A stretch of 45,839 nucleotides of DNA from a virus. Numbering within the stretch: the first letter of the stretch is position 1; the number at the start of each line of letters is the position of its first letter. The notes under the pieces were generated by a model that was not told the DNA's origin, did not search any database, and was given only the letters and a program-made list of their open reading frames with translations. The stretch lies in the IMG/VR virus record IMGVR_UViG_3300004369_000034, positions 1 to 45,839 of that record. The stretch is one strand, 5' to 3'. Position numbers and translations under genes: made by a program. Of this stretch, positions 1 through 45,839 are shown one piece after another.

Positions 1-627
1 AGCGTCCCGTCGAATGTTCGACAGGCACTACTATGATATATATATATATTATTATATTATATATTCTATATATTCTATTATATTTCAGTAACTTAACTCT
101 ATTTAATTAAATAACGCACTATTACGCTGCATGTATAGCTTGCATTGTGTCATAATGTAGGCATTGTATAATTAACACTTGACTCAATTATTAATGTGTG
201 TATGTATAAGAAGTAAGTATCTAACTACGAAAACCCCTCCATACATGTATGACGTACCGAAGTTTGATAATGTATATTATGTAAAATGACGTGCGAATGA
301 GTCGCACTCGCAACACCCCCTACACCCCCATATATTGGCACGAACCTCGCACCCCCCACACTAATATAGAGAGGGAGGTTCAAAACCCTATCGAACAGTT
401 AACAAGCACTCGAACTACGCACAGGACAACGTATCGTAGAAAAACTGGGGGAGGTACAAAAGACATTAATACGTATAACGTACACGAGTATAGTACACGT
501 ATAGCGTATAGAAGTACGTATCAAACAATTAATTTAATAAAAGTGCATATTTAGTGTTGACAGGTATAATTGAATAACGTATAAACAACCCATCGGGCAC
601 AATAAGTGCAAAACATTAATTAGGAGA
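1..627. other. Left-end AT-rich non-coding region
   Basis: No credible gene is visible in this stretch. Positions 32-85 are almost pure A/T with runs of TA. A perfect 6-bp inverted repeat with a 2-nt loop sits at 9-22, and a 12-bp palindrome (CATACATGTATG) at 240-251. The hexamer CGTATA occurs at 472, 498, 505 and 578, and the 11-mer GCGTATAGAAG at 504-514 recurs in the same orientation at the right end (45611-45621). The region ends in a promoter-like element (557-585). An 87-codon open frame at 291-554 has no ribosome site and an odd Arg/Thr-rich composition, so I do not call it. Confidence 0.7.
557..585 (+). promoter_or_regulatory. Sigma70-like promoter of the left operon
   Basis: The element has TTGACA (557-562), a 17-nt spacer and TATAAA (580-585). 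The expected start of transcription is near 592, about 40 nt before the first gene. The boxes are close to the consensus, which suits a strong early promoter read by host RNA polymerase. Use in vivo is inferred. Confidence 0.7.
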
Positions 628-633
628 ATGATT

Positions 634-1011
634 ATGAATGTTAGAGAACTGTGCGATGTAGCAGTAGACCACCATAATGATACAGACGAGGTTGTGGTAC
701 AGGTGCTAGACCCTATGGGTGAACCTGTAGGCAGTCCAATGGCTATATCAGCTGTATTGTGTAATGCTACAAACAACACAACCCAACCATTAGTTTTATT
801 CCACCAAAGACTACAGGAAGCACCTAAAGAAGCACTATCAGACCAAGCTTTAGCGAACGCTATAAGGAATATGTCGAGTGATTTAACGAAGATGATAACA
901 GAAGCTGCGTCACGTGACATCGTAGTGGAGTTAAGGCATGTTGTTAGGAAACATGATTTAACCAATACAACGACGCACGAAATAACTGTACAACTAACGA
1001 AGGAGCTATAA
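634..1011 (+). CDS. Hypothetical early protein
   Basis: This is the first gene of the left operon and encodes 125 residues that I do not recognise. Two ATGs lie two codons apart (628 and 634). The AGGAG at 622-626 is spaced correctly only for the second, so I start at 634. The N-terminal half is rich in Val, Asp and Asn (VRELCDVAVDHHNDTDEVVV), and the C-terminal half looks helical and charged. There is no signal peptide or membrane segment. It lies directly behind the 557-585 promoter, so it should be among the first proteins made after infection. Confidence 0.7.
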   Translation: MNVRELCDVAVDHHNDTDEVVVQVLDPMGEPVGSPMAISAVLCNATNNTTQPLVLFHQRLQEAPKEALSDQALANAIRNMSSDLTKMITEAASRDIVVELRHVVRKHDLTNTTTHEITVQLTKEL

Positions 1012-1013
1012 TA

Positions 1014-1376
1014 ATGACGAAAGAAGAGGAAATACAGACCAGTTTAGTTGCGTCGCTAGACAAATACAAACAAGATAAACATAAACTTGCGTACAACCAC
1101 ATTAACGAACTTATTTATAGAACTGTACCTATGCACGATGCGGGAGAACGGGATCGATTGGCTAAAGCTTTGTTAGATTCAAAAGAACTAACGCATATAT
1201 TGTTTAATCAATCAACAGTAGGTGGGTTCCTTGATGAAGTGGCGTTGGTATTTCGAGTGTTACACGATCTGGTAACGTTAGGTAAGCCCGTGCATCCTGT
1301 GTATACAGATATAGCCAATAAAGGTCTCGACACAGTAACCCGCATTAAAACAGAATTGAAGAAGGAGTTAATATAA
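1014..1376 (+). CDS. Hypothetical early protein
   Basis: This 120-residue protein is not recognised. It looks mostly helical, charged and soluble, with a Lys/Glu-rich N-terminus (MTKEEEIQTSLVASLDKYKQ). AAGGAG just ahead of the ATG lies inside the end of the previous gene. The stop codon overlaps the next start (TAATG), so the two are probably translationally coupled. It belongs to the same early operon. Confidence 0.7.
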   Translation: MTKEEEIQTSLVASLDKYKQDKHKLAYNHINELIYRTVPMHDAGERDRLAKALLDSKELTHILFNQSTVGGFLDEVALVFRVLHDLVTLGKPVHPVYTDIANKGLDTVTRIKTELKKELI

Positions 1377-1834
1377 TGTCGAAGTATTTTGATAAAGATA
1401 AACTAATACAGGTTATTGACGATCACATTGACGCGACCTTGGTAGACCAGGAATACGACTCAAGCACAATTACTGTGGGCACTGTATCCGACGATAATAC
1501 GTGGGGCGGACCAAACGACTGGCAGGTACAAGTTACCATAACACGTATGGACGAGGAGTTGGTGGAAGTGGTAGATAAATACGACTGTACGTTAAAGTCG
1601 GAAGTTGTTAGTGCTGGATTGGAGAAGCTACACGAAGTTATTGGCGAAGGTGTTGCTAGTTATAGACAGCATGGCGATGTATTCTATGCTGCTGTTGAAG
1701 ATAAGGACGGCGCGTTGTTAGGTGAGTTTCGCGCACCTTTGACTTCAATTGAAGAAGCTATTACAGTAGCTAACAAGACGATAGAAAACCCGTCTAAATA
1801 TGTAACTGCGGTAGTCGCCCACGATGGTTACTAG
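1376..1834 (+). CDS. Hypothetical acidic early protein
   Basis: This 152-residue protein has no recognised family. It is strongly acidic (MSKYFDKDKLIQVIDDHIDA, then many Asp/Glu/Val-rich stretches) and appears to be a small mixed alpha/beta soluble protein. The start overlaps the upstream stop by one base and follows GAAGGAG. Small acidic early phage proteins sometimes inhibit host factors or mimic DNA, but nothing here shows that specifically. Confidence 0.7.
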   Translation: MSKYFDKDKLIQVIDDHIDATLVDQEYDSSTITVGTVSDDNTWGGPNDWQVQVTITRMDEELVEVVDKYDCTLKSEVVSAGLEKLHEVIGEGVASYRQHGDVFYAAVEDKDGALLGEFRAPLTSIEEAITVANKTIENPSKYVTAVVAHDGY

Positions 1835-1909
1835 ACGCAGGTGTAAAGTTTAACGGTAAAGGTCAAATAACACCGCATGAAGACGCAAAATATTTATAGG
1901 AGAGTGAAA

Positions 1910-2215
1910 ATGCCCAACGAAGAAAAAATAGACACACCCGTAGAACTACGCGAAGCTGTAAGAGCTTGTTGTTTAAGCATACACGTTATCGCCAAGAACC
2001 GCTGTGATAAGATGGTTGATTATTCAGTTGTAGCAGCATCGTCGCTCATAGCTTCGGCCTTGTTAACTGCAACGCAAAGTGGTACAGTCGATTTGCAGAT
2101 GCTAAAGGACTTGGTTATTAATAATTTACGCAATTCTATCGACAACATTCTTGAGGGTAACGAAGTAGTCAAAGAGATACTAGATATTAACAGCGGGAAT
2201 GACACAATACAATAA
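1910..2215 (+). CDS. Hypothetical small early protein
   Basis: The protein has 101 residues if translation begins at 1910 (MPNEEKIDTPVELREAV). An in-frame ATG at 1877 lacks a ribosome site, whereas TAGGAG at 1896-1901 sits just before 1910. The protein appears helical, with the segment VELREAVRACCLSIHVIAKN followed by an Ala/Ser-rich amphipathic stretch. It resembles the many small phage early proteins of unknown role. Confidence 0.65.
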   Translation: MPNEEKIDTPVELREAVRACCLSIHVIAKNRCDKMVDYSVVAASSLIASALLTATQSGTVDLQMLKDLVINNLRNSIDNILEGNEVVKEILDINSGNDTIQ

Positions 2216-2227
2216 GGGAGTAGTAAG

Positions 2228-2758
2228 ATGGTTAAATACAAAAAATTAATAATAGACCTAGTTGTGGGAATGGGTATCGGGCTTGGTGCATCTATTATAT
2301 ACGAAGACACTGAACGCGCTGTGTTGTTAGCTTGTGCTGGGGTGGGTTTTTGCCAAAGCGTGTATTTCATGCTACGTTCATACAACACGAGTCAATATTT
2401 CGACATACAGCAGCGACGTATAAGTAAACTAAACCATCAGCTGTACGGAAAGGAATGCGCACTTAACCGTCGTGTAGACGCCGCCGAGGTGGCAGCTCTC
2501 AAATCTGGGCAACAACTAAGCCGCTTAACTACAATCCTAAAAGAACTAGTTTTGGCTGCATCGCATATTTACGACTGCGAAAAAGATCGTAGACGTAAGT
2601 TAGTTGAAGGTTCAAAAGTATACCAGTTCAGTGATGAACGTGTTAAAAACTTGGAAGAGGCCCTCGAACAAGCTTACGCTGCCGGGTTTGCTGATTACCA
2701 ATATAACTATTGGCGTAGAAATAGAAAGAATACTAAGGTATCGTCTAAACTGAACTAG
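2228..2758 (+). CDS. Putative membrane-anchored early protein
   Basis: The protein has 176 residues. The N-terminus is positively charged (MVKYKK) and followed by two hydrophobic stretches, about residues 7-24 (LIIDLVVGMGIGLGASII) and 31-47 (AVLLACAGVGFCQSVYFML). The rest is soluble, basic and helical with coiled-coil character. This suggests an inner-membrane hairpin with a cytoplasmic tail. AGGGAGTAGTAAG precedes the start. I do not recognise the family; superinfection exclusion or a membrane takeover role would be speculation. Confidence 0.65.
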   Translation: MVKYKKLIIDLVVGMGIGLGASIIYEDTERAVLLACAGVGFCQSVYFMLRSYNTSQYFDIQQRRISKLNHQLYGKECALNRRVDAAEVAALKSGQQLSRLTTILKELVLAASHIYDCEKDRRRKLVEGSKVYQFSDERVKNLEEALEQAYAAGFADYQYNYWRRNRKNTKVSSKLN

Positions 2759-2808
2759 GACGTTAAGTATAGTTCAATAACAACCAAAGCTACTAAAGGA
2801 AATAGACC

Positions 2809-3282
2809 ATGACACCGGATAAATTAGCTAATTCTAAAACAGAGCACGGCCACCAATGTGCTGTATTCTGCTGGGCGAACATCGTCGCGAAACATGGTTT
2901 CAAAGCAGCAACTGACGCCAAATGCTACGGCTCACAAGACTACGCTGCCAAGAACTATGGGACCGCTGACGCTGTAGGCACTTTAAACTTAATGTTCGCT
3001 ATACCTAACGGAGGCGAGCGTAATCCCATCATAGGGGGTAAGCTTAAAGCCGAAGGAGTTAAATCAGGCGTAAGTGACATAATGTTACCTGTACCTCTAC
3101 ACGGGTATCATGGTCTATTTATCGAACTAAAGAAACCTACAAACAAAGGTGCCACTAAACAGCAGATTGAGTTTTTATCTTCTATGGTGCAGCTGGGCTA
3201 CGCTGTTAAATTAGCTATAGGCTGGCAAGATGCTGTTGATACTATACAATCTTACTATGATGGGACGTATAGTATAACTTGA
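2809..3282 (+). CDS. VRR-NUC domain endonuclease
   Basis: This 157-residue protein matches the stand-alone phage type of VRR-NUC nuclease (PD-(D/E)XK superfamily). Visible catalytic features are Glu12 in the TEHGHQ segment, Asp90 in GVSD, the E-L-K pair at 106-108 (FIELKK), and Gln119 in a KQQIEF segment. This family cleaves branched or structured DNA in a metal-dependent way; related phage enzymes act on Holliday or flap structures. It closes the left operon, well away from the main replication block. Its stop codon overlaps the -35 box of the next promoter. The family call is strong, the substrate unknown. Confidence 0.85.
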   Translation: MTPDKLANSKTEHGHQCAVFCWANIVAKHGFKAATDAKCYGSQDYAAKNYGTADAVGTLNLMFAIPNGGERNPIIGGKLKAEGVKSGVSDIMLPVPLHGYHGLFIELKKPTNKGATKQQIEFLSSMVQLGYAVKLAIGWQDAVDTIQSYYDGTYSIT

Positions 3283-3306
3283 CAATAATTAACCGCAGTC
3301 TATGCT
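3279..3306 (+). promoter_or_regulatory. Sigma70-like promoter for the 219-residue protein
   Basis: TTGACA (3279-3284), a 16-nt spacer and TATGCT (3301-3306) lie just before the gene at 3344. The -35 box overlaps the stop codon of the nuclease gene. Together with the terminator at 4028-4059 this would form a single-gene transcription unit. Confidence 0.55.
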
Positions 3307-3343
3307 ACTGCTCTCAAACTTAATATTAATTAAAGGATTTATC

Positions 3344-4003
3344 ATGAACCCACTACTAGAACAAGAAATTGAAACATTACGCCAAGCAGCTAACGCTAAT
3401 GGTAACGCAATTTATGCACTACCTGCGAATTTACCTAATTTAGAACAAAACGGGTTTGTCGTTGTAAACAGAGATATTGTTGACCCAACGACAGGAAGTG
3501 TTGCAGCTACAGTTACTCAGGCGGGAATAGACTATTTAAATACGCCACCTGTCGCCCCTGTAATTGCTGACTTAGCTCCTCAACCTTTGCCTGAAGCCCC
3601 TGTAGCCGACGTCAGTGTACCTACAGGTAATTTTGTGGTTCAAGAGGTCGCTATAGAAGCTCCAGCTGCCCCTGTTCAAGAGGAGCCGGTAACTTCAGGT
3701 CTGGTCAAAGGTTTTGTTCCACCGTCTCGTGCTATTCGCAGAAGCTCAACAGGCAGTGGCAAATATCCTTTTGAAAAAATGGAATTAGGCGATGCTTATT
3801 TTGTACCTGCGACAGAAAAACGTCCTGATCCTAAAAAGTCGTTAGGTTCTACGATCTCTAGTGCGAATAATCGTTTCAAAGATTTAGAGCCTCGTCGTTA
3901 CTTCAGAACTTACCGTGTTCTTGAAGGGCAGATATGCGGGACCCAAAAAGCTCCTTCAGATGGTGCTTATATTGTAAGAGAGGAACCACCTGTAGAAGAA
4001 TAA
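3344..4003 (+). CDS. Abundant-type phage protein with Pro/Ala-rich linker
   Basis: The protein has 219 residues from ATG 3344, which follows AAAGGA; an earlier in-frame ATG at 3302 has no ribosome site. It has three parts: a helical N-terminal segment (about 1-65), a Pro/Ala/Val-rich linker (about 66-135), and a C-terminal globular domain starting near YPFEKMELGDAYFVP. This kind of C-terminal domain recurs in unrelated phage proteins next to replication or structural genes; its function is unknown to me. The gene has its own promoter-like element and a strong terminator, so it can be expressed apart from both neighbouring operons. Confidence 0.7.
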   Translation: MNPLLEQEIETLRQAANANGNAIYALPANLPNLEQNGFVVVNRDIVDPTTGSVAATVTQAGIDYLNTPPVAPVIADLAPQPLPEAPVADVSVPTGNFVVQEVAIEAPAAPVQEEPVTSGLVKGFVPPSRAIRRSSTGSGKYPFEKMELGDAYFVPATEKRPDPKKSLGSTISSANNRFKDLEPRRYFRTYRVLEGQICGTQKAPSDGAYIVREEPPVEE

Positions 4004-4027
4004 TCTTTCTCCTAATAAAGATTGAGT

Positions 4028-4059
4028 AAAAGGCAAGTTAGAAATAGCTTGCCTTTTTT
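4028..4059 (+). terminator. Strong intrinsic terminator
   Basis: A perfect 10-bp stem (4028-4037 with 4048-4057), a 10-nt loop and a run of T form a classical Rho-independent terminator. It separates the early block from the late block. No strong promoter is visible after it, so late transcription needs either read-through or an unrecognised promoter. Confidence 0.85.
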
Positions 4060-4096
4060 GTTGTTTCGCTGTAATTTTTACAAAAAGGAGTTTGTT

Positions 4097-4144
4097 ATGC
4101 CTACAATTAATATAGACTTTTTTGTTGAAGGTTTGGTAGGGTAA
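4097..4144 (+). CDS. 15-codon leader peptide candidate
   Basis: ATG at 4097 follows AAGGAG (4085-4090) at ideal distance and opens a frame encoding MPTINIDFFVEGLVG, ending at 4144, five bases before the endolysin start. The endolysin itself has only a weak ribosome site (GTAGGG), so translation of this mini-gene may feed ribosomes into the endolysin gene. It could be a real peptide, a coupling leader, or a remnant. I favour a leader role with modest certainty. Confidence 0.4.
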   Translation: MPTINIDFFVEGLVG

Positions 4145-4149
4145 TCAAC

Positions 4150-4854
4150 ATGCAAACTAATGTTTACTGGCTGCAACGTAGATTACACTTATGGGCTTAT
4201 AACCCCGGTCCTGTGGACGGTGTATCTGGTCCTAAAACTAGAGCGGCGTTAGACAAGTTTACGCGGGATTTTGGCCGTTATCGTGCACCTATAGATACTC
4301 TGCTGGATCGTGACCCTTTTAACACTCTGTGTAATCCTTGGATTGAAGAGGCTGTTAAGTATTTAGGTCAGAGCGAAATAAAAGGTACGCGACATAATCC
4401 GCACATAAGCCGATGGTGGAAAGCTATTCGTATGTCGCTCGTAGACGATGAAACTCCTTGGTGTGCTGCGTTTGTTGGTGCTATGTTAGAACAGGTTGGT
4501 ATCCACTCCAGTCGCTCTGCTGCGGCGCGTAGTTATGTTGAGTGGGGAAGGTCTAAGCGTGTGACCAGTACGCACCCTATTATGGGAAGCGTAGTTGTGT
4601 TTTGGCGAGGCTCGCCTAGTAGTAAATCGGGCCATGTCGGTTTCGTTGTGGGCAGAGATAAAAAGAATAATTTAATGGTCTTGGGTGGCAATCAAAGTGA
4701 TATGGTTTCAATAAAACCGTTTGACCGTAAAAGAGTCGTAGGTTATTATTATCCTGCAAGTAGCTATTATAACGAAGATAGAGATTTAGGTTTAAATAAT
4801 TTACCTTTGTTTGACGTGCACGTAGCACAATCCAACGCTAAAATAGGTAGTTAA
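4150..4854 (+). CDS. Endolysin: peptidoglycan-binding plus CHAP/NlpC-like peptidase
   Basis: The protein has 234 residues. Residues about 5-55 form a peptidoglycan-binding type 1 domain (LQRRLHLWAYNPGPVDGVSG with the usual VDG-x-x-G-x-x-T signature). The C-terminal domain matches the TIGR02594/CHAP-like cysteine peptidase group: Cys105 in PWCAAFVG, His162 in SGHVGFV, and Asn181 in LGGNQ as the likely third residue. It would cleave peptide bonds in host peptidoglycan at the end of infection. There is no signal peptide, so it needs a holin or similar helper. It opens the lysis cluster ahead of DUF1353-like and membrane genes. Confidence 0.85.
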   Translation: MQTNVYWLQRRLHLWAYNPGPVDGVSGPKTRAALDKFTRDFGRYRAPIDTLLDRDPFNTLCNPWIEEAVKYLGQSEIKGTRHNPHISRWWKAIRMSLVDDETPWCAAFVGAMLEQVGIHSSRSAAARSYVEWGRSKRVTSTHPIMGSVVVFWRGSPSSKSGHVGFVVGRDKKNNLMVLGGNQSDMVSIKPFDRKRVVGYYYPASSYYNEDRDLGLNNLPLFDVHVAQSNAKIGS

Positions 4855-5319
4855 ATGTTGCTCTTAAAAGACGTAGATTACGACGTAATAACACTAAAGC
4901 ACTATCGTTTGATAAAAGATGTGTCGGCTCCAACAGGTGTAATACCTCCCGATGGTAAACCGATAAGAACTAAATTTGCTTTATTATCCAGTACAGGGCT
5001 TTTGACGTTGTTTAAAGGTTTCGTATGGGACGGAGCAACAGGGGCGTTAGACACTGCGTCTATAATGGGTCCATCTGCTTTTCACGACTGGGGTTGCTGG
5101 GCGGTAAACGTGGGGCTGCTTCCTTACGAGTATCGGGCTAAGTTTGACAACCTCTTCCAGAAAATGTGTTTAGAGTCGGATATGCCGAAGTTTCGGGCAC
5201 AATACACAAGTACAGCGGTAGACATTTACGGTGCTACCGCCACGCGTTTACGGTTGGCAGTAAAAGCCGCAGTTAGTAATATTTTACTAGAACGCGACGA
5301 GTTATATAGTAAGAGGTGA
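4855..5319 (+). CDS. DUF1353-like lysis-cluster protein
   Basis: This 154-residue protein begins directly after the endolysin stop. The segment FVWDGATGALDTASIMGPSA followed by FHDWGCW matches the core of DUF1353-type phage proteins (a DGA/S motif, then an HD pair). DUF1353 genes usually sit beside endolysin and holin genes, but their molecular role is not established. A His-Asp pair is visible at FHDW. I am fairly confident of the family resemblance and do not assign a reaction. Confidence 0.6.
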   Translation: MLLLKDVDYDVITLKHYRLIKDVSAPTGVIPPDGKPIRTKFALLSSTGLLTLFKGFVWDGATGALDTASIMGPSAFHDWGCWAVNVGLLPYEYRAKFDNLFQKMCLESDMPKFRAQYTSTAVDIYGATATRLRLAVKAAVSNILLERDELYSKR

Positions 5320-5321
5320 TT

Positions 5322-5672
5322 ATGACAGTTGCTACGTTAAGTGGTCTTGTTGCTGCAATTGTTGCTATCGTTGCTTTAATTGGCGGCATAATGACCAGAG
5401 ATCGTTTTATATTAAACACCATTAAATTAGGCGACGAAGCCTTGAGAAAAGAGCTGGACACTAAGGCGGCTAATTTACACGAAAGAGTTAATCGTACAAG
5501 AGACGAGTTCGTTCGTAGAGAGGATTTAGACAAGCACCTCACAAGGCTTGAACTTTCGATGTCTAACGTGTATAGTGAAGTTAAAGAAACAAATAAGAGA
5601 ATGGACCAAGTACTATTAGAGTTATCGAAAAATGCAACAAATAACAACGAACGTAACAGAAACAGAGAATAA
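5322..5672 (+). CDS. Membrane-anchored coiled-coil protein (holin or spanin-like)
   Basis: The protein has 116 residues from ATG 5322, which lies 5 nt after AGAGG; a GTG at 5316 is less well placed. One hydrophobic segment (about 3-24, with GLVAAIVAIVALIGGIM) is followed by a charged helical coiled-coil region to the end. This N-in anchor plus periplasm-length coiled coil fits an inner-membrane spanin subunit or a holin-like accessory. No separate outer-membrane lipoprotein is visible. Its end overlaps the small terminase gene by 41 bases in another frame. Confidence 0.55.
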   Translation: MTVATLSGLVAAIVAIVALIGGIMTRDRFILNTIKLGDEALRKELDTKAANLHERVNRTRDEFVRREDLDKHLTRLELSMSNVYSEVKETNKRMDQVLLELSKNATNNNERNRNRE

Positions 5673-6120
5673 ACGTAGATTCGCCGTAGAGTTGTTAAAG
5701 TCGCCCTCTGACCCATTCAAGGCGGCTTTAGCTGTTTTTGCGCCCGATACAGGCACTGCGATGGCTAAAGCTTCTGTGTGGCCGTCCGACCCCGAAGTTA
5801 AGGGTTACATGACAGAGGCTCTTGAAGAGGTAGGGGACATGCACTTCTTACCGGGGAAAGCTGACCTTTCCAGAGCAATATGGGATATTGTTGCCAATAA
5901 CACCTTGTCAGTGGACGACCGTTTGAAAGCAATGCGGTTGTACGGTGACTTACGCGGTTTTATAGAAAAACAGGGTACTATTATTAACAACAATAATAAT
6001 ATGACAAGCAACAAAGTCATGCTGGTTAAATCTCACGAAAGCAACGAAGCGTGGGAGCAAAAACTGGTACAGCAGCAACAAGGACTTATCGCCGATGCTA
6101 CAAAATCAGTCACTCACTGA
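5632..6120 (+). CDS. Terminase small subunit (probable)
   Basis: The protein has 162 residues and lies directly upstream of, and overlapping by 26 bases, the large terminase gene, the usual place for the DNA-recognition subunit. It is helical, with a central region (LSVDDRLKAMRLYGDLRGFI) typical of small terminase oligomerisation segments and a polar Asn run (IINNNNN) before the C-terminal tail. I cannot point to a definite helix-turn-helix. It would bind the packaging site and load TerL. The call rests on position and general character. Confidence 0.65.
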   Translation: MQQITTNVTETENKRRFAVELLKSPSDPFKAALAVFAPDTGTAMAKASVWPSDPEVKGYMTEALEEVGDMHFLPGKADLSRAIWDIVANNTLSVDDRLKAMRLYGDLRGFIEKQGTIINNNNNMTSNKVMLVKSHESNEAWEQKLVQQQQGLIADATKSVTH

Positions 6121-7690
6121 TCTGGCCGGAGTTGGTCACAACGGAGGTCCATCGCTAGAACCCGAAGTGGTATGGGAGCCTATACCGGGAAGTTCACAAG
6201 AACTCGCACTAGACACCCGCTGCCACCATACACTTTACACAGGGGCCAGAGGACCCGGTAAAACAGACACACAGCTCATGCGGTTTCGCAGAAGAGTAGG
6301 TATAGGTTATGGTGGTTATTGGCGTGGTGTAATCTTCGACCGAGAATACAAGAATCTCGACGACCTTGTCAACAAATCAAAGCGTTGGTTTAATCGTTTC
6401 GACGACGGAGCTAAGTTTTTAGAGGCCGCAAAAGACTACAAATGGGTGTGGCCTACAGGCGAAGAACTGCTCTTCAGGGTAGCTAAAAAAGACGGCGATT
6501 ATTGGAACTTTCACGGCCAAGAGTTTCCTTTCCTTGGGTGGAACGAGCTTACCAAGTACCCTACGTCTAGGCTGTACGACGACATGATGTCAACGAATAG
6601 GTCGTCTTTTTTACCAGAGAAAGACACACCGAGGAGGACCAACAGTGTAGGCAAAGCAGTAGGCTATAACACCCCTGATGGTCAACCTTTACCAGAAATA
6701 CCTTTAGAAGTGTTCTCAACGTGTAATCCCTTTGGCTCAGGTCATGGCTGGGTTAAACGTAGATTTATAGACGCAGGGTCTTACGGTACGATACAACGGC
6801 GTGTTACGCGCGTATTCAATCCGCGTACACAAAAAGATGAAGACGTCGAGCGAACGCAAGTAGCTATCTTTGGCTCGTACAGAGAGAATATATATCTCTC
6901 GCCTGAGTACGTGGCTGAGTTAGAGAACATTAAAGACCCAAATAAACGGGCAGCATGGCTGGCGGGTAGTTGGGATATTGTGGCCGGGGGTGCCTTAGAC
7001 GACGTATGGCGGGGTCAGGTTCATATCATACCTAGATTTTCTATACCGGGTACTTGGCACGTTGACCGGGCGTTCGACTGGGGGTCTACTCACCCATTTT
7101 CGGTAGGGTGGTGGGCTACAGCTAATGGTGAAGAAGCTGTACTACCTGATGGCCGTACGTTCTGCCCGCCAGCCGGGACGCTGATTCAAATTTTTGAATG
7201 GTACGGTGCGAAAGAGATAGGGTCAAATGAAGGGCTAAAGATGTCAGCTCCTGACGTTGCTGTTGGTATAAAACAAATAGACGCTATGTTGTTAAGGGAC
7301 GGTTGGATCAATGGTCCCGTTTGGGGTGGTCCAGCCGATAACCAAATACGCGACGTTAGAGAGCGTGATGTAGACACCATTGAGTCTAAGATGGCTAAGA
7401 AGGGTGTTTCATGGACAAGGAGCGATAAATCGCCCGGTTCAAGAAAAAATGGTTTACAGTTGATTCGTGATAGGTTAGAGGCTAGTATAGAGAATGAAGG
7501 ACCGGGATTATATTTTATGCAAAATTGCACAGCCTCTATAACAATTTTGCCTACACTTCCAAGAGACGAAGATAATCTTGATGATGTAGATACAGAAGCT
7601 GAAGACCACCCTTACGACATGACGCGGTATAGGGTGTTGGACGGGGGCAATTACGCCGCCAGAGAAATTAATGCAACACATGTGAGTTAA
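6095..7690 (+). CDS. terL: Terminase large subunit
   Basis: The 531-residue packaging motor has a P-loop at 50-57 (GARGPGKT), a Walker-B-like strand and catalytic Glu at 144-151 (FPFLGWNE), and a C-terminal RNase H-like nuclease with Asp324 and Asp328 (VDRAFDWGSTHP). It cuts concatemeric DNA and pumps it into the prohead through the portal. The N-terminus carries a GVGHNGGP motif (residues 12-19) that I associate with alphaproteobacterial phage proteins. It overlaps the small subunit gene by 26 bases, so its start at 6095 depends on translational coupling; no strong ribosome site is seen. Confidence 0.93.
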   Translation: MLQNQSLTDLAGVGHNGGPSLEPEVVWEPIPGSSQELALDTRCHHTLYTGARGPGKTDTQLMRFRRRVGIGYGGYWRGVIFDREYKNLDDLVNKSKRWFNRFDDGAKFLEAAKDYKWVWPTGEELLFRVAKKDGDYWNFHGQEFPFLGWNELTKYPTSRLYDDMMSTNRSSFLPEKDTPRRTNSVGKAVGYNTPDGQPLPEIPLEVFSTCNPFGSGHGWVKRRFIDAGSYGTIQRRVTRVFNPRTQKDEDVERTQVAIFGSYRENIYLSPEYVAELENIKDPNKRAAWLAGSWDIVAGGALDDVWRGQVHIIPRFSIPGTWHVDRAFDWGSTHPFSVGWWATANGEEAVLPDGRTFCPPAGTLIQIFEWYGAKEIGSNEGLKMSAPDVAVGIKQIDAMLLRDGWINGPVWGGPADNQIRDVRERDVDTIESKMAKKGVSWTRSDKSPGSRKNGLQLIRDRLEASIENEGPGLYFMQNCTASITILPTLPRDEDNLDDVDTEAEDHPYDMTRYRVLDGGNYAAREINATHVS

Positions 7691-7692
7691 AT

Positions 7693-9135
7693 ATGCCAGT
7701 TAGTTATGTAAGAAATGAGTTAAAAGAAGCCAATAAACGGTACACGCCTATAAGGGATTGTTTAGGCGGTGAAATACAGGTTAAATCAAAGGGGGCCGAG
7801 TATCTACCTGTACCTAACGACGAAGGTAAAACGGGCACCGTGGCGACGGACAGATATATTAACTATAAAAAGAGGGCCACTTTTTACGGCGTAACGAAAC
7901 GAACGTTAGACGGTCTGTGCGGTCAAATTTTTGTCAGGGACCCTGTAGTGAACATAACAGAGGGTATGGCGTACTTGATGGAAAATATGGACGGCTCCGG
8001 CGTCGATTTAATACAACTGGCCAAGGCGGCTGTTAAAAACAATTTAGCTTTTGGTAGAGCGGGTTTTTTTGTAGATTATCCAAATATTGAGGGTACAATA
8101 ACACAAGCTCAGAAGGACTCAGGCGAAGCCCAGCCAACCATAAAATTGTACGAACCGTGGAAAATAATTAACTGGCGTACCATTACTCGCGGTGCGCGTA
8201 CACTGCTTTCTTTGGTAGTATTAGAGGAAGAGTATGTAAAAGAGGACGATGGTTTTGAGGCTATAAAAGAAAAACAATGGCGTGTACTTCGTCTGAAGGA
8301 AGGACGTTATATTGTAGAAGTCTATAAGAGTAGTATATCTGAAACACCCGTAGAGACGTTTGAACCTACCGATAGTGCGGGTAATACTTTTGACGAAATA
8401 CCTTTTCACTTCGTAGGCTCTAGTAACAACGACCACGAGGTTGACGATGCACCTATGTATGATATTGCTTCGTTGAATTTAGGTCATTACCGCAACTCAG
8501 CGGATTATGAAGAAAGCGTCTTCATAGTAGGGCAGCCTACGCCTGTATTTGCGGGTCTGTCGCAAGACTGGGTTACTAACGTGCTTAAAGATAAAATAGT
8601 ACTTGGGTCGAGAGCGGCAGTACCTTTACCGTCAGGTGGTACGGCTACTCTATTACAAGCGAGCCCAAATTCCATGCCGCTGGAAGCTATGGGCCACAAA
8701 GAAAAACAGATGGTGGCATTAGGTGCTAGACTGGTCGAGCAGCACAATGTGGCAAGAACAGCGACAGAGACCAACAAGGACGCTTCTGCTGAGAGTTCTG
8801 TGTTAGCCTCTTCAGCGAAGAACGTGGCTTCAGGTTTAACAAAGGCATTAAAAACAGCTGCTAAATTTTTAGGCGAAGCACCCGACGCTGTGTTGGTCAC
8901 GTTGAATACTGATTTTGATATTGCTACAATGACACCGGAGGACCGTCGTCAGTTAATCGAAGAATGGCAGTCTGGAGCTATTTCTTGGGAAGAGGTTAGG
9001 GTCAATTTACGTAAATCAGGTATTGTTAGTCAAGACGACGAAACAGCTAAAGAGCAGATAGAGCAAGAACAGGCATTGTTACCTAACTTGCAAGATAACT
9101 CTAACGACGGTGACAGCGATGGCGACGAAGACTGA
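7693..9135 (+). CDS. Portal protein (DUF4055 type)
   Basis: This 480-residue protein starts two bases after the terL stop. The opening (SYVRNELKEANKRYTPIRDC, then the YKKRATFYGVTKRTLDGL segment) is typical of the DUF4055 group of phage portal proteins, and the length fits. The C-terminus is acidic (DNSNDGDSDGDED). Twelve copies would form the ring at one capsid vertex that docks the terminase and later the tail. Its end overlaps the next gene's start region. Confidence 0.85.
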   Translation: MPVSYVRNELKEANKRYTPIRDCLGGEIQVKSKGAEYLPVPNDEGKTGTVATDRYINYKKRATFYGVTKRTLDGLCGQIFVRDPVVNITEGMAYLMENMDGSGVDLIQLAKAAVKNNLAFGRAGFFVDYPNIEGTITQAQKDSGEAQPTIKLYEPWKIINWRTITRGARTLLSLVVLEEEYVKEDDGFEAIKEKQWRVLRLKEGRYIVEVYKSSISETPVETFEPTDSAGNTFDEIPFHFVGSSNNDHEVDDAPMYDIASLNLGHYRNSADYEESVFIVGQPTPVFAGLSQDWVTNVLKDKIVLGSRAAVPLPSGGTATLLQASPNSMPLEAMGHKEKQMVALGARLVEQHNVARTATETNKDASAESSVLASSAKNVASGLTKALKTAAKFLGEAPDAVLVTLNTDFDIATMTPEDRRQLIEEWQSGAISWEEVRVNLRKSGIVSQDDETAKEQIEQEQALLPNLQDNSNDGDSDGDED

Positions 9136-10144
9136 TGCAGCAAATTTGACGGATATATTAACACGGTATCAAATATATCTTGAAGGTTTAAAATTAGAGC
9201 AATCGCGTAAATTTAGTCCTATCTTAAAAGATATGGAGACTGACCTACAGTTTGTTCTAGCCCGGCTACAGGTAGACAATCTTGCCGATCTTACTAAACG
9301 ACAGCTACTGCAACTGCGTAAGTCTTTACGTAAAGTACAGCTGCGGTATTTCAATAAACAGGGGAACCTGCTCTTACGGGATTTAGAGGCTTTTTTGGAG
9401 GCTGATCTAAGTATGAACGCGGAGATATTCAAACAGACACAAGAGTTCGACGAAAGGTCTTTCGCGTTGCTAGGTCTAGCTCTGACACGAAAGAAGCGAG
9501 CCTCACTGTGGGCAAGTATACTAAGGTCTTTTATACCCGGACTCGGCACCTCGCCGCGTAGTTACATGAAGAAGTTCAACTCTCATGCTTCCGATATGTT
9601 AGACACCGTTGTTAATACAGCCTATACGGATAGGGCAAGCACAGTGGAACTTTCACGACGTATAACAGGACAATCTAGGTTGGGGTACAGAGACGGGTTA
9701 ACTATAAAGTATTTTAATCAAGGGGCAGCTTTGACCTCTACTATTATGCAGCATGTTGCCACGCAAGCTACCACACGCCTTGCTAGTATCTTTTACGAGT
9801 ATTATTTTTATATCGCAATTTTAGATAGCAGTACGACGACTATTTGTCGCAGTCGGCATAAAAAACGTTATCGTTATGGTGAAGGACCTTTAACCCCTGC
9901 TCATTTTAGGTGCCGGAGTCGTATCGTGCCTGATGATGGCTCACCTAAACGCGTGCCTGACACGTTCTACGCATGGATTACTGATCAACCTCGCGTCGTA
10001 CAAGACGATATACTTGGGGCAGCTCGTTCACGACTTTTACGTAAAAACCAACTCGGTCCAATTGAATTGCGTAAATTTAACGATGCTAAAGCGTTGACTT
10101 TGACGCAGTTTAAAAGTAAATTACCCCTTATTCTTGCAACGTGA
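9119..10144 (+). CDS. Mu gpF/SPP1 gp7-like head morphogenesis protein
   Basis: The protein has 341 residues from ATG 9119; a GTG three codons earlier is possible. The C-terminal region (about 238-275) has the family signature: TTTICRSRHKK, then PLTPAHFRCRSRIVPDD, with paired cysteines and a PxHFRCRS motif. Such proteins are minor head proteins that travel with the portal and may be ejected with DNA. It overlaps the portal gene by 17 bases and precedes the scaffold, the standard order. Confidence 0.85.
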   Translation: MATKTDAANLTDILTRYQIYLEGLKLEQSRKFSPILKDMETDLQFVLARLQVDNLADLTKRQLLQLRKSLRKVQLRYFNKQGNLLLRDLEAFLEADLSMNAEIFKQTQEFDERSFALLGLALTRKKRASLWASILRSFIPGLGTSPRSYMKKFNSHASDMLDTVVNTAYTDRASTVELSRRITGQSRLGYRDGLTIKYFNQGAALTSTIMQHVATQATTRLASIFYEYYFYIAILDSSTTTICRSRHKKRYRYGEGPLTPAHFRCRSRIVPDDGSPKRVPDTFYAWITDQPRVVQDDILGAARSRLLRKNQLGPIELRKFNDAKALTLTQFKSKLPLILAT

Positions 10145-10175
10145 AGCCGTGCTTCTAGCATGAATCTGTGATTCA
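10143..10175 (+). other. Twin small hairpins between head genes
   Basis: Two adjacent perfect inverted repeats lie between the Mu F-like and scaffold genes: 5 bp with a 3-nt loop (10143-10155) and 6 bp with a 3-nt loop (10161-10175). Neither is followed by a T run. They may be RNA-processing or stability elements, or chance. Confidence 0.35.
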
Positions 10176-10201
10176 ATCAAAGCAAAACAAAGGAACCCAC
10201 T

Positions 10202-10927
10202 ATGTTAAAACGTTCAATAGACAAAAAAAGCTACGACTCTCTTTCCGACGAACTTAAAACGTATTACACCGAAAAAGACGGTAGCTACACGCTCAAAGTA
10301 GAAGGTGACGACACGACTGAAGATGTAGGCGCACTGAAAAGAGCTAAATCGCACGAAGTCGAGGCGCGTAAGAAGGCCGAGAAAGAACTCAAAGAACTTA
10401 AGCAGCAACTAGCTGATGAAGACGACGACGCGTCGCGTAAGAAAGGTGACGTAGCGGCACTCGAAAAGTCTTGGCAAGAAAAGTATAATAAGCTGGAACA
10501 AGAAAAACAAACCGCTGTATCCAATAAAGATAAATTCATTGAAAAGATGCTGATAGACGGTAAAGCTACCGAACTAGCTGCTAAATTAAGTGGTGAACGG
10601 TCGAGTATTATGCTACCCCATGTTAGAAGTCGTTTGACTGTTGATACTACAGGTGACGCGCCAGTGTTGAAGGTTTTAGGTGCCGACGGTAATGTATCTG
10701 CGTCTACGCTCGAAGATTTAGAAAAAGAATTTGTTGCTAACAAAGATTTTTCGTCTATACTTGTAGCAAGTAAAGCCAAAGGAAGCGGTGCTCCGGCTGG
10801 CTACGTGCAACAACCGTTTGGCCGTGCCAATGTAGGTAGTGACGGTAAACCTTTAAAATTTACTGAGTTATCACCTAAAGAACAAGTTGCTCTTATTAAA
10901 GCTAAAAAAGAAGAAAACACTGAATAA
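10202..10927 (+). CDS. Capsid scaffolding protein
   Basis: The protein has 241 residues, is highly charged and helical, with a long predicted coiled coil at about 45-120 (KKAEKELKELKQQLADEDDD and onward). The C-terminus is small and basic/acidic mixed. This composition, plus its place directly before the major capsid gene, fits a scaffold that guides capsid assembly and then leaves. CAAAGGAACCCACT precedes the ATG. No protease motif is visible. Confidence 0.85.
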   Translation: MLKRSIDKKSYDSLSDELKTYYTEKDGSYTLKVEGDDTTEDVGALKRAKSHEVEARKKAEKELKELKQQLADEDDDASRKKGDVAALEKSWQEKYNKLEQEKQTAVSNKDKFIEKMLIDGKATELAAKLSGERSSIMLPHVRSRLTVDTTGDAPVLKVLGADGNVSASTLEDLEKEFVANKDFSSILVASKAKGSGAPAGYVQQPFGRANVGSDGKPLKFTELSPKEQVALIKAKKEENTE

Positions 10928-10938
10928 AGGTAATTATT

Positions 10939-11916
10939 ATGGCACTTTCAGATTTAGCGGTATTCTCTGAGTATGCTTACTCCAGTATGACTGAAGTAGT
11001 TGCTCAACAAGTAGAACTTTTTAACGCCGCTTCGCAAAACACAATAACATTGACCCCTGCTGCAAATCAGGGTGATTACAACGATAAAGCTCATTGGAAA
11101 AAAATATCAGGTCTTGTACGTAGACGTAACGCTTACGGTTCTGGGGCTGTGTCCGAAAAAGTATTAGAACACTTGGTTGATACGATGGTCAAAGTAGCGT
11201 CTGGTACACCTCCAGTCAGAATTGACCCCGGTATGCTGAAATGGATACAACGTTCAGAGGAAGAAGCTGGTGTGGTCATTGGTCAGCAGTTGGCTGGTGA
11301 TTTACTAGCTGATATGCTTAACACAGCTATTTTAGCTGGTTACACAGCTATGGCACAGAACTCTGCTATGCTTTACGATGCGACAGGTGACACACCTGAC
11401 GAGCTTTCTTACTCAGCTATGAATAAGGCGGCTGCTAAGTTTGGCGACAGGTCCGGCGACATTAGGGCGTGGGTTTCACACTCTGTACCGTACCATGACT
11501 TGATAGGTGCAAACTTAACAAATAGCAACGATCTATTTAGGTTTGAGACAGTAGCTGTGACAACTGACCATATTGGTCGTCCAATAATCATAAGCGACAG
11601 TCCTTCTTTGCTCGACACTACACCTACGCCTGACGTTTACTACTGCCTCGGCCTTACTACAGGTGCGCTTAATGTTGAACAAAACAATGATTTTGACACT
11701 AACGTTGACAAAAGTAACGGTGACGAGAATATCGTACGTACATGGCAAGGTGAGTGGTCGTACAATCTAGGTGTGAAAGGCTACGCTTGGGACAAAACAA
11801 ACGGTGGTAAATCGCCTACTGATGCTGCATTAGCGGTCTCTACCAACTGGGACAAATATGTAACTTCGGACAAAGACGGTCCGGGTGTACTATTGAAGGT
11901 TGACTTTGCTGCTTAA
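10939..11916 (+). CDS. Major capsid protein
   Basis: The protein has 325 residues and immediately follows the scaffold. It opens with a helical segment (MALSDLAVFSEYAYSSMTEV) and contains the segment GLVRRRNAYGSGAVSEKVLE and TPPVRIDPGML, which I associate with major capsid proteins of siphophages that carry DUF4055 portals. It is presumed to have an HK97-type fold. No N-terminal delta domain is visible, consistent with the separate scaffold. AAGGTAATT precedes the ATG. A hairpin follows the gene. Confidence 0.85.
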   Translation: MALSDLAVFSEYAYSSMTEVVAQQVELFNAASQNTITLTPAANQGDYNDKAHWKKISGLVRRRNAYGSGAVSEKVLEHLVDTMVKVASGTPPVRIDPGMLKWIQRSEEEAGVVIGQQLAGDLLADMLNTAILAGYTAMAQNSAMLYDATGDTPDELSYSAMNKAAAKFGDRSGDIRAWVSHSVPYHDLIGANLTNSNDLFRFETVAVTTDHIGRPIIISDSPSLLDTTPTPDVYYCLGLTTGALNVEQNNDFDTNVDKSNGDENIVRTWQGEWSYNLGVKGYAWDKTNGGKSPTDAALAVSTNWDKYVTSDKDGPGVLLKVDFAA

Positions 11917-11923
11917 TTAAAAG

Positions 11924-11947
11924 AAGGGTCGGCTACCACCGACCCTT
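11924..11947 (+). other. Hairpin after the capsid gene
   Basis: A perfect 9-bp GC-rich stem (11924-11932 with 11939-11947) and a 6-nt loop follow the capsid stop by 7 bases. The following bases are AAACC rather than T, so termination would be poor. It may protect the 3' end of abundant capsid mRNA or cause partial termination. Confidence 0.6.
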
Positions 11948-11966
11948 AAACCTACGGAGATTACAA

Positions 11967-12380
11967 ATGTTAAAACACCCACGTATTTTATATTTTATTA
12001 ATGGTGCTGTGCCTACAGCAAAACAACAAGCCGAGGCCACTCGACTCGGCGGTCGTGTAGCTTTCAGAAACGCTCGCTTTTTTGACGGCGAGAAAGAGGC
12101 TTGTGACGCACTAGCGGGCGATGTCCCAGCTGCGTTGAAAGGAACCAAACCGAGCGCAGTAGAGGCTATGCAAGCTTTTCAAAAGAGTCTTGATGCAAAG
12201 ATAAACGAGACAGATACGCTGCATAAGAACCCAGCGAACCTACCGCTACCGAGCAACGCACCCAAAGCACCTACGCCTCCTTTGCCCCCTGTAGGCAATA
12301 ATGGGGCACCTGCGCCTTTAATACCTCCTTTGCCGCCACAAACTTTGACTAACGTAACATCTAACAAACAAGGTAATTAA
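11967..12380 (+). CDS. Small head-region protein with Pro-rich tail
   Basis: The 137-residue protein begins with a compact module (ILYFINGAVPTAKQQAEATR, then GGRVAFRNARFFD and a CDALAGDVP segment) that recurs just after capsid genes in many siphophages. Residues about 85-137 are Pro/Ala/Asn rich and probably disordered (PTPPLPPVGNNGAPAPLIPP). The N-terminus resembles that of the next gene product. It could be a capsid-surface or head-completion protein; the role is not established. Confidence 0.65.
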   Translation: MLKHPRILYFINGAVPTAKQQAEATRLGGRVAFRNARFFDGEKEACDALAGDVPAALKGTKPSAVEAMQAFQKSLDAKINETDTLHKNPANLPLPSNAPKAPTPPLPPVGNNGAPAPLIPPLPPQTLTNVTSNKQGN

Positions 12381-12382
12381 TT

Positions 12383-12850
12383 ATGGCTAAAATACTTTAT
12401 TTTACAGCGGGTACGGTCCCAACGTCAGGAGAACTAACTGAGATAGACAACATAAAGAAAGCTGTTACATTAGGCGATACGGTGGAAGTACGTAATGGTG
12501 CGGCCAATGTGAGCCAGAATTACGGCGCAGCAATAGAGTCCTCAGATTTTGTTGAAGGTACACTACCTGCCAGTACTGATTACGACGGTGTAGATGACTT
12601 CGGCGACAACGACACCAATCCTGTTGTAGAGACAGGTGACACGATAGCTGTTAAAAACAGCGCAGACAGTGTGTCGCTTGACGGTACAGCGTCTGTGGAG
12701 AGCGGCGTAGTCACAGTTGATTTAGATGCTACTGACACTCTTTTAAGTTCAGGCGATACACTAACGGGCGTAACACCTTCGGGTTCTTACACAAATACCA
12801 TTACGTTTACTGTGGCTGCGGGAGCTATTACGGCGGTGGCGTTATCTTAA
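12383..12850 (+). CDS. Probable head decoration-type protein
   Basis: The 155-residue protein opens with ILYFTAGTVPTSGELTEID, a near copy of the opening of the previous gene product. It then becomes Asp/Thr/Ser/Val rich and beta-strand-like (DTIAVKNSADSVSLDGTASV and SGDTLTGVTPSGSYTNTITF), like an Ig-type beta domain. Such proteins often coat capsids. It starts two bases after the previous stop. Confidence 0.6.
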   Translation: MAKILYFTAGTVPTSGELTEIDNIKKAVTLGDTVEVRNGAANVSQNYGAAIESSDFVEGTLPASTDYDGVDDFGDNDTNPVVETGDTIAVKNSADSVSLDGTASVESGVVTVDLDATDTLLSSGDTLTGVTPSGSYTNTITFTVAAGAITAVALS

Positions 12851-12872
12851 TACACAACAGAGGGTTTATATT

Positions 12873-13298
12873 ATGACTGCACTAAGTAACGCTGCTGAGA
12901 CAGCACTATTGGAGTTAATCTTTAACGGTGATACGTGGGCGAACTTAGCCGACGACACGGCAACCTCACCCGCTACCAACTTGACGGTAGCTTTGCATAC
13001 GGCCGATCCGGGCGAGGCGGGAGATCAGACGACTAATGAAGCAACTTACACAGGTTACGAACGTGTAAACGTAGCAAGAACTTCTGGTGGTTGGACTGTT
13101 ACAGATAATAGCGTGTCCCCTGCGGCAGAGATTTCATTTGCTGCTGCGACAGGTGGCTCTGAAACAATAACACATTTTAGTATAGGAACTGGTACTGGTG
13201 ATGCTATGATTGTCAAAGGTACGGTTACACCTAATATTGTAGTTAGCTCCGGTGTTACACCTAAGTTGACTGCGGCAACCGCAATTACGGCTGATTAA
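12873..13298 (+). CDS. Gp80-like beta-rich structural protein
   Basis: The 141-residue protein has the pattern LTVALHTADPGEAGDQTTNE followed by YTGYERVNVAR and W, and a Thr/Gly-rich end. This matches a widespread family of small phage structural proteins sometimes annotated as tail fibre or gp80-like. It is likely a virion component. GAGGGTTTATATT precedes the ATG. Exact position in the particle is unknown. Confidence 0.65.
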   Translation: MTALSNAAETALLELIFNGDTWANLADDTATSPATNLTVALHTADPGEAGDQTTNEATYTGYERVNVARTSGGWTVTDNSVSPAAEISFAAATGGSETITHFSIGTGTGDAMIVKGTVTPNIVVSSGVTPKLTAATAITAD

Positions 13299-13310
13299 TT
13301 AGAGGGTGCT

Positions 13311-13607
13311 ATGTGGTATGCTGTTTATGATAAAACGACAGGAGCACTAAAAGCGACTGGAACCGTTCTTTCGCAAAAGCTCCCTGCCACCTTGGGGGTT
13401 AAGGAGTTTGACTTTAACCCCCAAGAAGGTTTTGCGTGGGATAAAGCCTCTTTGACGTTTATTGAGAAGCCGACAGTCGTCACTTTTAACTCATCAAATC
13501 TCTTAATGTATCTCACGCCACAAGAGGTGGTAAGTATATTAACAGCGTCCGGCATGTTACAAACACGTATAGAAGAATTGGTAGCAGTAGCAGAGGGAGT
13601 ATCATAA
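13311..13607 (+). CDS. Hypothetical small structural-region protein
   Basis: The 98-residue protein begins MWYAVYDKTTGALKATG, a phrase common in small proteins attached to phage structural operons, and ends in a short helical segment (LTPQEVVSILTASGMLQTRI). No family assignment. GAGGGTGCT precedes the ATG. Its stop overlaps the next start by one base (TAATG), so they are probably coupled. Confidence 0.65.
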   Translation: MWYAVYDKTTGALKATGTVLSQKLPATLGVKEFDFNPQEGFAWDKASLTFIEKPTVVTFNSSNLLMYLTPQEVVSILTASGMLQTRIEELVAVAEGVS

Positions 13608-13930
13608 TGCCAACGGTAAAAACATCGGGATCACAAACAGCCACATTGACGACTGAGCATACTCTGGCAACTGTAACGGACGCAGGGACATATACTGTCA
13701 ACATTGACACAGCTAATCTTGTAGATGGCGAGGAATTGGCTTTGCGAATTTACGGTAAAGCGAGGTCGTCAGATACTGAGCGTAAAATATACGAGCATAA
13801 CATAGCCAATACACAAGCAACACCGCTATTAAAAAGCTTGCCTATTGACAGCCCGCACCACATGAAAGTAACAATAGAACAAAACGGCGGGACAGGTCGT
13901 GCTTTTCCGTGGGCGATCTATGAATTGTAG
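13607..13930 (+). CDS. Small beta-rich structural protein
   Basis: This 107-residue protein is Thr-rich at its N-terminus (TATLTTEHTLATVTDAGTYT) with regular beta pattern, then ALRIYGKARSSDTERKIYEH and an acidic/aromatic end (FPWAIYEL). Proteins of this pattern occur in the same place in other siphophages without a known function. A virion decoration or spike role is plausible. Confidence 0.6.
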   Translation: MPTVKTSGSQTATLTTEHTLATVTDAGTYTVNIDTANLVDGEELALRIYGKARSSDTERKIYEHNIANTQATPLLKSLPIDSPHHMKVTIEQNGGTGRAFPWAIYEL

Positions 13931-13939
13931 GAGAATACT

Positions 13940-14722
13940 ATGTCAAACGCCTCATTATCTGCAAGTAGTAAATTTGAAGCAGCCGGAGTAGACGCTGCAA
14001 ACAGCCGACCTATTACTTTAGGAACAAGTTATACGGAATTGTTAGCCGCTACAACTTTTGACTGGGAGGGCTTCTTTATAGCCGGGTACAACATAGCTTC
14101 ATCTGCGGTTTTATCTAATATTGCTATTGGCGCGTCAGCGGCTGAGCAAGATATTGTTGAGGACATACTGATGTCCCCAGTTACTAATGCTAGGGTGCAT
14201 GGCAATAGCGCGTATTTCCCCATTCGAATACCCGCAGGTACTCGAATATCCGGAATAGCCAGCGTTGCAAACGCAGCAAGGATTCAATTACACGGTTGTT
14301 CAAAAGCACCAGCCGGCTACAGCCCGGGAGCGGGCAAATCGTTTCTGCTCGATGGTACATCAGGCGGCACTTTAATAAACCCCGGCTCAACGGCCAATAC
14401 AAAAGGAGCTTATTCGGAAATAACATCTTCATTAAGTTCTGATATATCAGGTTTTGTAATGTCAGTGCGTGCGTCATCGGCATCGTTAGTTACTTCTTCT
14501 TATTTACTCGATATAGCAGTAGGCTCGTCATCTTCCGAAGTTGTAATATTGCCCGATATGTTGCTTGCTGCGGAGAGTATATCCGACACTTTTTTGCCTG
14601 AATGGCAGGGATTCTTCCCCATCAGCATTCCGGCTGGCACTAGGGTAGCTGCACGTGCACAGTCTAACGTCACGGGAAGTAACAATCAGTTTTACGTCAA
14701 TCTTCACGGAATACCGTCATGA
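13940..14722 (+). CDS. Structural protein with two duplicated beta domains
   Basis: The 260-residue protein has two halves that resemble each other. Residues about 30-119 end in FPIRIPAGTR (93-102) and LHG (117-119). Residues about 158-257 end in FPISIPAGTR (226-235) and LHG (255-257). Both halves also share an I-A-[IV]-G-x-S segment (61-65 and 192-196) and a D-x-L patch. The pattern is beta-rich and Ser/Ala-rich, and no catalytic motif is visible. I infer a virion surface protein, either decoration or adhesin. The stop overlaps the next start (ATGA). Confidence 0.65.
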   Translation: MSNASLSASSKFEAAGVDAANSRPITLGTSYTELLAATTFDWEGFFIAGYNIASSAVLSNIAIGASAAEQDIVEDILMSPVTNARVHGNSAYFPIRIPAGTRISGIASVANAARIQLHGCSKAPAGYSPGAGKSFLLDGTSGGTLINPGSTANTKGAYSEITSSLSSDISGFVMSVRASSASLVTSSYLLDIAVGSSSSEVVILPDMLLAAESISDTFLPEWQGFFPISIPAGTRVAARAQSNVTGSNNQFYVNLHGIPS

Positions 14723-15546
14723 CAGCAATTAGGTACAGTAGTTTATATGTACCACAGGCTGGCGTTGCGGGGAGTTCGGCGGGTTCAGCAGCATTCACTG
14801 TAACAAGTTCGGGTGTCGGGAGTTCTGACGTTTTAGCTGGTGGTTTGGCCAGTGTGAGTCTGTCTTCAACCGGGGTGGGTAACAGCACTGCTGAAGCTGA
14901 CGGAAGTAGTGCGTTAACAGTAACCTTGTCAGGTACGGGTGGAAGTGAGTTCGCCGGAGACGGAACGGCCACGGTATCAATTATATCGACGGCTGTTACT
15001 TCCTCTATTTTTGAGGTAACAGGTACTGCGAGCACCACGTGTAACACCTCTGGCGTGGGCGCGTCCGATTTTAACAGTATTGGTAGTAGTTCGTTCAGTC
15101 TAATCGCAAACGGGGTAAGCGACACTGCTGTTGATGGGGCTGCCACAGGTTCGGCCGCAGTTTCTTTAATAAGTACAGCTGGTGGTGCGAGTACACACGA
15201 GGGCAACGGGTCGATTAGTGTGACCTTCAGTGCACTAGGTGAGGGCCTAGCTGCTTTTGAAGCAGTTGGTTCAGCATCTATAACAAATTCTGCTGTTGCG
15301 GTGGGTGCAGCAGAATACCGAGCAATCGGTTCGGCGGCAGTTTTGGTCACGGCGACAGCCGAAACTGCCGCTATATCTAACAGTGTGGGCACAGCCTCGT
15401 TGTCTTTTGGTGCTACAGGTGTTGGTGACTCTGAGGGCGGTATCGACCTGACAGAATCCACCATAACTATCGAAAGTGTCTTGCTAAATAGAGGTATAAG
15501 TTCTATTATAACGAATAATATGACAATAACATCAATGTTACTATAG
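14719..15546 (+). CDS. Protein with eleven 20-residue Gly/Ser/Thr repeats
   Basis: Residues 22-243 of 275 consist of eleven consecutive repeats, ten of exactly 20 residues and one (repeat 6) of 22. Each begins G-[STL]-x-[SATV]-x and alternates hydrophobic and small residues, for example GLASVSLSSTGVGNSTAEAD. Regular short beta repeats of this kind usually fold as a beta-solenoid or fibre shaft. The last 32 residues are different (TITIESVLLNRG and MTITSMLL). No enzyme motif is seen. It likely forms an extended structure on the head; it overlaps the preceding gene by four bases, so the pair is coupled. Confidence 0.7.
   Translation: MTAIRYSSLYVPQAGVAGSSAGSAAFTVTSSGVGSSDVLAGGLASVSLSSTGVGNSTAEADGSSALTVTLSGTGGSEFAGDGTATVSIISTAVTSSIFEVTGTASTTCNTSGVGASDFNSIGSSSFSLIANGVSDTAVDGAATGSAAVSLISTAGGASTHEGNGSISVTFSALGEGLAAFEAVGSASITNSAVAVGAAEYRAIGSAAVLVTATAETAAISNSVGTASLSFGATGVGDSEGGIDLTESTITIESVLLNRGISSIITNNMTITSMLL
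14782..15447 (+). repeat. 60-bp coding repeats (11 units)
   Basis: These are the DNA repeats behind the protein repeat, with a period of 60 bp (one unit is 66 bp). The copies are clearly diverged at codon level, so the array is old rather than a recent expansion. This is a coding repeat, not a CRISPR array. Confidence 0.8.
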
Positions 15547-15555
15547 AGAAGAAGT

Positions 15556-15885
15556 ATGACCGACGCACTTACCCTATACCAAGGTGATTCCAGTCAGACA
15601 ATACAAACCACCGTTTATTTAGACGGGGTACAGGTGACGGGACCTACAGCAGCGGGTTATACAGGAAAATTTAGTCTCGTTAAATGTTTGGGCGACACGC
15701 CTGAATTTACGGGTAATATGACCGAAGTATCCGATACGTTCAGGTACTTCATTACACCTGCACAGTCGGCGGCAGTAACACCCGGCGTGTATATCGGCGT
15801 GTCTGAGATTGAAAATGCTGGCTTAGACTATAAACAAGAAGAACACAGAACTGTAACTATAAACAAACAAGGTTATACACCATGA
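15556..15885 (+). CDS. Small beta-sandwich structural protein
   Basis: This 109-residue protein starts MTDALTLYQGDSSQTIQTTV and continues in an Ig-like beta pattern (YTGKFSLVKCLGDTPEFTGN, later GVYIGVSEIENAGLDYKQEE). It resembles small phage proteins found between capsid and connector genes with no settled role. Its stop overlaps the next start (ATGA). Confidence 0.6.
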   Translation: MTDALTLYQGDSSQTIQTTVYLDGVQVTGPTAAGYTGKFSLVKCLGDTPEFTGNMTEVSDTFRYFITPAQSAAVTPGVYIGVSEIENAGLDYKQEEHRTVTINKQGYTP

Positions 15886-16382
15886 CATTAACAGTAGAGG
15901 ACGGTACTGGTATTAGTGGAGCTGACACATACATATCGCTTGCAGACGCTAGAGCCTACGCAAAAGGAAGAGGTCTTACTCTTTCTGATTATGACGACGA
16001 ATTAGAGCAGCAACTACGCAAATCGTTAGACTATATAGAAACGTTTAGAGACCGCTTCAAAGGAACCAAAGCGGCGGCTACGAATGTACTCCAATGGCCC
16101 CGTTTAAATGTCTCTGTCGATGGTTACGCTGTAACTTCTACTACGATACCTACAGTGCTGAAGAATGCACAGGTTGAGTTGGCGGCTGCAATACAGAGCG
16201 GTTACACCCTTGAGCCTGTGGCGACAGGGGAATCTTTTGTCACAATGGAAAAAGTTGGCGAGATAGAGACGCGTTATTCTGCAAGTGTTTCTACCACGGG
16301 TGTGCCGATTATCCGTAAAGCACACACCTTACTCGCCCCCTTAATAGAGGGTGGTTTCAATTTAACTGTGTCGAGGGCTTGA
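15882..16382 (+). CDS. Head-tail connector (DnaT-like/gp6 type)
   Basis: The 166-residue protein opens with the pattern TLTVEDGTGISGADTYISLA, then ARAYAKGRG, and contains LQWPR (about residues 70-74). These are hallmarks of the 'DnaT-like ssDNA-binding' phage family, which by position and fold is a head completion/adaptor protein. It probably forms a ring under the portal. Despite the family name, no DNA-binding role is implied here. Confidence 0.75.
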   Translation: MTLTVEDGTGISGADTYISLADARAYAKGRGLTLSDYDDELEQQLRKSLDYIETFRDRFKGTKAAATNVLQWPRLNVSVDGYAVTSTTIPTVLKNAQVELAAAIQSGYTLEPVATGESFVTMEKVGEIETRYSASVSTTGVPIIRKAHTLLAPLIEGGFNLTVSRA

Positions 16383-16762
16383 TGGCAGTTTATGACAGAC
16401 AGACCGCGTTAGCAACCCGGTTAATAACGGCTAAAGGACAAACAGTTACTTGGCGTAAAGTAACTGATGGTGCTGCTGGTGATAGTAGTAAACCTTGGAA
16501 ACCGGGGGCGAGTGTTAATACAGATCACACGGTAGTAATCGTATTTTTACCAGATAACTCAAAAGACAGGGAGCAGTTAAGGTTTGCTAACGGCTCTTCA
16601 GTACCAGAGGGCAATCTTGTTGGTTACATGGCGGCTACCACGTTTACACCCACGCTTAAAGACGTTGTTATACGTGGTACTGAAAAAATAGGTCTTGTCG
16701 GGATAGAACCTTTATCCCCCAACGGAGAAATAATAATGTATAGGCTGAGGTTTAATACATGA
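16382..16762 (+). CDS. Head-tail joining protein
   Basis: The protein has 126 residues from ATG 16382, whose A is also the last base of the upstream stop (TGATG). It is beta-rich, with the segment LATRLITAKGQTVTWRKVTD near the start, typical of stopper/joining proteins that seal the connector. It lies between the adaptor and the tail terminator, the canonical slot. No catalytic motif is visible. The stop overlaps the next start (ATGA). Confidence 0.65.
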   Translation: MAVYDRQTALATRLITAKGQTVTWRKVTDGAAGDSSKPWKPGASVNTDHTVVIVFLPDNSKDREQLRFANGSSVPEGNLVGYMAATTFTPTLKDVVIRGTEKIGLVGIEPLSPNGEIIMYRLRFNT

Positions 16763-17217
16763 CCGCAACATACGTAGAGGCTGTAGACGATATATTCGGA
16801 TTGTTCAACAGTGCATGGGATTCCAACGCTGGCTCTATTGTGGGCAGCGTACCTACTGTTTATTGGCAGGGGAACGAACCAGCCCAAACACCGGGCAAAG
16901 ATAGTTTTCATGTACATGTTGGTACTCAAACTGTTATAGAACAGCAAACAACATTTAAAACAGGTGTTGCACCTTCTGAAAATAAAAGATATACTGCAAA
17001 TGGTTTGGTTGTTATTCAACTATATTGCCCTATGTCAGTATCTGATAGTATGGACAAAGGTAGACAACTAGCCGTTTTAGCTAGGAACGCTTTCAGGGGC
17101 AAGGAATCAGCTAACAATGTATGGTTCAGGAATGTTAGGATTAACGAATTACCTGCTGAAGACGATTATTATAGACTAAATATTATTGCTGATTTTGAAT
17201 ATGACGACTTAGGTTAA
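16759..17217 (+). CDS. Tail terminator (DUF4128-like)
   Basis: The 152-residue protein has YVEAVDDIFGLFNSAWDSNA at its start, a PTVYWQGNEP segment and an alpha/beta pattern ending in LNIIADFEYDDLG. This fits the DUF4128/gpU-like tail terminator fold, which caps the growing tail tube and joins it to the head. It is immediately followed by the tail tube gene, the expected order. Confidence 0.75.
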   Translation: MTATYVEAVDDIFGLFNSAWDSNAGSIVGSVPTVYWQGNEPAQTPGKDSFHVHVGTQTVIEQQTTFKTGVAPSENKRYTANGLVVIQLYCPMSVSDSMDKGRQLAVLARNAFRGKESANNVWFRNVRINELPAEDDYYRLNIIADFEYDDLG

Positions 17218-17228
17218 CGGAGGACATT

Positions 17229-18758
17229 ATGCCTAATAAAATTGATAGTAACGTTACAGGCTGTTATATTGCTGAAGAAGCAAGTGGCACACCAAAAACA
17301 TTACCGGGTTCGCCTGTCTGGTATGAACAAGAACCTAACTCTTACTCCGATTTTGGTGGCGAATACTCTAGTGTAGCGCGTGATGTTATTAGTGTGGGGC
17401 GGCAGCGTAAAAGAGGCACTATAACAGATTTAGAGGCTTCTGGTGGTTTTAACGTTGATTACACCCAAAATAATCTGACACGTCTGTTACAGGGCTTTAT
17501 TTTCGCTGATGCTCACGAAAAATTTGATACAGCGGCACTAAACGGTACAGCGATTACAATCACGAATATTGACGGTACAGCTGAAGAATTTGATGCTGCG
17601 AGTGGTTTAGACGGTGCAAAAGTAAACGATATCCTGTTAGGTAGCGGATTTACTCAATCAGCGGCGAATGCCCTTCACGTGGTGCAATCTGTGACCTCCG
17701 ACACAAATATTGAAACAGACGTTGATCTAGCCGACGAAACGCCGCCAGCGGCTGCTAGATTGCGTACAGTGGGACATCAATTCGGTTCTGGTGACTTGAC
17801 TATGACCGTTGCGTCAGGTGTTGCGACGTTAGGTACAACTACAAAAGATTTAACAGAACTAGGACTTCAAATCGGTGAGTGGATTTGGTTAGGCGGCGAT
17901 AGCGCGGCTACTGCATACGCAACATGCCCTAAAGGCTACGGTCGCGTTCTAAGTGTGGCAACAAATGCTATTGTATTAGATAAAGTGTCGGCTACCTTTG
18001 TGACTGACACAGGTTCTGGTAAAACCATACAAATGTTCTTCGGTAAGTTTTTCCGCAATGAAGTTACTTCGGCGTTGATTAAAACGAGAACATACAATAT
18101 TGAAAGACAATTAGGTAATGATGGGTCGGGTATACAGTCAGAATACATAACGGGTTCTGTCGCGAATGAGCTGACATTGAACATACCACAAGCAGAGAAA
18201 CTCAATGCAGACCTTAGCTTTCTGTCTATGGGGCAGGAGTTTAGAGACGGGGCTACAGGTGTCAAATCCGGCACAAGGGTAGCGGCTTCAGGTGAGGCTC
18301 CATTTAACACGTCTAAAAATATATACCGCTTGCGTATGAATATTATTGATAATACCACACTTGAGCCGACAGCACTGTTTGCTTACGTCACTGAGGCTAA
18401 TATAAGTATAAATAATAATGCCTCATTAAACAAAGCAGTGAGTGTACTGGGCGGCTTCGATATAACTGTGGGCAACTTTGAAATAGGTGGCTCAGTTACG
18501 GCTTACTTCAATGATGTGGCTGCTGTACAAGCAATAGCTAATAATAGTGATGTCACTATTGATATTATTGCCGCTAAAGACAACGCAGGTATAGTATATG
18601 ATATACCGATGCTTGGTTTGGGCGGTGGTCGACTTACCGTAGAGAAAGACCAAGCTATTACTGTGCCTTTGGAGACACTCGCTGCCGAAGGTGCAACTGG
18701 TTACACACTGGGTGTAACATCATTTGATTATTTACCAACCGGGGCTATGCCCACTTAA
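17229..18758 (+). CDS. Major tail tube protein
   Basis: The 509-residue protein has an N-terminal pattern (GTPKTLPGSPVWYEQEPNSY and RQRKRGTITDLEASGGFNVD) that matches the phage tail tube type 2 family. Hexameric rings of this protein would stack to form the tail. At 509 residues it is longer than many tube proteins (often 200-350), so extra beta domains may decorate the tube surface. AACGGAGGACATT precedes the ATG. It is followed by the tail chaperone genes as usual. Confidence 0.8.
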   Translation: MPNKIDSNVTGCYIAEEASGTPKTLPGSPVWYEQEPNSYSDFGGEYSSVARDVISVGRQRKRGTITDLEASGGFNVDYTQNNLTRLLQGFIFADAHEKFDTAALNGTAITITNIDGTAEEFDAASGLDGAKVNDILLGSGFTQSAANALHVVQSVTSDTNIETDVDLADETPPAAARLRTVGHQFGSGDLTMTVASGVATLGTTTKDLTELGLQIGEWIWLGGDSAATAYATCPKGYGRVLSVATNAIVLDKVSATFVTDTGSGKTIQMFFGKFFRNEVTSALIKTRTYNIERQLGNDGSGIQSEYITGSVANELTLNIPQAEKLNADLSFLSMGQEFRDGATGVKSGTRVAASGEAPFNTSKNIYRLRMNIIDNTTLEPTALFAYVTEANISINNNASLNKAVSVLGGFDITVGNFEIGGSVTAYFNDVAAVQAIANNSDVTIDIIAAKDNAGIVYDIPMLGLGGGRLTVEKDQAITVPLETLAAEGATGYTLGVTSFDYLPTGAMPT

Positions 18759-18772
18759 TTAAAGGATTTATT

Positions 18773-19210
18773 ATGTCGCTAAAAAATAAATATAAGACTA
18801 ACACTAAAGTTGCCAATGAAGGTATATGGTTTAAGATGATTGCCAATACTGACGGTTCTGTGCCAGCATTTAAACTAGCTTTTCTCGGTAAACAAAACAA
18901 AACGTACAAAGCCGCATTGCGTCGCCATTTAGACCAATTAGGTGGTTTAGGCACAATTGACTTTGAATCATTAGGTGAGGAAGAAGCGGATGCACTGTTA
19001 TTAGAGGTTTTCGTGGACAGTGTATTATTAGACTGGAGCAACTTCCAACCTGATGATAATGGCGTAGCCCTGTCTTTTTCAAAAGAGAATGCAAAGATTA
19101 TTTTTGGCGATGAAGAATGGGTTGCTTTGTACGACGAGTTAAATCTAAAAGCCAAGAGAATTGCTGCTTTCAAGGAGCAGCGTTTAGAGTCAGAAGCAAA
19201 AAACTCGTAG
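18773..19210 (+). CDS. Tail assembly chaperone, short form (gpG-like)
   Basis: The 145-residue protein lies between tail tube and tape measure genes, the fixed position of tail assembly chaperones. It is acidic and helical (LGEEEADALLLEVFVDSVLL) and ends just after a slippery sequence. In lambda-type phages the short form and a rarer -1 frameshifted long form coat the tape measure during tail assembly. TTAAAGGATTTATT precedes the start. Confidence 0.8.
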   Translation: MSLKNKYKTNTKVANEGIWFKMIANTDGSVPAFKLAFLGKQNKTYKAALRRHLDQLGGLGTIDFESLGEEEADALLLEVFVDSVLLDWSNFQPDDNGVALSFSKENAKIIFGDEEWVALYDELNLKAKRIAAFKEQRLESEAKNS

Positions 19211-19533
19211 AGGTCCTTCTTTACCAATTGGAGATAGGACCTTCAGAGGAACAAATCGCACGTCAAGCACGGTTAGCTGGTGAACCACTACCTGATAGGA
19301 TAGCAAACAAGCCTAAACTCGGCTTTAGCCTTGATTTCTTCTTAGAATGCTTTTTTGAGCTTGATTCTGATCGAAATTGGATTGCAGGTACAGGACCGCA
19401 AGCCTTGTCATTTACAAATATACATAAATATGCTACGGTGTACGGTATAACAGGTCAAGTATTTAACGACTTTATTTTTATCATTCGTAAATTAGATTCT
19501 GCCTACACGCAGTATTTGTCTAAGAAGAGGTGA
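18773..19533 (+). CDS. Tail assembly chaperone, frameshifted long form (gpGT-like)
   Basis: The predicted fusion has 253 residues: 144 read in the first frame up to the AAC of the slippery site (19202-19204), then 109 in the -1 frame from 19204 to 19533. The second part contains EEQIARQARLAGEPLPDRIA and SLDFFLECFFELDSDRN, and it has no ribosome site or good start of its own. The -1 register of the two frames is exact. The long form would be made at low ratio and would recruit the tail tube protein to the tape measure. Confidence 0.75.
19198..19242 (+). promoter_or_regulatory. Programmed -1 ribosomal frameshift signal
   Basis: The heptamer A AAA AAC (19198-19204) lies in the correct zero-frame phase (gcA AAA AAC). 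Six bases later a perfect 7-bp stem (19211-19217 with 19236-19242) with an 18-nt loop follows, extendable by one G-U pair. The zero frame stops three bases after the heptamer's next codon (TAG at 19208-19210), while the -1 frame stays open to 19533. Slippery site, spacer and stem match the classical arrangement. Confidence 0.8.
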
Positions 19534-19537
19534 TGTT

Positions 19538-19954
19538 ATGGGTTCTTTTGGTGGGTTAGCAACGAAATTAAACAAACTAGCTAATAATTTAGAGAAGACT
19601 ACCGATGCACGTGTGCGTCGTGTAGCTCTGGCTGTTGTTACGGATTTGGTCGCGATTACCCCTGTAGACACAGGTAAGGCTATGTCAAACTGGCAGATTA
19701 GTCTAGGCCAGCCTATAGCCAGTAGTATTGGTATTAAGCCTTTTGCGTCAGGTTTCAAGGGGTCAACTCGTCGGGCTAACTTTTCTCAGGCTGTGGCCGC
19801 CGCACAAACAGCTTTACAGTATAGAAATCCGGGACAAGCTATTTACATTTCAAACGTAACACCGTATATTGAACAGTTAGACCAAGGAAGTTCTAATCAA
19901 TTCGGCGGTAATTTTGCTGCCAGAGCCAGAATTGTAGCGAGGAATACGACGTGA
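19538..19954 (+). CDS. HK97 gp10-like tail completion protein
   Basis: The 138-residue protein starts with helical segments (LATKLNKLANNLEKTTDARV) followed by ITPVDTGKAMSNWQISLG and YISNVTPYIEQLDQGSSNQF, the hallmark of the HK97 gp10/minor tail family. Members sit at the head-tail junction. Its place after the chaperones, not before the terminator gene, is unusual. AAGAGGTGATGTT precedes the ATG. Its end overlaps the tape measure start. Confidence 0.75.
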   Translation: MGSFGGLATKLNKLANNLEKTTDARVRRVALAVVTDLVAITPVDTGKAMSNWQISLGQPIASSIGIKPFASGFKGSTRRANFSQAVAAAQTALQYRNPGQAIYISNVTPYIEQLDQGSSNQFGGNFAARARIVARNTT

Positions 19955-22299
19955 CCGAACGTATAGACATTGAGATTAATGACAAGATTAGTGACAAGAC
20001 GGCGGCCAAGATACGTACTATCGCCAAGGCGGCTAAAGAGGCCGAATCTTCCGTTACTAAATTAAAGGCTGAACTGGCTTCTGTCAACACAACCTCATTC
20101 GAAAAGATTGCATCTGCTTCGTCTAAAGTTACGGCTGCCAAAGCTCGTGAGACGAGTGCCACGGCTCGGTTAACTAATGCAAAGACACGAGAAGAGGTGG
20201 CCAACGTCAGGAATGCTGCGGCTACGCAGAAGGCGGCTATTAACGAAGAAAAATTGGCTTCGGCTAAAGCGAGAGCAGCCACTGCGGCCTCCAGAGCCAA
20301 AACGGCGGCCATACAAGAAGAAATTGCCTCTTCCCGACTAGCTTCAGCAAAAGTAAGAGAAGCGGCTGCTCTAGACCAAGCTACGCAAGCTCAGAGGTTG
20401 AATAATAGAGTGAGGCAGACGGGCAGTAGATCCAGCCGCCAAAGTTTGCAGCAGACACAGAATTTAATATTTCAGCTAAATGATATCGTGGTGGGTCTGG
20501 CTTCAGGACAAAAACCTTTGACTGTGTTAATTCAGCAGGGTTCTCAGATATCCACCATATACGGTCCGGGTAAAGGTGTACTTGGTACAATGCGGCTGTT
20601 AGGTGCTTCTTTGGCTACAATATTTGTACCGCTCGCGCCGATTATAGCAACAGTCGCTGCGCTGGGTTTAGGTATTGTTGCTTTACGTAACGACATTCGT
20701 AAGACCACAGGCGTGGCTGTAACATTTGGTGACACGTTCAAAGCCGTGTTTCAAGTTATCGGAACCGAGATCGTAGATGGGTTATTTCCTGCATTTGCAC
20801 TACTTAAAAAGGAAGCACAGCCCGTATTTGACGCTTTGGTGACTACAGCTAAAAATGCGTTAAACAGCGTAATTGGCCTGTTTGTTTTTGCTAAGAACGT
20901 TATAGTACGTAACTTTTTAAATATACCATTATTAGTCACAGACGCGTTCTTCTCTTTAGTTAACGTTGCTATCACAGCTGTTGAAACAGCGGCAAATGGT
21001 GTTAATGCTGCTATTAACGAAATAATCAAGACGGTCAACGAATTAGCTGCTAAAGCTGGAAAAGGACCTATTTTTGAATTGTTCGGAGAAGCAGATTTGA
21101 GTAAGTTTAAATTAGAGTTAACCGGAGCAGTAGACGAGGCAGCTAATATTATAAAAGAGGAATCAGCCAATATAAACAGAGACTTTATCGGCGAGTTCAC
21201 TAAAGCTGTAGGCAACCAAGCAATAAAGAATAATGCTGCTGAAAAAGCAAAAGAGCAGCTTAAAGGACAACAGGACTTATTAGAGCAAATCAAAGCACCC
21301 TTGTTGGAGTATAATAGCTTAGTACAAAATGGCAGTATATTGTTGAATCAAGGTAAGATAAGTTTGGAAGAATATAATAACGCTCTGGCAAATTCAAGAT
21401 TGGCTACTGAACTGAGTTCGGTAGAGTCTGCTTTACCCGGATTCTCTGGTGACAGTGAGATAGAAACATTACAGAACGAGCAACAACAACGGTTGGCTGT
21501 TGTGCAGCAAGCCGTTGAAGCCAAAATACTCACAGAAGCAGAAGGAGCTGCTCGTATCAAAGCGATAAATGAGCAGTTGAGTCAGGACTTGTTAACTCTA
21601 GAACTAAGTCGTGCAGCTACTGTTGTGAACAACGCGGGCACCACAGCAGGGGCTTTGACTGACATTGCTAAGAATTTCGCAGGTGAGCAAAGTGGTATAT
21701 ACCAGGGTCTTTTCGCGGCCACTAAAGCGTTCGCCATTGCAGAGAGTTTGATAAATATACAAGGTGCTGTTGCTAAGGCACTAAACACGCCATTCCCTGC
21801 TAATATAGCCGCTATAGCACAAGTAGCCACGCTTTCCGCGGGTATCGTATCAAACTTAAATGCAGTGAAGTTAACACGACAAAACAGAAAAGACGGCGGT
21901 CTTATCACAGGCCCCGGTGGACCACGCGACGATAAAATACCTGTCAATCTAAGTAATGGTGAGTTCGTCGTTAATGCACAGGCTACCGCTCGAAACAGGC
22001 CGCTCTTGGAGGCTGTCAATGATAATAGACCTATTGTGGCACCTGTAGGCAATCAGACACAATCCTTTGCAACTACAGGACCAGAATTGAATATCTCTAT
22101 AGAAAATTATGGGTCGAATAAAGCATTTGAAGTACAGCGATTAAGTCCGAGCGACGTGCGTATCATAGCTCGTGACGAGGCGCGTCAAGTTGTTGCACAG
22201 GAATCCCCAAGCGTAATTGCATCCGATTTACGTAACCCGAATAGTCGCACGTCTAAAGCTATTTCTCAAGTAACAAACGCATCTAGAAGGAGAGTGTAA
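19951..22299 (+). CDS. Tape measure protein
   Basis: The 782-residue protein starts with GTG at 19951, overlapping the upstream stop (GTGA). The N-terminal 150 residues form an Ala/Lys/Glu coiled coil. A segment near 170-210 (NLIFQLNDIVVGLASGQKPL and LIQQGSQISTIYGPGKG) matches the TMP_2 tape-measure family. Hydrophobic helices follow at about 210-245 (ASLATIFVPLAPIIATVAAL). The C-terminus contains GGLITGPGGPRDDKIPVNLS and GEFVVNA, common in tape measures. At roughly 0.15 nm per residue it predicts a tail near 117 nm. Confidence 0.9.
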   Translation: MTERIDIEINDKISDKTAAKIRTIAKAAKEAESSVTKLKAELASVNTTSFEKIASASSKVTAAKARETSATARLTNAKTREEVANVRNAAATQKAAINEEKLASAKARAATAASRAKTAAIQEEIASSRLASAKVREAAALDQATQAQRLNNRVRQTGSRSSRQSLQQTQNLIFQLNDIVVGLASGQKPLTVLIQQGSQISTIYGPGKGVLGTMRLLGASLATIFVPLAPIIATVAALGLGIVALRNDIRKTTGVAVTFGDTFKAVFQVIGTEIVDGLFPAFALLKKEAQPVFDALVTTAKNALNSVIGLFVFAKNVIVRNFLNIPLLVTDAFFSLVNVAITAVETAANGVNAAINEIIKTVNELAAKAGKGPIFELFGEADLSKFKLELTGAVDEAANIIKEESANINRDFIGEFTKAVGNQAIKNNAAEKAKEQLKGQQDLLEQIKAPLLEYNSLVQNGSILLNQGKISLEEYNNALANSRLATELSSVESALPGFSGDSEIETLQNEQQQRLAVVQQAVEAKILTEAEGAARIKAINEQLSQDLLTLELSRAATVVNNAGTTAGALTDIAKNFAGEQSGIYQGLFAATKAFAIAESLINIQGAVAKALNTPFPANIAAIAQVATLSAGIVSNLNAVKLTRQNRKDGGLITGPGGPRDDKIPVNLSNGEFVVNAQATARNRPLLEAVNDNRPIVAPVGNQTQSFATTGPELNISIENYGSNKAFEVQRLSPSDVRIIARDEARQVVAQESPSVIASDLRNPNSRTSKAISQVTNASRRRV

Positions 22300-22787
22300 T
22301 GGCTGTAGATAAGTTGCTTATACCGCCGTCGTCAAGTACCTACACGATGCAGGATGGTTCTGAAACAGCATCTGTTCAATTAGCCGGCGGTGCGTCACGC
22401 TATCGTAAAGTTGTGTCCAACGCTGCGTCGTACCTAGAGTGCGAGTGGGTAGTAGGCCCGACGGATTACACTTATTTGAGAGCATTTTACAATACTTCGA
22501 CAAAGCAAGGTTCGCTGCCTTTTTTAATTGACCTAGTTATTGACTTACCTGAACTAACAGAACATAATGCGTACTTTGTTGTTGATACTTTTCAACTGAA
22601 AAGCGTTGTTGGTTTGACATACACTGTTGGAGCTAGGCTGGAGGTCACGCCAACACGACCGAGTGTTACCGACGACGCACTATTTCTACTTACGTATAAT
22701 ACTACTTACACGGAGACCGATATTGATGCGTTACTTGATGCTCTTGACGATTTTGTTAATACTGATATGGATGTTTTAGCCGCATGA
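22299..22787 (+). CDS. Minor tail protein
   Basis: The 162-residue protein overlaps the tape measure stop by one base (TAATG) and precedes the DUF1833 gene, the position of lambda gpM-like minor tail proteins. The N-terminal part is a beta-rich domain with CEWVVGPTDYTYLRAFYNT and GSLPFLIDLVID. The C-terminal 35 residues are acidic and helical (DIDALLDALDDFVNTDMDVL). It likely joins the tube to the tail-tip assembly. Confidence 0.65.
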   Translation: MAVDKLLIPPSSSTYTMQDGSETASVQLAGGASRYRKVVSNAASYLECEWVVGPTDYTYLRAFYNTSTKQGSLPFLIDLVIDLPELTEHNAYFVVDTFQLKSVVGLTYTVGARLEVTPTRPSVTDDALFLLTYNTTYTETDIDALLDALDDFVNTDMDVLAA

Positions 22788-23284
22788 CAGATTATATTGA
22801 ATTTTTCCTTAATACTAAATCGGATGTTATTGAATATGACACAATAGAGATAGCACATCCGTCTTTTTCTAAGACTTATTACGTGGTACGTAATGCGGTG
22901 AACGGTTTGACTGTGACATTAGAGGATAGTTCGGAACAAGAGTTTATTTACTACCCCATGAAAATAATAACGTCGGCCTTGAAAGATGATCTAGACTACG
23001 GCATACGTGTGGATTTTGGTGATTTAGGCGAGGTTATTCCGATTGAGTTTGATAGTGTGTTCACAGCTGACACTTTTGATACTAAGCCCACCGTCAAGTA
23101 CCGCTCTTATCGTTCAGACGATCTGACAGGCCCTATGTGGGGGCCTGTAACCTTAGAGGTGGCGGCGTTTAATTTTGACCACCAAGGAGCTAGTTTTGAG
23201 GCTCGTGCGCCTCAACTAAACAGGAATAGAACAGGTGAGCTGTACACAATAGACCGCTTCCCTATGTTGCGAGGTTTCATATGA
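22784..23284 (+). CDS. DUF1833-type minor tail protein
   Basis: The 166-residue protein contains IEFDSVFTADTFDTKPTVKY followed by RPMLRG-like ends (RFPMLRGFI), resembling DUF1833 and lambda gpL-like tail-tip proteins. It overlaps both neighbours by four bases (ATGA), implying coupled translation within the tail-tip operon. No catalytic site is visible; it is a structural hub or adaptor. Confidence 0.7.
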   Translation: MTDYIEFFLNTKSDVIEYDTIEIAHPSFSKTYYVVRNAVNGLTVTLEDSSEQEFIYYPMKIITSALKDDLDYGIRVDFGDLGEVIPIEFDSVFTADTFDTKPTVKYRSYRSDDLTGPMWGPVTLEVAAFNFDHQGASFEARAPQLNRNRTGELYTIDRFPMLRGFI

Positions 23285-23649
23285 TTAGTGTGGATAAATA
23301 TTTAAGTAAACGATTCGACCCTGAGTTGTATAACTGTTGGGATTTTACACGCGAAGCTTGGTTAGAATTGACAGGTAAGGACATTAACTCAATTATCCAA
23401 CCAGTCAAACGTAAGTGGTTAAATAAAGGTAAGTTGAGTTTGTACGAAACGGATGTTATTACTCAGGTCGATGTATTAGACGGGCCTAAGAATCCTTGCC
23501 TAGTTTATATGGAACGTAAGAATAGTACACCCCACATGGGAATTTTTCTGAAAAATAAGATGCTGAGTTTGGATGAATCAGGGGCTTCCTTCAAATCATT
23601 AGATTTGGCAACGATGTTTTACCATAAGGTGAGTTATTTCAGATGGTAG
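23281..23649 (+). CDS. NlpC/P60-like tail assembly peptidase
   Basis: The 122-residue protein has Cys19 in ELYNCWDFTREAW and His85 in TPHMGIF, the Cys-His arrangement of NlpC/P60 enzymes. It is equivalent in position to the lambda gpK peptidase domain. It may cut host peptidoglycan during DNA entry or act in tail-tip assembly. It is short and lacks a JAMM domain. It overlaps the tail-tip gene by seven bases. Confidence 0.75.
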   Translation: MISVDKYLSKRFDPELYNCWDFTREAWLELTGKDINSIIQPVKRKWLNKGKLSLYETDVITQVDVLDGPKNPCLVYMERKNSTPHMGIFLKNKMLSLDESGASFKSLDLATMFYHKVSYFRW

Positions 23650-26261
23650 CAAACAGGTTAGTGATAGTAGATAATTGTTTTACCAAAGACGGTCAGGTCA
23701 TTGAGACTGAAAACGTATTAGATGTGCTACATAACCATTTTAATGGAAATTGGCCACAAACAGCTAGAATATTCCACGATGATATTAACGAAGCTTGCGA
23801 CGTAACACCTAAAGACGCTGCATCTGTTAAATATCTCAGCACACTAAAAGGTGACTTCTACGTCTTAGTCTATCCGGGCGAGCCTATAACTATATTTACA
23901 GCCGTTGCAGCTGTTGCAGCTGTCGCCAGTGTAGCTTACGTGTATTTGACCACACCTAAAATATCAGCACCTGTTGTTGATATACCTAGCGCGGTACTGC
24001 CTAATCGTCGCCAGCAGTCACCTAACAACGAACTGTCTGCACGGGTCAACAGTGAACGCATTAACTCGCGTATACCTGATATCTACGGGAAGGTCAGATC
24101 AACCCCAGACCTTCTTGCGGTACCGTACAAAATATTTGAGGACAACGAGGAGGTAGAATATGCTTACATGTGTGTTGGTAGGGGTGATTATGTTATTGGT
24201 GCGGTATACGACGACAATACGAAAGTCACTGACATAGCTGGGTCGGGTTACGCAGTATACGGTCCATACACCTCCCCTAATTCAGGTTCCCCAACATACA
24301 CAGGCGGCGAAGCTATATCTGAGGTACTGTGGGAATCGGCACGGAGTAATGCTGTCAACGGCCAAGTATTACAGCCACCTAACAACGCATGGATAAAAAG
24401 CGATAATGTAATAAAATATACATACCCTAATACCATCACAGCCGTGAGTCCACCAACCTCTATTAATTTTCTTACTCAATTTGAAGTAGGCGAAGATATT
24501 GAAATAACTATGGAAGATTACACCGATGGGGTTACAGTTAATCTCACAGGTACATACGAAATAGCAGCCATAGCTAGCTCTACTTCCATGACGTTAGTTA
24601 GTCCTGCAAGTGTAAATGCTGATTGGAACGATTTGAATGGTATGACCGGTAATTCGATTGTTGAGACGCATCACTCTACCATAGAAAGTGTACGTGATAA
24701 CTGGGTTGGGCCTTTTGTGGTTGCCACAGGCACAAACCCTAAAATATATAATAATTTTGTAGCGGTTAACGGTCTCTATAAGGATGGTGTGGACGGTATA
24801 ATAGCCGAGAACGTGCAGCTAACAATAGGAGCTACACCTATTGACGACAACGGCGACCCTACAGGTTCTGAGGAAACGTTTACTTTTACGGTCAATGGTT
24901 CATCTGATGTAGCGCGTCCGAGTATTGGTCAAACTAGTAAATCAGCTACATTAGTTGAGGATAGCCGCTATCGGGTAAGGGTGAAACGAACTACGGCTAC
25001 CGACATCAATTTTGAAGGTACAGTTATTGACGAAATACGGTGGCGTGATCTGTACGGTATGACACCTGTTACGTTAACTGATTTTGGTAATGTGACAACG
25101 GTGCATAGTGTTACTCAGGCAACAAATGGAGCGTTGGCTGTTAAAAATAGAAAACTAAATTTGTTTGCTACGCGTAAAATTAATTTGTACAACTCAGCAG
25201 GGAGTATAACAGGATTTTCATCTTCAACGGCAGCTATTCAAATCATGATAAATGTGTGCCTTGACACGTATATCGGCCGACGTGCAACAACAGACATAGA
25301 TTTTAGCTCATTTTTTAATGTAAATTCAGAACTTAATAGGTACTTTGGTACCGAGGATACTCGAACGTTTAATTATACGTTCGACAATGATGGTCTGTCA
25401 TTTGAAGAGTCACTGGCACTAATAGCTAAAGCTATTTTTTGTATTGCCTACAGGCAGGGTAGTTTGATAAAATTACATTTCGAGAAAGCCGTTGACGAGA
25501 GCACTCTTCTGTTTAATCACCGCAACAAAATACCTAAATCAGAGCGTAGGTCTGTTTCTTTCGGTTATCAGGATGATTATGACGGCGTAGAGGTCACTTA
25601 CATAGACCCAAGAGACTTTAGTACGCGCACGTTGTCCGTACCTGAAGATGTAACATTACTCAATCCGCAGAAGATAGAAACATTCGGTGTGGTTCACTAT
25701 CTACAAGCATATGTTACGGCGTGGAGAGCGTGGAACAAGATTAGGTATCAACGTGTGGCTGTCCAGTTTCAGGCTACCAGAGAGGCGGATATCTTAGTAA
25801 TTAACGATAGAATACTCGTTGAAGACAATACGCGGTCAGGAGCACAAGATGGCGAAGTCGTGGCACAAGACGGGAATGTGTTGACGTTATCACAAGATAT
25901 TTCTTTTGACACAGGTGTAGACTATGTTATATATTTACAAAATATAATTGGCTCAGTTGAAGCCATACCTGTACGTCCACACACCGTGGCGAACAAGGTG
26001 GTACTAAACTATGCTAGTGCGTACGGCTTGTCTGTAGATGCCGCAAACTACGCTCGCAGTACTTATACAATTGTGGGCAGCGACGATTCACAAAGTAGGG
26101 CATACCTCGTTGAAGAAAAAACAGTTAATGAAGACCTAACTGTCAATCTAAGCGCGACAAATTACGACAGTAGATACTACACTAATGATACTTACTACAA
26201 GGACAATTTGATTGAAGATTTGGACGAGACATTAGGTGGTTTGATTATTATAGAAATATAG
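23643..26261 (+). CDS. Central tail tip/host specificity protein (gpJ-like)
   Basis: The 872-residue protein is the largest in the window. It carries a hydrophobic segment at about 82-102 (ITIFTAVAAVAAVASVAYVY), then the conserved stretch NSERINSRIPDIYGKVRSTP, both typical of lambda gpJ-like tail tips. Later parts contain fibronectin-like beta regions (VNLTGTYEIAAIASSTSMTL and similar) and a DWEGTVIDEIRW-like patch near the middle. It forms the trimeric tail tip that contacts the receptor. The C-terminal third probably determines host range. Confidence 0.85.
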   Translation: MVANRLVIVDNCFTKDGQVIETENVLDVLHNHFNGNWPQTARIFHDDINEACDVTPKDAASVKYLSTLKGDFYVLVYPGEPITIFTAVAAVAAVASVAYVYLTTPKISAPVVDIPSAVLPNRRQQSPNNELSARVNSERINSRIPDIYGKVRSTPDLLAVPYKIFEDNEEVEYAYMCVGRGDYVIGAVYDDNTKVTDIAGSGYAVYGPYTSPNSGSPTYTGGEAISEVLWESARSNAVNGQVLQPPNNAWIKSDNVIKYTYPNTITAVSPPTSINFLTQFEVGEDIEITMEDYTDGVTVNLTGTYEIAAIASSTSMTLVSPASVNADWNDLNGMTGNSIVETHHSTIESVRDNWVGPFVVATGTNPKIYNNFVAVNGLYKDGVDGIIAENVQLTIGATPIDDNGDPTGSEETFTFTVNGSSDVARPSIGQTSKSATLVEDSRYRVRVKRTTATDINFEGTVIDEIRWRDLYGMTPVTLTDFGNVTTVHSVTQATNGALAVKNRKLNLFATRKINLYNSAGSITGFSSSTAAIQIMINVCLDTYIGRRATTDIDFSSFFNVNSELNRYFGTEDTRTFNYTFDNDGLSFEESLALIAKAIFCIAYRQGSLIKLHFEKAVDESTLLFNHRNKIPKSERRSVSFGYQDDYDGVEVTYIDPRDFSTRTLSVPEDVTLLNPQKIETFGVVHYLQAYVTAWRAWNKIRYQRVAVQFQATREADILVINDRILVEDNTRSGAQDGEVVAQDGNVLTLSQDISFDTGVDYVIYLQNIIGSVEAIPVRPHTVANKVVLNYASAYGLSVDAANYARSTYTIVGSDDSQSRAYLVEEKTVNEDLTVNLSATNYDSRYYTNDTYYKDNLIEDLDETLGGLIIIEI

Positions 26262-26270
26262 GAGCGAGAT

Positions 26271-26795
26271 ATGAGCAGCGAGATATTAACACAGTTACAA
26301 CTCAGTAATGCTGCGTTAGATACAACAACACTTTCGGATGTACTTAATGGGTCTGCTACTCCGGGTACAGTCACCAGTAGGTTGGGTCAGGCGCTTAAAA
26401 CTATAGCTAAATTACAGGCTGATATCGCGGCTGATATCTCGACGGCGGTGACAGCGGGTTTAGTTAAGACTACTCAACCTGTCACTTCAGCCTCAAATAC
26501 CACAACGATTGATCTAACAGCAAACGACGAACGCGTGTTTACTACTACTACAAGCGAGAATACAACATTTGCTTTCACCAATCCGGCTGCGTCGGGTACG
26601 TTGTCTAGATTTGAGTTAGTTTTATCACAAGGAGCCACAGCCTATACTATTGCGTGGCCGGGTAGTGTAGTTTGGCCTTTTGGTGGTGCAGCTCCTGACC
26701 TCAGTTCAATAAATTCAACAAATTGGTTACAGTTCTCTACCTTTGATGCAGGTACTACTTGGTATGGTATGTTAGTTGGTGAGGATTTTGCATAA
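26271..26795 (+). CDS. Tail-tip accessory protein
   Basis: The 174-residue protein has a helical N-terminus (SSEILTQLQLSNAALDTTTL and LGQALKTIAKLQADIAADIS) and a beta-rich C-terminus with RFELVLSQGATAYTIAWPGS and WYGMLVGEDFA. That C-terminal pattern recurs at the ends of phage tail fibres and appendages. By position it attaches to the gpJ-like tip. GGAGCGAGAT precedes the ATG. Its stop overlaps the next start (TAATG). Confidence 0.65.
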   Translation: MSSEILTQLQLSNAALDTTTLSDVLNGSATPGTVTSRLGQALKTIAKLQADIAADISTAVTAGLVKTTQPVTSASNTTTIDLTANDERVFTTTTSENTTFAFTNPAASGTLSRFELVLSQGATAYTIAWPGSVVWPFGGAAPDLSSINSTNWLQFSTFDAGTTWYGMLVGEDFA

Positions 26796-27529
26796 TGTCG
26801 TATTATCCTGCCTTACAAAAATCGGTACCATTCCCAGCTTCTGCGGGTGCCTTATTTAATGGTGTTTCTAGTCAGTGTACGAAGAGTGCCGCTATTCTCA
26901 CAAGTAATGCTACGGGTATCATGAGTTTTTGGATTAAACTTGACGGGACTGTTGAACGTATATTGACGACCGATGTGGCTTCGGGCAGTCAACCAATAAC
27001 ATTACAGGCCGTAACCGAGATAGGTAATCCGATAAGGTTGACCGTAGGTAAAGTAGGTGTCACACGAGCTGCCACCGTAAGCGTATCTCGTACAGATTTC
27101 GTGTCTGGGTGGAATCATGTATTGATGTCATGGGATATTGATACGGAAGTTGCCTCGGCCTATTTAAACGACGTACTGGCTACTAACGAGTCAATGGGTA
27201 ACTTCATCGGCGGCAATGCGGCTGTTCCTAGCGACTGGTACTTTTGTGAGGACGAAGATAATGCGGATAAGAGTAATATCAGCCTATCGCAGTTCTATTA
27301 TACAGAAGGAACATATTTAGACTTGAGCGTGGTAGCCAATAGACGTAAGTTTATTACAGATGCGGTCAAACCTGCGTATCTAGGTCTTGACGGTAGCAAG
27401 CCTACAGGGACTCAGCCCCTGATCTATTTGAATAAGAACGGCGGTAATTTCGGCGATAACACTGGTTCGGGTGGCGATTTCACAGAAGCTAACCTGACTA
27501 CGCCAACAAACACACCAGCTCGTCCTTAA
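26795..27529 (+). CDS. LamG/concanavalin-like lectin protein
   Basis: The 244-residue protein contains LFNGVSSQCTKSAAILTSNA, then MSFWIKLDG, VSGWNHVLMSWDIDTEVASA and YLNDVLA, the classical run of a laminin-G-type jelly roll. Such proteins in phage tail clusters bind sugars and often mediate adsorption. It is the last rightward late gene. Its stop codon TAA interlocks with that of the convergent DNA polymerase gene. Confidence 0.75.
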   Translation: MSYYPALQKSVPFPASAGALFNGVSSQCTKSAAILTSNATGIMSFWIKLDGTVERILTTDVASGSQPITLQAVTEIGNPIRLTVGKVGVTRAATVSVSRTDFVSGWNHVLMSWDIDTEVASAYLNDVLATNESMGNFIGGNAAVPSDWYFCEDEDNADKSNISLSQFYYTEGTYLDLSVVANRRKFITDAVKPAYLGLDGSKPTGTQPLIYLNKNGGNFGDNTGSGGDFTEANLTTPTNTPARP

Positions 27530-29550
27530 TCCGCTTTACCCCAATTTGGTCCTCTATCTGAATCAACTATTAAAGGTACGCGTGTTGGTATAGCTGTCTC
27601 CAGTATACGACGCATGTGAGCATACCCTTCAGTCTGCTCTGGGGTATCTTCTATTACGCTAAAGTTAAGTTCGTCGTGAACCTGCAACTTGGGGATACCT
27701 ATAACATCGAAGACCCCTTCTTGGTAGCAACGCACCATACCTTTTTTTATTATATCAGCGGCAGAACCTTGCAGTTTCCTGTTGATTCCTTTATGCGTGT
27801 GGGCACGTTGAATAGCTACTCCATACCTATTAAGTGCTGCTTGGTATTTTAAAGGAACAGCTCTATTTTCGTAATCGATGTCCACTGGTTCCCAGTAATC
27901 GAAACGACTCTTACGCCCTGTTATCGTTCTAATAAAACCGTGTTGCTGTACTTCCCACGCAGCCTGATCCATTGTAGCTTTTACATAAGGGTTTCCTTTG
28001 TGGTACGCGTCAAATAAAGCATTAACGCCTTGTTTATTTAAATTACCGCTAAAATACTCCATTATTGCTCTGCCCAGTTTTGGTTTACCCATACCATACA
28101 ATAAACCAAAATTAATATTTTTGATCGGCTTACGGTATAATTTGGCAGTATCCTTATTATCAGGCTCCCAACCCATATAAGGACAAACGCCTTGATAAGT
28201 TTTTACGTGGTAGTCAGTGAGCGGATTATCTAAGTACTCTTGCCGAAGGTCTTCAGCTCCCATACCAACAGCGAACTCGGCCAACATTCTATATTCAATT
28301 TGAGAATAATCGTCTTTTTCCCATGCTATATGGCCGGGGTCGGGTATAAAAAGTTGGCGTATCCTATTACCTAATTCAGTACGTACTGGGATATTTTGTA
28401 AATTAGGATTTGATGAAGAGTATCTACCACTTCTTGTACCACCTGAATCACCTCTCAGTGGGTGGAATTGACAGTGCACCCTGCCTTTTACATTAGACTC
28501 AAGTAAATAAGATTTAATAAATGTACCCCTTATCTTATTGTGTTCTCTTATGTTTCTAATTAATTCGCCGACAGGGTGGTCAAGAGAGTTCAAAAATTCT
28601 TTCCTAAACGAAGGATTACCAGCAGCTGTCATAGGATAAGCTATGCCCACATGGTCGAACAATTTTTGTAAGTCTTTAGGGCTTTCTACATTGGCGTGAA
28701 TCCCTGTGACATCGTACAATTTGCGTTCTAACTGTTTTACATCAACAGCCAGTTGACCGTATAATTGCTCGGCCTTACGTAAGTCTATTTGTACGCCTGT
28801 TTGACGCATCTTTGTTAAGAGGGGTATACTGTCACACTCCATACGGTACACGTCGGTGAGGCCCTCGTACTCCAGTATGGGGTACTGTTTGTCTAATACA
28901 CGTAAAGGCAGGTCTGCATCTTGCTGGCCATACGGACCTACTAGGCGCGGCGAGGTCCTGTAGAAATTGCTCTTGATTTCATTTTGACTTGTAGCGTTGT
29001 AGGCAGCAGCAATCCATTCATATAATAAATTAGTATCTTTACCTTCTCCACAGTATTTCTGACCGAGGTACTCTAAGGCAGTTAAGCCTTCCTCTTGTAG
29101 TAGTGCCTCAGCAAACTGGACATCGTGTAATTCGCCCTGTACTTCTATACCCTCTTCAGTGAGCCAGCCAACGTCATACAAAAGGTTAGCCCCCACCTTC
29201 GGTATATAGGGGGTCTCTAAATTTGCTTTAAGCCATTTAAAGCAGCTCTGAGGGTCAAGATTTAATTCTGGCTCTGCTTCATGCCTGACAGGGAAATACC
29301 AACTCCCTTGGTTGCCCCTGCGGTCTCTGGCGGCCACAGAGAAACCAATAATATGACCACAGTCACGAGACCAGCCGGGTCCCTTGTCAAAATCAGGTTC
29401 TTTTGTCTCCGTGTCCACAGCTATTACAGCTGCGTCGGTCAAGTCTGGAAATGAGGTAGGCGGCAGCCAACCAGTCTCAGGTATCGGCGGTGGTACATGT
29501 AGCCCGGCTTTCTTTTTTATTTGACCTAAATTTTCTTCTTCCCAGAACAC
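27526..29550 (-). CDS. Family A DNA polymerase with 3'-5' exonuclease
   Basis: The 674-residue polymerase opens with GTG at 29550 after AAAGGATAA. Exonuclease motifs are intact: D46-x-E48 (AVDTET), N122 and D126 (GANLLYDVG), Y207 and D211 (YGQQD). Polymerase motif A is DYSQIEYR (414-421), motif B runs R473-K477-F481-Y485 (RKPIKNINFGLLYG), and motif C is HDE at 625-627. It would be the replicative polymerase. Phe481 fits the E. coli-like 762 position. It lacks the 5'-3' exonuclease domain of bacterial PolI. It is the last gene of the long leftward operon and overlaps the stop of the lectin gene. Confidence 0.93.
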   Translation of the reverse strand: MFWEEENLGQIKKKAGLHVPPPIPETGWLPPTSFPDLTDAAVIAVDTETKEPDFDKGPGWSRDCGHIIGFSVAARDRRGNQGSWYFPVRHEAEPELNLDPQSCFKWLKANLETPYIPKVGANLLYDVGWLTEEGIEVQGELHDVQFAEALLQEEGLTALEYLGQKYCGEGKDTNLLYEWIAAAYNATSQNEIKSNFYRTSPRLVGPYGQQDADLPLRVLDKQYPILEYEGLTDVYRMECDSIPLLTKMRQTGVQIDLRKAEQLYGQLAVDVKQLERKLYDVTGIHANVESPKDLQKLFDHVGIAYPMTAAGNPSFRKEFLNSLDHPVGELIRNIREHNKIRGTFIKSYLLESNVKGRVHCQFHPLRGDSGGTRSGRYSSSNPNLQNIPVRTELGNRIRQLFIPDPGHIAWEKDDYSQIEYRMLAEFAVGMGAEDLRQEYLDNPLTDYHVKTYQGVCPYMGWEPDNKDTAKLYRKPIKNINFGLLYGMGKPKLGRAIMEYFSGNLNKQGVNALFDAYHKGNPYVKATMDQAAWEVQQHGFIRTITGRKSRFDYWEPVDIDYENRAVPLKYQAALNRYGVAIQRAHTHKGINRKLQGSAADIIKKGMVRCYQEGVFDVIGIPKLQVHDELNFSVIEDTPEQTEGYAHMRRILETAIPTRVPLIVDSDRGPNWGKAD

Positions 29551-29571
29551 GCTAGCTTATCCTTTATTTGG

Positions 29572-29961
29572 TTACTGGTTTTTACTTTGTTTTAAATCCT
29601 CTATAGATTTAATCGTTTTTATTGCCTTTGCGTTGCCTCTTGACTTGCGTGCATTGTCAACAACTTTATACGCTTCCTCAATCTCACCGTCATACGCAGG
29701 GTCACGCTGTACGTGGTTTAAGTAGTTCAAGGCTGACATATAATCTTTTTCAGCTTGTGCAACTTCCTCACGACCCATCTCCTCCCACTCATCTAATAGC
29801 TTGAGGGCTTCCCTCAATTTTGCAGCATGTGTATTATTGGCTTGAGCTTTTAATAATGATTCCCTATCACCTTTATTTTTATGGTATTCACAATAACCTT
29901 CAAACACGCCGATTATGCATTCTAAATTATTTCGTATACGGTTTAGTTTTTCCTTAGTCAT
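29572..29961 (-). CDS. Hypothetical coiled-coil protein
   Basis: The 129-residue protein is almost wholly helical and charged (LREALKLLDEWEEMGREEVA and IEEAYKVVDNARKSRGNAKA). No family is recognised and no metal or nucleotide motif is visible. The start follows the upstream stop directly (TAAATG), so they are probably coupled. It sits in the replication operon just before PolA and may bind one of its proteins. Confidence 0.7.
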   Translation of the reverse strand: MTKEKLNRIRNNLECIIGVFEGYCEYHKNKGDRESLLKAQANNTHAAKLREALKLLDEWEEMGREEVAQAEKDYMSALNYLNHVQRDPAYDGEIEEAYKVVDNARKSRGNAKAIKTIKSIEDLKQSKNQ

Positions 29962-30396
29962 TTAGTCCTCGCATAAATCTTTAAAAGAAGCGTTCCACAT
30001 TTTCCCGCCTGTGTAACCAATTTCTTTGCAAAACTCTGCCATCGCTTCTAATTTTGTATCACCAAAGCCGACCGGACATCCCATCATATTTGTAAAGTTA
30101 ATATGGTGACAGCACCACGCATTATCGTCTAACTCTAAAACTAAATTGAGCCTATTAGCATAGATGTCAGCATCATTATCGTCACACTTCCATTTTTTCG
30201 CTAGTTCTAGTATTCTTGATTTTTTCGCACCCAAAGATAAGGCTTCAACTAAAATACTCCAAGCTGATTCCCTATCTGTTTTGTCGAAGAACCACATTGA
30301 TTTAGCAAGGTCACTTTCCCGTATATCGGCAGCATTGCCTGTACCATGTTTATAAATTAAGTCGTTGTTCTTATGTAAATAATATATTCCGTCCAT
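29962..30396 (-). CDS. Hypothetical phage replication-region protein
   Basis: The 144-residue protein combines a basic/aromatic N-terminus (MDGIYYLHKNNDLIYKHGTG) with a C-terminal segment (NMMGCPVGFGDTKLEAMAEF and CKEIGYTGG) typical of small proteins of unknown function in phage early operons. Several cysteines (CCHH near the centre) hint at metal binding but form no standard finger. AAGGAGTAGGGAT precedes the start. Confidence 0.65.
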   Translation of the reverse strand: MDGIYYLHKNNDLIYKHGTGNAADIRESDLAKSMWFFDKTDRESAWSILVEALSLGAKKSRILELAKKWKCDDNDADIYANRLNLVLELDDNAWCCHHINFTNMMGCPVGFGDTKLEAMAEFCKEIGYTGGKMWNASFKDLCED

Positions 30397-30400
30397 ATCC

Positions 30401-30568
30401 CTACTCCTTGTCTTCTTTACTGTTAACTAATACCAATTTATTATCCGATAGTTTGTACGTGACGGAGGTAACACGTCTTTCTTTAGGGGGGTATAGTATA
30501 TCGTCAAAATATACGTCTAAATTAGGGTCTTCGTGTTTCAGTAGTTCTATTAATGTTCTAACTTTCAT
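30401..30568 (-). CDS. Small 55-residue early protein
   Basis: A start at 30568 after AAGGATAAGTAAT opens a frame of 55 residues (MKVRTLIELLKHEDPNLDVY onward), ending in TAG at 30401. Its end carries the ribosome site of the next gene. The opening resembles the 'V-x-x-L-I-x-x-L-x-x-x-D-P-x-x-x-V' pattern of small phage proteins. It is too short for standard gene callers but has everything a gene needs. Confidence 0.65.
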   Translation of the reverse strand: MKVRTLIELLKHEDPNLDVYFDDILYPPKERRVTSVTYKLSDNKLVLVNSKEDKE

Positions 30569-30569
30569 A

Positions 30570-31031
30570 TTACTTATCCTTAAATCTGCTGTCGTTTAAA
30601 ACTTGGTTATGTGTTAATACACCTAGACTGCTCAAAGAGTCAAAAGGTGGTTTTGTCATATTACTTGATAAGTTGTCTAAGTAATAATAACGACTGTTAT
30701 AACGTACACGTAGGTACATATGCCATTGTTTAACTAAGACCCCGTTCACGTAATATGTGTAGATGCCTACAGTGTAGGCTAAGTTTTCTTCAGGTAAACC
30801 TTCTTTAATGAGTTTGTATGCTTTGTAAATAGCAATGTCCTCGCAGTCACCGCTGCCACGGGTAATTGTCATATGGGGAGATTGCCACGTATCCACGGTA
30901 TCAGGGACGTACTGTATCGTATTGTTGACAAGATTATTTATGAAGAATATTTTTTGTTCATTAAAATGACCTGCACCAGCCGTATTAGCGTTGAGCAGTA
31001 GTATTACGAATAGACACATGCGAGCTAACAT
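30570..31031 (-). CDS. Exported BTLCP cysteine protease (LapG-like)
   Basis: The 153-residue protein starts with a signal peptide (MLARMCLFVILLLNANTAGA) with likely cleavage near residue 20. The rest matches the bacterial transglutaminase-like cysteine proteinase family (Peptidase C93): Cys63 in GSGDCEDIAIYK, His104 in KQWHMYLRV, Asp119 in YYYLDNLSS. This triad order and spacing are those of LapG, the periplasmic protease that cleaves the biofilm adhesin LapA. A phage copy could act on host surface adhesins or envelope proteins. It is odd within a replication operon. Family call strong, target unknown. Confidence 0.8.
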   Translation of the reverse strand: MLARMCLFVILLLNANTAGAGHFNEQKIFFINNLVNNTIQYVPDTVDTWQSPHMTITRGSGDCEDIAIYKAYKLIKEGLPEENLAYTVGIYTYYVNGVLVKQWHMYLRVRYNSRYYYLDNLSSNMTKPPFDSLSSLGVLTHNQVLNDSRFKDK

Positions 31032-31032
31032 T

Positions 31033-32013
31033 TCATTTATCCTTTATTTGAGATACGACGCCTCTAACATTGTCGCCTTGGAAGTACGTTATACCATCTA
31101 TACCACCGAAGTCAAATGCTTTTCCTAGTGTTAGTGCAAATTGTATTTGTTTTATATTAAACAGTACTTCGTCGGTGAGTCCTTCTACTTCATACGAAGC
31201 ACCTATGTTATCTTCGTCGTGGGTGCACACCAAACCTGCTTTAAATCTTACACGACCATCGTCTACGAAGTCAGCTACGACATCTACAGCCTCTTTTAGA
31301 TTAGGTGGTATTTCTTTGCTATTAAACGGTTTGTTCAATATACTGTCACAATCAGGCCACTTTTCATTATACAGTTGTGTCTTTAACCAGCTATTGTCGT
31401 CAAAATGTAGGGTTAGACTTGTTTCACTATAACCAAAGGCAACGATGTCTTTATCTATTTTAGCTAAAGCATTAATAAAGAGCTTAGGTACTAGTAGATT
31501 AGGCGGCATATCAAGACCGTGCCAGTACTCCACTATGATGTGGCCTGTTGTGGCTAACACAGAACCGCTGCGTATGCAAGCGGAGGCTGTAACAACCCGT
31601 TGACTACCTTCAAGTATTATAGGTGAAACCACTAACAAAGCATCTTTTAGTCTGTTGTCCAACGGGGCTATCGGCGGGTCGGGCTGCATGTTGACAAGGC
31701 TCGCGTCCTCTGAGCAAGGTATTAATGCCCGAAACTTACCCGATTTGACAGATATACGCCCACTGTCTAACTGTGTGACAGACAGCGGTCCCTTACACTT
31801 GGACAGAGCAGCTTTCATTTTACCTGAGTGTGGGCAAGCTACAATATTCTCGTCTATGACCTGTCCGGCAGCTAATACACCATCGTAGGCTATAGCTGTT
31901 TGATTATATAATCGGGTGTGCGTCTGGTAAGGTGCTCCCTTGTCTCTTTGTGCCAATGATACAAAGTTCAGTGCTTTAAGTATATCGGGTATTTCTTTCT
32001 TGGTTTTAGCCAT
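31033..32013 (-). CDS. Sliding-clamp-like (DnaN-like) protein
   Basis: The 326-residue protein begins after AGGAGGTAACT. Its pattern fits repeated clamp-type beta-alpha-beta units: CPHSGKMKAALSKCKGPLSV then SGRISVKSGKFRALIPC early, and similar strands later (NLKEAVDVVADFVDDGRVRF). It lies in the same operon as PolA. I infer a processivity clamp or clamp-like protein. Sequence similarity to bacterial beta clamps is weak by eye, so a structure prediction would be needed to confirm. Confidence 0.6.
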   Translation of the reverse strand: MAKTKKEIPDILKALNFVSLAQRDKGAPYQTHTRLYNQTAIAYDGVLAAGQVIDENIVACPHSGKMKAALSKCKGPLSVTQLDSGRISVKSGKFRALIPCSEDASLVNMQPDPPIAPLDNRLKDALLVVSPIILEGSQRVVTASACIRSGSVLATTGHIIVEYWHGLDMPPNLLVPKLFINALAKIDKDIVAFGYSETSLTLHFDDNSWLKTQLYNEKWPDCDSILNKPFNSKEIPPNLKEAVDVVADFVDDGRVRFKAGLVCTHDEDNIGASYEVEGLTDEVLFNIKQIQFALTLGKAFDFGGIDGITYFQGDNVRGVVSQIKDK

Positions 32014-32022
32014 AGTTACCTC

Positions 32023-32238
32023 CTAAAATGGGATTCCATCGTCTTCTTGGTACGAGTCACAACCACTAACAATAATAGATGCGGGTGGCCTTGCTTTGTA
32101 CAAAATGCAGTTTTCTGTTCGTTCGTCGAAATGGCCACAATTTGTACAATTCTGTGTCTGCTCGTTTAATGCGTCACGCATACCTATAACAAAATCGCTT
32201 ATAATCTTATTAATCATTTCTTCTCTAATTGAAGACAT
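32023..32238 (-). CDS. Small Cys4 protein with SSB-like C-terminal tip
   Basis: The 71-residue protein has a helical N-terminus and a probable zinc module: C31-x2-C34, C44 and C60 (NCTNCGHFDERTENC and VSGCDSYQE). The same module pattern closes the Cas4-like nuclease encoded nearby. Its last residues (EDDGIPF) resemble the DDDIPF tip of bacterial SSB, a known docking tail for partner proteins. GGAGG precedes the start, which overlaps the helicase gene by 14 bases. Function unknown; I infer a replisome or recombination adaptor. Confidence 0.65.
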   Translation of the reverse strand: MSSIREEMINKIISDFVIGMRDALNEQTQNCTNCGHFDERTENCILYKARPPASIIVSGCDSYQEDDGIPF

Positions 32239-33814
32239 AACCTAACACCTCCGGGTATTTTTTGTTAACGTGTACTTTTATTTTGTTTGGAACACGCAGT
32301 TGTGTAATTATTTCTAAAGCTTCTGCAATGGTGTCGGGTACATGGTCGCCGGGGAAATGGTGCCGCCACCAATCTCTCGCGTCTTTCCCAGCAAAACCAC
32401 CGTGCTCTAAGTGCACAAATTTATTGAATCTATGCAAGCCATTCTCACAGTGGTAAACTACTTTTATTGATGGCGTTGCTTTTTTATCATGTTTATAATA
32501 AAATACTTGGCTGACGTCGAAATATTCGATCACAGGTATGTCAGACACAATAAGCTCTTCTTCGCTTGCTTGAGCCACTATTTTAGTTTGAAATGTAAAT
32601 TCTTCACCACAATAACAACAGACCCTAGCCGACGCATGATTATACGTACCACACGCCTCACAAATACGAACAGGTGCGTCACCGCCGCCCTTACCTTTCT
32701 TTTTTGGTATTCTAGGATCGTTTATAGGTCCGAGTCTACGTGTATTTCCAGCAAAATCCAGTACAAGGCAGTTGTCTTTAAATGTGTCAGGTGAAGGGCG
32801 TGTGCCCCTGCCGAGCATTTGAACCCATAGACCGGGCGACATAGTAGGACGCAGCATACCAATAAGGTCAATAGGTGGAAAGTCAAAACCTGTTGTCAAA
32901 ACATTGTTATTAGTTAGGCATTGCAGAACACCGTTCTTGTAATCCTTAATACGATCGTCTCTTTCCTTCTGAGACATACCAGAGTGGACAGAGGCAGTTT
33001 TTACACCAAATGAGTTTAACATATCAGCTACATTGTCTGCGTGGTCATTGCCCGATGCGAAAATTAACCAATGGTGCCTGTCGCGACCTATATCGCACAT
33101 TTCCTCTAATGCTTTGAAAGTTACAGCATCTTTATCAACAGACTCTTGAAGGGACTTCAGGACAAACTCACCCCTGACAGAAACGTCCGAAACATCTAAT
33201 TCTGTTTTGGTTCTTTTAGGTATTAGACGGGCTAAATAACCCTCTTCTATGAATCTATTGAACCACTCAATACTCGTTAGATCGCAAGAAATATGCGTAA
33301 AAAGACCGCCGTCGGTAATCATACCCTGTCCCAGTCTGAAAGGTGTTGCCGACAAACCAATCACCACAAGATACGGATTTATCTCCATAAGCTCGGCGAT
33401 AATGTTCTGATAAGTACTATCAGACTTAGGCGACAATAAATGTGCTTCGTCAATCAGTAGAACGTCTCTGTGACCAAACATGCCTACACGGTTAGCTACG
33501 CTCCCCATGCCTCCAAATATTATAGGCATCACCGTGTCACGTTGCTTCAATCCCGCTGAATAAATACCTAAAGGAGCTGAGGGCCAGAGCTGTTGCAGTG
33601 TAGCACCATTTTGTTCGACCAACTCCTTTACATGGGTCAACATCATAAACTTTTGGTTGCCCCATTGTCGGATAGCCTGTTCTATAATACCAGCAATAAC
33701 CCACGACTTACCTGTACCTGTAGGCATAGCAATCACAGGGTGTTTACCTTGATTTTGACGTATAAAATCAAATGTGTCGTCAACCGCCTTTTGCTGAAAG
33801 TAACGTAAGGGCAT
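32225..33814 (-). CDS. SF2 DEAH-box helicase with zinc ribbon
   Basis: The 529-residue helicase shows motif I MPTGTGKS (30-37), motif II DEAH (122-125), motif III SAT (155-157) and motif VI QMLGRGTR (332-339), so both RecA-like domains are complete. A C-terminal zinc ribbon follows (C385, C388, C399, C402: ICEACGTYNHASARVCCYCG). Such phage enzymes act in branch migration, recombination restart or origin remodelling (UvsW-like). It lies in the replication operon beside the nuclease and clamp genes. Confidence 0.88.
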   Translation of the reverse strand: MPLRYFQQKAVDDTFDFIRQNQGKHPVIAMPTGTGKSWVIAGIIEQAIRQWGNQKFMMLTHVKELVEQNGATLQQLWPSAPLGIYSAGLKQRDTVMPIIFGGMGSVANRVGMFGHRDVLLIDEAHLLSPKSDSTYQNIIAELMEINPYLVVIGLSATPFRLGQGMITDGGLFTHISCDLTSIEWFNRFIEEGYLARLIPKRTKTELDVSDVSVRGEFVLKSLQESVDKDAVTFKALEEMCDIGRDRHHWLIFASGNDHADNVADMLNSFGVKTASVHSGMSQKERDDRIKDYKNGVLQCLTNNNVLTTGFDFPPIDLIGMLRPTMSPGLWVQMLGRGTRPSPDTFKDNCLVLDFAGNTRRLGPINDPRIPKKKGKGGGDAPVRICEACGTYNHASARVCCYCGEEFTFQTKIVAQASEEELIVSDIPVIEYFDVSQVFYYKHDKKATPSIKVVYHCENGLHRFNKFVHLEHGGFAGKDARDWWRHHFPGDHVPDTIAEALEIITQLRVPNKIKVHVNKKYPEVLGYVFN

Positions 33815-33815
33815 A

Positions 33816-33989
33816 TCACACGTCCTCTAAAGCATCACCGTAAACTTCATATAAATAGTCGTAAGGTTCTGCCCCACTACGGTATGCTTCTTTAATCCAC
33901 GATTCTTGATAACCACACTCAAACTTATTGCATAGTTCTACAAATTCTTGTTTGTACTGTTCATACTTAGTCAAATGAGCTGCTGTCAT
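33816..33989 (-). CDS. Hypothetical 57-residue protein
   Basis: The start is placed at 33989, where the ATG overlaps the upstream stop (TAATG) and follows CAGGAG; an ATG at 34007 would sit ahead of that ribosome site. The protein is helical and rich in Tyr and Glu (KYEQYKQEFVELCNKFECGY). No family recognised. It is translationally coupled to the Cas4-like nuclease gene. Confidence 0.6.
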   Translation of the reverse strand: MTAAHLTKYEQYKQEFVELCNKFECGYQESWIKEAYRSGAEPYDYLYEVYGDALEDV

Positions 33990-35272
33990 TATCTGTTCTC
34001 CTGCCAATAGTCACACCCTTGTTTAATAAAGTCTTCAGGTATTGTGCCGTAGTATGCACACGTCCAAGTCTTGTTAGGACCAGCCGCAGAGAACTTACAA
34101 CTACGACAATTCTTCTCGTAAGGTTCATTATTGTGGCATATACCTTGAAAATCACAAAAGCGGCATTTCCAGAATGCGCTATTCTCGTTAATCTTTGGTG
34201 GTGGTGTGCGTGAGTTAATTATACCACCGCCTCTCTTGATGAACGCTGCTCCCATAGCATGGTTCAGTTCAACTATTTCAATGTACATATCGTCGTTATC
34301 TTTATTAACTACTATGTACAAACCATAGTTTAAGTCGTATTTCAAACCATACACAGACATTTGTGTGTAATGAATCGGTTTCTCCGCTTTAATACCCTCT
34401 TCAACTAATTTGTCAAAGTATTTTGACGAAGATGTTTTGAACTCGGCTATCATACGCGGTAGGTGGTTTAAATGCTCAGGCCATTTTACAACAATACCGT
34501 CTAGCGAACCGCCAAAATGACCATCACACGCAGACATGCGTAATTGTTTTCTTTTAATTCCTTGGTGCATAGCTAATTCTTGGTGTTTACCGTCGCCTGT
34601 CACGTCAAAATACAGTTCTGAGTATTGATCGTCAGGGTCAAGAGAATAATTATTATCTTCAGCCCTATAATACAATTTAGAGTCGGGGTCGAACTCGTCA
34701 ACAATGACACCGACCTGTTTTAACCAGTCTAAGAGCCTAAATTCTTCATTATGCCCTCTGTTAAACAACCGCATCATACGCCCTTTTTGGCTTACACCTT
34801 TGCGATCCACAAAGTCAGCAGTATGGCACCATCTAAAACTGTACCAAAGTTTCCGTGCACAATCATCACCAATCATTGACGCACCTAAATGGTTACGGTG
34901 GCCATCGTCATAAATGTGCGCTGTTAAATCGTCTATCTCTTTTTTAAGGTTAGATGCTATATCTAACAAATCTTGTCCTGTGAATTGCACGGTCGGGTCT
35001 CTCTTTAATAAACGTTTCAACTTAACAATACGTTCTAATTTGTCTAATTCAGGGTGACGGTGTATCCACGCACTTGTGTAAGGCTGGAACTCTTTTTTAA
35101 AAAAGTTGTCCATACGCCTGTTACCTGTAGATATAGACGTGTTAATAGTAGCAGCTAAAATATCAAATACATTATCATCTACTATCGGGTCATTGTCTAT
35201 TTCATAGGCGTAAGCATACGCAGCAACGTCAATACGCCGCTTTATTTCTAACTCTTTTATAGTTCCCCACAT
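33989..35272 (-). CDS. Cas4/RecB-like nuclease with extra N- and C-terminal modules
   Basis: The 427-residue protein has three parts. Residues 1-90 resemble a small stand-alone phage protein (VAAYAYAYEIDNDPIVDDNV, later STGNRRMDNFF and WIHRHPELDK). The core is a PD-(D/E)XK nuclease of the Cas4/RecB type: H174-E176, D258 (GSLDG), E277-x-K279 (EFKTSS), Q304 and Y308 (HYTQMSVYG), with cysteines C138, C370, C373 and C379 placed as in Fe-S-containing Cas4 or AddB. A second Cys4 module (C389, C392, C405, C420) ends the protein. It likely resects DNA ends for Sak4-driven annealing. Confidence 0.82.
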   Translation of the reverse strand: MWGTIKELEIKRRIDVAAYAYAYEIDNDPIVDDNVFDILAATINTSISTGNRRMDNFFKKEFQPYTSAWIHRHPELDKLERIVKLKRLLKRDPTVQFTGQDLLDIASNLKKEIDDLTAHIYDDGHRNHLGASMIGDDCARKLWYSFRWCHTADFVDRKGVSQKGRMMRLFNRGHNEEFRLLDWLKQVGVIVDEFDPDSKLYYRAEDNNYSLDPDDQYSELYFDVTGDGKHQELAMHQGIKRKQLRMSACDGHFGGSLDGIVVKWPEHLNHLPRMIAEFKTSSSKYFDKLVEEGIKAEKPIHYTQMSVYGLKYDLNYGLYIVVNKDNDDMYIEIVELNHAMGAAFIKRGGGIINSRTPPPKINENSAFWKCRFCDFQGICHNNEPYEKNCRSCKFSAAGPNKTWTCAYYGTIPEDFIKQGCDYWQENR

Positions 35273-35291
35273 GGTAGCGTCTCCCTTGGTT

Positions 35292-35325
35292 AACAGTAGG
35301 AGAGCTGTTTAACCCTCCTACTGTT
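35292..35325 (-). other. Strong hairpin after the SSB gene
   Basis: A perfect 11-bp stem (35292-35302 with 35315-35325) with a 12-nt loop lies between the SSB and nuclease genes. In the transcribed (leftward) direction no T run follows, so it is unlikely to stop RNA polymerase. It may stabilise the upstream ssb mRNA or serve as an RNA-processing site that lowers nuclease expression. Confidence 0.65.
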
Positions 35326-35337
35326 GTGATCGAACGC

Positions 35338-36123
35338 TTATTGGCCTTGAGGCGGCCAAGCTGGAGCTGGAGCAGCAGCTGGGGCTTGTTGGCCTTGCGG
35401 CGTCCAAGGTGGTGCTCCCGCAGGGGCAGTAGCAGCTTGCGTAGGTTGAGCGTTGTTAAACGCCTGTGGTTGCTGTGCTGGAGCTGGAGCAGCCTGATAT
35501 TGCTGTTGTGGTTGAGCAGTGGCTGGTGGTTGACCCGCCTGTTGCTGTGCAAAGGGTGGAAACTGCTGTGGGTTAGCACCTTGGGGCTGTTGAGCTGGTG
35601 CACCAAAATTTCCAGCTGAAGGTTGCTGTGGCTGAGCTACAGCAACAGGAGTAGGTTGTGCTTGTGCCACTGGAGCTGTTTGTGCCGGAGCCGTACCAGT
35701 ACCCGCTCTATTTGGTTTATTACCATTAACGTCATACACAGCTTTCACACTATTGTACTTACCGTCATTGGTTACATTAATTTTCAAAGAAGCACCCTTC
35801 AAAGAAGCCCCTGCGTTGTTAAAGTCAAGTTTGAACTGACCTGTCACGTAACAAAGAGCAGACAATTGTTTGTGGGCAATTTCACACGCCTGTGGTGATT
35901 GGTTATGCCACAAATTATATTGATTATAAACTTTAGAGCCTTTGTATTCTCCGTTTGCTACACAAAAAACTACTTTAAAACCCTGTCCTTTATTATCTTT
36001 CAGATCAAATAGTTCAGTGGATTCAACAATTACGTCGTATGTACCTGCTGGGATAGCTTCTACACCAACGTCCGGCTCGTACTGACTCGCGTCAAATTCA
36101 TAATTCATTGTTTTGTTACTCAT
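35338..36123 (-). CDS. DUF669-type single-stranded DNA-binding protein
   Basis: The 261-residue protein starts after AAAGGATTTACT. Residues about 20-140 form an OB-fold-like domain of the DUF669 type (AIPAGTYDVIVESTELFDLK, GQGFKVVFCVANGEYKGSKV, LSALCYVTGQFKLD). The remaining 120 residues are a Pro/Gln/Ala-rich low-complexity tail ending PAWPPQGQ, with no acidic SSB tip. It is adjacent to the Sak4-like ATPase, the usual partner. It would coat ssDNA during replication and strand annealing. Confidence 0.8.
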   Translation of the reverse strand: MSNKTMNYEFDASQYEPDVGVEAIPAGTYDVIVESTELFDLKDNKGQGFKVVFCVANGEYKGSKVYNQYNLWHNQSPQACEIAHKQLSALCYVTGQFKLDFNNAGASLKGASLKINVTNDGKYNSVKAVYDVNGNKPNRAGTGTAPAQTAPVAQAQPTPVAVAQPQQPSAGNFGAPAQQPQGANPQQFPPFAQQQAGQPPATAQPQQQYQAAPAPAQQPQAFNNAQPTQAATAPAGAPPWTPQGQQAPAAAPAPAWPPQGQ

Positions 36124-36133
36124 AGTAAATCCT

Positions 36134-36799
36134 TTAATTTAAAATTTTGTTAAAAAGGTTAGTTAGGTTAGGCGGCTCAAACTCAGCCAACTTTAAACTA
36201 CGGTCTCGCGCCCTAGCGTCAAAAGTGGACTTTGTTCTAAACGCCTGTACCACACCTTGACCCGGCACATTATGGTTATCAAGATGTAATATTTCGTCGT
36301 ATAAGTGGGGTATTTTAACACTCAAATCTTTACCGGGGAAATAAGGCGTTTTTTCCACAGGTGTTGTGTCAGTCTGCCCTTGTTTGCAAATTAGGTAAGT
36401 GTGTTTTCCTTTGGTAAAATACAGCGAATTTATGTGTTCCATCATACGACGCGACATTTCTCCGTAAGCTTTTCTACCGTCCCTATTTCGCCCCAACTCT
36501 TGTGTTAGTATAAGCTCTGCTTGTTGAGACAAACTATCTACACAAACAGTAAGATATTGGTTTGCTTCAACAGAGCTAAATAACCAGCGATAAAATTCGT
36601 CTATCTCTTGAGGAGTGTAAGCTTCCCATACAGGTATATTACTCGACCGCAACGAGAGCAAGCCCGGCTCTGAAGCACAGAGTATAGGTGCAGGTGCAGT
36701 CGCGCAAATAGGCGTTTTGCCTGACCCCGGAGGGCCGTAAACAAGTGCTTTAACGCCAAAGAAACTGGCTGCCGACGAGGCTGGGACTATTTTGCTCAT
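36134..36799 (-). CDS. Sak4-like RecA-fold recombinase ATPase
   Basis: The 221-residue protein has Walker A GPPGSGKT (22-29), a Walker-B-like strand ending in Asp88 (YLTVCVDSLS) and a RecA-like core without a RecA C-terminal domain. This size and setting beside a DUF669 SSB are typical of Sak4, a single-strand annealing recombinase. The start overlaps the upstream stop (ATGA). It would load on SSB-coated DNA for recombination-dependent replication. Confidence 0.82.
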   Translation of the reverse strand: MSKIVPASSAASFFGVKALVYGPPGSGKTPICATAPAPILCASEPGLLSLRSSNIPVWEAYTPQEIDEFYRWLFSSVEANQYLTVCVDSLSQQAELILTQELGRNRDGRKAYGEMSRRMMEHINSLYFTKGKHTYLICKQGQTDTTPVEKTPYFPGKDLSVKIPHLYDEILHLDNHNVPGQGVVQAFRTKSTFDARARDRSLKLAEFEPPNLTNLFNKILN

Positions 36800-36981
36800 A
36801 TTATTGCTTCTACGAATTTGTCTCTAATGGTGGTGGCCTTTACAGTTATTTCAGCCACCTTAACACCACCATAATAAATAGTGTCGCCTACTACCTTTAC
36901 GCTATCCTTACGGTGTAACCCGTACACAGGTTCTCGTTTTTTATTTACGTGCTGCACAAATGGGTGTATTTTTTTCGTCAT
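36796..36981 (-). CDS. Hypothetical small early protein
   Basis: The 61-residue protein is basic at its start (MTKKIHPFVQHVNKKREPVY) and beta-like in the middle (DTIYYGGVKVAEITVKATTI). No family recognised. Both ends overlap neighbours by four bases (ATGA), so translation is coupled across the run leading into Sak4. Confidence 0.65.
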   Translation of the reverse strand: MTKKIHPFVQHVNKKREPVYGLHRKDSVKVVGDTIYYGGVKVAEITVKATTIRDKFVEAII

Positions 36982-37187
36982 GCTGCCCTCTTATATCGCT
37001 TTTTCATATCTTTATACACTGCACGAGTACATTCGGGGTGAAGCGTAATGGTGCCTGTAACCACGACAGGTTGATTTGTGTTTTTGTCCAACTTTGTCAT
37101 TGTAGCTTTTCTGTAAACAACACCCGGCTTACCTTCGGTCATGAGTTCAGCAGCTCTTCTTAGTTTTTTAGCTTGTTTAGCGTTCAT
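36978..37187 (-). CDS. Hypothetical small basic early protein
   Basis: The 69-residue, strongly basic protein (MNAKQAKKLRRAAELMTEGK) ends in a charged helix (TRAVYKDMKKRYKRAA). Close look-alikes are common in phage replication operons with no known role; nucleic-acid binding is possible from the charge. GAGGAG lies upstream inside the preceding gene's end, and the two genes overlap by 11 bases. Confidence 0.65.
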   Translation of the reverse strand: MNAKQAKKLRRAAELMTEGKPGVVYRKATMTKLDKNTNQPVVVTGTITLHPECTRAVYKDMKKRYKRAA

Positions 37188-37359
37188 TTTTGTTATGCTC
37201 CTCTAATGCATTTGCAATTATTTTTATATCTGTGGCTATACTTTCAGCGATTAATATAACACTTTCAGTAAAAGCAACGTCTTCGGCAGTTTTACCATCA
37301 TTACCGGCGTTCTCTCTTAATTTATTAAAAGCAGCTGTTAATTGTTTCATTAGTATCAT
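37177..37359 (-). CDS. Hypothetical small helical early protein
   Basis: The 60-residue protein is helical and acidic (AAFNKLRENAGNDGKTAEDV, then ILIAESIATDIKIIANALEE). GGGG six bases upstream supports the first ATG at 37359; a second lies three codons in. No family recognised. Confidence 0.55.
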   Translation of the reverse strand: MILMKQLTAAFNKLRENAGNDGKTAEDVAFTESVILIAESIATDIKIIANALEEHNKNER

Positions 37360-37368
37360 AGTTTACCC

Positions 37369-37794
37369 CTATTTTAGTTCCAAAGAAGGTGTGGCCTCTT
37401 TGATTATTAAAAATTCGTTCACAATCTGTTTTTCTTCTTCGCTCAGTAACTTGTATTCTTTTTCGTTCAACTCAGGTTTCCACTTAATCAACTTTATAGC
37501 AGTTTCATATGGAATTTTGTTAAGTATGTCAGGTAGGTTTGAATAATCAGCAGGTACCACCTTTTCATTCTTCATTATAGTATAATTATACTTTATAGTA
37601 GCTTTCAAAGTGTTGCCTGTAGGCACATTATTGTCGTCCAAAACTTTATAAGAATTAATACCTATTTTAGCATTAGAAAAACAACTCTTGACAAGACTTG
37701 CTCTTAGTTTAGACTCGTAATCTTTCCACTGCTTCAAAGTAGCATTGGCGGTGCTCCACGTCTCAACTAATTGTTTTATTGATACAACTTCCAT
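37369..37794 (-). CDS. First gene of the leftward replication operon, unknown
   Basis: The 141-residue protein is translated from ATG 37794, shortly after the leftward promoter. It combines a helical start (LVETWSTANATLKQWKDYES) with a beta middle (LKATIKYNYTIMKNEKVVPA) and an acidic helical end (LNEKEYKLLSEEEKQIVNEF). Similar proteins precede Sak4-type genes in other phages; I cannot name the function. Its first position suggests early, high expression. Confidence 0.65.
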   Translation of the reverse strand: MEVVSIKQLVETWSTANATLKQWKDYESKLRASLVKSCFSNAKIGINSYKVLDDNNVPTGNTLKATIKYNYTIMKNEKVVPADYSNLPDILNKIPYETAIKLIKWKPELNEKEYKLLSEEEKQIVNEFLIIKEATPSLELK

Positions 37795-37817
37795 AAAAAT
37801 ACCTCAAATTTGAACTA

Positions 37818-37845
37818 AACATAACATGCTAAAACATGATGTCAA
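37818..37845 (-). promoter_or_regulatory. Leftward promoter of the replication operon
   Basis: Read on the minus strand, TTGACA (37845-37840), a 16-nt spacer and TATGTT (37823-37818) precede the operon start at 37794. The -35 box lies in the left arm of the dyad at 37836-37870. It uses the same boxes as the rightward promoter. Confidence 0.65.
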
Positions 37846-37870
37846 ACATATTTTTATACATTGACATCAT
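37836..37870. promoter_or_regulatory. 35-bp perfect dyad, putative operator
   Basis: ATGATGTCAA (37836-37845) and TTGACATCAT (37861-37870) are exact inverted copies 15 bases apart. Each arm includes the TTGACA of one of the two divergent promoters, so a protein bound here would control both. The ribbon-helix-helix candidate encoded next to it is the obvious binder (inference). Confidence 0.7.
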
Positions 37871-37889
37871 TTTTTTATTAAAGTATGTT
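37861..37889 (+). promoter_or_regulatory. Rightward promoter of the regulator-primase operon
   Basis: TTGACA (37861-37866), a 17-nt spacer and TATGTT (37884-37889) precede the regulator gene at 37926. The -35 box is inside the right arm of the dyad. Expected transcript start is about 37896. Confidence 0.7.
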
Positions 37890-37925
37890 GCCTACACTTA
37901 CACAACATTAAATGAGCGTCGCCTT

Positions 37926-38108
37926 ATGGCAGAAGTTACAAGCAGATACCGTATTCCGGTTAGTCTAAACGAGGACGAAAACAAACTACTTACTAAATTA
38001 AAGCATAAAGTCGAAGAGGACGAGAACAGACGTTTTTCCCTTGCTGAAACAGTACGTATGAGCATTCGTGAACTCGCTAAGACTAAAGGATTAATCAATG
38101 ACGAATAA
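37926..38108 (+). CDS. Ribbon-helix-helix-type regulator candidate
   Basis: The 60-residue protein is translated from ATG 37926, the only start downstream of the promoter; the ribosome site is weak. It fits a ribbon-helix-helix (Arc/MetJ/CopG-like) fold: a beta strand (YRIPVSL, 8-14), helix A (NEDENKLLTKLKHKVEEDE) and helix B (SLAETVRMSIRELAK, after an RRF turn). RHH proteins bind short inverted repeats as dimers of dimers. The gene lies directly beside the 35-bp dyad, so self-regulation and control of the replication operon are likely. A helix-rich adaptor is an alternative. Confidence 0.6.
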   Translation: MAEVTSRYRIPVSLNEDENKLLTKLKHKVEEDENRRFSLAETVRMSIRELAKTKGLINDE

Positions 38109-40440
38109 TTTTGGAAAAATACCAAAAGAGCTGAAGAGCTACAATCAATGGGTTTGTTGGCGTTACGAGGAACGGCACAATAAAAAACCCACTAAAGTAC
38201 CTTACGACCCTGTTACAGCCAGAACAGCGAGTGTTACTGATCCTAATAGTTGGCGTAATTTTACTACAGTTACGAACGCGTTAAACATGCTTCCCGGTAC
38301 TTACGACGGGATTGGTTTTGTTTTAACCGGGCAAGACCCTTACACTGTCTTAGACTTAGACTATTCTGAAGATGAAGCAATAAGAGACCGTCAGCTAAAA
38401 GTGTATAATGCTTTTAATTCTTATACAGAATATTCTCCTTCAGGGAAAGGATTACACATCATTGTACAAGGTTTCATACCAAGCGGCAGACGACGTAGTT
38501 CTGTTGAAATTTACCATGATGAACGTTATATAACAATGACAGGTAACGTCCTAAATGACAAGCCGATACACAAACATCAAACACTTTTAGACGTAATTTA
38601 TTCTGAAATGAGCCAAGGTGCGAAAGGTATTTATGATGTTGAAAGTGCTGAAGAAAAAGAGACAGACGCAGAAGTCATAGAAAAAGCACTTTCGGCTGTG
38701 AACGGGGATAAATTCAAAGAGCTTCTAGAGGGCAGGTGGCAAGGTTTATACCCTTCACAGTCAGAAGCAGATATATCATTTATCAACATAATTACATTTT
38801 ACACACAGAATGTAAACCAAATAATAAGAATATTTTGGAACACGCCGCTCGGTTCTCGTGTTAAAGCACAGCGGCTAGACTACGTTAATAGTATGATCTA
38901 CCGAGCGTTCGACAGAATGCTCCCGCCTGTGGACCTAATACAAGTACGCAAAGCGCGTGAATCAATAAAAGAGCACGTAGACGGGGGTACCTCGGCTATG
39001 TGCACCGATAGCTCTTTTGACTCCGATACCCTTGCAAAACTCCGTAAACTGTGGGAACCAAAGCCGCTACAACCGCACAGGGGTCTTATGGGACAGATGG
39101 CTGACTATTTTTACAAAGCATCACCAAGACAGATACCAGAGACAGCTATTATGGGGGCAATGGGGTTATTTGCAGGTATCACAGGTAAGGCGTACAACGT
39201 GTCGGGCACAGGTTTGAATCTGTATTTAATATTATTAGCCAATACTGGGATTGGTAAAGAATCAATGGCGGGTGGTATTAGTAAATTAATGAATAAGGTT
39301 GTTAACGGTAATGAAGCAGGTATAGCTGTTCCAGCAGCACAAAACTTTATTGGACCGTCTGACTATTCCTCTGGACAGGCGTTGTTGAAAACATTATCAA
39401 ATAAGAACACGACGTCGTTCGTGAGCTTGGTGGGTGAGTTCGGTTTAAAGATGCAACAATTGGCTCACCCGCGAGCTGGAAGCAATGAATTGCTTCTCAA
39501 AAAATATCTGTTAGATTTGTACAATAAGTCAGGCGACAAAAATGTTGTAGAAATGGTTGCCTACAGTAAGAAAGAAAACAGTGTTGCTCGTATATTTAGT
39601 CCAGCTGTTACCATACTAGGTGAGACAACGCCAAGCACGTTTTATTCAGCTATTGACGAATCTTTGATTTTGGACGGTTTATTACCACGTTTCACGTTTA
39701 TTGAGTACAAAGGCTTGCGCCCCCGTTTAAACAAAAAATTTGTTGACGTAGAAGTTCCTGTAGAATTAAGCACAGGTACTGCGGAACTTTGCCAGCAAGT
39801 GCTAAATTGTATAAATAACGACGCTGTTAACAATGTAGGTTTCACAAAAGAAGCTGACGAATATTTAGACCATATAGAAGAATTAACCACAGACTTAATA
39901 AACAACTGTACAAACGATGCGTTACGCGACCTCTGGAACAGAGCACACCTAAAAACTATGAAGAAAGCGGCACTTGAAGCGGTTTCAATGAATTTGTATC
40001 ACCCTGTTATTGATTTACAGGCCGCACAAACAGCTTTTAATATTATTATGTCAGATATTAACACGATTCACGCAAGATTTTCGCGTGGTGAAATTGGTAA
40101 AAATAGGGAAGAGAACCAACAAGCCAAACTAATGCTTGACACGTGTATAAAATATTATGCTACAGAGTATGTTAGATTAAGGGGTTATGGTGTTCCTGAA
40201 AAACTGCACAAAGCAAATATAATACCTTACTCATATTTAGCTAGAAAGTTTGCAACAAACTCAGTGTTCACAGACGACCAACGTAGAGCTGTTCGCACAA
40301 TAAAAGATACTATACAGGTGATGTTAGACTCTGGCGATCTACAGGAAATAGGTAAGGGACAACTTATACGTGACTACAACTATTCAGGACGTGGGTTTGT
40401 TTTACCTAATCCAGAAATATCTTTAAGCACACTACATTAA
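38098..40440 (+). CDS. Primase-polymerase fused to DUF3987 helicase-like ATPase
   Basis: The 780-residue protein has an N-terminal archaeo-eukaryotic primase-type domain with D86-L-D88 (TVLDLDYS), H120 (SPSGKGLHI) and RYITMTG (143-149). The C-terminal part is DUF3987-like with a P-loop at about 381-389 (LANTGIGKES) and VGEFGLKMQQL near 440. Together it would prime DNA and unwind it, replacing separate DnaG and DnaB, which are absent. The start overlaps the regulator by 11 bases and follows AAAGGA. It is the last rightward gene before the repeat-rich gap. Confidence 0.88.
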   Translation: MTNNFGKIPKELKSYNQWVCWRYEERHNKKPTKVPYDPVTARTASVTDPNSWRNFTTVTNALNMLPGTYDGIGFVLTGQDPYTVLDLDYSEDEAIRDRQLKVYNAFNSYTEYSPSGKGLHIIVQGFIPSGRRRSSVEIYHDERYITMTGNVLNDKPIHKHQTLLDVIYSEMSQGAKGIYDVESAEEKETDAEVIEKALSAVNGDKFKELLEGRWQGLYPSQSEADISFINIITFYTQNVNQIIRIFWNTPLGSRVKAQRLDYVNSMIYRAFDRMLPPVDLIQVRKARESIKEHVDGGTSAMCTDSSFDSDTLAKLRKLWEPKPLQPHRGLMGQMADYFYKASPRQIPETAIMGAMGLFAGITGKAYNVSGTGLNLYLILLANTGIGKESMAGGISKLMNKVVNGNEAGIAVPAAQNFIGPSDYSSGQALLKTLSNKNTTSFVSLVGEFGLKMQQLAHPRAGSNELLLKKYLLDLYNKSGDKNVVEMVAYSKKENSVARIFSPAVTILGETTPSTFYSAIDESLILDGLLPRFTFIEYKGLRPRLNKKFVDVEVPVELSTGTAELCQQVLNCINNDAVNNVGFTKEADEYLDHIEELTTDLINNCTNDALRDLWNRAHLKTMKKAALEAVSMNLYHPVIDLQAAQTAFNIIMSDINTIHARFSRGEIGKNREENQQAKLMLDTCIKYYATEYVRLRGYGVPEKLHKANIIPYSYLARKFATNSVFTDDQRRAVRTIKDTIQVMLDSGDLQEIGKGQLIRDYNYSGRGFVLPNPEISLSTLH

Positions 40441-40884
40441 AATAATTTTTCGGTCCGTAATTTTAAAATTTTACCTGAACGGAGGTACCTAACGCCGGAC
40501 ATAAGCGGCGGTACTTCGGACATAAGCGGCGGTACCTAAAATAACGTCAATTTGGGTTAAAAATTTAAGATTTTGCAATAAAATCGTCAAAATAACGTTA
40601 CAAAACCTCAAAATCTATTTAAGGCGGTTTTTAGCCTCATACACGGCTTTTTGCAGTTTCGTGTATGATTAATCATTTTATCTTGATTTGTTGCTGTGTG
40701 AGGCTGTGAGACGGTCAATATTTTGGTATATCATGTAAAATGTGCAAGCTACGCCGCATTTTACGGTTTTATTTAATGCTATGTTGGTTTTGTGTGTGTT
40801 CGTGCATATCTTGAAAATAACGCCTTTAAATACAGAAAAACCGCACTAAAGGCGGTCTAATTTGATAGTAAAGAAAAAGGAGCT
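40441..40884. other. Repeat- and hairpin-rich intergenic region, candidate origin
   Basis: No gene is seen. The region holds a 19-bp exact tandem repeat (40496-40535), a palindrome AATTTTAAAATT (40459-40470), a 9-bp stem (40637-40645 with 40660-40668), a 10-bp stem with one G-U pair (40735-40744 with 40755-40764), an 8-bp stem (40821-40828 with 40847-40854) and, at its right edge, a terminator. It lies between converging operons directly after the primase gene. These features fit a replication origin, a structured RNA, or both. Confidence 0.5.
40496..40535 (+). repeat. 19-bp direct repeat, two copies
   Basis: CGGACATAAGCGGCGGTAC occurs at 40496-40514 and 40517-40535, identical and two bases apart (period 21, two helical turns). 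The GC content is far above its surroundings. A partial relative (GGAGGTACCTAACG) lies just before it. Iteron-like spacing suggests protein binding. Confidence 0.8.
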
Positions 40885-40898
40885 TTAAAGCTCCTTTT
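40875..40898. terminator. Bidirectional intrinsic terminator
   Basis: A perfect 24-bp palindrome runs from AAAAGGAG to CTCCTTTT, with A's on one side and T's on the other, so it can act as an intrinsic terminator in both directions. It overlaps the stop codon of the leftward gene at 40885 and lies 435 bases after the primase gene. It insulates the two converging operons. Confidence 0.7.
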
Positions 40899-41109
40899 GT
40901 TGTTCCGTTCGTTCTTTTAGTTTGTCTTTGTATAGTATGTCTATTCGGTCTTGTATGCTGTGCAATTCTTCTAAAACATCTTGTTTGCTTTTTGGTGGTC
41001 TAAACATAAATAACATTATTAACAAAACTAGGTAATTGGGTTCTTTGAATATCGCACATAGTGTAGCAGTAAAAAACATAACTGCTATTTTGTAGAGTGT
41101 GTGTTGCAT
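40885..41109 (-). CDS. Small membrane-anchored protein
   Basis: The 74-residue protein has a hydrophobic N-terminal half (YKIAVMFFTATLCAIF, then YLVLLIMLFMF) and a charged coiled-coil-like tail (DVLEELHSIQDRIDILYKDK). It follows the repeated AGGAGTAAACAACC leader at its start. It is the last gene of the right-arm cassette. Holin-like or envelope-interference roles are possible, not shown. Confidence 0.65.
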   Translation of the reverse strand: MQHTLYKIAVMFFTATLCAIFKEPNYLVLLIMLFMFRPPKSKQDVLEELHSIQDRIDILYKDKLKERTEQQKEL

Positions 41110-41115
41110 GGTTGT

Positions 41116-41784
41116 TTACTCCTTTATGTCTATTGTTTCAAGTTCGCCGTTGCAACTACAACGTTCATAAACATTTTCGTATAATTCACTGGTAAAAGCG
41201 TCAAAATCATGTGCGTAACTGATTGCACTAATTAACAACGTTTCAAGTTCGTTATGGTCATAACTCAAACAATCTTTTTCAAGCCATACATTAACATCAT
41301 TACTATAACTTGATATAAAACCACTATGGCTAGTATGCCGTTCTTTAATAACTTCATTAAAATTAGCTACGTAATCTTTAGCGTTTTGATACAAAACGTT
41401 AATATCGTTGTCGCTTATCGTGCATACAAGTTTATCAGTTGAATAATTATAATATTTTGGACTTTCCATTTTCTTATAATTCAAAGATATATTTAACCCT
41501 GTATAGTCATTGAAAAGCTCAACAAATTCTTGTATGTATATTTTGTTCAAAGCTTCCCTCATTGCTTTAAAATCAATCTTTTCTTGATATTCGTTGTTAT
41601 ACGTATCAATATCAATGTTCTTTGTTGTTAAAAACTCGGTTGCTTCAAATTCACAATCAAAAAGCTTATCAAATTCGATACAAGCAATAGCAATACTATC
41701 TAGATTATTAATGTCGTCTATTAATGCACTGTAGGCACTTTCATAATAGCCGTAAAAAGGTGTTATTATTTCTTTATGTGTCAT
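41116..41784 (-). CDS. Hypothetical acidic early protein
   Basis: The 222-residue protein is acidic and rich in Asn, Tyr and Asp (ITPFYGYYESAYSALIDDIN, later DNDINVLYQNAKDYVANFNE). The ITPFYGYYES opening recurs in unassigned phage proteins. No catalytic motif is visible. The last codons (AAG GAG TAA) double as the ribosome site for the next gene. Anti-defence or DNA mimicry is only a guess from the charge. Confidence 0.65.
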   Translation of the reverse strand: MTHKEIITPFYGYYESAYSALIDDINNLDSIAIACIEFDKLFDCEFEATEFLTTKNIDIDTYNNEYQEKIDFKAMREALNKIYIQEFVELFNDYTGLNISLNYKKMESPKYYNYSTDKLVCTISDNDINVLYQNAKDYVANFNEVIKERHTSHSGFISSYSNDVNVWLEKDCLSYDHNELETLLISAISYAHDFDAFTSELYENVYERCSCNGELETIDIKE

Positions 41785-41990
41785 TGTGCTAAATCCTTCT
41801 TTGTCAAATTTATAAAACCTATTAAAGTATGCGGTTTATCTGTTTCACAACAACGGACAACCGAACCGTAATTAATTCGCATATATTCAATGACTGCTTT
41901 ACGGTTTACTACGTTTTTTGGAGTTTTAACCGTGTAAGCGTCAATTTTATTTTCAGTGTCTGATTTTATTAATATATTGTAAAGTGTCAT
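41781..41990 (-). CDS. Hypothetical small early protein
   Basis: The 69-residue protein (MTLYNILIKSDTENKIDAYT) has an alpha/beta pattern with basic middle and one short motif CCETDKPHTL. Its stop overlaps the next start by four bases (ATGA), so translation is coupled. No family recognised. Confidence 0.6.
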   Translation of the reverse strand: MTLYNILIKSDTENKIDAYTVKTPKNVVNRKAVIEYMRINYGSVVRCCETDKPHTLIGFINLTKKDLAQ

Positions 41991-41992
41991 AA

Positions 41993-42376
41993 TTAATTAA
42001 CCTCCCAATATTTACTTGAGGCGTACGTTTCTAAATGTTCTTTTAACGTGGTGTATCTGATAAACTCAAAAGGCGAATCTTTATACAACAAGACGGTTGC
42101 AAACTCTTTTGAAAAATTATTATTGTCAACCATTGCAATTTGCCAGCCTGTACCGTTACGATTGCTTTTGTAGTTACCTGATACAATAACACTACAAAAA
42201 TCAACTTGAAAACAAGCAACCCTATCTTGTTTGTCGTCAGTGTAACAACCGTATTCTTTATTACCTGACAAATAAACAGTAAAGCCCAGCTCTTTTAAAC
42301 GTGTTACAAATTCTTTTATAGTTTGTTGTTTATGTCCTTTAATTGTCCAATTTTCATTATTTACACTGTGTGTCAT
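41993..42376 (-). CDS. Hypothetical early protein
   Basis: The 127-residue protein has a beta-rich middle (ACFQVDFCSVIVSGNYKSNR and GWQIAMVDNNNFSKEFATVL) and is Lys/Asn rich. No family recognised. It is followed two bases later by the next gene of the operon. It shares the low GC content of the right arm. Confidence 0.6.
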   Translation of the reverse strand: MTHSVNNENWTIKGHKQQTIKEFVTRLKELGFTVYLSGNKEYGCYTDDKQDRVACFQVDFCSVIVSGNYKSNRNGTGWQIAMVDNNNFSKEFATVLLYKDSPFEFIRYTTLKEHLETYASSKYWEVN

Positions 42377-42380
42377 TGTA

Positions 42381-42905
42381 TTAAGCCTCTATTTTGTGTT
42401 GATTCCATAATGAATTTATACGCATTGCCATAAAATACCAGTAACGGTCAATTTTACGGGCTGTAATATTATCAATGCTGTGTTCTAGTAATACACCCCA
42501 GTCAATTAATAGTTGTTCAATATTATGGTTCATAAATTCTATATTTACATGCGAAGGTAGACCCCTCAACCAATTTTCAAGGGTGTTTAGTCTAGTTTTA
42601 TAGTATTGTTCGTGATGTTGGTATTCTGTCTTATATTTAGTTAATAAATAAAGTAACTTTTCTTTGTCTGTGTTTAAAATAACATCGTCACTATTAATAC
42701 AGTCTATAATATAACGATTAGTTACACAATAGCCCTTGTTACGCTCTTTATTAACCGCTTGTTTACACAATGCCAAATTATATTTATTCTTATATGCAAA
42801 ATATAAACGTGTCTCTAATTCGCTATTATTAATTGTTACATTGTTGGTGGCTTGCTCTTTTAAATACTTTTGTAAGTCTTTTGTACATTGCTGTAATAAT
42901 GACAT
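42381..42905 (-). CDS. Hypothetical helical early protein
   Basis: The protein has 174 residues if translation starts at 42905 (MSLLQQCTKDLQKYLKEQAT), which follows GCAGGAG at good distance; an in-frame ATG at 42938 lies before that site. It is helical with the segment YWYFMAMRINSLWNQHKIEA at the end. No family recognised. Confidence 0.6.
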   Translation of the reverse strand: MSLLQQCTKDLQKYLKEQATNNVTINNSELETRLYFAYKNKYNLALCKQAVNKERNKGYCVTNRYIIDCINSDDVILNTDKEKLLYLLTKYKTEYQHHEQYYKTRLNTLENWLRGLPSHVNIEFMNHNIEQLLIDWGVLLEHSIDNITARKIDRYWYFMAMRINSLWNQHKIEA

Positions 42906-42907
42906 AA

Positions 42908-43255
42908 TTAAAATTCTCCTGCTTTTGAGTTGTCGCAATACATAATACCGTTAGTACCCGCCATTTTATCAGCCGTTTTATTAATAGCGTTTATTAATTC
43001 GTTCATGTTTTCAATAGTATCTTGTTTAAGTTTGCCTTTTATTTGTGCTTGTGTATATGCAACGCCATGCTGTGCCTTTGCATAATCAACAACACCCTGT
43101 TTATTGACATAAGCAAAATAACCATCACTCTGAATTGTTAACTTGTCTTCGGGGTTAGGGTACACAATAAAACTTTGTTCTTTTCGCATACTTTTAAATT
43201 TTGCGTTAAAAGATATTGTACCCATTATATTTTTACGAATATTTGTTACTTTCAC
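42908..43255 (-). CDS. Hypothetical early protein with GTG start
   Basis: The 115-residue protein starts with GTG at 43255 behind the near-perfect AGGAGGT; an internal ATG (residue 11) lacks a site. A beta-rich N-terminal half (MGTISFNAKFKSMRKEQSFI) is followed by helices (TIENMNELINAINKTADKMA). The upstream gene ends inside its ribosome site. Unknown function. Confidence 0.6.
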   Translation of the reverse strand: MKVTNIRKNIMGTISFNAKFKSMRKEQSFIVYPNPEDKLTIQSDGYFAYVNKQGVVDYAKAQHGVAYTQAQIKGKLKQDTIENMNELINAINKTADKMAGTNGIMYCDNSKAGEF

Positions 43256-43259
43256 GGCG

Positions 43260-43382
43260 TTAACCTCCTAAAATTAAATTAATTGCTATTGTTGCTAATA
43301 ACCATATTAAAAACACTGTTATAGTAGCACATAAAAAACACAATACTAAACACTTGATAACCTCTTTAAGTTTGCTATACAC
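43260..43382 (-). CDS. 40-residue single-span membrane protein
   Basis: GTG at 43382 follows AGAGGGG by six bases and opens a 40-residue frame ending at 43260. The sequence has a short basic start (VYSKLKEVIK) and one long hydrophobic span (residues 11-38, with CLVLCFLCATITVFLIWLLA). It fills the gap between two genes and its stop lies in the next gene's ribosome site. Such mini-membrane proteins are easily missed. Confidence 0.6.
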   Translation of the reverse strand: MYSKLKEVIKCLVLCFLCATITVFLIWLLATIAINLILGG

Positions 43383-43383
43383 G

Positions 43384-43914
43384 TTACGCCCCTCTTTGTT
43401 TAAATTCTTCTTTTAAGTTTGATAAGAAACTAATAAAAAGTTCATTACGTCGTGTATCTATATGTTGTGTTTTATTAAGATTGTTTTCTTTTAGTTCTTC
43501 TTCCGTCCATTCTTCAACAATATCCAAAATAGTACAAATCAAATCTTCTTCATTATTAGCATATAAACAGTCTATTATTCTATTTTGCGTTAATTCATAC
43601 GTTACTGTAATTGCCCACAAGTTAAGTTTGTTTTGTCTGAATAATGCCATTTCTATATTTGTTGGTTCTTCACCGTTGTCATTTTCATAGAAACAAACAT
43701 CAATCCGCCCTTTTTCTTCACAAGCGTTTAAGTGTAAATCTTCTCTTTTAACGCCGTGTTTTTCTGCTATAAGTTCAATTATTTTATCTTTGCTGTTGCT
43801 CGTAATAGTAATATCGTAATCTTTATGTTGTGTTAATTCTGGATTTTCGCCGTCTGTATAGTTGTCGGGTGTAGCTATTGCAATAACCGCCTTTGCTGTG
43901 TACTTAATTGGCAT
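43384..43914 (-). CDS. Hypothetical acidic early protein
   Basis: The 176-residue protein is very acidic (LICTILDIVEEWTEEELKEN) with an alpha/beta N-terminal part (KAVIAIATPDNYTDGENPEL). It follows the repeated AGGAGTAAACAACC leader. No family recognised; a small protein-protein inhibitor would fit the composition, without proof. Confidence 0.6.
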   Translation of the reverse strand: MPIKYTAKAVIAIATPDNYTDGENPELTQHKDYDITITSNSKDKIIELIAEKHGVKREDLHLNACEEKGRIDVCFYENDNGEEPTNIEMALFRQNKLNLWAITVTYELTQNRIIDCLYANNEEDLICTILDIVEEWTEEELKENNLNKTQHIDTRRNELFISFLSNLKEEFKQRGA

Positions 43915-43920
43915 GGTTGT

Positions 43921-44112
43921 TTACTCCTCTCTGTATTTCTGTTTAATTGTTTTTGGGTCAATAGTGCCGTCTTCGCCCCATATTTTAATATTTTCAGGTG
44001 TTGCAAGTTGTTTAATTGCTACAAGGTTGTCTTTTAATTCTTGCCTTGTTTTGAATTTTTCGTGATATTTATCACCGTTTAAATAACTACCTTCTAAAAT
44101 AAAACTACCCAT
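43921..44112 (-). CDS. Hypothetical small early protein
   Basis: The 63-residue protein begins MGSFILEGSYLNGDKYHEKF, looks like a small beta-alpha fold and ends in KQKYREE, whose last codons form the next ribosome site. It is preceded by the same AGGAGTAAACAACC leader as two other genes. Unknown function. Confidence 0.6.
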   Translation of the reverse strand: MGSFILEGSYLNGDKYHEKFKTRQELKDNLVAIKQLATPENIKIWGEDGTIDPKTIKQKYREE

Positions 44113-44118
44113 GGTTGT

Positions 44119-44469
44119 TTACTCCTTTATTGATATTGAGTACTCTATTTGGTCAAAACAACTATGTTTGCCTTGCAAATACCAATAGCAACCGTATTTA
44201 CTTACATGGATATAACTAACGTCATAACTTACATTGTTATTATTTGTTATTTGGTCTAATACACCTTGATTAATAACAGGTTCAAAATTTAACGATATAC
44301 AACGCATATGTTCATTGTCTGCCAATACTTTATATGCTTTTTGTATTTCAGCATAACATTCTTTTGTTATGGTTGCGTCGTTGTCGATATTGTCGGGTAA
44401 ATCGTGCCAATAATCTGGATAACTATTCAACTCTAAAGTAATTAATTTGTTTTCGCTGTGGTCAATCAT
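44119..44469 (-). CDS. Hypothetical acidic early protein
   Basis: The 116-residue acidic, Asn/Tyr-rich protein (MIDHSENKLITLELNSYPDY) ends in SISIKE, encoded by codons that make the next ribosome site. AAAAGGAG precedes its start, within the previous gene. No family recognised. Confidence 0.6.
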   Translation of the reverse strand: MIDHSENKLITLELNSYPDYWHDLPDNIDNDATITKECYAEIQKAYKVLADNEHMRCISLNFEPVINQGVLDQITNNNNVSYDVSYIHVSKYGCYWYLQGKHSCFDQIEYSISIKE

Positions 44470-44473
44470 TGTA

Positions 44474-44851
44474 TCAAACTCCTTTTGTTATATTTAAAGC
44501 GTGTCTTATTGCTGCAAATATTTCTAGATATTCGCTATCTTTTATCAATGTTGTTTCTGTTAGTTCATTTATTATTTGTTCCGCTTTTACAAGTGCATTA
44601 CGTAACAAAGGGGCTTCCCTTGCTACAACGCTATATTTACTGTTTATATTACAATCAATTATTTCTTTTATTACGTCGGGAAATTCTTCTACGTGCAAGC
44701 CTCCTTTATTGGTGTAAGTAGTTTTTATATACTCCAAACAATCGTGCCACCCTTGCTGATGTTCAGGACTTTCAAGGCTCTCTTTATTGTTTAAACAGTT
44801 TTGTGATTCTTTAAGCTCTTTGCTAAACTGTGTACTTGTTATATTTATCAT
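44474..44851 (-). CDS. Hypothetical early protein
   Basis: The 125-residue helical protein (STQFSKELKESQNCLNNKES, later VAREAPLLRNALVKAEQIIN) follows AAAGGAG. The pattern of short helices and a Trp/His patch (QQGWHDCLEY) is not one I recognise. It belongs to the same low-GC operon. Confidence 0.6.
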   Translation of the reverse strand: MINITSTQFSKELKESQNCLNNKESLESPEHQQGWHDCLEYIKTTYTNKGGLHVEEFPDVIKEIIDCNINSKYSVVAREAPLLRNALVKAEQIINELTETTLIKDSEYLEIFAAIRHALNITKGV

Positions 44852-44865
44852 TATATTAAACTCCT

Positions 44866-45072
44866 TTATATTGTGAAACTGTAGGCAACAACACCCATTG
44901 TAATTATAAATGCAATAACCATTAATATAAAACTTAATTTACATAAACCTTTTATAGCTTTTTGATTACGTTCGATAAATGTTGCTTTTCTACATATACG
45001 ATTGTTAATATCTAAATAAAAACGTGGTTTATTGTTCCAGTCTCTATATTGCCATTTTCTTAATAATAACAT
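44866..45072 (-). CDS. Small membrane protein
   Basis: The 68-residue protein has a basic N-terminal half (LRKWQYRDWNNKPRFYLDIN) and a C-terminal hydrophobic span (about 47-68, FILMVIAFIITMGVVAYSF). This is a C-anchored arrangement. No family recognised. Confidence 0.6.
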   Translation of the reverse strand: MLLLRKWQYRDWNNKPRFYLDINNRICRKATFIERNQKAIKGLCKLSFILMVIAFIITMGVVAYSFTI

Positions 45073-45074
45073 AA

Positions 45075-45326
45075 TTAAGCAATCCTCCTAACTTTATACA
45101 CAACTTCAACTTTCCGATTCGTTGCATCAAATATATAGTATTTCTTTTGTGCGAGTCTTTTTATAGGTTCGCCTTTCTTGTTAAGTTCTTTGTTAATCTT
45201 TGCAAGCGTGCTTGTTATTTGAGTGCCTCTGTCATGTTCACTACTTAATATAAATGTGTCGTCTATATTAAGTTGCTTTATGTTGCTTGCTAGTGAGTTC
45301 GTGTTTTGTAGATATATGTTAGTCAT
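45075..45326 (-). CDS. First gene of the right-arm cassette
   Basis: The 83-residue protein (MTNIYLQNTNSLASNIKQLN) has a basic alpha/beta pattern ending RKVEVVYKVRRIA. AAAGGA lies ahead of the ATG, and the promoter at 45368-45396 about 40 bases further. Being first behind a near-consensus promoter, it is likely made very early. Unknown function. Confidence 0.65.
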   Translation of the reverse strand: MTNIYLQNTNSLASNIKQLNIDDTFILSSEHDRGTQITSTLAKINKELNKKGEPIKRLAQKKYYIFDATNRKVEVVYKVRRIA

Positions 45327-45839
45327 TCTGTTAAATCCTTTGTTAAATTAAATTATTATCTACTACCTTTATACAGCAGTACTTTATATAGTGCAAGCAT
45401 TAAATGCAACTTTATTGTATTTATTTTATATTAGTTCGATACGATGTTAAGTTAAATATAACATAACAAATTAGATAAACAGCAATGTATGACACTGTTA
45501 GTCTATGTTCAAAGTTCGAATGCCTACAATTAACAACGCTAACAGTTATAACAAAACATAACGATTTTAACTAAGTTACTGAAAAACAACAGCGTTAATG
45601 CGTATATTTTGCGTATAGAAGCTAACCCATTGAAAAACAACAACGTATATAGAATTATAAAATATAGAGACCCCGTGGCGTGTCTGTTTTATAATAGAAG
45701 TTCTATATAGTAGTTCTATGTAGTAGTTATGTATGAACATAGCAAAAGCATATACCAATGTAGAGCGAATGTTGCACTGCTATATAGAAGTTCTAAGTTA
45801 ATGCTCTATATAACGTAACATTGAAGTAGTTCGCGTACG
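45327..45839. other. Right-end AT-rich non-coding region
   Basis: Apart from a promoter (45368-45396), no gene is credible here. A 12-mer TGAAAAACAACA repeats at 45580 and 45631; CGTATA occurs at 45601, 45612 and 45644; GCGTATAGAAG matches 504-514. A 13-mer at 45572-45584 is the exact inverted copy of 83-95. Several GTTCTA/TAGAAG tracts lie at 45698-45800. It shares motifs with the left end, as expected if both form one region in a circularised or concatemeric genome. Confidence 0.6.
45368..45396 (-). promoter_or_regulatory. Leftward promoter of the right-arm cassette
   Basis: On the minus strand TTGCAC (45396-45391), a 17-nt spacer and TATAAA (45373-45368) lie about 40 bases before the first gene (45326). 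The match to the consensus is good. It would drive the whole 45326-40885 operon. Confidence 0.65.

Follow-up and report, generated by a model that had tools for sequence, protein, structure and literature searches.

Bacterial SSB tails serve as a hub that recruits genome-maintenance proteins. The C-terminal tip of Escherichia coli SSB reads MDFDDDIPF, and docking pockets for this tip are found on ExoI, RecO, RecQ, chi, PriA and RadD. Such pockets contact the side chain and the carboxylate of the terminal Phe as well as an upstream Asp; in E. coli RadD, the SSB-Ct pocket has been mapped and is functional, with Arg21 and Arg49 each shown by charge reversal to be essential for SSB-Ct binding (PMC10238739). 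The chi/psi proteins tie the clamp loader to SSB via the SSB tail (PMC13213242). In phage HK620, the NDYPPF end of the DUF669 SSB is required for stimulation of, and interaction with, Sak4 (PMC5928155). Within the part of the literature covered by our search, no phage clamp, helicase or Cys4 protein was described as bearing an SSB-Ct-like tip.

Here, we analyzed 45,839 nt of viral DNA (IMG/VR record IMGVR_UViG_3300004369_000034, positions 1 to 45,839; hereafter the window), half of which was compared with phage records by megablast and gave no match. The window contains a replication-recombination cluster with the conserved order Sak4–DUF669-SSB–Cas4 nuclease–RadD-like helicase–small protein–β-clamp–PolA (Table 1), in which the family A polymerase lies downstream of the clamp with four smaller genes in between. 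The small gene encodes MSSIREEMINKIISDFVIGMRDALNEQTQNCTNCGHFDERTENCILYKARPPASIIVSGCDSYQEDDGIPF. The C-terminal end of this product is GCDSYQEDDGIPF, and its cysteines are C31/C34/C44/C60. In most relatives the small gene overlaps or abuts the helicase gene, short overlaps being the most common arrangement. The coordinates and residues that a first-pass annotation of the DNA had given for the small protein and the nuclease were exact on re-reading.

Table 1 Features of the replication-recombination cluster, in positions of the window.
Feature	Position	Strand	Remarks
Family A DNA polymerase	27526..29550	(-)	Member of the same module
Beta sliding clamp homologue	31033..32013	(-)	Tip-less here; commonest alternative tip carrier in relatives
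Small tip-carrier protein (putative)	32023..32238	(-)	71 aa; phrog_23504; N-terminal helix, Cys4 knuckle and SSB-Ct-like C-terminal tip
SSB-Ct-like tip EDDGIPF	32026..32046	(-)	Residues 65-71, then stop codon
Cys4 module of small protein	32059..32148	(-)	C31, C34, C44, C60, plus P51 and P52
Overlap of small gene start and helicase gene end	32225..32238	(-)	14 nt
RadD-like SF2 helicase	32225..33814	(-)	Own C4 ribbon C385, C388, C399, C402; alternative tip carrier in relatives
Cas4-like nuclease	33989..35272	(-)	427 aa; phrog_1990, E 5.6e-86; extra C-terminal Cys4 module
C-terminal Cys4 module of nuclease	34013..34108	(-)	C389, C392, C405, C420; homologous, by profile comparison, to the small-protein module
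DUF669 single-strand DNA binding protein	35338..36123	(-)	Low-complexity tail, end PAWPPQGQ; without IPF tip
Sak4-like ATPase/annealase	36134..36799	(-)	Member of the same module

The small protein matched the phrog_23504 profile over residues 26-71 (E 2.1e-12), as did all of its aligned homologues (63/63). A tblastn search with the small protein gave 83 phage records, and among the alignments listed nearly all reached the last residue. Relatives of the small protein were collected via the nuclease and the clamp, not via the small protein itself, with which a direct search of viral contigs gave no pattern match. In 18 homologues, C31, C34, C44, P51, P52, C60, I69, P70 and F71 were invariant. 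In 63 more distant small proteins the four cysteines and P52 were invariant, and P51, P70 and F71 were conserved in at least 90%, so that the EDDGIPF end, which the first-pass annotation had likened to that of SSB, is upheld as a conserved feature by its terminal Pro-Phe. The terminal IPF and the Cys4 motif were conserved together in phages of Paracoccus, Erwinia, Sphingomonas, Xanthomonas, Vibrio, Rhizobium, Pseudomonas, Shewanella, Achromobacter and Synechococcus. One locus (L056) had the small gene only as a deletion remnant.

The structure model of the small protein consisted of a helix and a Cys4 knuckle, with fair confidence for the core and low confidence for the tail. No match of the small protein to the OB-fold SSB family (PF00436) was found in Pfam, nor did any other protein of this phage match that family, and the score against the CxxCxxCC zinc-/iron-chelating domain PF03692 (18.6 bits, E 0.0032) was below the curated cut-off of 23 bits. 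The knuckle is a putative metal-binding site, with zinc and [4Fe-4S] as candidate ligands. Among 73 scored small-protein tips, the penultimate residue was always Pro, the last was Phe in 70 and Tyr in 3, and the third from the end was Ile in 67, Val in 5 and Leu in 1. Asp or Glu occupied position -4 in 57/73 small-protein tips, 43/44 clamp tips and 15/15 helicase tips. Hence, the tips of small proteins were less acidic than those of clamps and helicases, and a few lacked acidic residues (IMVIPF, SRTIPF). The spacer from the last Cys to the IPF was variable, mostly 5-9 residues, which argues against a fixed structural role for the IPF. A few members of the family had lost the tip (L182, L223, L228, L235, L251); in L251 the sequence RDKDDIPF was kept and the reading frame extended seven residues further, so that the free Phe carboxylate was lost.

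The nuclease, which ends in GCDYWQENR, has a fold resembling SSO0001/Cas4 and lambda exonuclease. Its core residues D258, K279 and Q304 were invariant and E277 nearly so. The Cas4-type putative Fe-S cysteines, C138 in the N-terminal part and C370/C373/C379 in the C-terminal part, were also conserved, and they are distinct from the Cys4 module at C389-C420. All four cysteines of this module were invariant across 19 nucleases; in a set of 67 nucleases C389, C392 and C405 were invariant and C420 nearly so. A search by sequence for solved structures of either the small protein or the nuclease gave no convincing match.

The Cys4 modules of the two proteins were then compared profile to profile, which gave a probability of 96.6% and a score of 37.9. 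Due to the lack of database calibration for E-values from single-pair hhalign runs, shuffle controls were used. The best score in 200 column shuffles with fixed cysteines was 20.5, and with the cysteines masked the probability of the real comparison was still 79.8%. Likeness from cysteine spacing alone was ruled out by the Cys-fixed and the within-segment shuffles. Neither the C4 ribbon of the helicase nor the Fe-S triplet of the nuclease matched the module (4.5% and 2.5%, respectively). The predicted secondary structure ran in the same order in both modules: a CxxC turn, a hairpin with the third Cys, a short helix and the fourth Cys. Judged from these profiles, the two Cys4 modules are true homologues, beyond their cysteine spacing, in agreement with the shared pattern that had been noticed from the letters of this one sequence. 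The literal resemblance between the GCD-[SY][YW]-QE stretches, noticed at the same time, is partly accidental; the family pattern is CxxC...C...P...GC. A HiPIP-like fold was also considered for the Cys4 module: a HiPIP was the only Foldseek match (E 6.8), and with a VIA-align Z below 2 it was not significant.

For a survey of the tip among related phages, 258 loci were gathered with nuclease and clamp profiles, of which 226 were left after removal of duplicates; the survey profiles were built from 14-19 sequences each, and the viral contigs may be incomplete. In the 258 loci, before duplicate removal, acidic [IVL]PF termini were found on 82 proteins of the small family, 60 clamps, 18 helicases and 4 nucleases, and on only 4 'other' ORFs among 30,366 complete ORFs of at least 50 aa. 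Phages PaCCP1, DoCa11, FtMidnight and BREN6 are examples without the small gene, and in these DDIPF ends the clamp instead. Counted by locus, the small protein was tipped and the clamp untipped in 56, the clamp was tipped and the small gene absent in 35, both were tipped in 2 and neither in 20; the exclusion between small-protein and clamp tips had a Fisher p of 1e-12, uncorrected for kinship. Three of the 20 'neither' loci (L108, L118 and L120) bore the tip on the helicase. Among the 115 loci that showed both a nuclease and a clamp, a single tip was present in 94, no tip in 19 and two tips in 2. Short contigs may hide genes in some loci.

Seven loci had a tipped clamp and retained a small protein without a usable tip, which indicates that the tip and the Cys4 fold are separable. 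DDDIPF helicase tips occupied 15 rows of the helicase tree, nuclease tips were limited to a few, and the tree, built with FastTree only, implied at least 15 changes of carrier. Pair tests controlled for kinship always pointed in the same direction, with few pairs: the median p was 0.125 for the small protein versus the clamp and 0.06 for the small protein versus any other carrier. Viral contigs were also scanned independently for DDDIPF followed by a stop; this gave 120 ORFs, of which only 30 were recognized by a profile for OB-fold SSBs that had been seeded with E. coli SSB. In L367, L371, L294 and L317, the same scan found further helicases with a tip next to nucleases or SSBs that had none. 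A search for the missing tip on other proteins of 12 tip-less records turned up a single case, a DDVPF end in L086. Several tip-less records were genome-sized (39-50 kb), and the pattern scan found the tip nowhere in them. With 19 of 115 loci tip-less, the tip is not strictly needed, and the complementarity between carriers is strong, not absolute, because some lineages do without it.

The first-pass annotation had also stated that the DUF669 SSB of this phage lacks such a tip. This was borne out in the family, where none of 161 complete C-termini ended in IPF; the SSBs are not tail-less, as 147 of the 161 had a conserved P(x)W end. The tip is therefore not a general substitute for a missing SSB end. 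By analogy with HK620, the P(x)W end may serve the phage's own partners. In a relative outside the 161-sequence set (L339), which came from the DDDIPF scan, a single DUF669 SSB bore both a P(x)W-type end, PPW, and the IPF tip, DDDIPF.

Taken together, we favor the reading that the small protein serves to carry a docking peptide of the SSB-Ct type, with its helix and Cys4 knuckle acting as an anchor and its tip docking into an SSB-tip pocket of the host; we give this a probability of about 0.6. A dedicated carrier acting in trans is the best reading because the tip moves among carriers with nearly one tip per locus. The earlier suggestion that the small protein provides an SSB-type docking tail in trans finds good support in the conservation of the tip and its repeated relocation to the clamp, helicase, nuclease or SSB; the linking of nuclease or helicase to host partners, proposed with it, is a candidate role. 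In the proposed mechanism, the helix and the Cys4 knuckle would hold the small protein in the phage replication-recombination assembly. It is probably anchored to the nuclease, helicase or clamp, as judged from gene coupling, homology and alternative fusions. The free acidic-Ile-Pro-Phe peptide would then dock into the pocket of a host replication or repair protein that is normally used for host SSB. The phage assembly would need about one tip. In related phages whose clamp, RadD-like helicase, nuclease or DUF669 SSB bears the peptide, the small protein is usually missing or has no usable tip.

The likeliest target of the tip would be an SSB-tip-binding protein of the host. A beta clamp was encoded in 22/22 phage records tested, the clamp-loader family PF13177 was found in 0/22 (control genomes positive in 13/14), and the OB-fold SSB family PF00436 was likewise found in 0/22. 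This makes loading of the clamp by the host a plausible need. The presence of a clamp with no loader detected favors a host SSB-tip-binding protein, with the clamp-loader subunit chi as the leading candidate, albeit at well below even odds. Equally tentatively, the data could be read as one tip per replisome: the phage would bring its own beta clamp and hook the host clamp loader via a peptide mimicking host SSB, and this peptide would move freely in evolution among the Cys4 adaptor, clamp, helicase, nuclease and SSB. Tip-less lineages with clamps indicate that the need for the tip is not absolute.

Alternatively, the docking partner of the tip could be encoded by the phage itself, within the same module. 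The obvious candidate would be the RadD-like helicase, which the tip would recruit to the clamp, nuclease or SSB or activate there. In E. coli, SSB-Ct binds to RadD and stimulates it, and the phage helicase is a clear homologue of RadD (6jde, E 2.4e-90), whose SSB-Ct pocket is known. The hydrophobic pocket positions were still hydrophobic in phage helicases, and the position of Arg145 was Lys or Arg in 165/177. However, only 14 of the 177 helicases had Arg at the position of Arg21 and only 12 at that of Arg49, the helicases of tip-less phages look no different at these sites, and one group bears the tip on the helicase itself. As arginine is not conserved at two of the three pocket positions, RadD-style self-docking is unlikely, and the phage helicase was rejected as the receptor.

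It is similarly improbable that the small protein acts as a free decoy that saturates the SSB-tip pockets of host nucleases or recombination proteins (ExoI, RecJ, RecQ, RecO) and so shields the phage DNA. Such an action is conceivable for a small protein that is free and has an SSB-like tip, and the tip matches the host motif, but the repeated fusion of the tip to clamp, helicase and nuclease fits tethering better, and the coupling of the small gene to the helicase gene also speaks against a decoy. Least probable is that the IPF end is a structural, degradation or solubility feature unrelated to SSB-Ct, with the clamp and helicase tips being coincidental: the poorly acidic tips of some small proteins and the co-variation of Cys4 and IPF in most members would fit, but four or five proteins of one module, unrelated to each other, share the same rare terminus in a complementary distribution, the spacer varies in length, the tail is modeled with low confidence next to a confident core, and some small proteins survive without the tip.

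The reading of the small protein as a tethered tip carrier, based on an SSB-like tail found on a tiny adaptor and on the clamps, helicases and nucleases of relatives, offers a functional hypothesis for phrog_23504, a family of unknown function. The survey suggests that one such handle is apparently needed per phage, probably to engage host DNA-replication proteins, and the tip would be a likely point at which phage replication plugs into the host. The natural series of tip swaps makes the host protein addressed by the tip directly testable. Moreover, a protein should not be taken for an SSB because of an acidic-IPF end.

In comparison with SSB-Ct, the tip described here has the same acidic residues followed by Ile-Pro-Phe at the extreme C-terminus, in the same length and order; the carrier differs, being a protein without an OB fold here and a clamp, helicase or nuclease in relatives. 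The phrog_23504 entry has no function annotation and makes no mention of the tip or of a switch between carriers. The nuclease has the nuclease domain, putative Fe-S cysteines and fold of the phrog_1990 Cas4-domain exonucleases and of Cas4; unlike these, it adds a Cys4 module after the Fe-S cysteines, in common with the small protein. The helicase has the same SF2 core followed by zinc-ribbon-like cysteines as E. coli RadD, but differs in the two unconserved pocket arginines, and some phage relatives end in DDDIPF. Finally, the pairing of Sak4 with a DUF669 SSB is the same as in phage HK620; in HK620 the NDYPPF end is on the SSB, whereas here P(x)W ends the DUF669 SSBs and the SSB-like tip is carried by another protein.

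Variants of the gene for the small Cys4 protein were found in the surveyed loci of related phages and viral contigs. In locus L251, the small protein carries seven extra residues beyond DDIPF, and the beta sliding clamp homologue of the same phage ends in DDVPF; this locus is a tip swap caught as a snapshot. Between the helicase and clamp genes of L056, all that is left of the small gene is its start (MNIDRGTA) and its end (GIPF), in differing frames, and this is a deletion remnant or an assembly error. In L070, a long open frame ends in the Cys4 module and a DEIPY tip; here the module is either fused to a longer N-terminal part or read through from such a part. Small genes without annotation were also present in Paracoccus phage vB_PmaS-R3 and Sphingomonas phage Eidolon.

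Coordinates of the features discussed, in the window or in loci (L) of related phages and viral contigs
Feature	Position	Strand	Match
DUF669 SSB, C-terminal P(x)W end	window 35341-35373	-	
Cas4-like nuclease, N-terminal extension, ~100 aa	window 34967-35272	-	
Transglutaminase-like cysteine peptidase	window 30570-31031	-	PF06035, E 4e-10
Small protein with extended end	L251:5415-5666		
Small-gene start and end only	L056:2980-3034		
284-aa open frame, stop to stop	L070:13041-13892		
Unannotated small gene, vB_PmaS-R3	L003:5965-6198		
Unannotated small gene, Eidolon	L014:6384-6689		

Residues 6-77 of the nuclease matched the DNA ligase domain PF22745 (NAD+-binding Ia domain) below threshold, scoring 22.6 bits where the cut-off is 27 bits (E 1.7e-4), and the alignment of the nuclease extended across the N-terminal extension for some relatives only. 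The replication cluster also encloses the gene of the transglutaminase-like cysteine peptidase, which has a signal-like N-terminus.

Among 120 DDDIPF-ended ORFs of viral contigs (L258-L375), 78 matched neither this module's profiles nor an OB-fold SSB profile seeded with an E. coli SSB sequence. A protein of ~80-100 aa with the pattern GSLFKND..THPDY.G...WLS.W recurred among these 78. The DUF669 SSBs of this module share another end: in 147 of 161, a low-complexity tail is followed by P(x)W, possibly their own docking tip.
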